The notes under the pieces were generated by a model. That model worked only from the letters and a program-made list of their open reading frames with translations, had not been told where the DNA came from and searched no databases. The translations under genes were made by a program, and so were the position numbers. A DNA stretch of 52,452 nucleotides from Synergistaceae bacterium (GTDB lineage: Bacteria > Synergistota > Synergistia > Synergistales > Aminobacteriaceae), in NCBI GenBank assembly GCA_031267575.1, contig JAIRYN010000040.1, positions 1-52,452 of the forward strand, written 5' to 3'. Below are positions 1 to 52,452 of this stretch, one piece after another. Position 1 is the stretch's first letter, and each line of letters begins with the position of its first letter.

Positions 1-43
1 CTATGACGCTCTATGACGCTGTGTGAGTTCACCCGCAAAACGC

Positions 44-529
44 TCAAAACGCCATGAACACCCGATACGCCGTCCAGATACCGAAGAAACAAAGTCCGAA
101 GGCGATGAGTGTCGTAAAAATAGCTAAACGTTGGTAAAGCCTATTGAATTTTGAAGCTCGTTGATAATCTTTAGAATATTCTTCTTTCCAAAGGCAAAGA
201 TACACAAGCGTATGATTCATGTAAAGCTGAGAGAGATATGACAACCCAAAACTTCCAGCCGCAAAAATAGCGGATACCAAGAAAATACATAAAGGAAACC
301 CCAATGCTTTTGCCGCTTCTCCTTGATTCTGTGTAACCAGATGCCCCATCAACGCCAACAATGCCGCCGCGCTTCCGGAGTTGACTAGAATTAATGCCTT
401 CATTGCTGCTGCGGCATACCCGAATACTCCGGTAGTGGATACTGGAAGCATCGACAACGCATATGCTCGCTGCAATTCAACTTCTCTCATTGCCTGCTCA
501 TCGTATTCTTGGTGTTCTTTCTCCATCAT
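44..529 (-). CDS. Small integral membrane protein, unrecognised
   Basis: I do not recognise the family of this 161-residue protein. It has a charged N-terminus (Glu/Gln-rich, about residues 1-25) and three likely membrane segments at about residues 35-65, 73-100 and 136-160, the last running to the C-terminus. A strong GGAGG sits four bases before the first ATG and seven before a second ATG at 526, so translation may begin at either. Its start overlaps the end of the upstream gene (498-986) by 32 bases, so the two are probably co-transcribed. The neighbour resembles a phage internal-virion protein family, so this may be a phage-derived membrane protein; that is inference only. Confidence 0.6.
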   Translation of the reverse strand: MMEKEHQEYDEQAMREVELQRAYALSMLPVSTTGVFGYAAAAMKALILVNSGSAAALLALMGHLVTQNQGEAAKALGFPLCIFLVSAIFAAGSFGLSYLSQLYMNHTLVYLCLWKEEYSKDYQRASKFNRLYQRLAIFTTLIAFGLCFFGIWTAYRVFMAF

Positions 530-986
530 TTTTCCTCCTCATTTTTCGAACTCGGCAAAACGGCAACCCCATAACACCCCAGGGTTCCGGTTCCCCAATC
601 TCGAACCCCAGCCATTTCAGCCACCGCAACGAAAGTGTATTGCGTTGGTCCACCCAGTTGATCAGCGTCTCATACTTTTCAGCAACATTCCCGAACATTC
701 TCTTGCTTTCTCGGTAGAACCGGACCGGATGCCGCTCGATCTCCTGCGTAGCCAAGAGCCACACGACGCCCACGCCGGGCGCTCCTGCAGGTGAGGCCCC
801 GAAGACCACCACGAGCTCTCCGTCTAGGAGCGCCGCGTATCCGGGTGAGGAATGAGCGATGGAGAAAGCCACGGCGAGAGAGGGAGATATCCCGCTTCCC
901 TCCACGATCTCCTGCGTGTCCGCGCTTCGAAGATAAGGCGTGATTCGGGCGTGTTCGGGTCTGAGTCTCACGATTTCAATGTTCAT
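498..986 (-). CDS. Phage gp13-like / GNAT-fold protein (DUF2833 type)
   Basis: A 162-residue protein that resembles the DUF2833 family (phage internal protein gp13, acetyltransferase-like fold). The recognisable parts are an N-terminal 'IVRLRPEHARITPYLR' segment, a central 'GVVWLLATQEIERHP' segment and the C-terminal 'RWLKWLGFEIGEPEPWG' segment, which is the most diagnostic block. In T7-like phages the homologue acts in virion assembly; nothing here shows that role is kept. It lies between a truncated ORF (1026-1249) and a membrane protein on the same strand, and no terminase, portal or capsid gene is in view. It is therefore best read as part of a prophage or tailocin remnant continuing beyond the left edge. 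Family assignment is from remembered motifs. Confidence 0.6.
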   Translation of the reverse strand: MNIEIVRLRPEHARITPYLRSADTQEIVEGSGISPSLAVAFSIAHSSPGYAALLDGELVVVFGASPAGAPGVGVVWLLATQEIERHPVRFYRESKRMFGNVAEKYETLINWVDQRNTLSLRWLKWLGFEIGEPEPWGVMGLPFCRVRKMRRKNDGERTPRIR

Positions 987-1025
987 CTTTTTGTTCCATC
1001 TTTTTATCCACCTTCTTTCTTCTTT

Positions 1026-1249
1026 TTATCCGCCTACGGTCGTCTCCGAGATAAGGGCAAGAATAGTTAGGGGTTTCGTCCCCACCGATTCAATCGATAG
1101 CGCCGGATCCCGCTCGAATCCTGCGTCCAGCATCACCTCATTGATTGTCATATCCTCCGACCATTCCCAGGCGATTTTCTTTTTTCGGAGAGGCGTACTC
1201 CGAAGAACTACAGTGGCTTCGCCGTCGTGGAGAGCGTAGAGGAAGATCT
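1026..1249 (-). pseudogene. Truncated ORF, C-terminal piece, function unknown
   Basis: An open minus-strand frame of about 74 codons ends in TAA at 1026-1028 and has no start codon or ribosome binding site. A TAG lies immediately upstream at the junction with the HicB-like fragment. The peptide contains 'LHDGEATVVLRSTPL' and 'NEVMLDAGFERDPALS'. I do not recognise it. It runs in the same direction as the two phage-like genes downstream and is probably the broken tail of another gene from that block. Confidence 0.35.
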
Positions 1250-1377
1250 ATAGCCAAGGCGACACCCCCGAAGAACTTATGGAAAACATGAAGGAAGCTA
1301 TTGAACTGTATCTCGACGAAGTGACTCCGGAAGAACTTCTGCCCATCATTCACGAAGCACGAGAACTTGTTGTATGA
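1246..1377 (+). pseudogene. HicB-like antitoxin, C-terminal fragment
   Basis: Codons ending at the TGA 1375-1377 read 'YSQGDTPEELMENMKEAIEL' followed by a YLDE stretch and a short helical tail. This is the conserved C-terminal core of the HicB/UPF0150 antitoxin family. The N-terminal half is missing: a TAG is in frame at 1237 and the sequence to its left belongs to an opposing ORF. No HicA toxin is visible next to it. The break at about 1246-1250 coincides with the break in the opposing fragment, so this looks like an insertion or deletion junction. It is unlikely to be expressed as a working antitoxin. Confidence 0.6.
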
Positions 1378-1438
1378 GACCAAAATCGACAATCTTCAAA
1401 GAATTCGGCAAAAGAGCAACCCAACCGAACACAACAAA

Positions 1439-1482
1439 CACGGTGGAAGGCGATCAGCTACAGATAACCGCCCTCCACCGTG
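1439..1482 (-). terminator. Stem-loop terminator after the protease gene
   Basis: An inverted repeat of 14 bases per arm (CACGGTGGAAGGCG at 1439-1452 against CGCCCTCCACCGTG at 1469-1482, one mismatch) with a 16-base loop lies 26 bases past the stop of the minus-strand protease. On the minus strand it is followed by a T-rich stretch. Confidence 0.65.
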
Positions 1483-1508
1483 TGATTTTGTGTCGTTTTA
1501 GATTTTCG

Positions 1509-2948
1509 TTATCTCATCTTCAGGGAGACGAAGAAGGTTCTTCCCTCTCTTTCAATCAAGAGGGCGTTGGACCTGGCGCCCCTTCTCACTGCGTCGCTCA
1601 GTTGCTTCTCGTCAGAGACTTTCCTGCCGTTGATCTCCAACAATAGGTCCCCTTCCTGAATCCCCGCCACCTGAGCTGGGGAGTCTTCTGTGACCTCGGC
1701 GACCACCAGTCCCGTTCTGCTCTTGAGTCCATACTGCCTGCGCAGGTCGGAGGTGGGCCTTGTCACTCTGATTCCCAGACTCGCCAAAGCGTCTGAAGAA
1801 CGTTCGGAAGAAGAAGCCACTTCCTCGTTAGGCATTTCACCCAACTTTACCGTTACTCGCGTCGTCTTTCCCTCACGGATGATCTCCAACCTGATTTCCG
1901 TGTTGGGGCTGTAGCCGCGGATTTTGTTGACAAACCACGACGTATCTTTTACCGCCTCTCGATTTACCGACGTGATCACGTCGCCTCGTTGAAGGCCCGC
2001 CCGTTCTGCCGCAGAATCCGCGAAAACATCCCCTACTACAACCCCCGTTTTCTCATCAAGCCCATAGGCTTCCGCAAATTCCTCGGTCAGGGGTTGTATG
2101 GAAATCCCCAGCCAGCCGCGTTTGACCGAGCCGTAAGTGACCAGATCACCCATAATCTGTTTGGCCATGTCCACGGGGATGGCGAAGCCCAGACCCTGAG
2201 CGTAGGGAATGATGGCTGTGTTGATCCCGATTACTTTGCCGTCCAAGCCCAGGAGGGGACCACCACTGTTGCCAGGGTTGATCGCTGCGTCGGTCTGTAA
2301 GAACCCGTCGAAGTTGACGCCCTGGGTATGGATGCTACGGTTTTTGGCGGAGATGACACCCACGGTAACCGAGTGTTCCAGTCCGTAGGGATTGCCGATG
2401 GCGACTACCCACTCGCCCACCTCAATAGAATCGGAATCTCCCAACTCCAAGGTCGTCAAGTTTCCCGCCGGTTTGATTTTGATGACCGCCAAGTCAAAGG
2501 TCGGGTCCTTGCCCAACACCTGAGCTTCATAGGTCTTACCGTCCGATAAGGTGACGGTGATCTTCTCAGCCCCGTCCACCACATGGTTGTTCGTCAAAAT
2601 TTGTCCGTCTTTCGAGACGATGAAGCCGGAACCTCTGCCCTTCATGGGCACCGACCGGGAGAACCTCCGGAACTCCTCCCCGAAGAACCGCCTAAAGAAT
2701 GGATCGTTCTGGAAAGGAGCGGGTAGCGCCGAACGTCTGGACACCGACTCCACGTCGATATTCACCACCGCGGGAGACACGTTCTTCACGATCTGCACGA
2801 CGGGGTTGTCCGTGTAGATGTTCCCGCTTGTAGCGGCCCAAGTAGGGGCAGTACCTTCATTGACGGCGAAAGAAAACACCCCCGTCAACGTCAGCGCGAC
2901 CAGAGCGATTCCCAAATATTTCCTCCAGGATTTTTTGATATTACGCAT
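1509..2948 (-). CDS. degP: DegP/HtrA-family periplasmic serine protease
   Basis: This trypsin-like protease with two PDZ domains degrades and chaperones misfolded envelope proteins. The ATG at 2948 is chosen over the GTG at 2957 because GGAGG stands eight bases before the ATG and overlaps the GTG. Residues 1-40 form a signal peptide or anchor (basic start, hydrophobic core, 'APTWAA'). The catalytic triad is His122 (LTNNHVV), Asp152 (DPTFDLAV) and Ser228 (PGNSGGPL). PDZ1 follows at about 260-365 and PDZ2 at about 380-475. Length (479 aa) is normal for the family. It lies just downstream of a two-component pair on the same strand with its own spacer and possible promoter, which suggests but does not prove control by envelope stress. 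Confidence 0.95.
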   Translation of the reverse strand: MRNIKKSWRKYLGIALVALTLTGVFSFAVNEGTAPTWAATSGNIYTDNPVVQIVKNVSPAVVNIDVESVSRRSALPAPFQNDPFFRRFFGEEFRRFSRSVPMKGRGSGFIVSKDGQILTNNHVVDGAEKITVTLSDGKTYEAQVLGKDPTFDLAVIKIKPAGNLTTLELGDSDSIEVGEWVVAIGNPYGLEHSVTVGVISAKNRSIHTQGVNFDGFLQTDAAINPGNSGGPLLGLDGKVIGINTAIIPYAQGLGFAIPVDMAKQIMGDLVTYGSVKRGWLGISIQPLTEEFAEAYGLDEKTGVVVGDVFADSAAERAGLQRGDVITSVNREAVKDTSWFVNKIRGYSPNTEIRLEIIREGKTTRVTVKLGEMPNEEVASSSERSSDALASLGIRVTRPTSDLRRQYGLKSRTGLVVAEVTEDSPAQVAGIQEGDLLLEINGRKVSDEKQLSDAVRRGARSNALLIEREGRTFFVSLKMR

Positions 2949-3027
2949 CAAAAACACCTCCGAATGATTTTGTGGACCTCAGTTTCAAGACGTATTAAGG
3001 ATACTGCGTTAGCCGTTTTTCCGCATT

Positions 3028-3056
3028 GTGTAAATCGACAGCTTTGCACTTGTCAA
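3028..3056 (-). promoter_or_regulatory. Possible promoter with overlapping inverted repeat
   Basis: On the minus strand TTGACA (3051-3056) is followed after about 17 bases by a weak -10 (TTACAC-like). The -35 lies inside a perfect 7-bp inverted repeat (TTGTCAA/TTGACAA, 3050-3065) that could be an operator. It would drive the protease gene independently of the kinase gene upstream. Confidence 0.3.
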
Positions 3057-3079
3057 AATTGACAATGGGGAAATTTTTC

Positions 3080-4492
3080 TCATGTTGCCGCCGCGTTCAA
3101 CGGGAACCGAATGTCGATGAGACAGCCTTTCCCCGGCTCGGAATCCACCCGCATGGCCCCTCGCAACAACTGAACCCTTTCGTGCATATTGGCGAGACCC
3201 CGGTGTCCTGTGGTCCGAAGATTTTCGTAATCCGCGTCGGCCTCCGTGGGGTCCAAAACTTTTTCACTATGAAAACCCCCGCCGTCATCTCGGATAACGA
3301 AGCGCAGTTCTCCCTCTTCCTCTCTGAGAGTCACCCGGATGCTGTGGCTCTTCCCGTGCCGCACTGAGTTGGAGACGGCTTCCTGCAAAATACGGATCAA
3401 AGCCAAAACCTGTTCTTCCAACACATTTTCCCGCGTTTCCTGAATTTCCATATCCACCTCGATCTCCACGCCGTAGACGGAGGCCAGGCGATCCGCGTTT
3501 TCGTACATGGCGCTCCTCATGCCCAACTTCACCCATGAAGGAGAAAGCTCGTCGCAATAGTTGCGGATTTCTCCCGCGACCTCTTGAGAGACGCTCTCCG
3601 CCATCACCAGGTGATCCGCGGCATCCGCTGAGGCGAGGGCCTCCTGAGCCAGTTGGATGCGTTTAATGGCCGCCACGACTCCTTGAAGCGGGCCGTCGTG
3701 AAGGTCTCGCGCCAAACGTCTGCTAGCGTCTTCCTGAACTTGCACCAAGTCGCCGATGTAGCGCACCTTCAAGTCTTCTCTGGCGATAGCCCCCAAGGCC
3801 AATTCCCGGATCGCCTTCAGGAGTGCGCCGATTTCGAATAAAATGGAAGCCGAAGGTAAGGCCGGAAGTTCTTTGCCCCACTTCATGTTGACGATGCCCT
3901 CGGCGATTCCCCGCAGAGGAACCACCAAGTAACGCCACAAAGCGAACATCCCTATCAACAAAAAACCGGAGATGGCCGACGTGGCCACCATACCAAACCG
4001 CCATAGGCCCGTCACGGGCTGTAAAAGGTGGGATTTTGAGACGGCGGCCAGGGCGTATAGCCCCCCTTCGAGTTCCTGGGCCACCATGTAATAGCTGTTA
4101 CCCTGGTCGCTACGTACCTCCGTCGGATCCTTGACCGCCAAATCTCCCTTCCACAGCTCCAGCAGTTTTTCGGCGCCTGGCGAGGCACTCAGGATCCTCT
4201 TGTCCTTCGTCAGAATCAGCACGCCGCCTTTTTCCGCGTCTTTCGTGACGGGAGATGTGGACAACATGCGAAAGTGCATCAGTTTGCGTCCGCCGGAGTA
4301 ATTTCTGCTCTCTTTGTAGACGGCATAAGATGTGGCGTAGTTAAACCCATCCGCCAGTTCCGTGACGTAGGAGCACATCATGGAGTTCATCGCCTGCTCT
4401 TGCTTGTTGTAGGCGTAAACGGTCACGAAGAGGTTTACGGCACTCAAGAGCGTCACCAAGAACATCAGAAGAAACAGCAAGTGCTTTCTCAT
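3080..4492 (-). CDS. NarX/DegS-type sensor histidine kinase
   Basis: A 470-residue membrane sensor kinase. TM1 (about 5-27) and TM2 (about 167-190) bracket an extracytoplasmic sensor region of about 140 residues. A HAMP-like linker follows, then the HisKA_3 dimerisation domain with phospho-acceptor His265 in 'RDLHDGPLQG', and an HATPase domain with the N box 'QEAVSNSVRHG', 'DDGGGF' and 'GHRGLANMHERV'. Its partner is the LuxR/NarL-type regulator encoded 13 bases upstream. The stimulus cannot be read from the sequence. A 14-bp direct duplication (CAGCGATCCTCCAT, twice) spans the junction between the two genes. Confidence 0.92.
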   Translation of the reverse strand: MRKHLLFLLMFLVTLLSAVNLFVTVYAYNKQEQAMNSMMCSYVTELADGFNYATSYAVYKESRNYSGGRKLMHFRMLSTSPVTKDAEKGGVLILTKDKRILSASPGAEKLLELWKGDLAVKDPTEVRSDQGNSYYMVAQELEGGLYALAAVSKSHLLQPVTGLWRFGMVATSAISGFLLIGMFALWRYLVVPLRGIAEGIVNMKWGKELPALPSASILFEIGALLKAIRELALGAIAREDLKVRYIGDLVQVQEDASRRLARDLHDGPLQGVVAAIKRIQLAQEALASADAADHLVMAESVSQEVAGEIRNYCDELSPSWVKLGMRSAMYENADRLASVYGVEIEVDMEIQETRENVLEEQVLALIRILQEAVSNSVRHGKSHSIRVTLREEEGELRFVIRDDGGGFHSEKVLDPTEADADYENLRTTGHRGLANMHERVQLLRGAMRVDSEPGKGCLIDIRFPLNAAAT

Positions 4493-4505
4493 CAGCGATC
4501 CTCCA

Positions 4506-5210
4506 TCAGCGATCCTCCATCGCGGGGACCTCGATGTGCAGCTCGTCCAGCAGAGCGACGCCTCTTTTCAGGGCGATTAAAATAGCTTCCGTTTTGTTTC
4601 TCGCGCCGAGCTTGCCGTAGATTGAGGCCAGATGTGCCTGTACGGTTCGGTCGGTGATGGAGAGCCGCGCGCCCACCTCGTGCGCCGACATTCCTTGTCC
4701 GGCCAGTAACAAGACCTCCTTTTCCCGGGGCGAAAGCTCTTCCGGCTCCTTTAGGCTGTCCTTGAGGGAAACGGCGGCGTCCAAGTAAAAAATGCCCTTC
4801 GCCACGTCGAAAATCGCCTTGCGCACCTGATCGAAAGGAGCCGTTTTGAGCAGAAACCCCTTCGCTCCAGCCCGGATGGCCGCCATGACATATTGCTGCG
4901 CGTTGTAAGCCGTCAGGATCAACACGTTGGTTTCGGGTTGTTCTTTCACCACTCGCTTAGTGATGTCGATGCCGTTTCCGCTGGGCATTTCGATGTCTAA
5001 CATAGCCACGTCGGGCTTCGAATCCCTTATTCCTTGCCAAGCGCTTTCTCCATCGACGGCCTGCCCTATCAGTTCGATTCCTTCTTCTCGCTCCAGCCAA
5101 GCCACGAGACCGGCCCGCGTCATAGGATGATCGTCGGCCAAAAAGATCGTCAGGCGGCGCTTCGATGAACGCGACACGCTGAGAGAGTCGCCGAGTCTTT
5201 TTTCCGTCAT
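4506..5210 (-). CDS. NarL/FixJ-family response regulator
   Basis: A 234-residue two-domain regulator. The receiver domain (about 20-135) has the acidic pair Asp26-Asp27, the phosphorylation site Asp72 ('AMLDIEMPSG') and Lys122 ('FLLKTAPF'). A LuxR-type helix-turn-helix occupies about 158-220 ('ELSPREKEVLLLAGQGMSA', 'TDRTVQAHLASIYGKLGARN'). AAAGGA stands nine bases before the ATG. It is the first gene of a regulator-kinase pair, with the DegP-like protease downstream on the same strand. Targets are unknown; the first candidate is the nearby protease. Confidence 0.93.
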   Translation of the reverse strand: MTEKRLGDSLSVSRSSKRRLTIFLADDHPMTRAGLVAWLEREEGIELIGQAVDGESAWQGIRDSKPDVAMLDIEMPSGNGIDITKRVVKEQPETNVLILTAYNAQQYVMAAIRAGAKGFLLKTAPFDQVRKAIFDVAKGIFYLDAAVSLKDSLKEPEELSPREKEVLLLAGQGMSAHEVGARLSITDRTVQAHLASIYGKLGARNKTEAILIALKRGVALLDELHIEVPAMEDR

Positions 5211-5485
5211 GTCGAATCGATTCCTTTCATTTTAGGATCTCGTCTTAGGATCTCGTCATTTTAAAATCTCGACGTTCCAGAACGATAATACCCGAAAGGG
5301 TACAGAACGATGGGTTTTTGCGCAATTGGAGATTTCCACAATTCCCTACATTGCGATATCTTTCACTAACAAAATAGGTTTATCGGCCATCACAGCCATA
5401 AGGCGCCAGAACGGTGAGAAAAACATTGATTAAATTAAATTAATTGAAAAATTTGCATAGATACTTGACTTTTGATATTAGCAGG
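5211..5485. other. Spacer between response regulator and selD
   Basis: No coding sequence was recognised in these 275 bases. The part next to the regulator carries the phrase TAGGATCTCGTC twice in tandem plus a third diverged version. The part next to selD is AT-rich. It should hold the promoter of the regulator-kinase operon, but I see no confident -35/-10 pair. Confidence 0.4.
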
Positions 5486-6559
5486 CTAACGGATTTTTAT
5501 TTTTCCGTCACCCGCCGTGAACTCGCCGATAATCGAAGCGCAAACAAAGCCCGCTTTCTTGCAGGATTCCAGCATCTCCCCCGTTCTTTCAGGAGGCATA
5601 ACCAACAAGAGCCCCCCGGAAGTCTGGGCATCGAAAAGGAGATCCACTTCGGCTTCCTTGAATTTTCCTTCGATTCGGGCTTTGTCTTCGTAAGCGACAC
5701 GGTTTCTGTAGGAGCCCTCTGGAATCATGCCCGTGTCCGCCAGATCCAAGATGCCCGGCAAAAGAGGAATGTTCTTCAGTTCGAGGCGAAGGTCCAGATT
5801 TCCCTCGCCTAGCATGTCCAGGACATGGCCCACCAGCCCGAACCCCGTGACGTCGGTTGCCGCGTGAACCGTCCGACAGAGGTCGTCCCCCAGCTTTCGA
5901 GTGTCGTTGAGGGTCGTCATCCAGCGCGTGGCCTCCGCTTCGGTCCGAGGGTCCTCAATCATACCCGCCTTGATTCCCGTAACAGCGATACCTGTACCCA
6001 AAGGTTTGGTGAGGATCAAAAGATCCCCCGGCTGAGCACCAACAGTACGCCAGGCTCTGTCCGCTTCCACCTCGCCGTAAACAACCAAACCGTATTTGGG
6101 CTCGTCATCCTGGACGCTGTGTCCTCCCCCCAAAAAGGCCCCCGCCTCCCGGGTTTTTGAAAGGCCGCCTTCCAGGATTTTTTTCAGCACATCCAGCTCC
6201 AATTTCTTCGTGGGAAAACCCACCACGTTCAGCGCCAGCACCGGCCGCCCGCCCATAGCGAATACGTCGCTGATGGAATTGGCCGCGGCCACCTGTCCCC
6301 ACAAAAAGGGATCATCCAGTACGGGGGTGATGAAATCCACCGTCAGAACGCCCAGACGCCGGTCGTCGATTTTCCACAACGCCGCATCCTCTCCGCCGCT
6401 CCAAGTTGCCAGGATTCGCTCGTCCTCTATATTTGGAATTTCCGCCAAAACTTGAGCCAGGTCCACCGGACCTATTTTTGCCGCTCACCCACTTGTTCTA
6501 GACATTTCCGTCAATCGCAGACGGGTTTTATCCGGTTCCTGATTCTGACAAGAAGTCAT
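5486..6559 (-). CDS. selD: Selenide, water dikinase; selenocysteine-containing
   Basis: SelD makes selenophosphate from selenide and ATP for Sec-tRNA synthesis. An ordinary reading starts at the GTG at 6466 and lacks the catalytic N-terminus. The true start is the ATG at 6557-6559, preceded by AAGGGGGG. Codon 25 is an in-frame TGA (6485-6487) in the context 'RTSG-U-AAKIGP', which aligns with the active-site Cys/Sec motif of the family, and a SECIS-like hairpin follows. Full length is 357 residues. The ATP-binding parts are intact ('SGGEDAALW', 'LTVDFITPV', 'GGGHSVQDDEPKYG'). It sits 40 bases after the asparaginase gene, probably as one operon. The gene implies that Sec machinery (selA, selB, selC) lies elsewhere in the genome. 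Confidence 0.95.
6459..6484 (-). promoter_or_regulatory. Bacterial SECIS element in selD
   Basis: Starting 11 bases after the UGA codon, the minus strand reads AGGTCC-GGT-GGACCT: a perfect 6-bp stem with a GGU loop whose apex lies about 18-20 bases past the UGA. Position and loop G/U match the known requirement for SelB binding in bacterial SECIS elements. It is within the selD coding sequence. Confidence 0.8.
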
Positions 6560-6599
6560 GTTTTATCCCCCCTTTCTGGAAGCGTCAGAGCTTCTGGCG

Positions 6600-7709
6600 T
6601 CAGTCTTCAGATTTCTCTGGAATTTCGTCTGGAATTTCGTCGCAAAAATTTGTTCCTAGCGACGCCGCCAGCTCCTGCCCTTTAAAAAGAGGAAGAAGGA
6701 GCATCAGCTTCGTCATCAACGCCTCTCGCGTCATATTTCCCGCGGACAGAACCCCCAGGTCCAACGCCTTTCGTCCCACTTCGTAAATTGAGGGGTCGGT
6801 TCCCCCGAAAGGCGATTGCGTCCGCAGAACAAAAGGAATGCCCGACTGGATGCCCTTCTCGATGGACGGCAGGAGGTTTTCGCCAATGTAGGGAACGCCG
6901 CCTAGCCCGTAACCCTCCAACACCACGGCCTTGGGGGCGTTCGCCCTATTAGCGTTCGCCCTATTAGCGTTCGCCCCACTAGCCGTCGCCACCAGGGCGT
7001 CGAGGCTTGCCGCCCTCATCCCTGGGAAAAGGGGCACAAGGGCAATCTCCGTTTCAAAAACGGGCGTCTCGTCCCAGAAACACTTGCTGGAAAAGTTCGG
7101 GATCTTGCCCGTGAGGAACACGTCCCGGCGTTCCTCGCCCCGCGCCTTCCCTAATAAGGGATAGTCCACGCTGACGAAAGCCCTCTTCCGGTGGCTATCG
7201 ATCTTGGTGGCTCTGGGGCCGTGAATCAAGAGGCCGTCGAAAGCGACGCTCACGCCCTTGCGGCTGTCCGCGGCCAAACGCGACGCGAATCGAAACGCCG
7301 CCGCGATGTTGTCGGGGGCGTCGCTATCCGATTCTCCTGGAGGCAGCATAGAACCCGTGAGAACCACAGGGGTTGGGAAGTCGCGCAACAAGTAGGAAAG
7401 GGACGAGGAGGTCCAGGCCAAGGTGTCTGTTCCGTGCAGCAAGACCACGGCGTCCTTGCCCTGCGCGTTTTGCCGTATGCCCTCCGCCATGACTAGCCAG
7501 TCCTTTGGGTGCATGTTGCTGCTGTCCTTGGAAAAAAGAGAGAGGGTCTCCGTTTCGTATTCATTCAGTTCATTGAAAGAGGAATTTGTCTCAGATAACA
7601 GTTCCTCACCGGACAAACTGGGCACGAAGCCCCCCTCTGATGCTGTTGAGGCGATGGTGCCGCCTGTGGTAAGCAGCAAGATTTTCGCTCCTCTTACACG
7701 TTTCTCCAT
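6600..7709 (-). CDS. ansA: L-asparaginase
   Basis: Hydrolyses asparagine to aspartate and ammonia. The two family signatures are present: 'LLTTGGTIAST' with nucleophile Thr18, and 'LLHGTDTLAW' with Thr94-Asp95. Length is 369 residues, slightly long. Part of the excess is a low-complexity linker at about 243-256 made of an ANR-ANA repeat, encoded by a 15-bp unit present three times (6937-6981). No signal peptide is seen, so the cytoplasmic type is likely. The start ATG has GAAAGGG upstream and a good promoter lies at 7754-7781. It heads an apparent operon with selD and suits an amino-acid fermenter. Confidence 0.9.
   Translation of the reverse strand: MEKRVRGAKILLLTTGGTIASTASEGGFVPSLSGEELLSETNSSFNELNEYETETLSLFSKDSSNMHPKDWLVMAEGIRQNAQGKDAVVLLHGTDTLAWTSSSLSYLLRDFPTPVVLTGSMLPPGESDSDAPDNIAAAFRFASRLAADSRKGVSVAFDGLLIHGPRATKIDSHRKRAFVSVDYPLLGKARGEERRDVFLTGKIPNFSSKCFWDETPVFETEIALVPLFPGMRAASLDALVATASGANANRANANRANAPKAVVLEGYGLGGVPYIGENLLPSIEKGIQSGIPFVLRTQSPFGGTDPSIYEVGRKALDLGVLSAGNMTREALMTKLMLLLPLFKGQELAASLGTNFCDEIPDEIPEKSED
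6937..6981. repeat. 15-bp tandem repeat, three copies, inside asparaginase gene
   Basis: GCGTTCGCCCTATTA occurs twice exactly and a third time with two changes. The unit is a multiple of three, so the frame is kept and the protein gains a repeated Asn-Arg-Ala linker. Confidence 0.85.
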
Positions 7710-7753
7710 GAAAATTTCCCTTTCTATTTATATAATATCAGCAGTTCGAGCAT

Positions 7754-7781
7754 ATTATATAATAGGCATAATCATATCCAA
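7754..7781 (-). promoter_or_regulatory. Promoter for asparaginase-selD
   Basis: On the minus strand TTGGAT (7776-7781) and TATAAT (7754-7759) are separated by 16 bases, about 45 bases upstream of the asparaginase ATG. This is a good match to a sigma-70-type promoter. Confidence 0.6.
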
Positions 7782-7912
7782 TCACGACGACTCGACTTTC
7801 ATGTGTTTTGCTATCGTTTGGCGAGGAACATCGTGAATATCGATTTTTAACGTTTCTATTTTTAACGCTTCCATCTGGTTATCTCTCTGGTTATCTCTCC
7901 GATTATTTCTCC

Positions 7913-8776
7913 TTATTCCCGCTCTGCGAGTTCCTGAAGACGTTTCCAGCGGTACTTCACCGTGCTTTTCGTCACGGGCGGGGAGAGGCGGTTGCCCAGA
8001 TCAGAAAGAGACTCCTCCGGGTGCTCCAGGCGAGCCTCGACGAGGGCTTTTAAGGGTACAGGCAATATCGCCAGAAGCCCTTTCTCCAAGAGCTTCAACG
8101 CCAGTTCCCGCTGTTCCTCGGCGGCCGAGAGGGTCTTTTTGATATTGGCCGTGTCGCAGTTGCGCATTCGGTTGGCTTGGTCCCGCATGGAACGGAGAAT
8201 CGCCTTGTCTTCCACGCGAAGAGAAACGGTCACAAGTCCGATCTTGCTCAAAAAGGAGACGATTCCCTCTTGGTCTCTCAGGATGATTTCGCGCTTCCCG
8301 TGAACCGGCCGTTCGCTCCAGGAGACGCGAGACTTGCGCAGCATCCGTCCCATCTGATCGAGAGCCGCATCCGCTCTCGCCCTCATGACGAGGTAATAGC
8401 CGGACCTTGGGGAATAAAGAGCCCCACAACCTCCCCAGAAACCTCGGCCCCAGTCCCAGCTTTCGCGCTCGGTCGCCACAGCTTCTTCGTACAGCTTTTG
8501 AGGTAGAGCGAGCTCCACTCGGCCTTTCATGTCCGAGGGCACACGCATATACGCGGCTAGATTCAGAACACCCCTCCACCGGGAATTCTTCCAGAGCTTC
8601 AGCAAACGACGCAAAGCCCACAACCGGGTGCTGCCGAGAGTAGCCAAACCTTTATCTTCGTTTTTCTTGAACGGTAGGGCGACGAGCAACCCTGCCACCT
8701 CCGCCGAGTCGGCTTCTTCGTCTCTCTGGGGTAGCGACGACCATTCGTCCCAAAGCTCCACCGCGATGGAACGCAT
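7913..8776 (-). CDS. whiA: WhiA-type DNA-binding regulator
   Basis: A 287-residue WhiA family protein with a LAGLIDADG-like N-terminal half and a C-terminal helix-turn-helix. Recognised blocks are 'RGFWGGCGALYSPRSGYYL' in the middle, 'RMRNCDTANIKKT', and the C-terminal 'LSPPVTKSTVKYRWKRLQ'. The ATG at 8776 is preferred to a TTG at 8806: AAGGA lies six bases before it and it starts just after the yvcK stop. In other bacteria WhiA links cell division and development to envelope state. Here it is the last gene of the conserved rapZ-yvcK-whiA cluster, which makes the assignment firm. Confidence 0.9.
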   Translation of the reverse strand: MRSIAVELWDEWSSLPQRDEEADSAEVAGLLVALPFKKNEDKGLATLGSTRLWALRRLLKLWKNSRWRGVLNLAAYMRVPSDMKGRVELALPQKLYEEAVATERESWDWGRGFWGGCGALYSPRSGYYLVMRARADAALDQMGRMLRKSRVSWSERPVHGKREIILRDQEGIVSFLSKIGLVTVSLRVEDKAILRSMRDQANRMRNCDTANIKKTLSAAEEQRELALKLLEKGLLAILPVPLKALVEARLEHPEESLSDLGNRLSPPVTKSTVKYRWKRLQELAERE

Positions 8777-8778
8777 GT

Positions 8779-9888
8779 TCAGTCCTTGACTCTCAGCTCT
8801 CGGCAAAGACGAAACAACATCTCGGCGAGCTTGTAGGCGTTGTGTCGCAGGAGCTTCTCATTCGTGATCTGGATCGCGGGCAGTTCGATGACCGCGCTGC
8901 CGAGCTGGGCGATCTTTTTTCGCTGGTGTCTATCCAGGTAAAGGGGCATTGCTCCTTCTTGGTTGTAACTAGTGGCCAGGTCGTCGGGGATGTGCTCGTT
9001 GTTGACGAGAATGTAATCAGGGGTGGCACCCAAAGCCGCGGATACCCATTGCAGATGCGCAACGATGTCCATGCCCTCGGTCTCCTCCGGCTGGGTCATG
9101 AGGTTGCAGATGTACACTTTGGGAACAGGGGAATCCCGGAGCTTTTTCGCGAACTCTGGCAGGAGCAGGTTGGGGATGACACTGGTGAAAAGGCTCCCCG
9201 GCCCCAGAACAATGAGGTCGGCCTCATCCACGGCGCGCAGGACCTCAGGTAGCGGCTTTGCCCCCACAGGTTCCAGCCAGATGCTCTTCAGATTGTATCC
9301 ATAGTGGGAAATCTCCAACTCACCCCGAGCTTTTTCCCCGTTTTTGGTCTCCCCCATCAAGGTGATGGCCTCGGTGGTCACTGGCAGGACTTTTCCGCGG
9401 ATCGCCAGTAGGTGGTTCATTTGTTCCACGGCCAGGCGAAAATCGCCGCACAACTCCGACACCGCCAACAGTAGCAAGTTTCCTAAGCTGTGGCCGGTTA
9501 GCTCTCCCCTATCGAAGCGAAAATCCAGAAGCTGCTTCAAGGCGTTGTCGTTTTCAGCCAGTGCCACCATGCAGTTGCGCACGTCTCCGGGGGGCAGCAC
9601 GCCCCACTCGGTTCGGAGACGGCCTGAGCTTCCTCCCTCGTCGGTGACCGCCACCACGGCAGTGATGTTGCGGGTATACCCCTTCAGCCCCTGCAACAGT
9701 GTAGAAAGACCAGTCCCCCCTCCCACCGCCACGATGTTCGGACCGGCGGAGAGGCGGTGGGCAATGGCGTTCTTGAGAGGATCTCTGAATTTGAAACGAG
9801 ACACGCGCAACAGGCGAAGGTCGAAAACTACCAACAAAAACAAAGCCGTGAACATCCCCACGGAGAACCCGATGGCCCAGTCTATCAC
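8779..9888 (-). CDS. yvcK: YvcK/CofD-like gluconeogenesis factor
   Basis: A 369-residue member of the YvcK (UPF0052) family, which binds UDP-sugars and affects carbon flux and cell-wall synthesis. Conserved parts are 'NIVAVGGGTGLSTLLQGLKG', 'AVTDEGGSSGRLR', 'PPGDVRNCMVALA' and 'LIVLGPGSLFTSVIPNLL'. Residues 1-25 form a hydrophobic segment that should anchor the protein in the membrane, unlike the soluble Bacillus type. It starts with GTG in a GTGA overlap with the rapZ stop, so translation is probably coupled. The distal neighbour is whiA. Confidence 0.92.
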   Translation of the reverse strand: MIDWAIGFSVGMFTALFLLVVFDLRLLRVSRFKFRDPLKNAIAHRLSAGPNIVAVGGGTGLSTLLQGLKGYTRNITAVVAVTDEGGSSGRLRTEWGVLPPGDVRNCMVALAENDNALKQLLDFRFDRGELTGHSLGNLLLLAVSELCGDFRLAVEQMNHLLAIRGKVLPVTTEAITLMGETKNGEKARGELEISHYGYNLKSIWLEPVGAKPLPEVLRAVDEADLIVLGPGSLFTSVIPNLLLPEFAKKLRDSPVPKVYICNLMTQPEETEGMDIVAHLQWVSAALGATPDYILVNNEHIPDDLATSYNQEGAMPLYLDRHQRKKIAQLGSAVIELPAIQITNEKLLRHNAYKLAEMLFRLCRELRVKD

Positions 9889-10775
9889 AACGACTGCACT
9901 CTAACGATATCTCTGTGGTTGAGGGCAACGCCTCCCGGCGTATCCCTGTAGCACCCGAAAAGCCATTCCGCTAAGGCTACCGAGCGATGACGACCTCCCG
10001 TGCAACCAACGGCCACGTGCAACTGTGCCTTACCTGTTTCCAAGTAGCGGGGAATCACGAAGCCCAAAAAGCGGGTGCAGGCATCCATGAAAGCTAGCGT
10101 CTCCGGGAAGGACTCCAGGTAGGTTTGAACCTCCTGGTCCTTGCCCGACAGCGATTTTAGACTTGCGACGTAAAAGGGATTAGGGAGAAACCGAACATCG
10201 AAAACGTAGTTGCTATCCTGCGGTACGCTGTATTTGAATCCGAAAGAAGTCAACAACAACGACACCCCTCCGCCTGCCGCGCCGCTGAACTCGTCGATCA
10301 GGCGTTTGCGGCATTGCTGCGGGTCCAACAGAGACGTGTCGATCACAACGTTGGCGTCTTCAAGAAGGGGCATCAGCAAAAGGCGTTCTCTGCGAATGCC
10401 CTCCTGTGCAGTGAGATTTTCTCCCAGAGGGTGACGTCGCCGCGTCTGCTCGAACCGGCTGAGCAGAACTTCGTCGGCGGCGTTCAGAAAAAGAACTCGC
10501 ACGTTGGGCGCAGACTCCCTCAAAAGGGATAGGACCGATACGAAATCGTCCAGGAGGCGTTCGCTTCGAATGTCGATGGTTACCGCTATTCCCGTCTGTA
10601 CAGCCGCTTTGTGATTCGACAAAATGTGAAACAATTGGGGCAAAAGCGTAGGGGGAATGTTGTCCATCGCGAAAAACCCTTGGTCTTCCAGGATCTTTAG
10701 CGCCGTTGTCTTGCCCGCGCCGGACATGCCCGTCACAATGATGCATTGCCGAACCCTTTCCCTGTGATTTTCCAC
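9885..10775 (-). CDS. rapZ: RapZ/YvcJ nucleotide-binding protein
   Basis: An ATP/GTP-binding protein; in E. coli RapZ steers small-RNA control of glucosamine-6-phosphate synthase. It has a P-loop at residues 16-23 (GMSGAGKT), 'GFFAMDNIPPTLL', and the C-terminal RapZ domain with 'AVGCTGGRHRSVALAEWL'. The GTG at 10775 is chosen because GGAGG stands eight bases before it; a TTG at 10808 has no such site. Length of 296 residues is normal. It is the first gene of the three-gene cluster. The upstream spacer (10776-10964) carries a 17-bp direct repeat but no clear promoter. Confidence 0.92.
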   Translation of the reverse strand: MENHRERVRQCIIVTGMSGAGKTTALKILEDQGFFAMDNIPPTLLPQLFHILSNHKAAVQTGIAVTIDIRSERLLDDFVSVLSLLRESAPNVRVLFLNAADEVLLSRFEQTRRRHPLGENLTAQEGIRRERLLLMPLLEDANVVIDTSLLDPQQCRKRLIDEFSGAAGGGVSLLLTSFGFKYSVPQDSNYVFDVRFLPNPFYVASLKSLSGKDQEVQTYLESFPETLAFMDACTRFLGFVIPRYLETGKAQLHVAVGCTGGRHRSVALAEWLFGCYRDTPGGVALNHRDIVRVQSL

Positions 10776-10893
10776 GTTCCGCGCCTCCGCTCCGGTGTAA
10801 TAGTACAAAAAACATTATAGCCCCTCGGCAGCGAAGAGGAGAAACCATAAAGACGAGAAAACGCCCATAAGGGGCAAAGAGTTATTTATCAAA

Positions 10894-10935
10894 ATATCAA
10901 CGGGCTCCGCATATCAACATATCAACGGGCTCCGC
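10894..10935. repeat. 17-bp direct repeat
   Basis: ATATCAACGGGCTCCGC occurs at 10894-10910 and again at 10919-10935, separated by a short ATATCAAC-type segment, in the spacer between rapZ and the decayed permease. Confidence 0.7.
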
Positions 10936-10964
10936 CACCCTGAGCTTGAAAAATCACGGAAAAT

Positions 10965-11680
10965 TCAATTAATCATCCACTTCAACAGGGATTTTTTCAG
11001 TTTCTCAAAGCACTGCATCACGATAACCAGCACGACGACCATGAAGATAAAACCTCCCCAAGTGTAGTCATATAGGCCAAACTCGGAGTATTTTTTCACA
11101 AAGAAACCCATGCCGTATCTCGAACCGTACATCTCCGCGTACACCAGCATCACGAAGATATTGCGAAGGGAATTGATGAAGCCTGACAGAATTGATGGAC
11201 TGGCCGCCGGCAAGATCACCTTCGTCATTCTCTTTATCCCGCTCAGTTCCAATGTGGCCGCCTTGTCCAGATAACGTTTATCGATGGTCATGATGCCGGT
11301 TATTGTGGCGAATAGGGTCGACCAAACGGTGCTGTACACGATCAAAAACACCGACACCACCCAAAAATTAGGGGTAAGCAACAGTACAAAGGGCGACAAT
11401 AAATGATGGATGGAACCACACTGAAAGTATAGAGTATGAAAGTATAGAGTATCGGATGAAGCGTGTCTCTTAGCCGCGCGTTTCTGCCCAGGATTGTGCC
11501 AATGGTCAGAGCAATCGCTAGGGAAATCAAGATAGAGGGAATCATCATGTGAGACAGGGCAAACGCATCAGGGTTGTTAAGACATCTTGCAAATACAGCT
11601 TTCGCATATTTTATAGCAACAACTTGTACTCTGGCGCGTTTATTCTGCGAATTTGGATTATGTGAGTTGCTTTTTTAAGA
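10965..11680 (-). pseudogene. Decayed ABC transporter permease (nitrate/taurine type)
   Basis: Two minus-strand frames together encode a BPD-type permease. The upstream frame (about 11680-11397) gives 'NNPDAFALSHMMIPSILIS', 'IGTILGRNARLRDTLHPILY' and 'FSVVPSI'. The downstream frame (to 10965) gives 'SPFVLLLTPNFW', 'LDKAATLELSGIKRMTKVIL' (the EAA loop) and the last membrane helices. They are joined by a frameshift near 11397. Just before it the pentapeptide FILYT is duplicated by a 15-bp tandem repeat (near 11415-11445). No start codon with a ribosome binding site, ATPase or binding-protein gene is nearby, so this is a transport-operon relic. Confidence 0.75.
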
Positions 11681-11759
11681 AAACTAGTTTATGTTAGGGC
11701 AATATATTAGGGTAAATTGAAAGAATTTGACAACTTCATAAACTAGGAGGTAAGGTTTC

Positions 11760-12581
11760 ATGCCTGAAACAGCGAACCGGGCCGCTGCGCCCCAAAACGC
11801 TCATGGAGGTGTTCATCATCTGCAATTGAAACAGGGGGACGTGCCGGGATACGTTCTTCTGCCTGGTGACCCGGAACGGACAAAGATCATCTCGAAAAAC
11901 TGGAACGACGTCAAGGAGATCGCGTCGAACCGGGAATATAAAACGGTAGCGGGTCTGTACAAAGGTGTAGCACTCGCCGCCACGTCTACCGGCATAGGTG
12001 GCCCAAGCTCCGAAATATGCATCCATGAGTTGAGCGTCCTTGGGGTTCACACCTGTATCAGGGTGGGCACGACGGGGTGTATCACACCGAAGTTCGACCT
12101 GGGGGATTTGATTATTCCCGTGGCGTGCGTGCGCAAAGACGGAACATCTGACACCTACGTTGCGCCGGAGTTTCCAGCATTTGCGGATACGCGCGTCGTG
12201 ATAGCCCTCATTCGTGCCTGTGAAAAGCTGGGGTTTCGCTATGGGCTAGGTCTCAACTACACAACTGGGTCTTTTTATATTGGGCAAGGACGTCCTCTCG
12301 GCGACGGTGGGACCGGCTACTGGCCCAGCTTTGCTGAAAAAATCATCCCAGATCTGATACAGGCTCGAGTAACCAGTATCGACATGGAAACGGCGGCCCA
12401 ATACGTGGTGGGATACCTCCATGGTATGCGCATGGGAGCTGTGCTATCGGTGATCGCCAACCGGATTTTTGACTGTTGGGGCGACAATGGAGGAGAAGAA
12501 AAAGCCTGCCTCGTCGCCTGCGAGGCCATGAAAATTTTGTGCGAAAGTCAAAGCGAGGCGGGGAATTCGATTTTCTCTTGA
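11760..12581 (+). CDS. udp: Uridine phosphorylase-like nucleoside phosphorylase
   Basis: Phosphorolysis of a pyrimidine nucleoside for salvage. The PNP_UDP_1 fold is recognisable over all 273 residues: 'YVLLPGDPERTKIIS' (phosphate-binding N-terminal loop), 'ATSTGIGGPSSEICIHEL', 'IRVGTTGCI', and 'SIDMETAAQYVVGYLHG', where the Met-Glu contacts the ribose. The order and spacing match uridine phosphorylase better than purine nucleoside phosphorylase, but substrate is not settled. A strong AGGAGG precedes the ATG. It is a single gene: the permease relic is divergent upstream and a truncated tnpB converges on its stop. Confidence 0.85.
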   Translation: MPETANRAAAPQNAHGGVHHLQLKQGDVPGYVLLPGDPERTKIISKNWNDVKEIASNREYKTVAGLYKGVALAATSTGIGGPSSEICIHELSVLGVHTCIRVGTTGCITPKFDLGDLIIPVACVRKDGTSDTYVAPEFPAFADTRVVIALIRACEKLGFRYGLGLNYTTGSFYIGQGRPLGDGGTGYWPSFAEKIIPDLIQARVTSIDMETAAQYVVGYLHGMRMGAVLSVIANRIFDCWGDNGGEEKACLVACEAMKILCESQSEAGNSIFS

Positions 12582-12629
12582 AGCCATCCTTCAATGCAAC
12601 AAGTCGAAAACTCTCTTGGGCACAGGTTA

Positions 12630-13016
12630 AAATTCCAAGGAAGTTTAAATGAACGATATTTTCTCATCTTTTTGCAACTCGGAAGGGACATTTTAACCCC
12701 GCGTTTCAGATTGCTGAAGAACAATTTATACGCTTTGTCAATACGTTGCGCGATATCTTGTATCGCCTGAGAACCAATATTATTCCAGTGTCCGTAGCGT
12801 TTCGTTTTCTTCAGTTTCGTTTTCTTCAGTTTGGTTATATGCCGTTGCAAACGGATAACACGGATAACGGATAACATTGAGGCTTTTACCGAACAGCCGA
12901 TAGTAGCGGCGATGAAGCGCGATCAAATGATTGTAGATCGACCCGGCAAGGCTAATCTTATGGTGAAGGTGTTTATTCCGTTTGGCCTTGTAGAGTTTGA
13001 AAATGTAGGTTCTCAT
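12630..13016 (-). pseudogene. tnpB: TnpB (IS605 OrfB), N-terminal remnant with frameshift
   Basis: The frame starting at the ATG 13014-13016 gives 'MRTYIFKLYKAKRNKHLHHK' and 'YNHLIALHRRYYRLFGKSL', the classical TnpB N-terminus. It continues in another frame with 'RHITKLKKTK', 'RYGHWNNIGSQAIQDIAQRI' and 'LPSCKKMRKYRSFKL', then stops matching near 12630. The shift lies in a triplicated GTTATCC at about 12860-12880, and a second small tandem duplication repeats LKKTK. The RuvC region and right end are gone. The ATG overlaps the ancestral tnpA stop (ATGA). Confidence 0.8.
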
Positions 13017-13475
13017 TTATTTTTCTGCTCCTCGATATACTTCATGATAGTTTTCTCTGAAATATGCCCTACAGATTCACAACAGATTCACAACAGATTC
13101 ACAGTAGTACGAACGTGTCCACAAGGAAGGCATTTTCAGGAGATGAGGAAATTCCAAGCGCAATACTCTTGCGGTATAGCCCTTGAGCTGTCGGACAATC
13201 GCGACCGACTGCTCGGTTTCCGGTTCGATATAGTGAGGAGCGTTTATAGGCCGCGTTTTGACACGTGTTTTGACAAAGGCGTGAATGTGATCCGGCATGA
13301 TCTCAAGCTTCGCAATCTGAACATCGATCTCCTCAGCTTTCTCGTATAAAAGTTCTTTGAGTCGAATTTCTACATCACCAACAAGCACCTTGCGCCGATA
13401 TTTTGGACACCAGATAAGATGCTAGCCAATATTGAACACAGATGTGTTCGAATGAATCCATCGTTGATAAACCAT
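13013..13475 (-). pseudogene. tnpA: TnpA (IS200/IS605 Y1 transposase), decayed
   Basis: The copy at the right end of the window shows the intact reading. Here codon 18 is TAG (13422-13424) where the other copy has Tyr. Downstream the frame is open again with the HUH motif in 'LEIMPDHIHAFVKT' and 'LKMPSLWTRSYYCES'. Two further lesions are visible: an in-frame insertion after KTR that includes a duplicated VKTR, and an 11-bp sequence present three times near 13075-13110 that shifts the frame before the last 25 or so residues. It cannot make an active transposase. Confidence 0.85.
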
Positions 13476-13647
13476 AAAAGGAGTTTAATATGAAAGTAGA
13501 TATATGGCAAAAAACCAAATACAAAACAAACGCCGCCAACGGCGGTGTTGCGATTCTCATCCAATCTCATCCAATCTCATCCAATCTCATCCGACGCCTG
13601 AAGCTGTTGGCTTTCTCATCGCTTTATCGTAATTGGCTGAATTGAGC

Positions 13648-13676
13648 TTGACAAACGAGGCTTTCCAAGTTATAAA
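13648..13676 (+). promoter_or_regulatory. Strong sigma-70-type promoter for the aromatic leader
   Basis: TTGACA (13648-13653), 17-base spacer, TATAAA (13671-13676). It lies 20 bases beyond the IS left end and about 88 bases before the leader-peptide ATG. It is the best promoter match in the window. Confidence 0.75.
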
Positions 13677-13763
13677 TTGTTCACGTGATGAATCGAAGGC
13701 GAAGAGAAGATGAAGAGAAGATAGAGAAGATGAAGAGAAGATAAAGAAAGGAGGCACGGAGAC

Positions 13764-13889
13764 ATGAGAAGTAAGAATATACTTGAAATATCGAGCGGAA
13801 ATAGGCGAAGCTACTCTTATGTCGCGTGGTTCTACTTTAGAAGCATGGGTCTCGGTTTGCATGAGATCTGTGGGAGTTCTCTTCGGTAA
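13764..13889 (+). CDS. Putative Tyr/Trp/Phe leader peptide (attenuation)
   Basis: A 41-codon ORF with AAAGGAGG ten bases before its ATG. Residues 17-25 read YSYVAWFYF, six aromatics in nine positions (three Tyr, two Phe, one Trp) covering all three end products of the shikimate pathway. An intrinsic terminator starts 55 bases after the stop codon, and the shikimate operon lies downstream on the same strand. I infer that ribosomes stalling at these codons when aromatic amino acids are scarce would favour an antiterminator. The peptide has no family resemblance and its own product is probably of no use. Confidence 0.65.
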   Translation: MRSKNILEISSGNRRSYSYVAWFYFRSMGLGLHEICGSSLR

Positions 13890-13952
13890 CTGAAAAACGG
13901 TAACTGAAAAACAAGAGCAACTAGCACGTATCGAAATGTGAGGCCGAGATCC
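13847..13952 (+). promoter_or_regulatory. Candidate antiterminator pairing
   Basis: GGGTCTCGG (13847-13855, inside the leader ORF just after the aromatic codons) can pair over all nine bases, with one G-U, with CCGAGATCC (13944-13952). The latter contains almost all of the left arm of the terminator, so the two structures exclude each other. GAGATC (13863-13868) can instead pair with GGTCTC (13848-13853) and release the terminator arm. This is the three-way competition expected of an attenuator. Positions are read directly; the mechanism is inferred. Confidence 0.55.
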
Positions 13953-13973
13953 GGAAACGGGTCTCGTTTTTTT
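13945..13973 (+). terminator. Intrinsic terminator in the aromatic leader
   Basis: CGAGATCCG, GAAA tetraloop, CGGGTCTCG, then seven Ts: a nine-pair stem (one G-T) with a U tract. It separates the leader peptide from the DUF262 gene and the aro operon. Confidence 0.85.
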
Positions 13974-13999
13974 CGTGGTCTATATGAGGAGAGACACAA

Positions 14000-16111
14000 A
14001 TGGCCAATGAACTTCAATCTTTATCAGTCCTTTTTCAAAATAGGTTGTTTCGCATACCCGACTATCAGCGAGGTTATGCCTGGAAATATGAGCAGCTAGC
14101 GGATTTTTGGGAGGATCTGCTAAATTTGCACAAAGACAGATATCATTACACAGGGTTACTTTCACTAAAGGCAATCACTCGAAAAGATCGGCGTTTATGG
14201 CATGAAGACGATTGGCTGCTTGATCATGGATTTAAGCCATTTCACGTTGTGGATGGACAGCAACGTCTAACCACGTTCTCCATTTTGATGAATGAAATAA
14301 CGGTTTTTGTGAAAAACATCGATAAAAACAGTGATAAGCTGGATAGCGAGATATTTCTGGGGATAGAATCACTGAAAGACATTAAAGCAAAGTATGTCCT
14401 CCGAAAACGACCTCCGGAGAATATCGTGACAACGTACCTTTTCGGATATGAAACCGACAATCCAAGTTTCGACTATCTCAAATACAGGATCTTCAAAGAA
14501 CCCTTCGGAGGCACGGTTTCTGAAAGTTACTACACAAAGAACCTGAAATACGCTAAAACATTTTTTGCCGACAATCTTGAGGTAATGTATAAAAGTGATG
14601 GAATGGACGGAATCGAGCTACTGTACAAGAAGCTAACTCTGCAACTCATGTTCAATCTCCACGAAATTGAAGATGATTATGACGTTTACGTTGCATTTGA
14701 AACGATGAACAACCGGGGCAAAAAGCTAACAAATTTGGAGCTGCTGAAAAACCGCCTCATATACCTCACGACCCTTTTCGATGACAAGCAGCTCGATACG
14801 AGAGACAAAGAGCAACTTCGGCAAAATATCAACGATACTTGGAAAGAGGTGTATTTCCAACTTGGGCGTAACCAGAATACGCCTCTATCCGATGACGATT
14901 TCCTCCGCGCACACTGGATCACTTATTTTCAGTATTCAAGGAAGCGTGGTGATGACTATATTAGTTTTTTACTGAGAAAATTCTCGGCAAAAAATGTATT
15001 CGAGAAATTTACCGTCGCCACGCAGGTCGATATTTCTGAAGCGTTACCAGCACTTGGCTTTGAAGCTACGAATGAAGACGATGACGATATTATTGACGAA
15101 ACAGTCGAGTTGAAACCCGTTCGGGGTTCTAAACTCGCCTACACAGAGATCCGCGATTATGTGAACGCTCTAAAAGTGTTAGCCGAATATTGGTATTACA
15201 GCTATTTCCCGAATGACGACACATTCGCTCTTACGGACGAAGAAAAGGTATGGATAGACAAACTGAACCGTGTCGGTATCGGGCACTTCAGACCGCTTGT
15301 CGCTACTGTACTCGCTACAGCGAATAGCACTACTGTTGCAGAACGTATTGCGCTTTTTCAGGAAATTGAAAGATTTCTCTTTATATCATTTCGTGTCGGC
15401 GGTTTCAATGCGAGTTATAAGAGCAGTTATTATTACAATAAAGCACGAGATATTATGCGAGGTAACACAACCTTGCCTTCAATTGTAAGTGATTTAACTG
15501 CAAATATTGATAAGAATATGGACGAGGCCATCGCCCAATTTATTACACGCACCCACAGACGTTTCAGTGCAGGGGAAGGATTCTACAGCTGGCATGGACT
15601 CGGTTATTTCTTATACGAGTATGAGTATGTTTTGGCTACTCGCAACAAATTGCAGAAAATTAATTGGAATCTATTCACTAATATCGAAAAGGACAGGGTG
15701 ACTATTGAGCATATTCTCCCACGAACACCGGCGAAATGGTATTGGCGTAATCACTTCAGACAATACACCAGTGATGAAGTCAAACTGCTATCGGCCTCTT
15801 TGGGCAATTTGCTTCCACTCGCCCAGAGTATTAATTCTTCATTGCAAAACGATAGTTTCCCTGATAAGAAAACCCCCCTCTCTTCCAAGCGTAGAGGTTA
15901 TGTAAATGGTTCACATTCTGAAATTGAGGTGGCTTCAGAGCAGGATTGGACAGCGCGAAGTATATTGAATCGCGGACTGTCGCTACTGAATTTCATGGAG
16001 TCGAGGTGGAGATTTTCACTTAATGATGAGCAGAAAGCGCAGCTACTTCACATCGAGTTTGTGAACGATGGACGCGCGGAAATACCTGAACTGCCGAAAG
16101 GCGAAGAATGA
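14000..16111 (+). CDS. DUF262/DUF1524 protein, GmrSD-like restriction endonuclease
   Basis: A 703-residue protein with an N-terminal DUF262 domain ('FRIPDYQRGYAW' at 17-28, 'VVDGQQRLTTF' at about 83-93), a long helical middle, and a C-terminal DUF1524 His-Me-type nuclease region ('RVTIEHILPRTP' around His571, then 'LGNLLPLAQSIN'). In GmrSD these domains couple nucleotide hydrolysis to cutting of modified phage DNA, so an anti-phage role is likely but not shown. GAGGAGAG precedes the ATG. It is visibly more AT-rich than the aro genes and lies between a terminator-ended leader and aroB, which suggests horizontal insertion into the leader of the aro operon. Confidence 0.85.
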   Translation: MANELQSLSVLFQNRLFRIPDYQRGYAWKYEQLADFWEDLLNLHKDRYHYTGLLSLKAITRKDRRLWHEDDWLLDHGFKPFHVVDGQQRLTTFSILMNEITVFVKNIDKNSDKLDSEIFLGIESLKDIKAKYVLRKRPPENIVTTYLFGYETDNPSFDYLKYRIFKEPFGGTVSESYYTKNLKYAKTFFADNLEVMYKSDGMDGIELLYKKLTLQLMFNLHEIEDDYDVYVAFETMNNRGKKLTNLELLKNRLIYLTTLFDDKQLDTRDKEQLRQNINDTWKEVYFQLGRNQNTPLSDDDFLRAHWITYFQYSRKRGDDYISFLLRKFSAKNVFEKFTVATQVDISEALPALGFEATNEDDDDIIDETVELKPVRGSKLAYTEIRDYVNALKVLAEYWYYSYFPNDDTFALTDEEKVWIDKLNRVGIGHFRPLVATVLATANSTTVAERIALFQEIERFLFISFRVGGFNASYKSSYYYNKARDIMRGNTTLPSIVSDLTANIDKNMDEAIAQFITRTHRRFSAGEGFYSWHGLGYFLYEYEYVLATRNKLQKINWNLFTNIEKDRVTIEHILPRTPAKWYWRNHFRQYTSDEVKLLSASLGNLLPLAQSINSSLQNDSFPDKKTPLSSKRRGYVNGSHSEIEVASEQDWTARSILNRGLSLLNFMESRWRFSLNDEQKAQLLHIEFVNDGRAEIPELPKGEE

Positions 16112-16197
16112 TAATTGCTCAATTAACAAGCGGGTGTCTTACCTGTTATCGAGCGATTAAAAAAAGCACACAAAAATCTGAAAGAGAGGTCGATTTA

Positions 16198-17340
16198 ATG
16201 GAAGCCACAAAAACTTTAACCGTCAGGCTATCGGGAAACGAATACGACATCCTAATCGGAGACGGGCTACTGAAAAGTCTCGGAGACCTTTTGAAAAGCC
16301 GGTGCGCGAAAGCGATCGGCGGTTCCGTTTCGGTGGTCACGGACGAGAACGTCTGGGCGCTTTACCGCGAGCCCTTTTCCCTCTCGCTGACCGAGGCCGG
16401 GATAGCCTTTCACGTCACGGTTCTACCCGCCGGCGAGGGGAGCAAATCTCCGCATGGGCTCTCCCTCCTGTACGACGCTTTCGCGAGACAGGGCATGACC
16501 CGGTCACAACTTGTCGTCGTCTTCGGCGGTGGCGTCCCCGGCGACTTGGGCGGGTTTGCGGCCGCCACATGGATGCGCGGCGTCGGCTTCGTCCAAGTCC
16601 CCACCACGCTCATCGCCCAGGTAGACTCCAGCGTGGGAGGAAAGACCGCCATTGACCTGCCCCAGGGTAAAAACCTCGTCGGCGCGTTCCACCAGCCAAA
16701 ACTCGTCGTCATCGACCCCCTCACCCTGCAAACCTTACCCGAACGCGAGGAGAAAAGCGGCGCGGCGGAGGTCATCAAATATGGTGCGATCCGTTCCCTC
16801 TCCCTGTTTGAATCCCTCGGCGTGGGAGGCAAACCCGGAGACCCCGACGTCATCCACGAATGTTGCCGTGTCAAAAGCGAAATCGTGGAACGCGACGAGC
16901 GCGACTTCGGGGAACGGATGCTGCTCAACTTCGGACATACTTTCGGACACGCCATAGAGAAGGAAACCGGCTTCGAGCGATACCGCCACGGAGAAGCCGT
17001 CGCCTTCGGCATGACCCTGGCGGCGGCGATAGGGGAAAAAATGGGACTCACCGAGCCCGGCTCCGTGAACGCTCTGAGACGCGTCTTGAATTTGCACGGG
17101 CTCGACGCGGATTTAAACATTCAAGCTCAGGGGGACGGAGCACGTTCAGCCAGAAGCGACTTTACTGGCCTCCCTGAAACCCCTGGCTCCGGCGATCCCC
17201 TCGCCCTGCTCCCCGCCCTGGCGGCAGACAAAAAAAGCCTCGGCAGCGGGATACAAATGGTTTTTCTGCGCCGCATCGGCGAGGCGTTCGTGCGCCACAC
17301 GACACTACCCGAACTCGAAGCGGCGTTAAAGGCCCTATGA
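16198..17340 (+). CDS. aroB: 3-dehydroquinate synthase
   Basis: Second step of the shikimate pathway, DAHP to 3-dehydroquinate, NAD- and metal-dependent. The ATG at 16198 is chosen because GAGAGG lies seven bases before it; the frame is open back to 16108 but without homology. Family blocks: 'GGGVPGDLGGFAAATWMRG' (the usual VVGD is VPGD here), 'PTTLIAQVDSSVGGKTAID', 'LVGAFHQPKLVVIDP', 'AAEVIKYGAIRS', and 'FGHTFGHAIE' with metal-ligand His. Length 380 residues, a little long, with an insert at about 310-335. It is the first gene of the tightly packed aro operon. Confidence 0.95.
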   Translation: MEATKTLTVRLSGNEYDILIGDGLLKSLGDLLKSRCAKAIGGSVSVVTDENVWALYREPFSLSLTEAGIAFHVTVLPAGEGSKSPHGLSLLYDAFARQGMTRSQLVVVFGGGVPGDLGGFAAATWMRGVGFVQVPTTLIAQVDSSVGGKTAIDLPQGKNLVGAFHQPKLVVIDPLTLQTLPEREEKSGAAEVIKYGAIRSLSLFESLGVGGKPGDPDVIHECCRVKSEIVERDERDFGERMLLNFGHTFGHAIEKETGFERYRHGEAVAFGMTLAAAIGEKMGLTEPGSVNALRRVLNLHGLDADLNIQAQGDGARSARSDFTGLPETPGSGDPLALLPALAADKKSLGSGIQMVFLRRIGEAFVRHTTLPELEAALKAL

Positions 17341-17358
17341 GAATGATCTGAGAGTGAT

Positions 17359-18732
17359 ATGAGAATGAACGGATCGAATGTTATGAGCGACGCCGATACG
17401 AACCACACGAAAAACGTGAAGATCATCGACCGCTTTCCCAAGGGTGTCATCACACCCCCGCCGTCCAAGAGCCTGTCCCATCGCGCGCTGATCTGCGCGG
17501 CCCTGGCGGACGGTGAGAGCCTGATCGAAAACTTCGAGGGGTCCGAGGACCTCGACGCTACCCTTAAAGGTCTCGAAGTGCTGCGGGGAGCGCAGTTTCT
17601 CCCGAAAAATGACGGAGTTCGAGTCACTGTTGCAGGTCTTCCTGTGGAACATGATGGCGTCCGTGTCGTGGACTGCGGCGAGTCGGGATCGACCTTGCGA
17701 TTTCTGCTGCCCGTCGCCCTGCTGGATGGGTTCCGTACTGTCTTTCGGGGAAGTGGAAGGCTCCTACAACGACCTCTGGACATTTACGAAAAAATTTTTA
17801 CCGGCGCCGGAGCGCTCTTTGTACGAGAACCGGGTCAGGTGATAATTCAGGGGTCCAGGACCCAGGGGCCTCAGACTCAAGGGCCGTGGCCTCGCGAGTC
17901 CTTGGATTTAAGGAAAATTCTGCTGCCTGGCGACGTGAGTTCTCAGTTTATCTCCGGCTTGCTGCTGGCATTGCCGGTTTTTGGTCAATTCGGACAGGAC
18001 AGCGAGGTCCGTCTTTCGACGCCCCTAGAGTCACGGGGGTACGTGGACCTGACGATAGACGTCATGAGGCGTTTCGGCGTGAAAGTGGAAGAAGCGGAGA
18101 CGGAAACGGGAAACTCCCTTTATTTCGTCCGCGGAGGACAACGTTATCACCCCACCCGTTATGGAGTCGAGGCGGACTACTCCCAGGCGGCGTTCTTCCT
18201 GGTCGCGGCGGCACTGAGCTCGGACGTGACGGTGGCCAGTTTGAACCCCGAAAGTCTTCAAGGCGACAAAGCCATTTTGACGGCCTTAAAAGAAGCGGGC
18301 GCGGAGGTTTTGTGGCGCGACGGCAAGACGTCGGTGTCCTCAGCCCGCCTCTCGGCTATCACGTTCGACGCTCGGGACACGCCAGATCTGGTACCTCCTG
18401 TGGCGGCACTCTGTTGTTTTTGTGAAGGCACGAGTCATATCGTGGGCGCGGGGCGACTAAGGCTAAAGGAAAGCGACAGGTTAAGCGCGCTGGCGGCCGA
18501 ACTGAAAAAGCTGGGCGCCCAGGTGACGGAGGCCGAGGACTCCCTGTCCATCACGGGAACCCGTCTAAAGGGCGGAAAGGTCGACGCCTGGGGTGACCAC
18601 CGTATAGCGATGGCCCTGGCGGTGACCGCGATCCGCTGCAACGGCCAGGTATGCCTTTCGGGCTGGCGGAGTGTGAAGAAATCTTATCCAAACTTTTGGC
18701 GTGATTTCGAGCAGGTTGCGAAAATATCATGA
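17359..18732 (+). CDS. aroA: EPSP synthase
   Basis: 3-phosphoshikimate 1-carboxyvinyltransferase, the step before chorismate synthase. 'TPPPSKSLSHRALI' binds phosphoenolpyruvate and shikimate-3-phosphate; 'DCGESGSTLRFLLPVALL', 'RLKESDRLSALAAELKKLG' and 'WGDHRIAMALAV' are also present. Length of 457 residues is slightly above the norm because of a 15-20 residue N-terminal extension and a low-complexity QGS/TQGP insert at about 155-170. The start is uncertain among closely spaced ATGs at 17359, 17365 and 17383, in a stretch with repeated GAGAATG-like units. Its stop overlaps aroC by ATGA. Confidence 0.95.
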   Translation: MRMNGSNVMSDADTNHTKNVKIIDRFPKGVITPPPSKSLSHRALICAALADGESLIENFEGSEDLDATLKGLEVLRGAQFLPKNDGVRVTVAGLPVEHDGVRVVDCGESGSTLRFLLPVALLDGFRTVFRGSGRLLQRPLDIYEKIFTGAGALFVREPGQVIIQGSRTQGPQTQGPWPRESLDLRKILLPGDVSSQFISGLLLALPVFGQFGQDSEVRLSTPLESRGYVDLTIDVMRRFGVKVEEAETETGNSLYFVRGGQRYHPTRYGVEADYSQAAFFLVAAALSSDVTVASLNPESLQGDKAILTALKEAGAEVLWRDGKTSVSSARLSAITFDARDTPDLVPPVAALCCFCEGTSHIVGAGRLRLKESDRLSALAAELKKLGAQVTEAEDSLSITGTRLKGGKVDAWGDHRIAMALAVTAIRCNGQVCLSGWRSVKKSYPNFWRDFEQVAKIS

Positions 18733-19814
18733 ATGTCTGGGGCAACAGGGTCAAGCTGTCCATTTTCGGCGAATCTCATGGGAAATCCGTCGGCATCGTG
18801 ATCGACGGGCTTCCTCCTGGTGAGGCCGTCGATCTGGGCGAGGTCGCGCGCGAAATGCGTCGACGCGCCCCCGGCAGAAACGCGCTCTCCTCCGGAAGGC
18901 AGGAGGAAGACTCCGTTGAGATTCTCAGCGGGCTCTATAAAGGGAGGACAACCGGTTTTCCGGTCTGTGGTGTGATTTACAACAAAGACGCGCGGTCGCG
19001 GGATTACGACTCAAAGCTGCGGCCTGGCCACGCGGATTGGACGGCGCTTCTGAAATACGGCGGGCACGCCGATATGCGAGGTGGAGGGCATTTTTCCGGC
19101 AGACTGACCGCGCCCCTTTGTTTTGCTGGGAGCCTGGCGAAGCAAATTTTGTCGAGGCGAGGCATCAAGGCTTACGCCCGCGTCGATGTCATCGGCAGAG
19201 TGATAGAACCCGAAGTGCCTGTCTCCTCTGAGGAATACCGCGCCGTTTCCTTCAGAGAATTTCCCTCGTCGCCTTCTGCGGAAGAAGCGATGAAAGCAGA
19301 GATCGAAAAAGCGCTCAAGGAGGGCGATTCCGTGGGCGGCGTCGTGGCGGCTGCCGCGTTTGGACTGCCCGGCGGACTGGGGGAACCTTTTTTCGGATCG
19401 ATGGAGAGCGCGATCGCTTCCCTGCTTTTTTCCATACCGGCCGTAAAGGGCGTGGAGTTCGGCGACGGTTTCCGCCTCGCCCTCATGCGCGGCAGCGAGG
19501 CCAACGACGCCCTTTATATTGGCAATCCAGAAAATCCGGAAAACGGGAGCATCCGGGCGCGAACAAACCACAATGGCGGAATTTTAGGCGGGATCACGAA
19601 CGGTATGCCCCTCTTGGTGAGAGCGGCAATCAAGCCAACGCCCTCCATCTCGCGGCCTCAAGAAACGGTGGATGGCGAGACGAAGCGGGAAACAATTCTT
19701 CGCGTCTCCGGCAGGCACGACCCCTGCGTCGTTCCCCGCGCCGTGCCCGTGGTGGAATCGTGTCTCGCCTTTTGCGTTCTCGATGGTCTGATGACATGCG
19801 GAGCGCCTCTATGA
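18729..19814 (+). CDS. aroC: Chorismate synthase
   Basis: Converts EPSP to chorismate with reduced FMN. Starts 'MNVWGNRVKLSIFGESHGKS', with the family signature 'GESHG' and its His. Further family parts are 'RRAPGRNALSSGRQEED', 'RPGHADW', 'GGGHFSGRLTAPLCFAG' and 'NHNGGILGGITNGMPL'. The 361-residue length is normal. Four-base ATGA overlaps with both aroA and aroKE point to translational coupling. Confidence 0.96.
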   Translation: MNVWGNRVKLSIFGESHGKSVGIVIDGLPPGEAVDLGEVAREMRRRAPGRNALSSGRQEEDSVEILSGLYKGRTTGFPVCGVIYNKDARSRDYDSKLRPGHADWTALLKYGGHADMRGGGHFSGRLTAPLCFAGSLAKQILSRRGIKAYARVDVIGRVIEPEVPVSSEEYRAVSFREFPSSPSAEEAMKAEIEKALKEGDSVGGVVAAAAFGLPGGLGEPFFGSMESAIASLLFSIPAVKGVEFGDGFRLALMRGSEANDALYIGNPENPENGSIRARTNHNGGILGGITNGMPLLVRAAIKPTPSISRPQETVDGETKRETILRVSGRHDPCVVPRAVPVVESCLAFCVLDGLMTCGAPL

Positions 19815-21193
19815 TCAGGCTGGTCGCCTTGATCGGCCTCTCCGGCAGTGGCAAATCCAGCCTCGGCCAGGCTCTCGCGGAGCGCTTCTCCATGCCCTTC
19901 CTGGATACGGACCTTCTCGTGGAGGAGCGGGCGGGAATGCCCATACGGCGTATTTTCGAGCTGCGCGGTGAGGAATTTTTCCGCGACCTGGAAACGCGTG
20001 TGGTGAGGGAAATTGCCGAGAGGCCGGCCATCATCGCCACCGGAGGCGGGGTCGTTCTGAGGCAAGAAAACATCCAGGCTCTGCGGCAAAACGGGTTTGT
20101 CATTTTCCTGGACCGCCCTGTGGAACGCATCCTAGAGAACGTGCGTTATGACAAGAGCCGCCCCCTCCTGAGTTCTCCCGAAAAGCTACGCGAGATGGAA
20201 CAGGAGAGGCGCGCTCTTTATCAGGAAGCCGCACACGCGACGTTGCGAAACAACGCCGACCTGGAGGAAGGCGTTGATAAGCTGGTGGAACTGGCGGCGG
20301 ATGTCCTAATCGAAGCGCCTTCGAGCGGCTATTCCGTCATTGGGTACCCCATTGAGCATACGCTTTCCCCGGTCATTCACGGGACGATTTTCGATGCCAT
20401 AGGCATAAGCATAAGCTCCTCCTATTCAGCCATTCGGGTCCCACGGGGCGCTCTTCGTAGTTTCACGGAAAAGGCACGTGTCTCCGGGCTGCGGGGCTTC
20501 AATGTGACGTTGCCCCATAAGAGGGATATCATCCCTTTTTTGGATGCGGTGGACGATGAAGCCCGACTTTGCGGCGCTGTTAACACTGTTGTTGTCGACG
20601 GTGGCCGGCTTTCGGGATTCAACACCGACATGGAGGGGCTTTTGGCGTCGCTGCGGGACAACGGTCACGAGTATCGAAACCGCAACGTCGTGATCTTGGG
20701 GGCCGGCGGCGCTTCTCGGGGCGTGGTTTTCAAGGCCGCTCTGGAAAAAGCCGCTAAAATTGTCATTCTGAGCCGGCGCCGGGAGAAAGCGGAGGAAATC
20801 GCGTCGGAAGTCGAGAGGGCTGTCGCTGGCTGTCACGTCCGGGCTTGTCGCCTGTTGCCGGACGCCTTGGCCGAAGCCGCCGGTGAGGCCGACATTCTGA
20901 TCAACGCTACTCCTATGGGCATGATCGGTATTGGAGAGGATTTTTCCTCGTTGGAGTTCCTGCGCAGCCTTCCGCGCGACGCCTTGGTCTGCGACCTGGT
21001 TTACGACCCACCCCTCACCAACCTCCTGCGCGAGGCGTGGGCTTTGGGGCACGCCGTGCAAAACGGGCTGGGGATGCTCGTTCATCAAGCTATTCTGGCG
21101 GATGAGCTTTTTTTAGGGCGGCAACTGGATAGATCTTCTTTATATCAAACCGTTTACACAAAATTATCGAATGAGGGACTGACACAACAATGA
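19811..21193 (+). CDS. aroKE: Shikimate kinase - shikimate dehydrogenase fusion
   Basis: One 460-residue chain with two enzymes. Residues 1-165 are shikimate kinase: P-loop 'GLSGSGKSS' at 9-17, Asp in 'LDTDLLVEERAG', 'GGGVVLR' and the lid 'KSRPLLSS'. Residues about 175-460 are shikimate dehydrogenase: 'VIGYPIEHTLSPVIHG', catalytic Lys in 'GFNVTLPHKRD', Asp in 'GFNTDMEG', NADP loop 'ILGAGGASRG' and 'LINATPMGM'. There is no stop or restart between them. The start is the ATG in the ATGA overlap with aroC. The order in the chain (AroK then AroE) is reversed relative to the reactions. Confidence 0.94.
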   Translation: MIRLVALIGLSGSGKSSLGQALAERFSMPFLDTDLLVEERAGMPIRRIFELRGEEFFRDLETRVVREIAERPAIIATGGGVVLRQENIQALRQNGFVIFLDRPVERILENVRYDKSRPLLSSPEKLREMEQERRALYQEAAHATLRNNADLEEGVDKLVELAADVLIEAPSSGYSVIGYPIEHTLSPVIHGTIFDAIGISISSSYSAIRVPRGALRSFTEKARVSGLRGFNVTLPHKRDIIPFLDAVDDEARLCGAVNTVVVDGGRLSGFNTDMEGLLASLRDNGHEYRNRNVVILGAGGASRGVVFKAALEKAAKIVILSRRREKAEEIASEVERAVAGCHVRACRLLPDALAEAAGEADILINATPMGMIGIGEDFSSLEFLRSLPRDALVCDLVYDPPLTNLLREAWALGHAVQNGLGMLVHQAILADELFLGRQLDRSSLYQTVYTKLSNEGLTQQ

Positions 21194-22200
21194 TCGTCAT
21201 ACTGAAACCGGACGTCACGAAAGAGCAGATTGACGCCATCAAGAATGAAATGATTCAAAAAAACCTGATCGTTCAAGAAATACAGGGGGAGACGACGTAC
21301 ATGCTCGGCCTTGCCGGAAACACGGCAGTGCTCTCGACCGAGGACCTCACGCGTCGGGACGGCATAGAGCGCGTCATGAAAGTGTCCGAGCCCTACAAGC
21401 TCGCCAGCCGGCGCTTTCACCCCCAGGACACCACGGTGGATTTTCCCAGAGGCCAGAAGATCGGAAGCGGAGTCCTGGCGGTGATTGCCGGGCCTTGTTC
21501 GGTCGAAAGCGAGGAACAAATTCTCTCCATAGCCAGAGAAGTAAAACTTTCTGGGGCAAGTTTTCTCAGAGGAGGGGCGTTCAAGCCGCGGAGTTCACCT
21601 TACGCTTTTCAGGGCCTGGGTCTAGACGGTCTGGATCTTCTGAAGATAGCCCGCGAAAAAACAGGACTCCCGATCGTAAGTGAGATTATGTCGCAGGAAT
21701 ACTGTGAGGTGTTTGCCAGGGATGTGGACGTCATACAGATCGGCGCGCGAAATATGCAGAATTTCCCGCTGCTCCGAGAGATGGGAAACACCGGAAAACC
21801 GATTCTCCTGAAGCGAGGACCGTCCTCCACGCTCGACGAGATGTTGCAGGCCGCGGATTATGTGCTGGCTGGCGGCAAAAGTCAGGTCATCCTCTGCGAG
21901 CGGGGTATCCGTACCTTCGAAACGGCGACCCGGAACACCCTGGATATCTCGGCTGTGCCCGTGCTCAAGAAACGGTCGCACCTTCCGGTGGTGGTGGATC
22001 CTTCTCACGGAACGGGACACTGGGATTTGGTCTTGCCCATGGCAATGGCCGCCATCGCCGCGGGGGCGGATGGTTTGATGATCGAGGTGCACAACCGGCC
22101 GGAGAAAGCGCTTTGTGACGGGCAACAGTCCATAACGCCCTTCCTCTTCGACCGGTTGATGCGGAAAGCGAAAAAGTTACACGCGGTAATGGCAGCTTAA
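21190..22200 (+). CDS. aroF: 3-deoxy-7-phosphoheptulonate (DAHP) synthase
   Basis: First enzyme of the pathway, joining phosphoenolpyruvate and erythrose-4-phosphate. The 336-residue protein has an N-terminal ferredoxin-like regulatory domain (1-70, '[18 protein letters not shown]') and a barrel of the I-beta type, the arrangement known from Thermotoga, where tyrosine acts through the N-terminal domain. Core motifs: '[11 protein letters not shown]', '[17 protein letters not shown]', '[14 protein letters not shown]', 'LLKRGPSST', 'DPSHGTGH'. It starts in an ATGA overlap with aroKE. Feedback control by an aromatic amino acid is likely from the domain; which one cannot be told. Confidence 0.95.
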
Positions 22201-22207
22201 CAGGATT

Positions 22208-22253
22208 CTCAAGGGTCTTGGACCCTTGAGCGGGGTTTGGGGCAGAGCCCCAA
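22208..22253. repeat. Paired hairpins between aroF and pheA
   Basis: Two adjacent inverted repeats: CTCAAGGGTC-TTG-GACCCTTGAG (10-bp stem, 22208-22230) and TTGGGGC-AGA-GCCCCAA (7-bp stem, 22237-22253). No T tract follows, so this is probably not a terminator. The sequence style resembles REP-like dispersed intergenic palindromes, and transcription must cross it to reach pheA. Confidence 0.75.
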
Positions 22254-22277
22254 GCAGTTACGGAGGAGAGAGATAGA

Positions 22278-23408
22278 ATGAACGGCAACGCAAAACTGAA
22301 TGCTTTACGCGAACGAATCGACGAGATCGACAGGCAGTTGGTTCCTCTTTTCGAGGAACGAATGGGCGTTTCTCTCGAAATAGCGGAAGTGAAGGTCGAA
22401 AACAACGCGCCCATTCAAGACGAGGCCCGCGAGCGGGAAGTGGTGGAGCACGCCCTCGCTCTGGCGAATCACGAGCTGAAAAGCGAGGTTTCCCTGTTGA
22501 TGCGATCCATTATCGCCCTCTCGCGGACGCATCAGCGCGCCAAAATATTCCACGGCGAAACACCGATGTTGCCCCCGGCCCGTGAGCTCATCCGCGAAAA
22601 CGTCACCTGCGCTTTTCAGGGTGTGCCTGGAGCTTGGAGCGAACAGGCGTCGATCAAACTCTTTCCAGACGCTTCGCGCCTGCCAGTGGAGTTCTTCGAG
22701 GACGTTTTTCTCGCGGTGAAGGAAAACAGGGTTCATTACGGCGTTGTGGCCATCGAGAACTCCCAAACGGGAGCCATTGGGGAGACCTACGACTTGTTGC
22801 GCAAATACGGCTGTTTCATCGTGGGGCGCACGTGGGTAGATATCCGGCAATGTCTGCTCGCTTCAGCCGGCACAGCATTGAGCGATATCCGCGAGGTCCT
22901 TTCTCATTCCGAAGGCTTCAAGCAATGCGCTCGTTTCCTGCGCGGCCGGTCCTGGGACCTGACCGCCTCACGGAACACCGCCGTTGCCGCGAAGACGATC
23001 GCTCAGGAGAAGGGCGGCAACGGTAGGAGAGCCGCGATAGGATCCCGGCGGGCGGCCGAACTGAACGGCCTGGAAGTGCTCGTACCCGACATCATGGATT
23101 CCACGGACAATCGGACGTCTTTTGTGGTGATCGCCACAGCTCCGGAATATGACGAGACTTCCAATCTGGTCTCCGTTACATTCTCCACGGAACATCGAGC
23201 GGGGGCTCTTTGCGAGGCCTTGATGCCTTTCATGGCGCAGGGCATCAACTTGGTGCGGATAGAGTCCCGCCCTGCGTCGGGCGGTAGTTATCGTTTCTTC
23301 GTGGAACTCGACGGCAATATCCTGGATCCCGGCATTTTATCGACCTTGAAACAGGCGTCTGCCGCCTGCCAGTATTTCGAGGTCATCGGCTGCTACAAAA
23401 ACACATAA
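22278..23408 (+). CDS. pheA: Chorismate mutase - prephenate dehydratase (P-protein)
   Basis: Turns chorismate into phenylpyruvate for phenylalanine. Residues 1-90 are an AroQ-type chorismate mutase ('LNALRERIDEIDRQLVPLFE', 'IIALSRTHQR'). Residues about 110-285 are the dehydratase ('CAFQGVPGAWSEQA', 'YGVVAIENSQTGAIGETYDL', 'DNRTSFVVIA', where TSF replaces the usual TRF). Residues about 300-376 form an ACT domain with 'GALCEALMPF' and 'RIESRPASGG', the phenylalanine-binding motifs. GGAGGAGAG precedes the ATG. No prephenate dehydrogenase gene is in the operon, so tyrosine synthesis must be completed elsewhere if it occurs. Confidence 0.95.
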   Translation: MNGNAKLNALRERIDEIDRQLVPLFEERMGVSLEIAEVKVENNAPIQDEAREREVVEHALALANHELKSEVSLLMRSIIALSRTHQRAKIFHGETPMLPPARELIRENVTCAFQGVPGAWSEQASIKLFPDASRLPVEFFEDVFLAVKENRVHYGVVAIENSQTGAIGETYDLLRKYGCFIVGRTWVDIRQCLLASAGTALSDIREVLSHSEGFKQCARFLRGRSWDLTASRNTAVAAKTIAQEKGGNGRRAAIGSRRAAELNGLEVLVPDIMDSTDNRTSFVVIATAPEYDETSNLVSVTFSTEHRAGALCEALMPFMAQGINLVRIESRPASGGSYRFFVELDGNILDPGILSTLKQASAACQYFEVIGCYKNT

Positions 23409-23432
23409 AAAGGAGCGAAAAAGGAGCGAAAG

Positions 23433-23855
23433 ATGAAGAAAATCATCGTCGTCAATGGCCCAAACATGAACCTGCTCGGCGTGAGGGAACCCGACCGATA
23501 CGGAAGCGAGACTTTGGAGAGCGTCAACGAGCGGATAGCGGAGGAAGCAACGAAACTTGGCGTAGAGTGTGAATTCTTCCAGAGCAATTCCGAGGGTGAA
23601 CTTGTCTCCGTTATTCAAAAGGCCGCCCGCGCGGATGGGGTCATTCTCAACGCCGCCGCCTACACCCATTACAGCATAGCCATCCGGGACGCCATCGCGG
23701 CGATCGCGCCACCGGTGGTGGAGGTGCACCTCTCGAACGTCCACGCCAGGGAAGCGTTTCGCCACGTTTCAGTCATCGCCCCGGTCTGCCGGGGCGTTAT
23801 CGCCGGATTCGGCGCGAAGGGCTATATTCTCGCCCTGCACGCTCTCGCTGGCTGA
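23433..23855 (+). CDS. aroQ: 3-dehydroquinate dehydratase, type II
   Basis: Dehydrates 3-dehydroquinate to 3-dehydroshikimate. '[19 protein letters not shown]' with the lid Tyr, '[11 protein letters not shown]', '[16 protein letters not shown]' with catalytic His-Tyr, '[11 protein letters not shown]' and 'GFGAKGY' are all standard. Length of 140 residues is typical. The ribosome binding site is doubled by an 11-bp tandem repeat (AAAAAGGAGCG twice). With aroB, aroA, aroC, aroKE and aroF this completes all seven activities from DAHP to chorismate in one operon. Confidence 0.96.
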
Positions 23856-24098
23856 GGAGCCAACTTAAATTTTAAATTTATAACAACCACGCAAGCGCAC
23901 GCAAGCGAACTCAACGCAGAGCCCGTTTGATGAAGAAACTAGGTGAAGAAACTAAACGTAGGTGAAGAAACTAAACGATTGATGAAAACACTCGGCGATC
24001 AACATGACTCATTCCTCGCCGGTCATCTGCCGATCCCACAGCTCCTTCATCACCGGTTCTCTGCTTATCTGCCTAAAACGGCCTCGCTAGCCCTCGTA

Positions 24099-26249
24099 TT
24101 ATCTGCCCGGTTTTCTCAGTGCTTTGGGCGCGGAGTTGTTTTGGGCATTGTTGATATTATGAAGCATAAAGCAGGAAAGAACCTCAATCAAGGTCTGGGC
24201 GTGTTCGTTCATGGCCTCAGACTGTTCCGCCATGCCTTGAGCGGCCTGGGCCGTTTCATCCGTTGCCCGGCGAATGTTGGAAACATTCTCCACCATTTCC
24301 ATCGTGGCCTTGGTCGCGCTGTCGATGGCCGTCGCCACTTCCTTGCTGGAAGCCGCCTGCTCCTCCGCCACGGCAGCGATGTTCTGGATGGAATCATTGG
24401 CCTTGTTCATCTCCTGAAGAGCTCCGTTCAAGTCCGTCTGCGCCTGCTCCGCTTGAGAAAGGGTCTCCGCCAGCATCCGGCCCGCTTCAGTGGTAGCTTT
24501 GATGCTCTCCTGGGCACTGTTCTGAAGCTCCACGATAATGCCGTTTACGTTTTGGGCCGCCCGGGCCGATTCCTCCGCCAGCTTGCGCACCTCCTCGGCC
24601 ACCACGGCAAACCCTCGCCCCACCTCGCCAGCTCGCGCAGCCTCAATGGCCGCGTTCAGGGCCAGGAGGTTTGTCTGATCCGCGATGCCGGTAATGACGG
24701 AAACAAAGCTGCTGACGTTTTCGACGGAAGCCACCAGCTGCCGTGTTTTGTCTTCGCCCTCCTTGGAGTTGGTGTTCACTTTGTGCATTCCCGCGATGAC
24801 GCTATTCACCGTTTGAATGGCTTTATTAGAGGCGTTGGTGGTCTGAGAGATAAACGAGGCGCTGTCCGTCGCGGACTGAGCCACGGTGTCGGCTCCCGAG
24901 CTCATTTCCTCGACGCCGGCATTGCATTGCTCCAGCGCGGCTCCGTTGTTTTCGCTCAAAGTGGAGACATGGTCGATAGATGCCTTGACTTCTTCCATAG
25001 AGGCGTTTGTCTCCTCGGAAATGGCCGATAAGTTGTTAGCGCTGGCGGAAAGATCGTCCGCTACGTTCACGACCTGTTGCATACTTTCTTCCTGTTTGAC
25101 GATCATGTTAGAAATGGCGTCCGCCAAGTGAGCCAATTCATCCTTGCCCACGTATTGAAATTCCTCCCGCGCGATGGTCAAGTCACCCTCTCCAGCGCGT
25201 TTGGCTAGAGCGACAATGATGTTGAGGGGCTTAGAGATGGTGTGGGAAATGAGAATTGATATCGAGATTCCTAAGATGATAGAGACCAGCCCAGATATAA
25301 ACAAAACCGTAATAGTGTTATTCAAATGGACAACGCTTTCCATCGAGATATTCGCCACTCGATTGCGGGCGATATTGGAGGCGTTCGAGCTTTCTTCATC
25401 GAGGATCCGTTCCAAAACAACGCTGGCGCGTTGTTGCTCTTCGAGATCCACTTGGGCTTGCACGAAGTTATTCAGGTTAGACGTGTAATTTTGGAGGTCC
25501 TTGATTGTCTGCTCCAAAATGCGTTTTCTACCGGTATCCACGGCGACATCAAGCAGAGCGATGAGGTCCTTTTCCAAAATCGGAATTGTCCTGATGGCGT
25601 TGTTCATTAGACGGGAATCATTGGCAGTCACCGCTGTCTGTACTTCGAGGCGCATGGTTTGAATCTCAACCAAAATTTCTGTGCTTCTCCGAAGGCGATC
25701 AAGCCGCTCCGAGATATTGTTCGGGTTCAAAGTCGCCAACGCTTCCTCAGTGGCTTGTATGTGAGAAGCCTCCATTTCTACGGCGCTTGAGTACATCGAA
25801 CGCCCTCTATCCCTTGCGGCAAGGTGGCATTCGTTCTTTTTCTGAAAGTCGCTTATCATTCTGTCGATGATTTTTACAAAATTTTTATAGGGTTCCAAGA
25901 GCTTCTCTTGAAGGAACTTCGGAGATTGAAGTTTCGGATTGGCTATGCCCATAGCCATGATGGTGTCGATGTTTTTCTGGACAATCACCTCTCTTTCCTT
26001 TACACCCGTGTAGGTCGCGTCCGTAGGATCGGCCTGCATTCGGCGTATGGCAAGCAAGTATTCGTACAGGTTCCGTTCCAAAGTCGTCGTCTCCTGCATG
26101 ACGACGACAATAGACTGCGCCAGTTCCCTGCTACCCTCTCTGACGGAGGAAATGTTTCTCCAGGTTACGACACCGGCTGTTACAAAGACCAGCAGAAGCA
26201 ACCCAAATCCTAAGAACAACTTGAAACTGATTTTAAGATTTTTCCACAT
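24099..26249 (-). CDS. Methyl-accepting chemotaxis protein
   Basis: A 716-residue transmembrane chemoreceptor. The ATG at 26249 has GGAGGAG upstream; a TTG six codons earlier overlaps that site and is rejected. TM1 is about residues 7-30, followed by a long helical periplasmic ligand domain, TM2 at about 310-340, HAMP, and a cytoplasmic signalling hairpin with '[20 protein letters not shown]' at its tip and '[18 protein letters not shown]'. There is no CheR-binding pentapeptide at the C-terminus. Its paralogue at 27710-29860 has the same length and nearly identical signalling domain but a different sensor domain. Ligand unknown. Confidence 0.93.
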
Positions 26250-26626
26250 GTTTGCCACTCCTCCCAATATCGTCCAAAAATAACTTATAAAATCACCGTA
26301 CTTAAATGGTTTTAAATTCTCGGATCCACTTTCATTTTTACTTGTTACTTGTTACTTGCACAATCATCAACGCTATCGGGCTATCGGGCTTTATAGGAAT
26401 ATAGCTAAGTTTACTACATCGCTGCGATTCTGAAAATACAAGATGCGTAAAATCACATAAAAAACATCAATTCATATTTCCCTTTCATATTTCCCTTTTA
26501 TATTTTTCTTTCATATTTTCCTTTTTATCTTTGCTTATTTTTTTACCTTGACCTTGTTTTGCCAAAAAAAACATCTTCAATGGGATACTTTTTATAAAAA
26601 ATATAAAACGAAAGGTGAAGACGGGA
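26250..26626. other. AT-rich divergent spacer with pyrimidine repeats
   Basis: This 377-base stretch lies between divergent genes, the chemoreceptor and the oxidoreductase. It contains ACTTGTT and ATCGGGCT tandem duplications (about 26338-26395) and an imperfect 13-15 bp unit like CATATTTCCCTTT repeated about four times (26472-26530). No ORF was recognised. Both promoters should lie here; none is clear. Confidence 0.5.
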
Positions 26627-27595
26627 ATGGATATAGGAATCAAGCGAGTGGGGGTCGTGGGAGTAGGGCATTTAGGGCAGCATCACGCGCGCGTCTACAC
26701 GGAGCTTCTGGACGCTCGCTTGGTGGGTGTGGTGGACGTGGATGAAAACCGAGCTCACTTCATCAGCGAGAACCTGGGAATTCCGTTTTATACGGAAATG
26801 GAAGAGCTGCTCGAACGGCAGAGCCCGGACGCTCTATCTATCGTGGTACCCACAAGCCTGCATTACGCCATCGCCAAGCAGGCTTTGGAACGCGGAGTCC
26901 ACGTGCTGATCGAGAAGCCCGTTACGACCCGCCCCAGTGAGGCCGAAGAATTATTGAACATCGCCGCGCGGAAAAATTTGGTTTTGCAGGTGGGGCACAT
27001 CGAGCGCTTTAATGGCGCGATCCGCCACATCTCTCAGACCGTTCACGATCCTCTTTTTCTGGAGTCCAAGCGCCTAGGGCCTTTTTCTCCGCGTATCAAC
27101 GACGTTGGCGTGGTCCTCGACCTGATGATCCACGATATCGACATCATCCTTTCGCTGGTTCCATCGGAAATCTCGCGGATCGCCGCCACAGGGCGCCGCG
27201 TTTTGACGGAGCACGAAGATTTGGCCAGCGCCCAGATCACCTTCAAAAACGGAACAATGTCTCATATTTTGGTCAGCCGTGTGGCGGAAAGGCGCATACG
27301 TCAGTTGGATATCATGGAACGAGAACGGCATATCACCGTCAACTACGAGACTCAAGATGTGCAGATCCATCGTTGTGTCCGAGACAGTAAAGGGGTCACC
27401 GAGATTTTGGAGCGACCCGTCTTTCCCAAGAGCGAGCCCTTGAAGCTGGAGTTGGCGCACTTCATTGGCTGCGTGCGCGAAAAGCGCCAGCCCTTGGTGG
27501 GCATCCGGGATGGCAAGCGCGCGCTCGAAGTGGCGATCGAGGTGTTGCGTCAGATTCATGAGGATGTTTGCGCGGAACGAATCTGCTGCGCGTAA
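26627..27595 (+). CDS. Gfo/Idh/MocA-family oxidoreductase
   Basis: An NAD(P)-dependent sugar-type dehydrogenase of 322 residues from the ATG at 26627; a GTG at 26615 overlaps the AAAGGTG ribosome binding site and is rejected. Rossmann 'VGVVGVGHLGQHHARVY', the EKP motif in 'HVLIEKPVTTRP', 'VGHIERFNGAIR', and 'DLMIHDIDIILSLV' with the catalytic-type His are visible. The 'GHIERFN...HDIDI' pattern resembles UDP-N-acetylglucosamine 3-dehydrogenases used in lipid A variants, but no lpx or aminotransferase partner is adjacent, so the substrate is open. It stands alone between two opposing chemoreceptor genes. Confidence 0.85.
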   Translation: MDIGIKRVGVVGVGHLGQHHARVYTELLDARLVGVVDVDENRAHFISENLGIPFYTEMEELLERQSPDALSIVVPTSLHYAIAKQALERGVHVLIEKPVTTRPSEAEELLNIAARKNLVLQVGHIERFNGAIRHISQTVHDPLFLESKRLGPFSPRINDVGVVLDLMIHDIDIILSLVPSEISRIAATGRRVLTEHEDLASAQITFKNGTMSHILVSRVAERRIRQLDIMERERHITVNYETQDVQIHRCVRDSKGVTEILERPVFPKSEPLKLELAHFIGCVREKRQPLVGIRDGKRALEVAIEVLRQIHEDVCAERICCA

Positions 27596-27616
27596 AACGT
27601 GACGCGAACGTACAAA

Positions 27617-27687
27617 ACACATCACACATCACACATCAAGGCTTTCCGTTTACCGGGAGGCCTTGATGTGTGATGTATGATGTATGT
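27617..27687. terminator. Long inverted repeat between convergent genes
   Basis: ACACATCACACATC-rich left arm (27617-27642) and GATGTGTGATGTATGATGT-type right arm (27659-27687) can form a stem of about 26 pairs with few mismatches. It lies between the oxidoreductase stop and the convergent chemoreceptor stop and may serve both as terminator. Confidence 0.55.
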
Positions 27688-27709
27688 GGGGTATTCGGTT
27701 ACGTTTTGT

Positions 27710-29860
27710 TCACGCCAGGGTCTTTTGGGGGGCTTTGAGGGCCATTTTTCCCGAAGCGGGAGGGGTGGTATGCAAGGTGAAACGAGAGAGAACATCGATC
27801 AGCGTCTGAGAGTGCTCGCTCATGGCTTGAGATTGTTCCGCTACGCCCTGAGCAGCGTGAGCCGTTTCCTCCGTGGCTCGTCGGATATTCGAGAGCGTCT
27901 CTACCGTTTCCATCGTGGACTTGGTCGCGCTGTCGATGGCCGTGGCCACCTCTTTACTGGAGGCCGCCTGTTCTTCTGCCACAGCCGCGATGTTTTGGAT
28001 GGAGTCGTTGGCTTTGTTCATTTCTTTGAGAGCCCCATTCAGTTCTGTTTGAGCTTGTTCCGCCTGAACCAGGGTCTCGACCAACATGCGCCCCGTTGCG
28101 GTAGTGGCTTGAATGCTCTCCTGGGCGCTGCTTTGAAGTTCCACGATGATATTGTTCACGTTTTGGGCCGCCCGTGCCGACTCCTCCGCTAGCTTGCGCA
28201 CCTCCTCGGCCACCACGGCAAACCCTCGCCCCATTTCACCGACTCGTGCCGCCTCGATGGCCGCGTTCAGAGCCAGCAGGTTCGTCTGGTCCGCGATTCT
28301 GGTGATGACGGAAACAAAGCTACTCACATTTTCCACGGACTCCACCAATTGACGCGTCTTCTTCTCGCGCTCCTTAGAGTTGTCATCTACGTGACGCATA
28401 CTTACAATCACGTTATCCACCGTCTGGATAGCTTTGTTGGAGGCGTCCGTGGTCTGAGCGATGAAGGCGGCGCTGTCGGTGGCGGATTGGGCCACGGTAT
28501 TGGCCCCGGCGCTCATCTCCCCAACGCCCGCATTGCATTCCTCTAAGGCGGCTCCATTGTTCTCGCCCAGTGAGGAAACTTGGTCGATGGAAGCCTTAAC
28601 TTCCTCCATCGAGGCGTTCGTCTCCTGGGAAATGGTGGAAAGGTTTTTGGCGCTATGGGAAAGGCTGTCCGCCACGGCCACCACTTGGTGCATACTCGTC
28701 TCCTGGGTGGCGATCATATTAATGATAGCATCCACTAACCCTCCCAGTTCGTCCTTACCCTTGTACTGAAAGTCTTGTTTTTCAATAGTCAGGTCACCGT
28801 CCCCAGCGCGTCGCGCCAACCTGACGATGGTGTCCAAGGGCTTGGAGATGCTGCGAGAAATGAGGATCGCGGCCAGCATTCCTATGATGACGGCTACACA
28901 AGCGGATGAGAGCAAGACCATGAGGCAGGCGCTCAGAGAATTAGCGCTGGCGCTCGATATATCTTGCACCAGCTTTCGAGCGGCGCCGGTGGTTTGCATC
29001 ATTTCACTGTACATGGTATCCATTAGGGGCGCGCGGGCGCGATTAAGTTCCATTAACTCCGTGTAGGCCGTTATATATACTTGTAAACTGTCCTGGTAGT
29101 TTTGGGCCGATGCGCTTAGTTGATCCAGCATTTTCTGCCTGTTAGGGCTGCGGGCGGCCAGTTGCAGAGTTTGGATATTTTTTGTGATGCTTTTGATCGT
29201 GTCGATAGACGTGTTTATGCTTTGAATGTCCGCTGTGGCCGTGGCCACCTGAATGTCGCGCCGTAGGTTCTGAATTTTATCCATGGTTTGCGCGCACGCG
29301 TGCGACAGATCCAAAAGCGAGGCCGCCTTATCGGCGTTCCGGGCCTGCAATTCTTCTCTCGTTTCAGTGTACAGCGCGTTCAAGGCGTCATTTATGAGGG
29401 CATACATGCTTTCTCCAGAGTTTTGCATGATGGAGTAGAGGGCGTTCTTTTTGGCTGAGGCGGAGATCGCTTTTTTGAGCATCTTCAAATAGTTGTCGGC
29501 AAGAGGTAAAACTTTCTCCGTTACGAGCCGCATAGCCTCGATATTCGGATGCGCAGCGGAAAAACCGAAGATTTCATCGAGGAGTTTTTGTATCTTCGCC
29601 TGCCCCGTTTTGACGTCCGCGACTGACTGCTCGCTACCCTCGAACCGCATTCGCATCACCTGCAAAGAAAACGCGTACAGATCCCGTTCCAAACTGGTTG
29701 TCTTCACCATCGCGGGGACAACCGCGGTCGCCAGGAAATTGCTGTCGCTCCGAACATCGTTTATATCTTTCCAAGCTATGAGGATGGCAATCAGAAAAGC
29801 GATCAACACCAATCCGAATCCTAACAATAATTTGCCACCGATTTTTAAGTTTCTCCACAT
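27710..29860 (-). CDS. Methyl-accepting chemotaxis protein (paralogue)
   Basis: A second 716-residue chemoreceptor with the same plan as the one at 24099-26249. It starts [10 protein letters not shown] (ATG at 29860, GGAAGG eight bases upstream), TM1 at about 7-30, a four-helix type ligand domain, TM2 at about 305-335, HAMP, and the hairpin tip '[20 protein letters not shown]'. The cytoplasmic halves of the two proteins are almost the same while the ligand domains differ widely, as expected of duplicated receptors tuned to different signals. The two genes point the same way with one opposing gene between them. Confidence 0.93.
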
Positions 29861-30090
29861 GACTCTCACCTTCCTTGGTGGTCTATAAAATCTCTTGCAT
29901 TATAAGAGTCCCAGAAAAAAGAGTTAAGGTAAATCTAGGAAAAGAAAAACGAGGTTTTTAAGGATTTTGAGCCGCGGATAAGTGATATATTGAAGCAAAA
30001 AGGCTAATGTTAGATTAGAATAATAGAAGATGGTTCTTTTGTAACGCGCGTTATCCAAAAGGAAACAAAATCACAAGAGGGGGTTGAAAA

Positions 30091-31284
30091 ATGGCCGGTT
30101 ATCGTTTGCCCGTTTCGCGTATGCGCGCGGCTATGCAGATCGGGGGAATACGCGAAATCATGAATAAAGCGGGTGTACTTGACCGCGCGGGGAAAAAAGT
30201 GATCCATATGGAAATTGGGCGGCCAGACTACGATTCTCCCTTATGCGCGAAAGAAGCCGCTAAAAAAGCCCTCGACGAAGGGTGGGTGCATTACACGGAT
30301 ACGGCAGGGACTCCAGAACTACGGCGCGCCATTGCGGACGCGGTGAAACGCGACCAGGGGATTGGCGTCGACCCGGACCGTGAAATCGTGGTTACGCTCG
30401 GTGCCGTCGAGGCCTTGGCGGTAACGTTTTTTACGCTTTTGGAGCCTGGTGACGAGGTTATTGTTCCGGCGCCTTTTTTCCCAGCGTATGCCGACCAAAT
30501 TGCCCTCGCCGGCGGAGTTCTCCGAGAGGTTCCCTGCCGGTTCGAAAACGGCTTTCGCTTGGAGCCCGCGGACCTCGAAGCGGCAATCACGCCCAAAACG
30601 CGCATGTTGTTGATCAATTCGCCCAACAATCCCTCAGGCGCCGTGATGACCAGAAGCGAACTCTCGGATATTTCCGCTCTGGCCCGGAAGTACGATATCT
30701 TAGTTGTAAGCGATGAATGTTACGAAAAATTTTTGTACGAAGGAGAGCACGTTTCCATCGCGTCGCTGCCGAACATGCGAGAAAGGACGATCATGATCAA
30801 CTCGGCCTCCAAAACTTTCTCGATGACAGGTTGGCGAGTGGGATGGCTCATATTGCCGCCTGAAGTAAAGCCTTACGCGGCCAAAAGTCACCAAAACTTT
30901 ACGAGCTGCGCGACGTCTTTCGCTCAAATCGGCGTGGCTGAAGCCTTGTACAATGCTGGGGAGGATGTAAAACGAATGATCGAGGGCTATAAAGAGCGCC
31001 GTGACACGATTGTCGCTCGTCTGCGGAATATAGACGGTTTTGAAATCCAAGCGCCTGCTGGGGCGTTTTACGTTTTGCCGCGAGTATCGGAGCTGACGTC
31101 CCGCCTAGGGCTCGATACGACGAAATTCGCGGCGTGGCTTCTCGATAAAGCCGGTGTTGCCGCTGTTCCTGGCGACGTTTTTCACGCTCAAGGAAACTTT
31201 CTGCGCATGGCGTATTGCCGTCCGCTTGAAGAGATTCACGAAGCAATGGATAAAATCGAGGCGGTCGTAAAAAAACACCTCTGA
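30091..31284 (+). CDS. Class I/II aminotransferase, aspartate aminotransferase-like
   Basis: A PLP-dependent aminotransferase of 397 residues. The PLP lysine is in 'NSASKTFSMTGWRVGW'; 'NSPNNPSGAV', 'VVSDECYEKFLYEG', and the substrate-binding Arg in 'FLRMAYCR' are also present. 'MEIGRPDYDSP' at the N-terminus is typical of subgroup I-gamma aspartate or aromatic aminotransferases. AGAGGGGG precedes the ATG. It could supply phenylalanine or tyrosine from the keto acids made by the aro operon, but broad-specificity aspartate transamination is equally possible. Confidence 0.88.
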   Translation: MAGYRLPVSRMRAAMQIGGIREIMNKAGVLDRAGKKVIHMEIGRPDYDSPLCAKEAAKKALDEGWVHYTDTAGTPELRRAIADAVKRDQGIGVDPDREIVVTLGAVEALAVTFFTLLEPGDEVIVPAPFFPAYADQIALAGGVLREVPCRFENGFRLEPADLEAAITPKTRMLLINSPNNPSGAVMTRSELSDISALARKYDILVVSDECYEKFLYEGEHVSIASLPNMRERTIMINSASKTFSMTGWRVGWLILPPEVKPYAAKSHQNFTSCATSFAQIGVAEALYNAGEDVKRMIEGYKERRDTIVARLRNIDGFEIQAPAGAFYVLPRVSELTSRLGLDTTKFAAWLLDKAGVAAVPGDVFHAQGNFLRMAYCRPLEEIHEAMDKIEAVVKKHL

Positions 31285-31329
31285 GAACTCAGCTAAGAAC
31301 CCAGCAGCTGCCTCCTTTTTCCGTAATCA

Positions 31330-31995
31330 TTATAAGGCCAGAAAACGCTCCATAAGAGGGACAATGAATCCCGTGTCCAAAGGCGGGGCTTTTTGCGCTT
31401 CGCTCACTGAGTTTCCAGATTTTCGCAGAATCCAGAGTCCCTCTGTCACGCCGATTTCAAAGTGGGCCTGAAATCCCCAAACCGGAGCGTCACGCAACTT
31501 GAAAGACTGTATGGCGCACTCGTCGGACTCCGCGAGAATCATTCCCTTACCCGGTGGAACAAAGACGACTTCGTCGTAGTGAAAGAGAAAAGCCGACTGA
31601 GTTTCACGTTTGTCGCCCCATAGGGGATCGGTGGCGAGAACGCGAATTTGCTTCCAACCCAGTTCCGCCTTTTCTCTTATGCGAACGGATTCCCGTCCAA
31701 ACATCGCTTTGGCGATCAACTGGTGCCCGAAGCAACTGCCAAGAAGCGGGATTTTCGCGGCCATCGCGGAGAAGATGAGCTTTTCTTCCTCCAGCATCCA
31801 GTTCTTTTCGTCGAGTGTACAGCTCTCCGACCCCGACAGGATAATGTGGGAATAGTCCTTCAGGTCGAGCCTGGCAAGTTCCCCGCTGGGCGCGTACACG
31901 CGGCGGAAAGCCTCCGGGAAGCACGGCTTCCAATGTTCGAGTGGGGAGTAATGAGGAATCGTTTCGGAATTGTCCACAAATAACAAACATGTCAT
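31330..31995 (-). CDS. Class I glutamine amidotransferase-like protein
   Basis: A 221-residue stand-alone GATase domain. AAGGAGAG lies just before the ATG at 31995, so the open frame extending to 32058 is not used. The catalytic Cys is in 'LLGSCFGHQLIAKAMFG' and the His in 'VWGFQAHFE', followed by Glu-Ile. This resembles GMP-synthase-like or gamma-glutamyl hydrolase-like amidotransferases of unknown substrate. The gene is convergent with the aminotransferase and divergent from glyA. Its upstream region contains a repeated operator-like block. Confidence 0.82.
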   Translation of the reverse strand: MTCLLFVDNSETIPHYSPLEHWKPCFPEAFRRVYAPSGELARLDLKDYSHIILSGSESCTLDEKNWMLEEEKLIFSAMAAKIPLLGSCFGHQLIAKAMFGRESVRIREKAELGWKQIRVLATDPLWGDKRETQSAFLFHYDEVVFVPPGKGMILAESDECAIQSFKLRDAPVWGFQAHFEIGVTEGLWILRKSGNSVSEAQKAPPLDTGFIVPLMERFLAL

Positions 31996-32013
31996 AGCAG
32001 TCTCTCCTTGTTT

Positions 32014-32115
32014 AAATATACTTTTGAAAGTATATTTTGATAAAATATTATAGTACATTAACTAAACCACTGGAAGTATATTTTAGTGAAATATTATAGT
32101 ACATTAATTAAACCG
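32014..32115. repeat. Operator-like palindrome plus two 43-bp direct repeats
   Basis: A perfect 11-bp inverted repeat, AAATATACTTT-TG-AAAGTATATTT (32014-32037), overlaps the first of two direct repeats at 32026-32068 and 32072-32114. These are equal in length and differ at about five or six bases. Each contains ATTATAGTAC, which on the minus strand offers a TATAAT -10 for the amidotransferase gene. The block lies in the divergent glyA spacer and may be a regulator-binding region. Confidence 0.6.
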
Positions 32116-32212
32116 TTACCGTTTTTCAATATTGAGGTGCGATATTATCAATAATTTTATATAATGGAGAAAATCAGCAACTCAAATCAAGAACTTGAAA
32201 GGAAGCGATACG

Positions 32213-33469
32213 GTGAAAACGGCAAAACAGTTTCTCGCGATGACGGACCCGGAAATCTACAAAGTGTACGTGGGCGAGCGTAAACGACAGGAAGAGGGAA
32301 TCGAACTCATCGCGTCGGAAAACGTGGTGCATCCCGCTGTTCTTGCGGCCGCGGGGTCGGTGTTGACCAACAAGTATGCGGAGGGGTATCCCCACGCCCG
32401 TTATTACGGCGGCTGCGAGGTTGTCGATGAGGCGGAAGACCTGGCGCGAGAACGCGCCAAAAAGCTCTTCGGTTGCGATCATGTCAATGTTCAGCCTCAT
32501 TCCGGGTCGCAAGCCAACATGGCCGTCTACCTCACTGCGCTACAGCACGGTGATACCGTCCTCGCCATGGACCTTGCGCATGGAGGACATTTGACGCACG
32601 GGTCGGGGGTCAATTTTTCGGGAAAGCTCTTCAATTTCGTTCACTATGGTGTTGGGAAAGATACTGGCCGGATCGACATGAACGATGTGGAGAAAAAAGC
32701 TCTGGAGCACAAGCCTAAGATGATCGTTTGCGGAGCCAGCGCTTATCCGCGGGAAATCGACGCGGAAGCGTTTCGCGCCGTGGCTGAAAAAGTAGGCGCG
32801 CTTTTGATGTTCGACATCGCGCACATTGCGGGATTGGTGACGGCGAAACTACACAAGGACCCTGTGCCCTGGTGCGATTTTGTAACGACGACAACGCACA
32901 AAACGTTGCGAGGGCCGCGCGGCGGCATGGTTATGTGTAAGGAAACATACGCAAAGGCATTGGATAAAACGGTGTTTCCTGGAATGCAGGGAGGGCCTTT
33001 GATGCATATCATCGCGGCAAAGGCCGTGGCTTTCAAACTGGCGTTGGAACCCTCTTTCGCGGACTATCAGAAGCAGATCGTGGCGAACGCAAAGGCTCTT
33101 GCGGAAGCGCTCATGGGGTACGGTTTCAATCTGGTATCGGGGGGAACGGACAACCACATGATGCTGATAGACCTGCGGAACAAGGGTTTGACGGGGAAGG
33201 TCATGGAGCACGCGTTGAATGAGTCAGGCCTGACAGTGAACAAAAACGCGGTACCCTTCGACACGGAGAGGCCGATGGTGACGAGCGGAATCCGCGTCGG
33301 AACGCCAGCGGTGACGACGCGGGGATTCCGGGAGCCGGAAATGAAGCGGATTGCCGCATGGATCGATCGCATTTCAAAGGACGTGGAGAACAAAGACCTG
33401 CATAGGGCGGTGAAGGACGAAATATACGAACTTTGCCAGGAATTTCCCGTTTACCCTGATCTCGAATAG
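32213..33469 (+). CDS. glyA: Serine hydroxymethyltransferase
   Basis: Interconverts serine and glycine with tetrahydrofolate, the main source of one-carbon units. The GTG at 32213 is taken as start because GGAAG lies seven bases before it; a TTG at 32195 overlaps poor context. '[13 protein letters not shown]', '[17 protein letters not shown]', '[13 protein letters not shown]', the PLP lysine in '[15 protein letters not shown]' and '[15 protein letters not shown]' are complete. 418 residues, normal. It is a single gene. One-carbon units it makes could feed the formyltransferase encoded at 40902-41843. Confidence 0.96.
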
Positions 33470-33540
33470 CCGTAATCCCTTATTCCTTTGATAGTTTGAT
33501 AGCGGGTTTAACGTACTGAATATTTCGGAATATTTCTAGA

Positions 33541-33638
33541 TAGTGGGCCATATGTGTTGATGAACAAATTTCAGCTTTTGATATCAGTTTTTGATATCAG
33601 TGCCTTCAAGAAAGCGCATCAACATGTTGGACCCACTA
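33541..33638. repeat. Long imperfect inverted repeat in glyA-DMT spacer
   Basis: TAGTGGGCCATATGTGTTGATG (33541-33562) and CATCAACATGTTGGACCCACTA (33617-33638) are imperfect reverse complements with a 54-base loop. The loop holds TTTTGATATCAG twice in tandem. The rest of the 285-base spacer (33470-33754) shows no ORF. It might be the ends of a tiny element or a structured RNA; the evidence is only the symmetry. Confidence 0.45.
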
Positions 33639-33754
33639 CCTATTGCTACGAGCTTCACGAGATTCAACTTTTTCTTTGGCTTTATAATCGACTCGACTTT
33701 AGAGTTTACTCATTATGAGTAGGTATTAGTACACGAAAAGGATCGGAGAGACCA

Positions 33755-34735
33755 GTGTTTTCAGTGAAACAAATGAAACAAATGAAACAAACGAAACAAG
33801 AGACGAATGATCACGAAAATTCCAAAGAAGCGCGTCAGGCGTTTCCAGTTCTTTCTGGACTCAGGCTCTGGATCGCGGACGGGAGCCTGGTGGCCTGCGC
33901 GGCTCTCTGGGGCCTGGGGTTCGTGGCAATGAAGGATGCTCTTGTTGTTTACACCACCTGTTGGCTGCTCTTTTTTCGTTTTGGAGGCGGAGCTCTTCTG
34001 ACGGGAGTATGTTTTTTCAGAAGTATTGCTGGAGCCACCCAAAGGGATTTGAGGGGCGGTCTTGTTATTGGAATTTTTCTGTTCTTGGGCATGAGTTTGC
34101 AAACTTGGGGCTTGAACTACACCACAGCGGGGAAGCAGGCTTTTCTCACCGCCAGTTATGTCATGATGGTGCCTCTGCTTCTCTGGGGGTTGCGCAGAGC
34201 TTTTCCCGGTTGGGTCGTCATCTTGGGGGCGCTCATTTGTTTCGCAGGCATGGGGCTTCTCACCTCGGACATAGTCGAACCGCTCAACGAAGGAGACGTT
34301 TTGACCGTGATCTCCGCCGTTTTCTTTGCCCTACAGATCATCGCCACTGGACATTACGCGGCCAAGGGGAACCCTTTGGTTCTCACTTTCGTTCAGTTCG
34401 CCGTTGTAGCCTTCTTATCCTTCTATTCAGCGCTCTTGTTTGAAGGGCCTCTCGAACTCCAGGGAAGCAGGGGGCTTCTGGAAATCGTCTATGTTACGGT
34501 TTTCTGCACCTTTCTCTGCTTCCTCATACAGAACGTCGCTCAAAAAATCACATCTCCCGCTCACGCGTCGATATTGCTGGGGCTGGAGTCGGTGTTTGGC
34601 GCGTTGGGCGGCGTCCTTCTCCTGAACGAGGCCTTTTCCCTCAGGATGGGCGTCGGTTGTTCGCTGATTTTCGGGGCTGTTCTTCTGATTGAACTCGCCC
34701 CGCTGATTTTCCCGGAGCCTCTTTTGGTGGAATGA
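33755..34735 (+). CDS. EamA/DMT-family transporter
   Basis: A 326-residue membrane protein with ten hydrophobic segments in two EamA repeats ('LVACAALWGLGFVAMKDAL' at the start of the first, 'ISAVFFALQIIATGHYAA' at the start of the second). DMT carriers usually export amino acids, nucleosides or metabolites; the substrate cannot be assigned. GTG start at 33755 with GGAGAG four bases upstream, somewhat close. The first 12 residues hold a KQM-KQM-KQT repeat that comes from a 9-bp tandem duplication (GAAACAAAT), so the real start could lie after it, though I see no alternative with a good ribosome binding site. Confidence 0.85.
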   Translation: MFSVKQMKQMKQTKQETNDHENSKEARQAFPVLSGLRLWIADGSLVACAALWGLGFVAMKDALVVYTTCWLLFFRFGGGALLTGVCFFRSIAGATQRDLRGGLVIGIFLFLGMSLQTWGLNYTTAGKQAFLTASYVMMVPLLLWGLRRAFPGWVVILGALICFAGMGLLTSDIVEPLNEGDVLTVISAVFFALQIIATGHYAAKGNPLVLTFVQFAVVAFLSFYSALLFEGPLELQGSRGLLEIVYVTVFCTFLCFLIQNVAQKITSPAHASILLGLESVFGALGGVLLLNEAFSLRMGVGCSLIFGAVLLIELAPLIFPEPLLVE

Positions 34736-34761
34736 GCTTTTCCGTCCTCCCGAAACTGATA

Positions 34762-34787
34762 AGGGTGTTCCTTGGCCGGAACACCCT
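34762..34787 (+). terminator. Stem-loop after DMT gene
   Basis: AGGGTGTTCC-TTGGCC-GGAACACCCT, a perfect 10-bp stem with six-base loop, 27 bases past the DMT stop and 25 bases past the convergent methyltransferase stop. The U tract is weak on both strands. Confidence 0.6.
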
Positions 34788-34811
34788 CAGCTTCATATCC
34801 ATATATAGCAT

Positions 34812-35558
34812 TCAAGCCTGGCGAGAACTTTTTTTTGCGATAAAACATATGTACGCGCAGAAATTTTTGATGTTTAGACGACACATCATGTAGTCCCATA
34901 TCGCACTGATAAGAAAAAATGGGAAAAAAAATGAAAAATAGCCCGATTGATGATAGCTAAAACAAAATTGAACGTCAAAGCCATTTTCCCGCAGTACGTT
35001 ATTCAAGGCTTTGAAAAAACAGAGGTTATAATATGCTTTGAAACCCCCAACACCTTTTGATTCTGGGCGTAATTTGTAGAGAATCTTTTTCGATAAACTG
35101 TGCGGAAGACATTGATTTATGATCGCGAACAGCGCGAATTTGTTCGGCAAGAGGCTGATGAAATAGCCATTCGGCTTTAAGATACGACTGATTTCTTTAA
35201 TGGAAGCAGCCAAGTTCGGAAGATGTTCAAGGACGGAAGCCGACGTCACCATATCAATTGAACAATCATCCAACGGGATAAATTTCGTGACATCGGCCAC
35301 AATTTTCTCATCCACGTCTTCGTTGTATTGTATTTCTTCTTCTGATATATCGACAACGATAATTTTGTTTTGTTTAAAAGACATCCTCTCGGCGGAATAG
35401 ATACACTTTTTCCCACCGCCTATATCGACAACGATTTGCTCGTCTTTCAATTTGTTCTTTACTGCGTTGAAATAAAAACCACTAATACTGAATTGCATAT
35501 TGGAGAAAAGCGGCTCTATTTTTTTACACATTTTCTTGTTAAAATCTATAAAACTCAT
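34812..35558 (-). CDS. SAM-dependent methyltransferase, AT-rich
   Basis: A 248-residue class I methyltransferase (Methyltransf_11 type). Motif I is 'IVVDIGGGKKC', followed by 'IIVVDISEEEI', 'MVTSASVLEHLPNL' and 'EISRILKPNGYFISLLPN'. The C-terminal third has a hydrophobic stretch ('SFFFPFFLISAIWDYMM') suggesting membrane contact or a lipid or quinone-like substrate. GAGAGGTG stands before the ATG. Base composition is clearly more AT-rich than neighbouring genes, as is the 740-base spacer next to it, so it may be a recent acquisition. Substrate unknown. Confidence 0.8.
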   Translation of the reverse strand: MSFIDFNKKMCKKIEPLFSNMQFSISGFYFNAVKNKLKDEQIVVDIGGGKKCIYSAERMSFKQNKIIVVDISEEEIQYNEDVDEKIVADVTKFIPLDDCSIDMVTSASVLEHLPNLAASIKEISRILKPNGYFISLLPNKFALFAIINQCLPHSLSKKILYKLRPESKGVGGFKAYYNLCFFKALNNVLRENGFDVQFCFSYHQSGYFSFFFPFFLISAIWDYMMCRLNIKNFCAYICFIAKKSSRQA

Positions 35559-35912
35559 GGAAATTCACCTCTCATTTTCTCTCAATAGACCCTATACGCG
35601 TCGATCAAAATCTGGATCGCGTGGAACAAGACGACAATACCTAACCAGATCAAAGCGACCAACAAAGTTTGCGCCTTGCCTGCGTTCTTAAGGTTTTTAA
35701 TAATTCAGTCAAATTTGAGTCGAAAGAGAAATGTTATCAGTTCCTAGGAAAATTCAATAAAAATTTCCCACAGGAATAGGTTCATCCCTATTTCTATAAT
35801 TTTCTCTGACTTAACTACTTATAACTCGTTAGGTTTTAGTCACGTTGGGGAAAAAAGTATAATACTAAATAAGCTGCCTTTATTATTACTACAAGGAGGA
35901 GAACGTAAAATT

Positions 35913-36017
35913 ATGAATGGCGTGTTCTGTGTTCTGTGTTCTGTGTTCTGTGTTCTGTGTTCTGTGTTCTGTGTTCTGTGTTCTGTGTTCTGTGTTCTGT
36001 GTTCAAATTATACCTGA
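35913..36017 (+). CDS. 34-codon ORF made of a heptanucleotide repeat
   Basis: AAGGAGGAG lies about nine bases before ATG AAT GGC, then the frame runs through the GTGTTCT array, which translates as a repeating VFCVLCS heptapeptide, and ends in TGA at 36015. Because seven is not a multiple of three, gain or loss of one unit changes the frame: one alternative reads on for about 20 more codons ('VQIIPDIFIVTSVKH'), another stops after eight. The good initiation signals suggest a gene was once, or is sometimes, translated here. A functional peptide is not shown. Confidence 0.35.
   Translation: MNGVFCVLCSVFCVLCSVFCVLCSVFCVLCSNYT
35922..36004. repeat. (GTGTTCT)n microsatellite, about 12 copies
   Basis: An uninterrupted heptanucleotide array of 83 bases, 11.9 units without a mismatch. 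Perfect identity suggests recent or ongoing slippage. Confidence 0.95.
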
Positions 36018-36298
36018 TATTTTCATAGTAACAAGTGTAAAACATATTGTTTTTTCCTCCTGATTTACGGTGAATCAATACATAAGTATTTTAGCATGAA
36101 GTCAAGATTTTATCTCATCTCCAAATCCATGACTTTATCTTCCTGTGCCGATAAGCTGAGTGAACGTCATTTCTCTAAACAATAGTCACGGATAATCTCT
36201 ATTCCTCCGGAGGTTGGCTGGAATCCCTCGAATGTGTTGGAGCCAATGGCTTACGCTGTATTTTTCTAACGTTTCCAAGTCGGGGATCAAGTCGGGGG

Positions 36299-38215
36299 TC
36301 AAGTCGGGGATTGAAGTACATAAACCTCTTTTGGTGGAACAAGTTTCCCCTTTCCGAAACCGATAAGGTCTTTGCGACCGGCTTTCAGAAGTGCCTCTCT
36401 TGTTAAGGCGTGGTTTTGCGGCATTCGGTGTTGAAGAAGCGCCCGTTGCGTTTTGCGCTCTTGCGAATCACGAGGCACGATGATGGACTCCCCTGTGAAG
36501 GGATCGAGTTCCGTGTAGTATATGCAGGTCGCAAGGCTGCCGGGGGTCGGGATGAAGTCCTGGACTTGCTCAGGGCAGAACTCTAGTTCCGCGGCAAACA
36601 GGGCGAGTTCCACCGCCTGGAGAAGCCCCGTGCCGGGATGGCTAGTCATGAAATAAGGCAGGAGGTACTGTTTTTTCCCCAAACGTTCGTTGATCTCCCG
36701 GAAGAGTTGCATAAATTCGCGGTAACGAGTTATATCTCCCTTGCGCATTGCGCGCAGCGCCGTGGGGGACGCGTGTTCTGGAGCAACTTTGAGCTGACCG
36801 CTGACGTGATAAAGGCACAGCTCGGTTAGAAATTCCCGTCCCCCTTTGCCGTCCGCCATCAGATAATCGTAGCGCAAGCCCGAACGCACGAACACTTTCT
36901 TCACTCCCTTGATGCCGCGCGCCTCGCGTAACAGCTCCAGGTAGTCGGTGTGGGACGTATCCAGACGCCTACAGGGTTCGGGAAACAAACATTCTCGGTT
37001 TTTGCAGGTGCCTCGCGCAGCCTGTTCCGAGCAAGACGGATGACGGAAGTTCGCCGTGGGGCCTCCAATGTCGTGAATGTAGCCTTTAAAGTCCTTCGCT
37101 CGCGTCAAGGTCTTGACCTCCTGCAGGATTGACTCGTGGCTTCGCGCCTGGACGATCCTTCCCTGGTGGGCATGGATGGCGCAAAAGGCACAACTACCGA
37201 AGCATCCGCGGTGGCTGGTGACGCTGAACTTCACCTCGGCCAAGGCAGGAATGCCCTCGGTTCTATACATGGGATGCCATTCGCGGACGTAGGGAAGATC
37301 GTAGATCTCGTCCATCTCTCCCTCTGTCAAAGGAGAGGCGGGCGGCAACTGCACCAAAAACACTCGCCTCTTCCCCTCTTCCCCGTACCTCTGGATCAAC
37401 GTTTTGCCCCGTATAGGGTCTTGCTCTAGCGACGCCAGGCGAAAGGCTTCGGCGAAATTTTTTTTGCAGCGTGTTACTTCCTCCCAGGAGGGAAGTTCCA
37501 CGAAGGGATCCAGGTTTTTCAGATTCTCCAGATCGTTCGTCACATAACATGTTCCTCGCGCCTGACATATAGCGTTCACAGGGGTTCCTTCATCTAGAAG
37601 CCGCGCGATCTCAAGGATCTGCCTCTCGCCCATGCCGAAGACCAGAAGGTCAGCTTGGCTGTCCAGCAAAATTGAGTGTCTCAGGGAACCCGACCAGTAG
37701 TCGTAGTGCGCGAATCGTCGAAGGCTGGCCTCAATGCCTCCGATGATCAAGGGGATAGAGCCCCAGATCTCCCGGATCTTCTGACAATAGACGATGGTGG
37801 CGCGGTCGGGACGTAAGCCGATCCGCCCGCCAGGGGAATAGGCGTCTGTGCCTCTGGTTTTCTTATTGGCCGTCAGCTTATTCAGCATGGAGTCCAGGTT
37901 GCCAGCGCTCACCAATACCCCCAAACGGGGGCGTCCCATGCGAGTGAAATCCTCCTGAGCCTCTGAGGTCCGCCACTCGGGCTGTGCGAGGATTCCCACT
38001 CGATACCCGCGGTGTTCCAACAAACGACCAATAAGCGCCATCGCGAAGCTGGGGTGATCCACATAGGCGTCACCAGTGATAAACAGGAAGTCAAGCTCTT
38101 TCCAGCCCCGCGTGTCCATATCCGACCGGCACACAGGCAAAAAGTTTCCAAAAGGAACCTCCGGTTTAAATTCACGCGGCCGTTTGGGCTTCAGGATTTG
38201 TTCTTTGGGCTTCAA
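36299..38215 (-). CDS. ygiQ: YgiQ-family radical SAM protein
   Basis: A 638-residue YgiQ protein. N-terminal B12-binding-like region ('LFITGDAYVDHPSFAMALIG'), then 'IPLIIGGIEASLRRFAHYDY', and the radical SAM cluster motif CxxxCxxC in 'HRGCFGSCAFCAIHAHQG'. Later 'HDIGGPTANFR' and 'LLPYFMTSHPGTGL' are family-typical. Start is TTG at 38215: AGGAGG stands seven bases before it and homology begins there; the frame upstream is transposon sequence. The precise reaction of YgiQ is not established. The right end of a miniature IS lies only 16 bases from the start codon, so its native promoter has been displaced. Confidence 0.92.
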   Translation of the reverse strand: MKPKEQILKPKRPREFKPEVPFGNFLPVCRSDMDTRGWKELDFLFITGDAYVDHPSFAMALIGRLLEHRGYRVGILAQPEWRTSEAQEDFTRMGRPRLGVLVSAGNLDSMLNKLTANKKTRGTDAYSPGGRIGLRPDRATIVYCQKIREIWGSIPLIIGGIEASLRRFAHYDYWSGSLRHSILLDSQADLLVFGMGERQILEIARLLDEGTPVNAICQARGTCYVTNDLENLKNLDPFVELPSWEEVTRCKKNFAEAFRLASLEQDPIRGKTLIQRYGEEGKRRVFLVQLPPASPLTEGEMDEIYDLPYVREWHPMYRTEGIPALAEVKFSVTSHRGCFGSCAFCAIHAHQGRIVQARSHESILQEVKTLTRAKDFKGYIHDIGGPTANFRHPSCSEQAARGTCKNRECLFPEPCRRLDTSHTDYLELLREARGIKGVKKVFVRSGLRYDYLMADGKGGREFLTELCLYHVSGQLKVAPEHASPTALRAMRKGDITRYREFMQLFREINERLGKKQYLLPYFMTSHPGTGLLQAVELALFAAELEFCPEQVQDFIPTPGSLATCIYYTELDPFTGESIIVPRDSQERKTQRALLQHRMPQNHALTREALLKAGRKDLIGFGKGKLVPPKEVYVLQSPT

Positions 38216-38230
38216 AGATGTTCCTCCTAT

Positions 38231-38512
38231 TTGACATACTCCCACTTTGACATACTCCCACGACTCAAGTCGTGTGATTCTAAGATCGACAAAGACAGCC
38301 AACCGAAGTGGGCCTTACGTCTTCTCTCTTAAGAGTCGATGCCCCGACTCTGCGGATATTCAGCGTCACATTGATATCGCAATCATGAAAGAAGTCTAAC
38401 ATGAATTTAGAGACACGACAAGAAACAAAAACGAACACCGCTCGTTGGCGGCGTTGCGATTTTCATCTAACGGCTCAACGGCTGAAGCCCTTGGCTTTCT
38501 CATCACTTTATT
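38231..38512 (-). mobile_element. Miniature IS605-type derivative (LE + TnpB tail + RE)
   Basis: Read on the minus strand: TTAC target (38513-38516), a left end with the same hairpins as the other two copies (to about 38392), then a jump to the TnpB C-terminus ('INVTLNIRRVGASTLKRED', stop at 38280), then the palindromic right end with CACGACTTGAGTCGTG and a terminal GTATGTCAA. The AGTGGGAGTATGTCAA segment is duplicated in tandem, so two TCAA ends exist (38231 and 38247). All of tnpA and most of tnpB are deleted. It might be mobilised by a TnpA acting in trans. Confidence 0.75.
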
Positions 38513-38516
38513 GTAA

Positions 38517-38749
38517 ACAATGACCCTACTACACAGAAAACCGAACATAAGAAAAAATGGAAATTTTCCGCATATCGTTATAAAAGATCTTTCGATGACT
38601 ATTCAACTTTACCGCAAAGCGCATGAATTTACCGCAAAGCGCATGAACAAAGGGTGGCGGTGTGGTACAATTTTTCAGACGAATCATCGGGGAGAAAATA
38701 AAGGGAAAAAAGGATTTTTCAGTATTCCAGGGGAGGTAACAATGTAAAA
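38517..38749. other. Spacer upstream of ompH
   Basis: No gene recognised. It contains an 18-bp tandem repeat, TTTACCGCAAAGCGCATGAA type, twice (about 38609-38646), a possible extended -10 (TGTGGTACAAT, 38660-38670), and ATG-TAA at 38742-38747 directly after GGGGAGG. Confidence 0.45.
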
Positions 38750-39202
38750 ATGTTAAAAAAATCGAGTTTATTGAGCTTACTGACAGCGTTGTTTTTAGCG
38801 GGTGGGTTCTGGGTGGCAGGTATAGCGGAGGCGGCCGCAACCTCGACTGCGGACACCATTGGGGTTATTGATTCACAACAGATCATCTCCAAACACCCGT
38901 CCTTTGAAAACGCGGCGAAACAACTCCAGGAGATCGGCAGACAAAAGGAAGGCGAAGCCAAAGCCGCCGCGGACAAAGAAGAGCAACCCGCTCAGAAGGC
39001 TCAGGTCGTCCAAGCCAAGCGTATGGAATTGGCGAGGGAAGAACAGCGATTGATGGAGCCCATTCTAAAACAATGCCAGGAGGCGGTGCGCATCGTCGCT
39101 AAGAAAAAGAAGGTGACGGTCGTCTTAGAAAAAGTGTCCGTCTATTTTGGAGGAATGGACATCACAGATGATGTGATTCAACAGTTACAGTTGATGAAGT
39201 AG
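38750..39202 (+). CDS. skp: OmpH/Skp-family periplasmic chaperone
   Basis: A 150-residue secreted protein. Signal peptide at 1-28 ('LLSLLTALFLAGGFWVAGIA' then AEA), then 'IGVIDSQQIISKHPSFENAA', a charged coiled coil at about 60-105, and a C-terminal strand region 'VTVVLEKVSVYFGGMDITDD'. Skp captures unfolded outer-membrane proteins, which implies a diderm envelope. It is on the short side for the family. Its ATG lies three bases after a start-stop ATG-TAA that occupies the better position behind GGGGAGG. A terminator follows. Confidence 0.85.
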   Translation: MLKKSSLLSLLTALFLAGGFWVAGIAEAAATSTADTIGVIDSQQIISKHPSFENAAKQLQEIGRQKEGEAKAAADKEEQPAQKAQVVQAKRMELAREEQRLMEPILKQCQEAVRIVAKKKKVTVVLEKVSVYFGGMDITDDVIQQLQLMK

Positions 39203-39225
39203 TTTTTGTGGATTTTCCGTCATGA

Positions 39226-39250
39226 GGGGCCGCGCTTGAGGCGTGGCCCC
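39226..39250 (+). terminator. GC-rich stem-loop terminator
   Basis: GGGGCCGCGC-TTGAG-GCGTGGCCCC, followed by CTTTGGTT. Ten-pair stem with one G-T pair, 23 bases past the ompH stop. Confidence 0.7.
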
Positions 39251-39312
39251 CTTTGGTTATGTAAGCTAGAAAGACTACGAAAAAAGTATTTTTATAAGGG
39301 GTATTTTATGAA

Positions 39313-40164
39313 ATGAAATTATTTATCACGGATATCGACGACACGCTTTCAGTGGGCGAAACCGTTTCCCAGGAGGTTCGGGACGCCTGCGCGCGTCTCA
39401 GGGCCCACGGGTGGGAGATCATGATCGCCACAGGACGCATCTTCGGGACGGCTAGGGGGCACATGGAGGCCGCAGGCGTCACTCAGCCCTCCATTCTCTA
39501 TGACGGGGCCCGCCTCATGACTCCAGAGGGGAAGGAGGTCTGTTCTTCGCTTTTCGACCTTGCCATTGCGGAGGAACTGCTAAATTTCCTATGGACGTTT
39601 CCGGCCGAGATCCAGGTGGTGGGGAACGAAACTGTGCGCTGCCGCGAGAGCGACCGGGAAACGATCCGCTTTTACCGGGAGGCAGGAGTTCCAGTGGATT
39701 TCATCGCGTCCCCTTCCATGAAAAAGGTCACGAAAGAGGCCACGCCCTCGGAACCCATCTATCGGATCGGCCTGTGGTTGAAGTTCGAGAACTTGTCCGC
39801 TATCGAGAAAAAAGTAAAAGCCGCCTTCGGTTCTCGCGCGGAGGTAATCTCCAGTGGACCGAAGTTTCTGGATATCCTATCCAAAGAGGTCTCTAAAGGC
39901 AGTGCGCTGAAAGAATTCGTCGCGACTTTGCCCCAGCGCCCTGAGGTGATCGTGGCGGCGGGGGATCACAAGAACGACCTGACGATGCTGAGTTACGCGG
40001 ACGTTGCCGTCGTCCCCAGCAATGCCTCCCAGGAGGTGCTGCCCTTGGCTCATATCGTCATGCCCAAGGCCGCCCAAAACGGAATAAGCGCTCTGGCGGA
40101 GTACCTTCTTTCGCCTGGTTTTTCCGTATCGGAAACCCGAAGAGGCTCCCCATTAGTTCTTTAA
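39313..40164 (+). CDS. Cof-type HAD phosphatase
   Basis: A 283-residue HAD hydrolase of the Cof/IIB subfamily. Motif I 'FITDIDDTLSVG' carries nucleophile and acid Asp, motif II 'IMIATGRIFG', and motifs III/IV 'VSKGSALKEF' and 'VAAGDHKNDLTMLSYAD'. Such enzymes dephosphorylate sugar phosphates or related cofactors; the substrate is unknown. AAGGGG is placed better for an ATG nine bases upstream that reads only ATG AAA TGA, so start efficiency may be reduced. No clear operon partner upstream; def follows after 131 bases. Confidence 0.88.
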   Translation: MKLFITDIDDTLSVGETVSQEVRDACARLRAHGWEIMIATGRIFGTARGHMEAAGVTQPSILYDGARLMTPEGKEVCSSLFDLAIAEELLNFLWTFPAEIQVVGNETVRCRESDRETIRFYREAGVPVDFIASPSMKKVTKEATPSEPIYRIGLWLKFENLSAIEKKVKAAFGSRAEVISSGPKFLDILSKEVSKGSALKEFVATLPQRPEVIVAAGDHKNDLTMLSYADVAVVPSNASQEVLPLAHIVMPKAAQNGISALAEYLLSPGFSVSETRRGSPLVL

Positions 40165-40295
40165 GCCTTTTTTCTCATTTGTCTTTATCAGTTGTTGGAC
40201 TGTTTGAAATTTAATGGTTTTTGCGTGACCCACCGCGTCGGCTACGATTTATAATAAGCCTGAAAAACGGAGGGTGTCGCGATAGGAGCTACGAT

Positions 40296-40856
40296 ATGAA
40301 CGCACAAAAGCGAAGCGACAGAGGAGAGATGGAGAGGATGAGCTCGCAAGTCTTGGACCCGACGGATCTGCAAATAAGAACGTACCCCGACCCTGTTTTA
40401 AAAACTCCCGCGACTCCCGTGGAGAGCTTCGGTCCGGAATTGGCCGCCTTCGTTGAGGAGATGCTTACGACAATGAAGATGAACAACGGAGCTGGACTGG
40501 CCGCGCCTCAGGTAGGTGTTTCAAAAAAAATAGCCGTCATCGGCTGCGAGGAATCGTTCTATGTATTGATTAACCCCAGGCTTTTGGAACAGGCGGGGGA
40601 ACAGGAAGGGGAAGAAGGGTGCCTCAGTTTTCCTGGTATTTTCGCCACTGTGAAGCGCCCAGCCCGCGTCAAAGTCGCCGCCCAAGATGTCATGGGCGAA
40701 GAACACGTCTACGAGGTGGAGGGGTATCCGGCCCGCGCCTTTCTTCACGAGATGGACCATCTGGAGGGGAAGCTCTTCATCGAACGCCTCTCGGCCCTAA
40801 AACGAGGGATGATTCGTAAGAAAATGTATAAACGCGTTCAGGATGAGAATAAATAA
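40296..40856 (+). CDS. def: Peptide deformylase
   Basis: Removes the formyl group from new proteins. The ATG at 40296 has AGGAG seven bases upstream; the frame open from 40221 has no homology. Three family motifs are present: 'NGAGLAAPQVGVS', 'EEGCLSFPG' with metal Cys, and 'AFLHEMDHLEGKLFIERL' with the two metal His and catalytic Glu. 186 residues. It pairs with fmt immediately downstream, the usual def-fmt arrangement. Confidence 0.95.
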   Translation: MNAQKRSDRGEMERMSSQVLDPTDLQIRTYPDPVLKTPATPVESFGPELAAFVEEMLTTMKMNNGAGLAAPQVGVSKKIAVIGCEESFYVLINPRLLEQAGEQEGEEGCLSFPGIFATVKRPARVKVAAQDVMGEEHVYEVEGYPARAFLHEMDHLEGKLFIERLSALKRGMIRKKMYKRVQDENK

Positions 40857-40901
40857 AGAGAATAAATAACAGGAAGAGAATAAAGAGGAGAATAAATCAG
40901 T

Positions 40902-41843
40902 TTGAGAATTTGGTTTGTGGGGGGCGGGGTTTTTGCTGCTTCCTGTCTGGTTCAGTTGTGCGAGAGTCTGTCTTTCGAGAAAATCGTTACGGGACACCCC
41001 ACGAAAGCCGGCAGGGGAATGAAAGACCGGGTTTCTCAAGTGGAGCGGGTCGCGGAGGGGTTGGGGTTTGCCGCAATCATCGAGAGAACAGGGCCTCTGT
41101 CCCGGAACGAGAAGTTGACGAAGATCGTCTCCGACGATCCGCCGGATCTGATGTTCGTGGTGGACTTCGGACAGATCATTCGGGAGCCTTTTTTAAACGG
41201 GCCGCGTTACGGGTGTTTAAACATACACCCCTCCTTGTTGCCCCGGTGGCGGGGAGCGGCGCCGGTGCAACGAGCTTTGATGAACGGCGACGAAAGAATG
41301 GGCGTGACGGTTTTCCGGCTGGTGGAGGAGATGGACGCGGGTCCCATTCTGACCCAGGTGGAGGTTTCCGTAACCCTGGAGTCCACATCAGAAGAGCTTT
41401 TCGAGATTCTGGCCGGCGCGGGCAGCCAAATCGCAATCCAAGGTGTGGAGTCCCTCATAGAGGGAGGCGCTCGATTTTCAGCGCAAAATTCGGATTTTGT
41501 CACCTACGCGACCAAGTTGACCAAAGAAGAGGCGGAGGTGTCGTGGACTCAGAATTATCTTTACATCCACAACGTCGTAAGGGCTTTTGCCTCTTCGAGT
41601 GGGGCTTTTGCCATTGTCGAGGGCAAGAGAGTGAAGCTGTGGCGCACGACGCCTATGGAGACGCTTGCGGAGGAAGAAGGTCGGCCGGGGCAAGTGCTTC
41701 GATTTTGGGAGGGTGACCCGGTAATCGCTTGCGAGGGCGGGGCGCTGCGCTTGCGGGAGGTTCAGAATGAGGGCAAGCGTAGGGTCAGCGGCGCGGATTG
41801 GGCCTGCGGAGGCAGGTTGAAAGCGAGGGGGGTGTTGGGGTAA
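40902..41843 (+). CDS. fmt: Methionyl-tRNA formyltransferase
   Basis: Formylates initiator Met-tRNA. 'LNIHPSLLPRWRGAAPVQRA' holds the catalytic Asn and His, and 'RLVEEMDAGPIL' the Asp. 313 residues, normal. The start is TTG at 40902, with GAGGAG about 11 bases upstream in a run of GAGAATAAAT-type repeats (40851-40898), which may have shifted spacing. The stop codon overlaps the next ATG by one base (TAATG), so the P-loop ATPase gene is coupled to it. Confidence 0.94.
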   Translation: MRIWFVGGGVFAASCLVQLCESLSFEKIVTGHPTKAGRGMKDRVSQVERVAEGLGFAAIIERTGPLSRNEKLTKIVSDDPPDLMFVVDFGQIIREPFLNGPRYGCLNIHPSLLPRWRGAAPVQRALMNGDERMGVTVFRLVEEMDAGPILTQVEVSVTLESTSEELFEILAGAGSQIAIQGVESLIEGGARFSAQNSDFVTYATKLTKEEAEVSWTQNYLYIHNVVRAFASSSGAFAIVEGKRVKLWRTTPMETLAEEEGRPGQVLRFWEGDPVIACEGGALRLREVQNEGKRRVSGADWACGGRLKARGVLG

Positions 41844-42634
41844 TGGAGGATGGCATTCTAGGCGACCTTTTGGGAGACCTTACGCGCTATTATGAATGGC
41901 CCAAGGCGATAGCCGTCACAGGCGCTCTTGGTTCCGGCAAGACCGAGTTCGTTCTAAATCTAGCTAAGGGTTTGAAGAAAAACAATAAGAACGTCACCAT
42001 CGCCGACGCCGATATTATTAATCCTTATTTTTGCATCCGTCAAATAACAGAACCCCTCGAACGAGAAGGCTTTTCCATTTTAAATCCGCCAGAAACCGCA
42101 AAATGGTCCGATATGTCCGTCATCAATCCTCAAATAGGGAACGCCGTCGTCGGCCACGCCGATCATCTGATTATCGACGTGGGCGGAGACTCCGGCGGAG
42201 TCATGGCACTGAAACAATTTGAGCTGGACATTCAGTCTGTCGGCTACAAACTTCTTCTCATCGTCAACGCCTATCGCCCCAAAACGGCAACTCCCGCCGA
42301 CATCGTTCAAATGGCTCGGCGCATGGAAGCCCTCTGCGGCCTAAACGTGGGGGCGCTGGTCAGCAATTCTCACATGATGGAAAACACCACGATGGAGGAT
42401 GTGACGCGAGGTTTGGATGTGGTACTGGAGGCCGGCGATGAAATGAACTTGCCGGTGCTTTACGCCGCTGTCGCCAACGACCTTTACGAGGCGACAAAGC
42501 CCTTAATGAATATGAAAATGGAAAGAATGAAAAAAATGGAAAGAATGGGGAAAATGAAAAGACACGAGATTCCCCTGTGGCCGGTGATCCGCTTTATGAA
42601 ACGCCCTTGGGAGGGCTCCGAATTGTGGTCCTAA
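41843..42634 (+). CDS. MinD/ParA-like P-loop ATPase next to oxidoreductase genes
   Basis: A 263-residue ATPase with deviant Walker A 'AVTGALGSGKTEFVLNLAKG', 'NVTIADADIINPYF' and 'HLIIDVGGDSGG'. I do not recognise a named family. It lies directly before the ferredoxin and oxidoreductase subunits on the same strand with an 82-base gap that contains a small hairpin (42634-42650, ACGCGGTA-G-TACCGCGT). A role in assembling or regulating that iron-sulphur enzyme is possible but only by position. Residues about 220-240 are a Met/Lys-rich tract ('KMERMKKMERMGKM') created by a GAAAGAATG-type tandem duplication. Confidence 0.75.
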   Translation: MEDGILGDLLGDLTRYYEWPKAIAVTGALGSGKTEFVLNLAKGLKKNNKNVTIADADIINPYFCIRQITEPLEREGFSILNPPETAKWSDMSVINPQIGNAVVGHADHLIIDVGGDSGGVMALKQFELDIQSVGYKLLLIVNAYRPKTATPADIVQMARRMEALCGLNVGALVSNSHMMENTTMEDVTRGLDVVLEAGDEMNLPVLYAAVANDLYEATKPLMNMKMERMKKMERMGKMKRHEIPLWPVIRFMKRPWEGSELWS

Positions 42635-42716
42635 CGCGGTAGTACCGCGTGTTCGCGTATTTGCGGAAGTTCGTGTTTTAGGGGTGTGGGCTGAATGTAA
42701 GAAAGGAGTTTTGGGA

Positions 42717-42932
42717 ATGGCGAAAGGACGAGTAACGATCAGAGAGGAGTTTTGTAAAAGCTGCGGCCTTTGCGTGGCGGCGTGCCCCACCAAGGTGTTG
42801 AGGATATCCGAGCGCATCAATCCGAAAGGTCATCGTCCGGTCGAGCAATTTAAAGAAGGTTGCACGAACTGCGCCTTGTGCGCCCGAATGTGTCCAGACG
42901 TGGCCTTGTCCGTGTATCGAATCGACGACTGA
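42717..42932 (+). CDS. vorC: 2-oxoacid:ferredoxin oxidoreductase, ferredoxin (delta) subunit
   Basis: A 71-residue protein with two complete 4Fe-4S motifs, 'CKSCGLCVAACP' and 'CTNCALCARMCP'. AAAGGAG stands ten bases before the ATG at 42717; the longer frame from 42684 has no support. It transfers electrons from the TPP-containing subunits to free ferredoxin. It is the first of four subunit genes in the order delta-alpha-beta-gamma. Confidence 0.9.
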   Translation: MAKGRVTIREEFCKSCGLCVAACPTKVLRISERINPKGHRPVEQFKEGCTNCALCARMCPDVALSVYRIDD

Positions 42933-42966
42933 CCGACAGTTCGAGCTTCAGGAGGCGAGTGAAATC

Positions 42967-44031
42967 ATGAAAAGAGCATTGATGAAAGGAACCGAGGCAA
43001 TAGCCGAAGCGGCGATACAGGCCGGCTGCAAGTACTTTTTCGGTTATCCCATAACACCGCAGAATGAGATTCCAGAGTACATGTCGGCTCGTCTGCCCCA
43101 AGTGGGAGGAACCTACCTTCAAGCGGAAAGTGAGGTCGCCTCGATCAACATGGTGATGGGAGGGGCCGCCACGGGCTATAGAGTGATGACCACATCCTCC
43201 AGTCCGGGGATTTCTTTGATGTCCGAGGGAATTTCCTACATCGCTATGGCGGAGCTGCCCTGCGTCATCGTGAACATCTCTCGGGGCGGTCCTGGCTTGG
43301 GCAACATTCTGCCGGCCCAAGGCGACTACAATCAAGCCACCCGAGGGGGAGGACATGGAGACTATCACCTGGTGGTGCTGGCGCCCGGCAATCTTCAGGA
43401 GGCCGTGGACTTCACCCAAGACGCCTTCGATATCTCCCAGAAATACCGCACTCCCGTTTTGCTCCTGGCCGACGGGTTCATGGGTCAGATGATGGAGGCC
43501 GTGGAGATCAAGCCCCGCAAGGTCGAAGACCCAGCCTCAAACGCGGACTGGGCTCTGGGCTGGTGGGATGAGAGAGGCAGCAGACGCTCCAATATCTACA
43601 GTATGCAATTGGAACCGGACAGGCTGGAGAAACATAACACGTACCTTCAAGAGAAGTTCGCGCGCCTCCAGGCCAATGAGTTTCGATTTGAGCGTTACAA
43701 GGTCGAGGATGCGGAACTGCTCCTCACTTCTTACGGAACCACCAGCCGCGTTTGTCGCTCGGCCATCAACAACCTCCGGGAGGAAGGGTATAAGGTGGGA
43801 ATGATGCGTCCCATGACGCTCTGGCCGTTCCCGGCCGCCGGGCTTTCCTCCTTGCCTAACAGCGTCAAGTGCATTCTGGATGTGGAGATGAGCCCTGCTT
43901 TCCCAATGGTGGACGACGTGCGTTTGGCGACTTCCTGTAGCTTGCCCATCGCCACTGTGGGACGCTGGGGTGGGTTTTCCCCCTCCGTGCGCCAGGTCGA
44001 GGAAAAGTGCAAAGAACTGCTTAAGCATTAG
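42967..44031 (+). CDS. vorB: 2-oxoacid:ferredoxin oxidoreductase, alpha subunit (VorB-like)
   Basis: A 354-residue alpha subunit containing the TPP pyrimidine-binding domain and the conserved 'FFGYPITPQNEIPEY' motif. 'QAESEVASINMVMGGAATG', 'SRGGPGLGNILPAQGDYNQA' and 'TPVLLLADGFMGQMME' are typical of 2-ketoisovalerate or 2-ketoglutarate oxidoreductases. The 'PITPQNEIPE' form and the four separate subunits favour the branched-chain (VorB) type, generating acyl-CoA, CO2 and reduced ferredoxin during amino acid fermentation. Substrate is inferred, not certain. Confidence 0.88.
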   Translation: MKRALMKGTEAIAEAAIQAGCKYFFGYPITPQNEIPEYMSARLPQVGGTYLQAESEVASINMVMGGAATGYRVMTTSSSPGISLMSEGISYIAMAELPCVIVNISRGGPGLGNILPAQGDYNQATRGGGHGDYHLVVLAPGNLQEAVDFTQDAFDISQKYRTPVLLLADGFMGQMMEAVEIKPRKVEDPASNADWALGWWDERGSRRSNIYSMQLEPDRLEKHNTYLQEKFARLQANEFRFERYKVEDAELLLTSYGTTSRVCRSAINNLREEGYKVGMMRPMTLWPFPAAGLSSLPNSVKCILDVEMSPAFPMVDDVRLATSCSLPIATVGRWGGFSPSVRQVEEKCKELLKH

Positions 44032-44043
44032 GAGGTGTCCTGA

Positions 44044-44790
44044 ATGAGCGAAACTCTAGTTTTCGATATGCCGAAAGTGTGGAGGGCTGACGTTCACACC
44101 CATTATTGCCCCGGCTGTACTCACGGCTTGGCCCATCGTTTGGTTTGCGAGGCCATCGACGCGCTGGAAATTCAGAATAAAACGATTGGGATCGCCCCTG
44201 TGGGTTGCGCGGTGCTGATACATCAATATCTGGACCTGGACTTTTTGGAGGCCGCTCACGGACGCGCTCCCGCCGTGGCTAGCGCTGTCAAGGTTGTGCG
44301 CCCGGATAAGATCGTTTTCACTTACCAGGGAGACGGGGACTTGGCCTCCATCGGTATGGCTGAGATCATCCACGCGGTAAACCGCGATTTGCCCCTGACC
44401 GTGATTTTTATCAACAACGCCATCTATGGGATGACCGGCGGGCAAATGGCCCCCACCACCCTGCTGGGTCAAAGGTCCACAACCAGCCCGGCCGGACGCG
44501 ATGCGAAAAAGAACGGTTACCCCATCCGCATGTGCGAGATGTTGGCGACTTTAGAAGGTCCCGCCTACATCGAGCGCGTGGCCCTGACCCAACCCAAGTA
44601 CATTATGAAGGCCAAACAGGCCGTCCTCAAAGCCTTCAAAAACCAAGTGGAGGGTAAGGGCATTTCCTTCGTGGAACTCCTCTCCACTTGTCCCACTAAC
44701 TGGGGAATGCGCCCAGTGGACGCCTGCAAGTGGCTTGAGGAAAACATGATCCCCTACTATCCTCTGGGCGTTTTCAAGGATTTCAAGTGA
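44044..44790 (+). CDS. vorA: 2-oxoacid:ferredoxin oxidoreductase, beta subunit (TPP-binding)
   Basis: A 248-residue subunit with the thiamine diphosphate and magnesium motif 'GDGDLASIGMAEIIHAVNR' followed by 'VIFINNAIYGMTGGQMAPTT'. The N-terminal 'HYCPGCTHGLAHRL' supplies the family Cys pair. AGGAGG lies eight bases before the ATG. It forms the catalytic core with the alpha subunit encoded just upstream. Confidence 0.9.
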   Translation: MSETLVFDMPKVWRADVHTHYCPGCTHGLAHRLVCEAIDALEIQNKTIGIAPVGCAVLIHQYLDLDFLEAAHGRAPAVASAVKVVRPDKIVFTYQGDGDLASIGMAEIIHAVNRDLPLTVIFINNAIYGMTGGQMAPTTLLGQRSTTSPAGRDAKKNGYPIRMCEMLATLEGPAYIERVALTQPKYIMKAKQAVLKAFKNQVEGKGISFVELLSTCPTNWGMRPVDACKWLEENMIPYYPLGVFKDFK

Positions 44791-44803
44791 GGGGGCGCTG
44801 AAG

Positions 44804-45370
44804 ATGGACAATAAGAAGACGGGGGATACGAAATTTGAAAAATCTTTGATCGCCGCGGGTTTCGGCGGGCAAGGACTGATGGTTTTGGGGCAACTGGTGG
44901 CCTACACGGGAATCGAAGAAGGGCGCTTCGTCTCCTGGATTCCCTCCTATGGTCCGGAGATGCGTGGGGGCACGGCAAACTGCTGCGTCATCGTCTCCAG
45001 CGAGGAGATCGGGGCTCCCGTGGTGTCTGAGGCGGATGTGATCGTGGTTATGAACCAGCCCTCTTTCGAAAAATTCAAAAACGACGTCAAGGAGGGAGGC
45101 CTGCTTCTCTACAATAGCGACCTGGTCAAAGCTGATGGGGTGAGACCTAACGTTAGAACCGTCGGAGTTCCCGTCAACACCATCGCCAGGGAGGCGGGGA
45201 GCGAGAAAGTCGCAAACATCGTCATGCTGGGAGCTGTGGTGGCGGCCTCCGGCATCGTGGGTGATAAAACTTGCGTGGAGACTTTGAAGGAAAAGCTGGG
45301 CAAGAAAAAACCCGAATATCTGCCCATGAACTTGGCCGCCTATGAAAGAGGCAAAGCTATAGTTCATTAA
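44804..45370 (+). CDS. 2-oxoacid:ferredoxin oxidoreductase, gamma subunit
   Basis: A 188-residue gamma subunit. 'LIAAGFGGQGLMVLGQLVAY', 'WIPSYGPEMRGGTANCCVIV' and 'VVMNQPSFEKF' are the family's conserved parts. It follows the beta gene by 13 bases and is the last of the four subunits; a strong terminator begins 49 bases past its stop. Confidence 0.9.
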   Translation: MDNKKTGDTKFEKSLIAAGFGGQGLMVLGQLVAYTGIEEGRFVSWIPSYGPEMRGGTANCCVIVSSEEIGAPVVSEADVIVVMNQPSFEKFKNDVKEGGLLLYNSDLVKADGVRPNVRTVGVPVNTIAREAGSEKVANIVMLGAVVAASGIVGDKTCVETLKEKLGKKKPEYLPMNLAAYERGKAIVH

Positions 45371-45418
45371 AAACGCTGGAGGTAAAGACGTCTCTCGCGC
45401 CAGGGCGAAATGGCCGAT

Positions 45419-45461
45419 AAAAACGGGAAGGGCGGAGGTTTTCTCCGTTCTTTCCGTTTTT
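45419..45461 (+). terminator. Strong terminator after oxidoreductase operon
   Basis: AAAAACGGGAAGGGCGGAG, loop GTTTT, CTCCGTTCTTTCCGTTTTT. Nineteen pairs with three G-U wobbles; the right arm ends in five Ts. A TATAAT box follows at 45466-45471, probably the -10 of the tig operon. Confidence 0.85.
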
Positions 45462-45505
45462 AAGGTATAATACGCCCGGTCAAGTAGTCGAAAGGAGCAG
45501 GGGAT

Positions 45506-46882
45506 ATGAAGACGGAGTTGTTGGAGCAGGAAAATCAGGTAAAAAACAGTGTTAAGATAAAAATAGAATTTGAGGCTGAGGAATTTGTCGCGAGCGTGAA
45601 CCAAATCGTCCAAGAAATGTCGAGAAGCGTCAACATTCCTGGATTTCGTAAGGGCCATATTCCTCGCAAAGTGATAGAGATGCGTTTCGGCAAGAGCAGC
45701 CTCCACTCCGAGGCGCTGGAAAAGATGCTCCCACACGCCATAGATCAGGTCATGGCGGACTACGATCTGGATACGGTCGGCACTCCATCTCTCAACGTAC
45801 TCAACATGAGAGAAGGTGAACCTCTGGTGTGTGAAGTCGTCTTTGAAATCCTCCCAGAGGTGGAGCTGCCGGAGTTCGGGGACATCGAAGTGGAAATATC
45901 CCACCCCAATGTTACGGATGAAATGCTGGAAAACGTCATCCAGGACATCAAAAGGCAGTTTTCCACGTTGAACCCGGTGGAACGTCCGTCGGGCGAAGAC
46001 GACGTGGTCTCCATCACATCCATGACCAAAGGGGAATCTCCTCAGACTGACGATGTGGATTTGTTTGCTCCTGCTCTCGAACAGAAACTCCGAAACGCCC
46101 TTTTGGGAAAATCCAAGGGAGATAAGGTTTTTTTTGAAAAGGAGACTGACGCTGGGGAGAAAATTGGCTATAATATCACGGTTAATGAGGTCAAAGAGCG
46201 TATTTTACCGGAGCTCGCCCCAGAGCTTTACAAGCGGGTATTGGGGATCGACGTGGAAACCGAAGAGGTTTTCAGAGAAAAGTTACACGCTCTCCTTTAC
46301 ACGCAAATAGAAAGGGACAACCTGGCCTACGCCAGCAGATCGGCTGTCGACGCGGTCGTGGCCAGATCCGAGCTGGAAATCTCAGATAATCTTCTGAACC
46401 GGCAGATCGAGTATCTGCAACAGAGAGATACCGCCAACTGCAAGAATCGCTATAATATGAGTTTAGAGGATTATCTTCGCGGCGCCTCCATAACTCTTTC
46501 CCAGTACGAGCAGCAGTTGCGGGTTCAGGCGACACAGGAATTGCGCCGAGAATTAGTATTGGACGCGGTGAGGAAGAAATTTGATATCGAGGTGGAGCAA
46601 AAGGACGTGGAGGAGGAACTGATACGTCTCGCCCCTACCCAGGGAGTGAATATCGACAAACTCCAAGCCGCTTTTCGCAAGGACAAAAACCGAATGAATC
46701 AAATGACCGCTGAACTGCGCCACATAAAATCGACTCAGGCGATCATGAAGAATATCAAAATAAAAGAAGTGGACGGGACCGTGCCGGAAGCGCCTTTATC
46801 CACGGAACCTATAATAACAGAGTCTATAATAGAAGAAGAAGCGGCCGCGCCGGAAGCGGCTGTGTCAGGAGGAGTAGAGTAA
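45506..46882 (+). CDS. tig: Trigger factor
   Basis: Ribosome-bound chaperone, 458 residues. The N-terminal ribosome-binding loop is '[20 protein letters not shown]', which contains the GFRKG signature. A PPIase-like domain spans about 155-245 and the helical C-terminal domain about 250-430. The tail (about 430-458) is Glu/Ala-rich and poorly conserved. AAAGGAG precedes the ATG. It heads the tig-clpP-clpX-lon-engB operon, the common order for trigger factor and the Clp genes. Confidence 0.95.
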
Positions 46883-46886
46883 TCTC

Positions 46887-47474
46887 ATGTCCTACTTCAG
46901 CATTCCTTACGTCATCGAACAAACAGGGCGCGGAGAGCGGGCTTACGACATCTATAGCCGCCTGCTGAAAGACAGGATCGTCTTCTTGGGCACGGAAGTC
47001 AACGACGACATCGCCAACGTGATCGTTGCCCAGTTGCTTTTCCTGGAGAGCGAGGACCCGGATAAAGATATTCACCTTTACATCAACAGCCCTGGCGGCA
47101 GCGTCACGGCCGGATTTGCCATCTACGACACCATGAATTACATCAAGAGCCCCGTCTCTACCATCTGTTTGGGCATGGCCGCCAGCATGGCCGCTGTTCT
47201 TCTGGCGGGGGGCGCGGCGGGCAAACGTATCGCCCTTCCTAACGCCGAAGTGCTGATCCATCAGCCTATGGGTGGTGCCCGTGGACAGGCCAGCGATATA
47301 GAGATCCACGCGCGCAACATCCTGAAGACGCGGGAGCGGATCAACAGAATTCTGGCCGTCCATACGGGTCAGAAGGTCGAAAAAATCGCAATGGACACGG
47401 ATAGGGACAATTTTATGACGGCAGACGAGGCTCTGGTCTACGGGCTCATCGACAAAGTTTTTGAAACTCGGTGA
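46887..47474 (+). CDS. clpP: ClpP protease subunit
   Basis: 195 residues, standard length. The active-site serine is Ser100 in '[15 protein letters not shown]', the His is His125 in '[20 protein letters not shown]', and '[19 protein letters not shown]' forms the oxyanion region. It starts four bases after the tig stop, with GGAGGAG inside the end of tig. Forms the degradation chamber with ClpX encoded 80 bases downstream. Confidence 0.97.
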
Positions 47475-47554
47475 GCCCATCGGTGGTAAGCCCATTGATT
47501 GGTAGTGTAAGGGGAATATAAAAAATCTCCTTATGCGCGTGTCTGGAGGTTGAC

Positions 47555-48877
47555 ATGAAAAAATTAAGCAACAACGACAAGGGACAACGCGAGGTTCGCT
47601 GTTCGTTTTGCGGTAAAGGCCAGAGCGAGATCTACCGATTGATCTCTGGACCGGGCGTTTACATCTGCGACGAGTGCGTGAACCTGTGCAACATCATCTT
47701 GGCGGACGAGAAAGCGGGGCCAGACGCTCCTCACCCTCGAGGGAAGGGCATTGCTCCTACTCCTCAGCCTGTGAACGTGAAGGGTGCGCGGGAGTTAACA
47801 TTGTCCACCCCTAAAGAACTCAGCGCTTTCCTGGACCAGTACGTGATTGGGCAAGACCGGGCTAAGCGGGTAGTCTCCGTGGCGGTCTATAACCATTATC
47901 AGCGGGTGAAGAACAATATTGACACACGGGACCCTGACGTGGAACTGCAAAAGAGCAACGTGCTCTTTCTGGGCCCCACGGGCTCTGGGAAGACCCTTAT
48001 CGCTCAAACCTTGGCCCGCAAGTTGAACGTGCCTTTCGCCATCGCCGATGCCACGACCCTCACCGAGGCGGGTTATGTGGGCGAGGACGTGGAGAACATT
48101 TTGGTGCGCCTTTTGCAGGCGGCCGACTACGACCTGTCTGCCGCCGAGCGTGGCGTCATCTACATCGACGAGCTGGATAAGATAGCCCGCAAGTCTGAGT
48201 CCACCTCAATCACCCGAGATGTTTCAGGGGAGGGAGTACAACAAGCCCTCTTGAAGATTTTGGAGGGAACGGTGGCCAACATCCCCCCTAAGGGCGGGCG
48301 CAAACACCCCCATCAAGAGTTTATTCAAATGAATACCAGCAACATCCTATTTATCTGCGGCGGGGCTTTCGAGGGAATCGAGGAGATTGTGGCGCGACGC
48401 GAAAGCAAACGCACCATCGGTTTTGGGGGGGAACTTTCCGCTCAAAACGCCCAAAAACGCTACGAGATCGTCAGCAAGATACAGCCGGAAGACCTGATGG
48501 CCTTCGGGTTCATTCCCGAACTGATTGGACGCATCCCCATTCTGGTGGCCTTGGAAGACTTGGATGAGGAGGCTTTTGTTCGCATCCTCTTGGAGCCGCG
48601 CAACTCCTTGGTCAAACAGTACAAAAAGATTCTGGCCATGGAAAACGTGCGTCTGGACTTCACCACGGAGGCTCTGTCCCGGGTGGCCTCTCTGGCGGTG
48701 AAAAAGAAAACGGGAGCCCGGGGATTGCGCTCCATCATGGAGAACCTGATGCTAGACATTATGTATGAGCTGCCTTCCTCCGATAAAAAAATCGACAGCA
48801 TCGAAATCACAGCGGATTTTATAGACCACAAACTCTCTCTCTACGAGCTTTTGGGTACGGAGAAGGAGGTCGCGTGA
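47555..48877 (+). CDS. clpX: ClpX unfoldase
   Basis: 440 residues. The N-terminal zinc domain has Cys16, Cys19, Cys38 and Cys41 ('RCSFCGKGQ', '[11 protein letters not shown]'). Walker A is GPTGSGKT at 140-147, Walker B '[13 protein letters not shown]', and the pore loop and sensor regions ('[17 protein letters not shown]', '[20 protein letters not shown]') are intact. TGGAGG precedes the ATG. It feeds tagged substrates into ClpP. Confidence 0.97.
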
Positions 48878-48878
48878 G

Positions 48879-51305
48879 ATGAACGTCTTCCTGGAAAACC
48901 CGCGAAAAGGCCCGCTGAAAGATCAACGGGAGCCGTACTCTGGGGTTGAGATCATTATGGATCAGGAGGACGACGTTTACCCCATATTGCCCATCAGGGA
49001 CGTGGTTATTTTCCCCGGCGTCATCATTCCGCTTTTCGTGGGACGGCCCCGCTCCATGAAGGCTATCGAAAACGCCTTGTTGCGCGGAAAAAAAATCTTC
49101 GTGGTGGCCCAGAAAAAGATCGACATCGAGGATCCCGACCGGGAAGACCTTTATGACACGGGGACCCTTTGCAATATCTTACAGATGGTACGCATTCCCG
49201 ACGGCACGACGAAGGTGCTGGTAGAGGGAATCACCCGCATGAAGATTGAGTCTTACTTGGAGAGCAACGGCAAAAACGACAGCGTATTGGAAGCCCATCT
49301 TCTCCCCATGCCCTGGCGCAATTCAGGTGCCGTTAGCGTGGAGGCTCTGAAGCGCCGTGTTCTGGATGGGTTCGAGCGTTATAACTCTTTGCAGCCTCGT
49401 ATTCCCGGCGAGATCATGTCCTCCATCCTCGCCATCGAGGACGTGGGGCAGTTGGTAAACTTGGTGGGTTCTCACCTTTCGGTAAAGCCGGAGTTTAAGC
49501 AGCGCCTCCTGGAGAAGGCGGACCTGGAAGAAGCCCTGAGCGTCCTGCTGAAAATGCTGGTGGAGGAAATTGACATCCTGGAATTAGAACACGATATTCA
49601 GGACAAGGTTCGCTCCGTGGTGGACAAACAGCAAAAAGAGTATTACCTGAGGGAGCAGTTGCGCATCATTCAGGATGAACTGGGGCAGAACCGGGGTGAA
49701 GAGGGGGGTGAATTCGCTCAGTACGAGAAGAAAATCGAGACTTCCGCCATGAGCGAAGAGGCCCGATCCAGGGCCCAAAGGGAGCTGGATCGCCTCGCTA
49801 AAATGCCCTCCATGTCTCCTGAGGCCGCTGTGGTCCGCAATTACCTGGATTGGCTAATTGACCTGCCTTGGGGATTGCGGACCGTGGATAACGTGGACAT
49901 CGCCCACGCCGCTCGGCTTCTGGAAGAGGATCACTACGGACTGAACAAGGTCAAGGACCGCATCCTCGAATTTTTGGCGGTACGCCGTCAGGCAGGAGAC
50001 GAAATGAAGGCCCAGATTATCTGCTTCGTAGGACCTCCGGGGGTGGGTAAAACGTCCTTGGGTCGTTCTATCGCCCGTGCTCTCGACCGCAAGTTTGTGA
50101 ACGTATCTTTGGGCGGGGTTAGGGACGAGGCCGAGATTCGTGGGCATCGCAGAACCTACATTGGTTCCTTGCCAGGGCGCATCATCCAGAAATTGGTCCG
50201 GGCGGGAAGCTGTAATCCCGTGATTCTCCTCGACGAGATCGACAAACTGGGAAACGACTTTCGGGGTGACCCCGCCTCTGCGCTTTTGGAGGTTTTAGAC
50301 CCCCGGCAAAACTACAGTTTCGCGGATCACTACCTGGAGGTTCCTTTCGACCTCAGCGAGGTTTTGTTTATCACTACGGCCAACGTCACCCACACGATCC
50401 CCAAGCCGCTTCTTGACCGTATGGAGATCATCAAGCTATCGGGATACACCAACCAAGAGAAGACCAATATCGCCCTTCAGTACTTGTTTCCAAGGGTATT
50501 GAAGGAGCATGGGCTAGCGACGTCTCAGGTGAAACTCTCGGCCGCGACGGTCTCGCAAATCGCTTCCCTCTACACACGGGAGGCGGGGGTCCGAGGTCTG
50601 GAGCGGGAACTTTCCACCATCGCTCGCAAGATTACTCGGAATATGGTGGAGGCCGCGGACAAAAAAGAAAAATTCAAGCTGCCGGTTAGTGTCAAGGCCT
50701 CCCAGCTCAAGGACTACCTTGGGCCTCCGAAGCTCTATGATACGAAGATCCCCAAAAACGCCCAGAAGGGTAACGTGGTGGGTTTGGCTTGGACGGAGGC
50801 TGGAGGCGACGTCCTTTTGATTGAGGCCGTCACCATGAAGGGCAAGGGAGATTTGGCCCTCACAGGGAATCTGGGAGACGTGATGCAGGAGTCCGCCCGG
50901 GCGGCAGTGAGTTTCCTTCGGGCGGAAAGCGAAGCCCTAGGAATCGGAAACTTCAACTGGAAGGCCGTGGACATTCACGTTCATGTTCCAGACGGAGCTG
51001 TGCCCAAAGACGGCCCCTCCGCCGGCGTGACGATGGCGACGGCTATTCTGTCCGCCGTCAGTGGACGCAAGGTGAACCCCAACATCGCCATGACGGGGGA
51101 GATTTCCCTGCGGGGTCACGTGCTTCCCGTGGGGGGCATCCGGGAAAAGCTACTAGCCGCCAAACGCTATGGTATCAGCCACGTGATTTTGCCTGAGGCG
51201 AATAAAGTGGACGTGGAGGAGATACCAGTCGAAATACTGGGTAATATGCGATTTGACTACGCCTCCGAGGTCGAGGCGGTTTTCAAAAAGGCGCTGGCCG
51301 CGTAG
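48879..51305 (+). CDS. lon: Lon ATP-dependent protease
   Basis: 808 residues. The substrate-binding N-domain begins at about residue 34 ('[20 protein letters not shown]'). The AAA+ domain has Walker A GPPGVGKT at 385-392 and '[11 protein letters not shown]'. The protease domain carries the dyad Ser714 ('[13 protein letters not shown]') and Lys757 ('[14 protein letters not shown]'). GGAGG lies nine bases before the ATG, inside the end of clpX; a later in-frame ATG (48957) lacks such a site. No DNA-binding or membrane segment is present, so this is the cytoplasmic LonA type. Confidence 0.97.
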
Positions 51306-51311
51306 GCGGGC

Positions 51312-51938
51312 ATGGCGACGTGGAAGGCCGGAGTCGAGGCCACCGTGTTCGACTCTTCGCGTTTCCCCCCCGAGGGCGTGCCGGAAATTGCCGTGGCTGG
51401 GCGCTCCAACGTGGGTAAGTCTACTTTAATCAACTCCCTTTTGGGAGGAAAGTTTGCTCATGTGGGAGGAACGCCGGGGAAGACACGGAGCGTCAACTTC
51501 TACTCCGTGGAGTCGGGGAGCGGTCTCTTTCGTTTGACGGACCTGCCGGGTTATGGTTACGCTGAGCGCAGCAAGTCCGAGAAAAAAGAGTGGTCGCAGC
51601 TTACGACTGCTTACGTGGGACAGCGAAAATCTCTGATCTTGGTCTGCCACCTAGCGGATTTTCGTCATGGCCTTCTGGGCAACGACCGAATATTGCAGGA
51701 CTGGCTTTGCGAGTGCGGCCGGCCAATTCTGGTGGTCTTCACCAAAGGGGACAAGATCACGAGGGGTAAAAGGCAGACGATGCTACGACAGTATGTTCGC
51801 GACGGTTTGAAATCCCTGGACGTGCCTATCGTCACTTCCGGCGAGGAGCGATTCGGCATCAACGAACTGAGGTCTTTTTTGGAGAGCTACGTAGCCGAGG
51901 CGGCAAAAACTTTTATGGCAATTCAGAATCCGCGATAG
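51312..51938 (+). CDS. engB: EngB/YsxC ribosome-biogenesis GTPase
   Basis: 208 residues. G1 is 'AGRSNVGKSTLINSLL', G2 includes 'GGTPGKTRSVNFYS', G3 'LTDLPGYGYAERSKSEKKEW' and G4 'LVVFTKGDKI'. YsxC/EngB assists assembly of the large ribosomal subunit, and a position directly after lon is frequent. The start ATG at 51312 follows the lon stop by six bases. No strong terminator was seen behind it before the IS element. Confidence 0.95.
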   Translation: MATWKAGVEATVFDSSRFPPEGVPEIAVAGRSNVGKSTLINSLLGGKFAHVGGTPGKTRSVNFYSVESGSGLFRLTDLPGYGYAERSKSEKKEWSQLTTAYVGQRKSLILVCHLADFRHGLLGNDRILQDWLCECGRPILVVFTKGDKITRGKRQTMLRQYVRDGLKSLDVPIVTSGEERFGINELRSFLESYVAEAAKTFMAIQNPR

Positions 51939-52059
51939 CGGCCATTCTTTTTTCCTATCAACTGCGACGGCTTGGGTTCCGATTATCTGTCGGGCCCAGC
52001 CGAGCACCCTCGCAAGTCATAATCTTTCGCGAACGCCACTTCTCAACGTCCTGTTTTAC

Positions 52060-52452
52060 GATAAAGCGATGAGAAAGCCAACGGCTTCAGCCGTTGGATG
52101 AGAATTATAACGCCGCCGTTGGCGGCGTTTGTTTTGTATTTGGTTTCTTGCCATATGTCTATTTTTATGTTAAACTCCTTTTATGGCTTATCAACGATGG
52201 ATTCATTCGAACACATCTGTGTTCAATATTGGCTATTATCTTATCTGGTGTCCAAAATATCGGCGCAAGGTGCTTGTTGGTGATGTAGAAATCCGACTCA
52301 AAGAACTTTTATACGAGAAAGCTGATGAGATCAATGTTCAGATTGCGAAGCTTGAGATCATGCCGGATCACATTCACGCCTTTGTCAAAACGCGGCCTAT
52401 AAACGCTCCTCACTATATTGTCCGACAGCTCAAGAGCTATACGGCAAGAGTA
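52060..52452 (+). mobile_element. IS200/IS605-family element, left end and tnpA (cut by window)
   Basis: The element starts right after TTAC (52056-52059). The left end has two hairpins, CCAACGGC-TTCA-GCCGTTGG and AACGCCGCC-GTT-GGCGGCGTT, the structures TnpA recognises on single-stranded DNA. It is the least damaged of the three copies in the window (others at 12630-13628 and 38231-38512) and might be active. Confidence 0.85.
52183..52452 (+). CDS. tnpA: IS200/IS605 TnpA transposase, 5' part
   Basis: Ninety open codons to the window edge. They start 'MAYQRWIHSNTSVFNIGYYL', followed by 'WCPKYRRKVLVGDVE' and the HUH motif in 'LEIMPDHIHAFVKT'. The catalytic Tyr lies beyond the edge. There is no stop codon where the 13-kb copy has TAG. 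The start is taken as the ATG at 52183 by comparison with that copy; no good ribosome binding site is seen. Confidence 0.85.
   Translation, partial: MAYQRWIHSNTSVFNIGYYLIWCPKYRRKVLVGDVEIRLKELLYEKADEINVQIAKLEIMPDHIHAFVKTRPINAPHYIVRQLKSYTARV

Follow-up and report, generated by a model that had tools for sequence, protein, structure and literature searches.

Ribosome-mediated attenuation is a classical mechanism, and attenuation through leader peptides is best known in proteobacteria and actinobacteria. The trp-, pheA-, and his-type attenuators of Escherichia coli combine a short leader ORF carrying sensor codons for the end product with an antiterminator and an intrinsic terminator that are mutually exclusive, and they depend on coupling between transcription and translation. 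T-box leaders also place amino acid genes under the control of tRNA charging, but they have no leader peptide.

Leaders reading Phe and Tyr on shikimate genes are not unheard of, as candidates appear in two earlier studies. Candidate uORFs with Phe and Tyr codons on such genes are displayed in Figure 6b of PMC6429828, a study of five genomes including that of Thermovirga lienii (Synergistetes); its main text gives neither source genome nor mechanism for these uORFs. The uORFC-13-1 motif ahead of Acholeplasma aroF comprises a promoter, an RBS, a short uORF with a Phe codon, and a terminator (PMC8632094). It shares this order of parts ahead of a DAHP synthase gene with the element described here, but is confined to Acholeplasma and environmental sequences (PMC8632094). 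When it comes to leader peptides in Synergistetes, no description of the present family was found in the open literature.

The DNA analyzed here (the window) is a stretch of 52,452 nucleotides from a 2.76-Mb assembly in 76 contigs, belonging to the order Synergistales. Members of this order are largely amino-acid-fermenting anaerobes. The leader in the window shares the features listed above with the E. coli attenuators, but differs from them in that its competing hairpin lies wholly downstream of the sensor codons and in being repeated ahead of many operons within a single order. The trp-type 1:2, 2:3, 3:4 layout, where the 5' arm of the first hairpin contains the sensor codons, is not what is found. 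Neither the window nor the loci of 27 relatives matched any Rfam leader family at gathering scores; Trp_leader and Phe_leader gave no match to the window leader at E up to 10, and the T-box family RF00230 gave none at the element (13648-13973). Since neither a matching Rfam family nor a literature description was found, the family counts as new and well supported, its mechanism as a known one, and the switch seems not to have been catalogued so far in Synergistales.

The Leader and Its Alternative Folds

The features of the element and of the operon behind it are collected in Table 1. The sequence-only reading had proposed a consensus promoter, a 41-codon ORF with a strong ribosome binding site, six aromatic codons in nine, a 9-bp terminator with a U tract, and a competing hairpin formed through GAGATC, and all of these were recovered. 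The promoter score would arise by chance in 0.25% of stretches of equal size, and the promoter is kept in two relatives and at a second copy before tyrA. Another promoter scan overlooks the site since A is the last base of its -10 box. Among the short ORFs of the 52 kb, the leader ORF alone has at least six aromatic codons in nine together with a good ribosome binding site, while the chance expectation for such an ORF is 0.05 (mean of 20 dinucleotide shuffles). The last three codons of the sensor run are the counterpart of an F-S-F motif shared by the family.

Table 1. Features of the leader element and the downstream genes in the window
Feature	Position	Strand	Remarks
Promoter TTGACA-17-TATAAA	13648..13676	+	11/12 consensus matches
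Leader RBS AAAGGAGG	13747..13754	+	Sequence inspection
Leader peptide ORF, 41 codons + TAA	13764..13889	+	Peptide MRSKNILEISSGNRRSYSYVAWFYFRSMGLGLHEICGSSLR
Sensor codons Y-S-Y-V-A-W-F-Y-F	13812..13838	+	6/9 aromatic
Strand A	13844..13855	+	Partner B (terminated state) or D (antiterminated state)
Strand B	13862..13872	+	Closes A:B hairpin, -12.8 kcal/mol; contains GAGATC (13863-13868)
Strand B' GTTCTCTT	13876..13883	+	Pairs with C
Strand C AAGAGCAACTAGCACG	13913..13928	+	Partner of B/B'
Strand D, includes CCGAGATCC (13944-13952)	13934..13952	+	Antiterminator 3' arm or terminator 5' arm
Intrinsic terminator	13945..13973	+	9-bp stem (13945-13966), 4-nt loop, T7
GmrSD-type restriction endonuclease, 703 aa	14000..16111	+	Pfam GmrSD_N + GmrSD_C
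aroB	16195..17340	+	Annotation
aroA (EPSP synthase)	17359..18732	+	Annotation
aroC (chorismate synthase)	18729..19814	+	Annotation
Fused shikimate kinase / shikimate dehydrogenase	19760..21193	+	Annotation; start codon uncertain
DAHP synthase (aroF)	21190..22200	+	Annotation
pheA (chorismate mutase / prephenate dehydratase)	22278..23408	+	Annotation
aroQ (type II dehydroquinase)	23433..23855	+	Annotation

The A:B hairpin of the window leader begins 5 nt past the last Phe codon, and the core of strand A, GGGTCTCGG (13847-13855), begins 8-9 nt past it; in seven of eight leaders this distance is 8-10 nt. The RNA from 13844 to 13954 is predicted to form an antiterminator of -44.5 kcal/mol (z = -6.6), a long nested hairpin (13847-13952) where B/B':C, including the TGTG of strand B, sits inside A:D. 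It had been suggested that GGGTCTCGG pairs with CCGAGATCC and so blocks the terminator. The pairing is indeed found, but the antiterminator was underestimated, as it is more than this 9-bp helix. The A:D antiterminator excludes the intrinsic terminator, which lies between the leader and the genes, and folding thus gives the two mutually exclusive states that the earlier reading had predicted, A:D on one side and A:B plus terminator on the other.

Both states are conserved. In an alignment of eight sequences, 91.9% of the cells are paired in the antiterminator against at most 45% with slid partners, and 93.1% in the terminated state against at most 51%; in the latter, eight pairs are changed on both sides. 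Among 61 distinct sequences, aligned with a model that contains no A:D pairs, A:D is formed in 89% of the cells compared to at most 67% when slid. Arms swapped between members still pair in 84% (A:D), so the A:D match owes much to conservation of the sequence itself.

Ribosome Position and the Switch Point

The modeled ribosome was placed at each codon in turn and blocked the RNA between 18 nt upstream and 12 nt downstream of the A-site codon. On transcripts that run up to D and end before the 3' arm of the terminator (strand E), seven of eight leaders favor A:D while the ribosome stands at the last Phe codon or just ahead of it, and they lose it one to two codons later. In the leader before tyrA in G008, where FSF reads FSL, the A:D peak comes at Ser20, one codon past the last Phe, with a drop at Leu21. 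The G017 leader displays A:D solely at the last two sensor positions (transcript up to D). For each of the eight leaders tested, loss of the antiterminator thus falls no further than about two codons from the last conserved Phe.

For the full-length RNA of the window, a ribosome on the sensor codons gives A:D values of 0.72-0.99, whereas the terminator (0.86) and A:B (0.82) dominate once it stands at the stop codon. By equilibrium folding in silico it is the position of the ribosome on the sensor codons that decides the fold. The full-length RNAs of most relatives prefer the terminator at every ribosome position at equilibrium, and the decision to switch must therefore be kinetic. As long as E is still to be transcribed, a ribosome at the stop codon could allow A:D to re-form in most leaders, and folding predictions without a ribosome differ among members.

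The computations place the switch point at the last Phe codon and find the ORF, the sensor codons, and both structures conserved; that the switch responds to amino acids inside the cell is what we infer. Very probably the element controls the aro operon as a ribosome-mediated transcription attenuator, with charged tRNA-Phe and tRNA-Tyr as the species sensed, the Phe/Tyr-rich leader probably working as a starvation switch. The attenuation layout that had been proposed for the shikimate operon is in this respect strongly supported by conservation and by folding with a placed ribosome. A ribosome stalled on the Tyr and Phe codons (up to codon 25) would leave strand A free to pair with D, with B/B':C nested inside, so that no terminator is formed and transcription goes on. 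With ample Phe and Tyr, the ribosome would advance and lie over A and B as RNA polymerase transcribes D and E. After its passage A would refold with B and D would pair with E, and transcription would stop.

Conservation Before Shikimate Genes in Relatives

Using BLASTN, the leader was found directly before aroF-pheA in G017 and directly before pheA in G028. Inspection of operon starts in the next relatives located it directly before aroB in G020, before tyrA-aroB and aroA in G008, and before tyrA-aroA in G024. None of these five genomes has the restriction gene at that place. Conservation in relatives devoid of the DUF262 (GmrSD) gene at this position was the test by which the sequence-only reading could have fallen, and there the leader, the sensor codons, the antiterminator, and the terminator are all kept.

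A strict motif pattern matched just three of 83 family genomes and was too narrow, so a covariance model was needed. It was built from seven leaders (the window and relatives), and a search with it turned up one more strong copy, the eighth, directly before tyrA in the genome from which the window comes. The leader of this copy reads MRYELAIYYKSFYYYTIFSFISMGPDSRRICACRGPA; it is Tyr-rich, which would fit a tyrosine gene. BLASTN gave no match of the leader to phages. A scan of genome contigs for aroB yielded distant aroB neighborhoods only and was left out; no aromatic-rich leaders were seen around aroB in other families in the short loci screened, and three short aroB loci of the Synergistales genus g28 did not match the leader model.

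An Order-Wide Family

The model R2 identifies 63 loci at E < 1e-7, a rough E-value owing to short calibration, in 43 of 183 Synergistales genomes spanning two families. Weaker matches exist in further genomes; three of the weak ones (L192, L196, and L197) resemble plain terminators and were dropped. Leader ORFs were picked solely by an ATG and Shine-Dalgarno strength. The position and motif of the ORF are kept in 71 distinct leaders, 65 of which contain an F/Y-S-F/Y-type motif. Behind the motif comes the segment of the A:B hairpin that is coding; it is conserved and often reads DPxxxGICA.

The first recognized downstream gene encodes a PaaK-like CoA ligase in 43 of the fetched loci and is tyrA, aroB, or aroA in 10, while an MFS carrier gene, leuA, or others are found at the remaining ones. 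In sister groups paaK-like ligases are found behind most leaders. In five genomes of genus g40 and one of g51, successive paaK paralogues differ in their leaders, F-S-F ahead of one and Y-S-Y ahead of the one that follows. Leu versions, LLLGL leaders, precede leuA. Several near-complete genomes with paaK leaders (G013, G166, G167, G169, G170, and G172) have no chorismate synthase. On the simplest reading, arylacetates would enter the synthesis of Phe and Tyr through these PaaK-like ligases.

The chances seem to us evenly balanced that all these leaders represent one order-wide attenuator design, its sensor codons fitted to the gene behind, with ligases that serve Phe and Tyr synthesis from arylacetates and not Phe breakdown, and with a restriction gene captured in the window genome. 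If true, control by Phe and Tyr starvation would itself imply that the ligases act in synthesis, and the sensor codons would predict the ligase substrate, phenylacetate or 4-hydroxyphenylacetate, giving a testable functional annotation. It would also mean that one structurally conserved attenuator design has spread through an order.

The sensors fitted within such a design would be F-S-F for shikimate genes and paaK, Y-S-Y for the second paaK paralogue (two genera), and Leu runs for leuA.

Amino Acids Sensed and the Intervening Restriction Gene

The sequence-only reading had the leader respond to Tyr, Trp, and Phe together, matching the common pathway, and a Trp codon (13827-13829) is indeed present within the sensor run. 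However, this codon is not conserved. A Trp codon stands next to the core motif in just four of 65 leaders, the window leader included, and none of the 65 carries a Trp codon at any other place among the ten codons ahead of the motif; the homologous codon in G017 is GGG. The shared sensor is F-S-F plus extra Tyr or Phe codons, and for most members it consists of two Phe codons only. The trpE gene of the window genome is preceded by a T-box-like leader (RF00230), which at 43.3 bits (E 4e-8) stays under the gathering cutoff set by the curators; a Trp leader peptide had been considered for this gene and was rejected. The rarity of the Trp codon and the T-box-like trpE leader leave the three-amino-acid sensor unsupported, and it is unlikely. 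The codon choice of the motif is nearly fixed as TTC TCC TTT, which points to a further constraint at the nucleotide level. Pairing between the leader RBS and the FSF codons was not adopted as its general cause, since neither the window (TTC TAC TTT) nor the YSY leaders conform to the pattern. Motif and codons that are more fixed than decoding alone needs would also suit a peptide, FSFxxxDPxxxGICA, that itself arrests the ribosome in nascent-chain metabolite sensing, slow decoding of Phe and Tyr playing no part. Yet the conserved tail coincides with the coding segment of the A:B hairpin, varying together with it, and the sensor residues vary with the downstream gene (YSY with paaK3 in two genera, LLLGL with leuA, Tyr-rich with tyrA), so that arrest by the peptide has very little probability.

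It might also be asked whether the attenuator now mainly serves the restriction gene, with the aro operon relying on a promoter of its own further down. The restriction gene is the nearest downstream gene and starts 26 nt past the terminator. Against this stands that in the relatives the element is followed directly by aro or paaK genes, and that a promoter scan found no promoter-like site on the + strand between 14370 and 17500; we consider such a division of control quite improbable. The distance of 2.2 kb to aroB had been named as the main weak point of the proposal. The gap is real, but it is explained by the restriction gene, which was probably inserted.

Attenuation of the aro operon by charged tRNA-Phe and tRNA-Tyr is the reading kept here. 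As relatives lack the GmrSD-type gene at that place, its insertion between switch and operon is the most likely history, in a genus represented by one genome. Read-through would then probably serve the restriction gene and the aro operon alike, the two being switched together, and a restriction gene behind the switch would tie a defense gene to amino acid starvation. In PADLOC this gene matches HEC-06, Orf5, and mREase_IV.

Sensor Codons and Paired Leaders

The leaders with a Phe-Ser-Phe (F-S-F) sensor use a nearly invariant codon set, TTC TCC TTT, when compared at the codons matching window positions 13830-13838; the first Phe is TTC in 56 of 65 leaders, and the second is TTT in 59 of 65. Decoding alone does not account for this near-fixed choice. 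The TTC TCC TTT stretch also resembles the anti-Shine-Dalgarno sequence.

Adjacent pairs of paralogous PaaK-like CoA ligase genes carry an F-S-F leader on the first gene and a Tyr-Ser-Tyr (Y-S-Y) leader on the second (loci L271, L272, L274, L275, L267, and L273), which predicts phenylacetate and 4-hydroxyphenylacetate specificity for the F-S-F- and Y-S-Y-led paralogues.

Surroundings of the Window Attenuator

A GmrSD-type restriction gene (14000-16111) sits between the amino acid attenuator and the operon, and the IS200-like transposase ORF immediately upstream of the leader is probably partial. Upstream of the promoter, at 13557-13592, CTCATCCAAT units form a short tandem repeat, and the leader RNA contains AG-rich repeats (GAAGAGAAGAT) at about 13699-13746.

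Other Putative Amino Acid Leaders

In the window's own genome (G000), trpE is preceded by a T-box-like leader carrying AAGGTGGCACCGCGG (L224, about 1990-2461, contig C49), which matches RF00230 with 43.3 bits (E 4e-8), below the gathering score of 93. The ORF MGKNLFIFFKFSLLLVIIISLIRGSSGGVIGV resembles a leader for branched-chain amino acids, and leucine-type leaders with terminators precede leuA in three relatives. No known gene was recognised behind the FSFTFWRCC ORF at its locus.

Leader-like ORFs and the transposase ORF
Feature	Location	Strand	Context
IS200-like transposase (Y1_Tnp), 103 aa	window 13077-13388	minus	upstream of leader
FSFTFWRCC ORF, terminator	L218 2804-2929 (G007:C97)
NLLLGLC/GLLLGLC leader	L217 2292-2421		leuA
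NLLLGLC/GLLLGLC leader	L220 2158-2300		leuA
NLLLGLC/GLLLGLC leader	L298 163-299		leuA
MGKNLFIFFKFSLLLVIIISLIRGSSGGVIGV ORF, terminator	L226, G000:C56:22230-22344	minus	upstream of YkvI-like membrane protein gene
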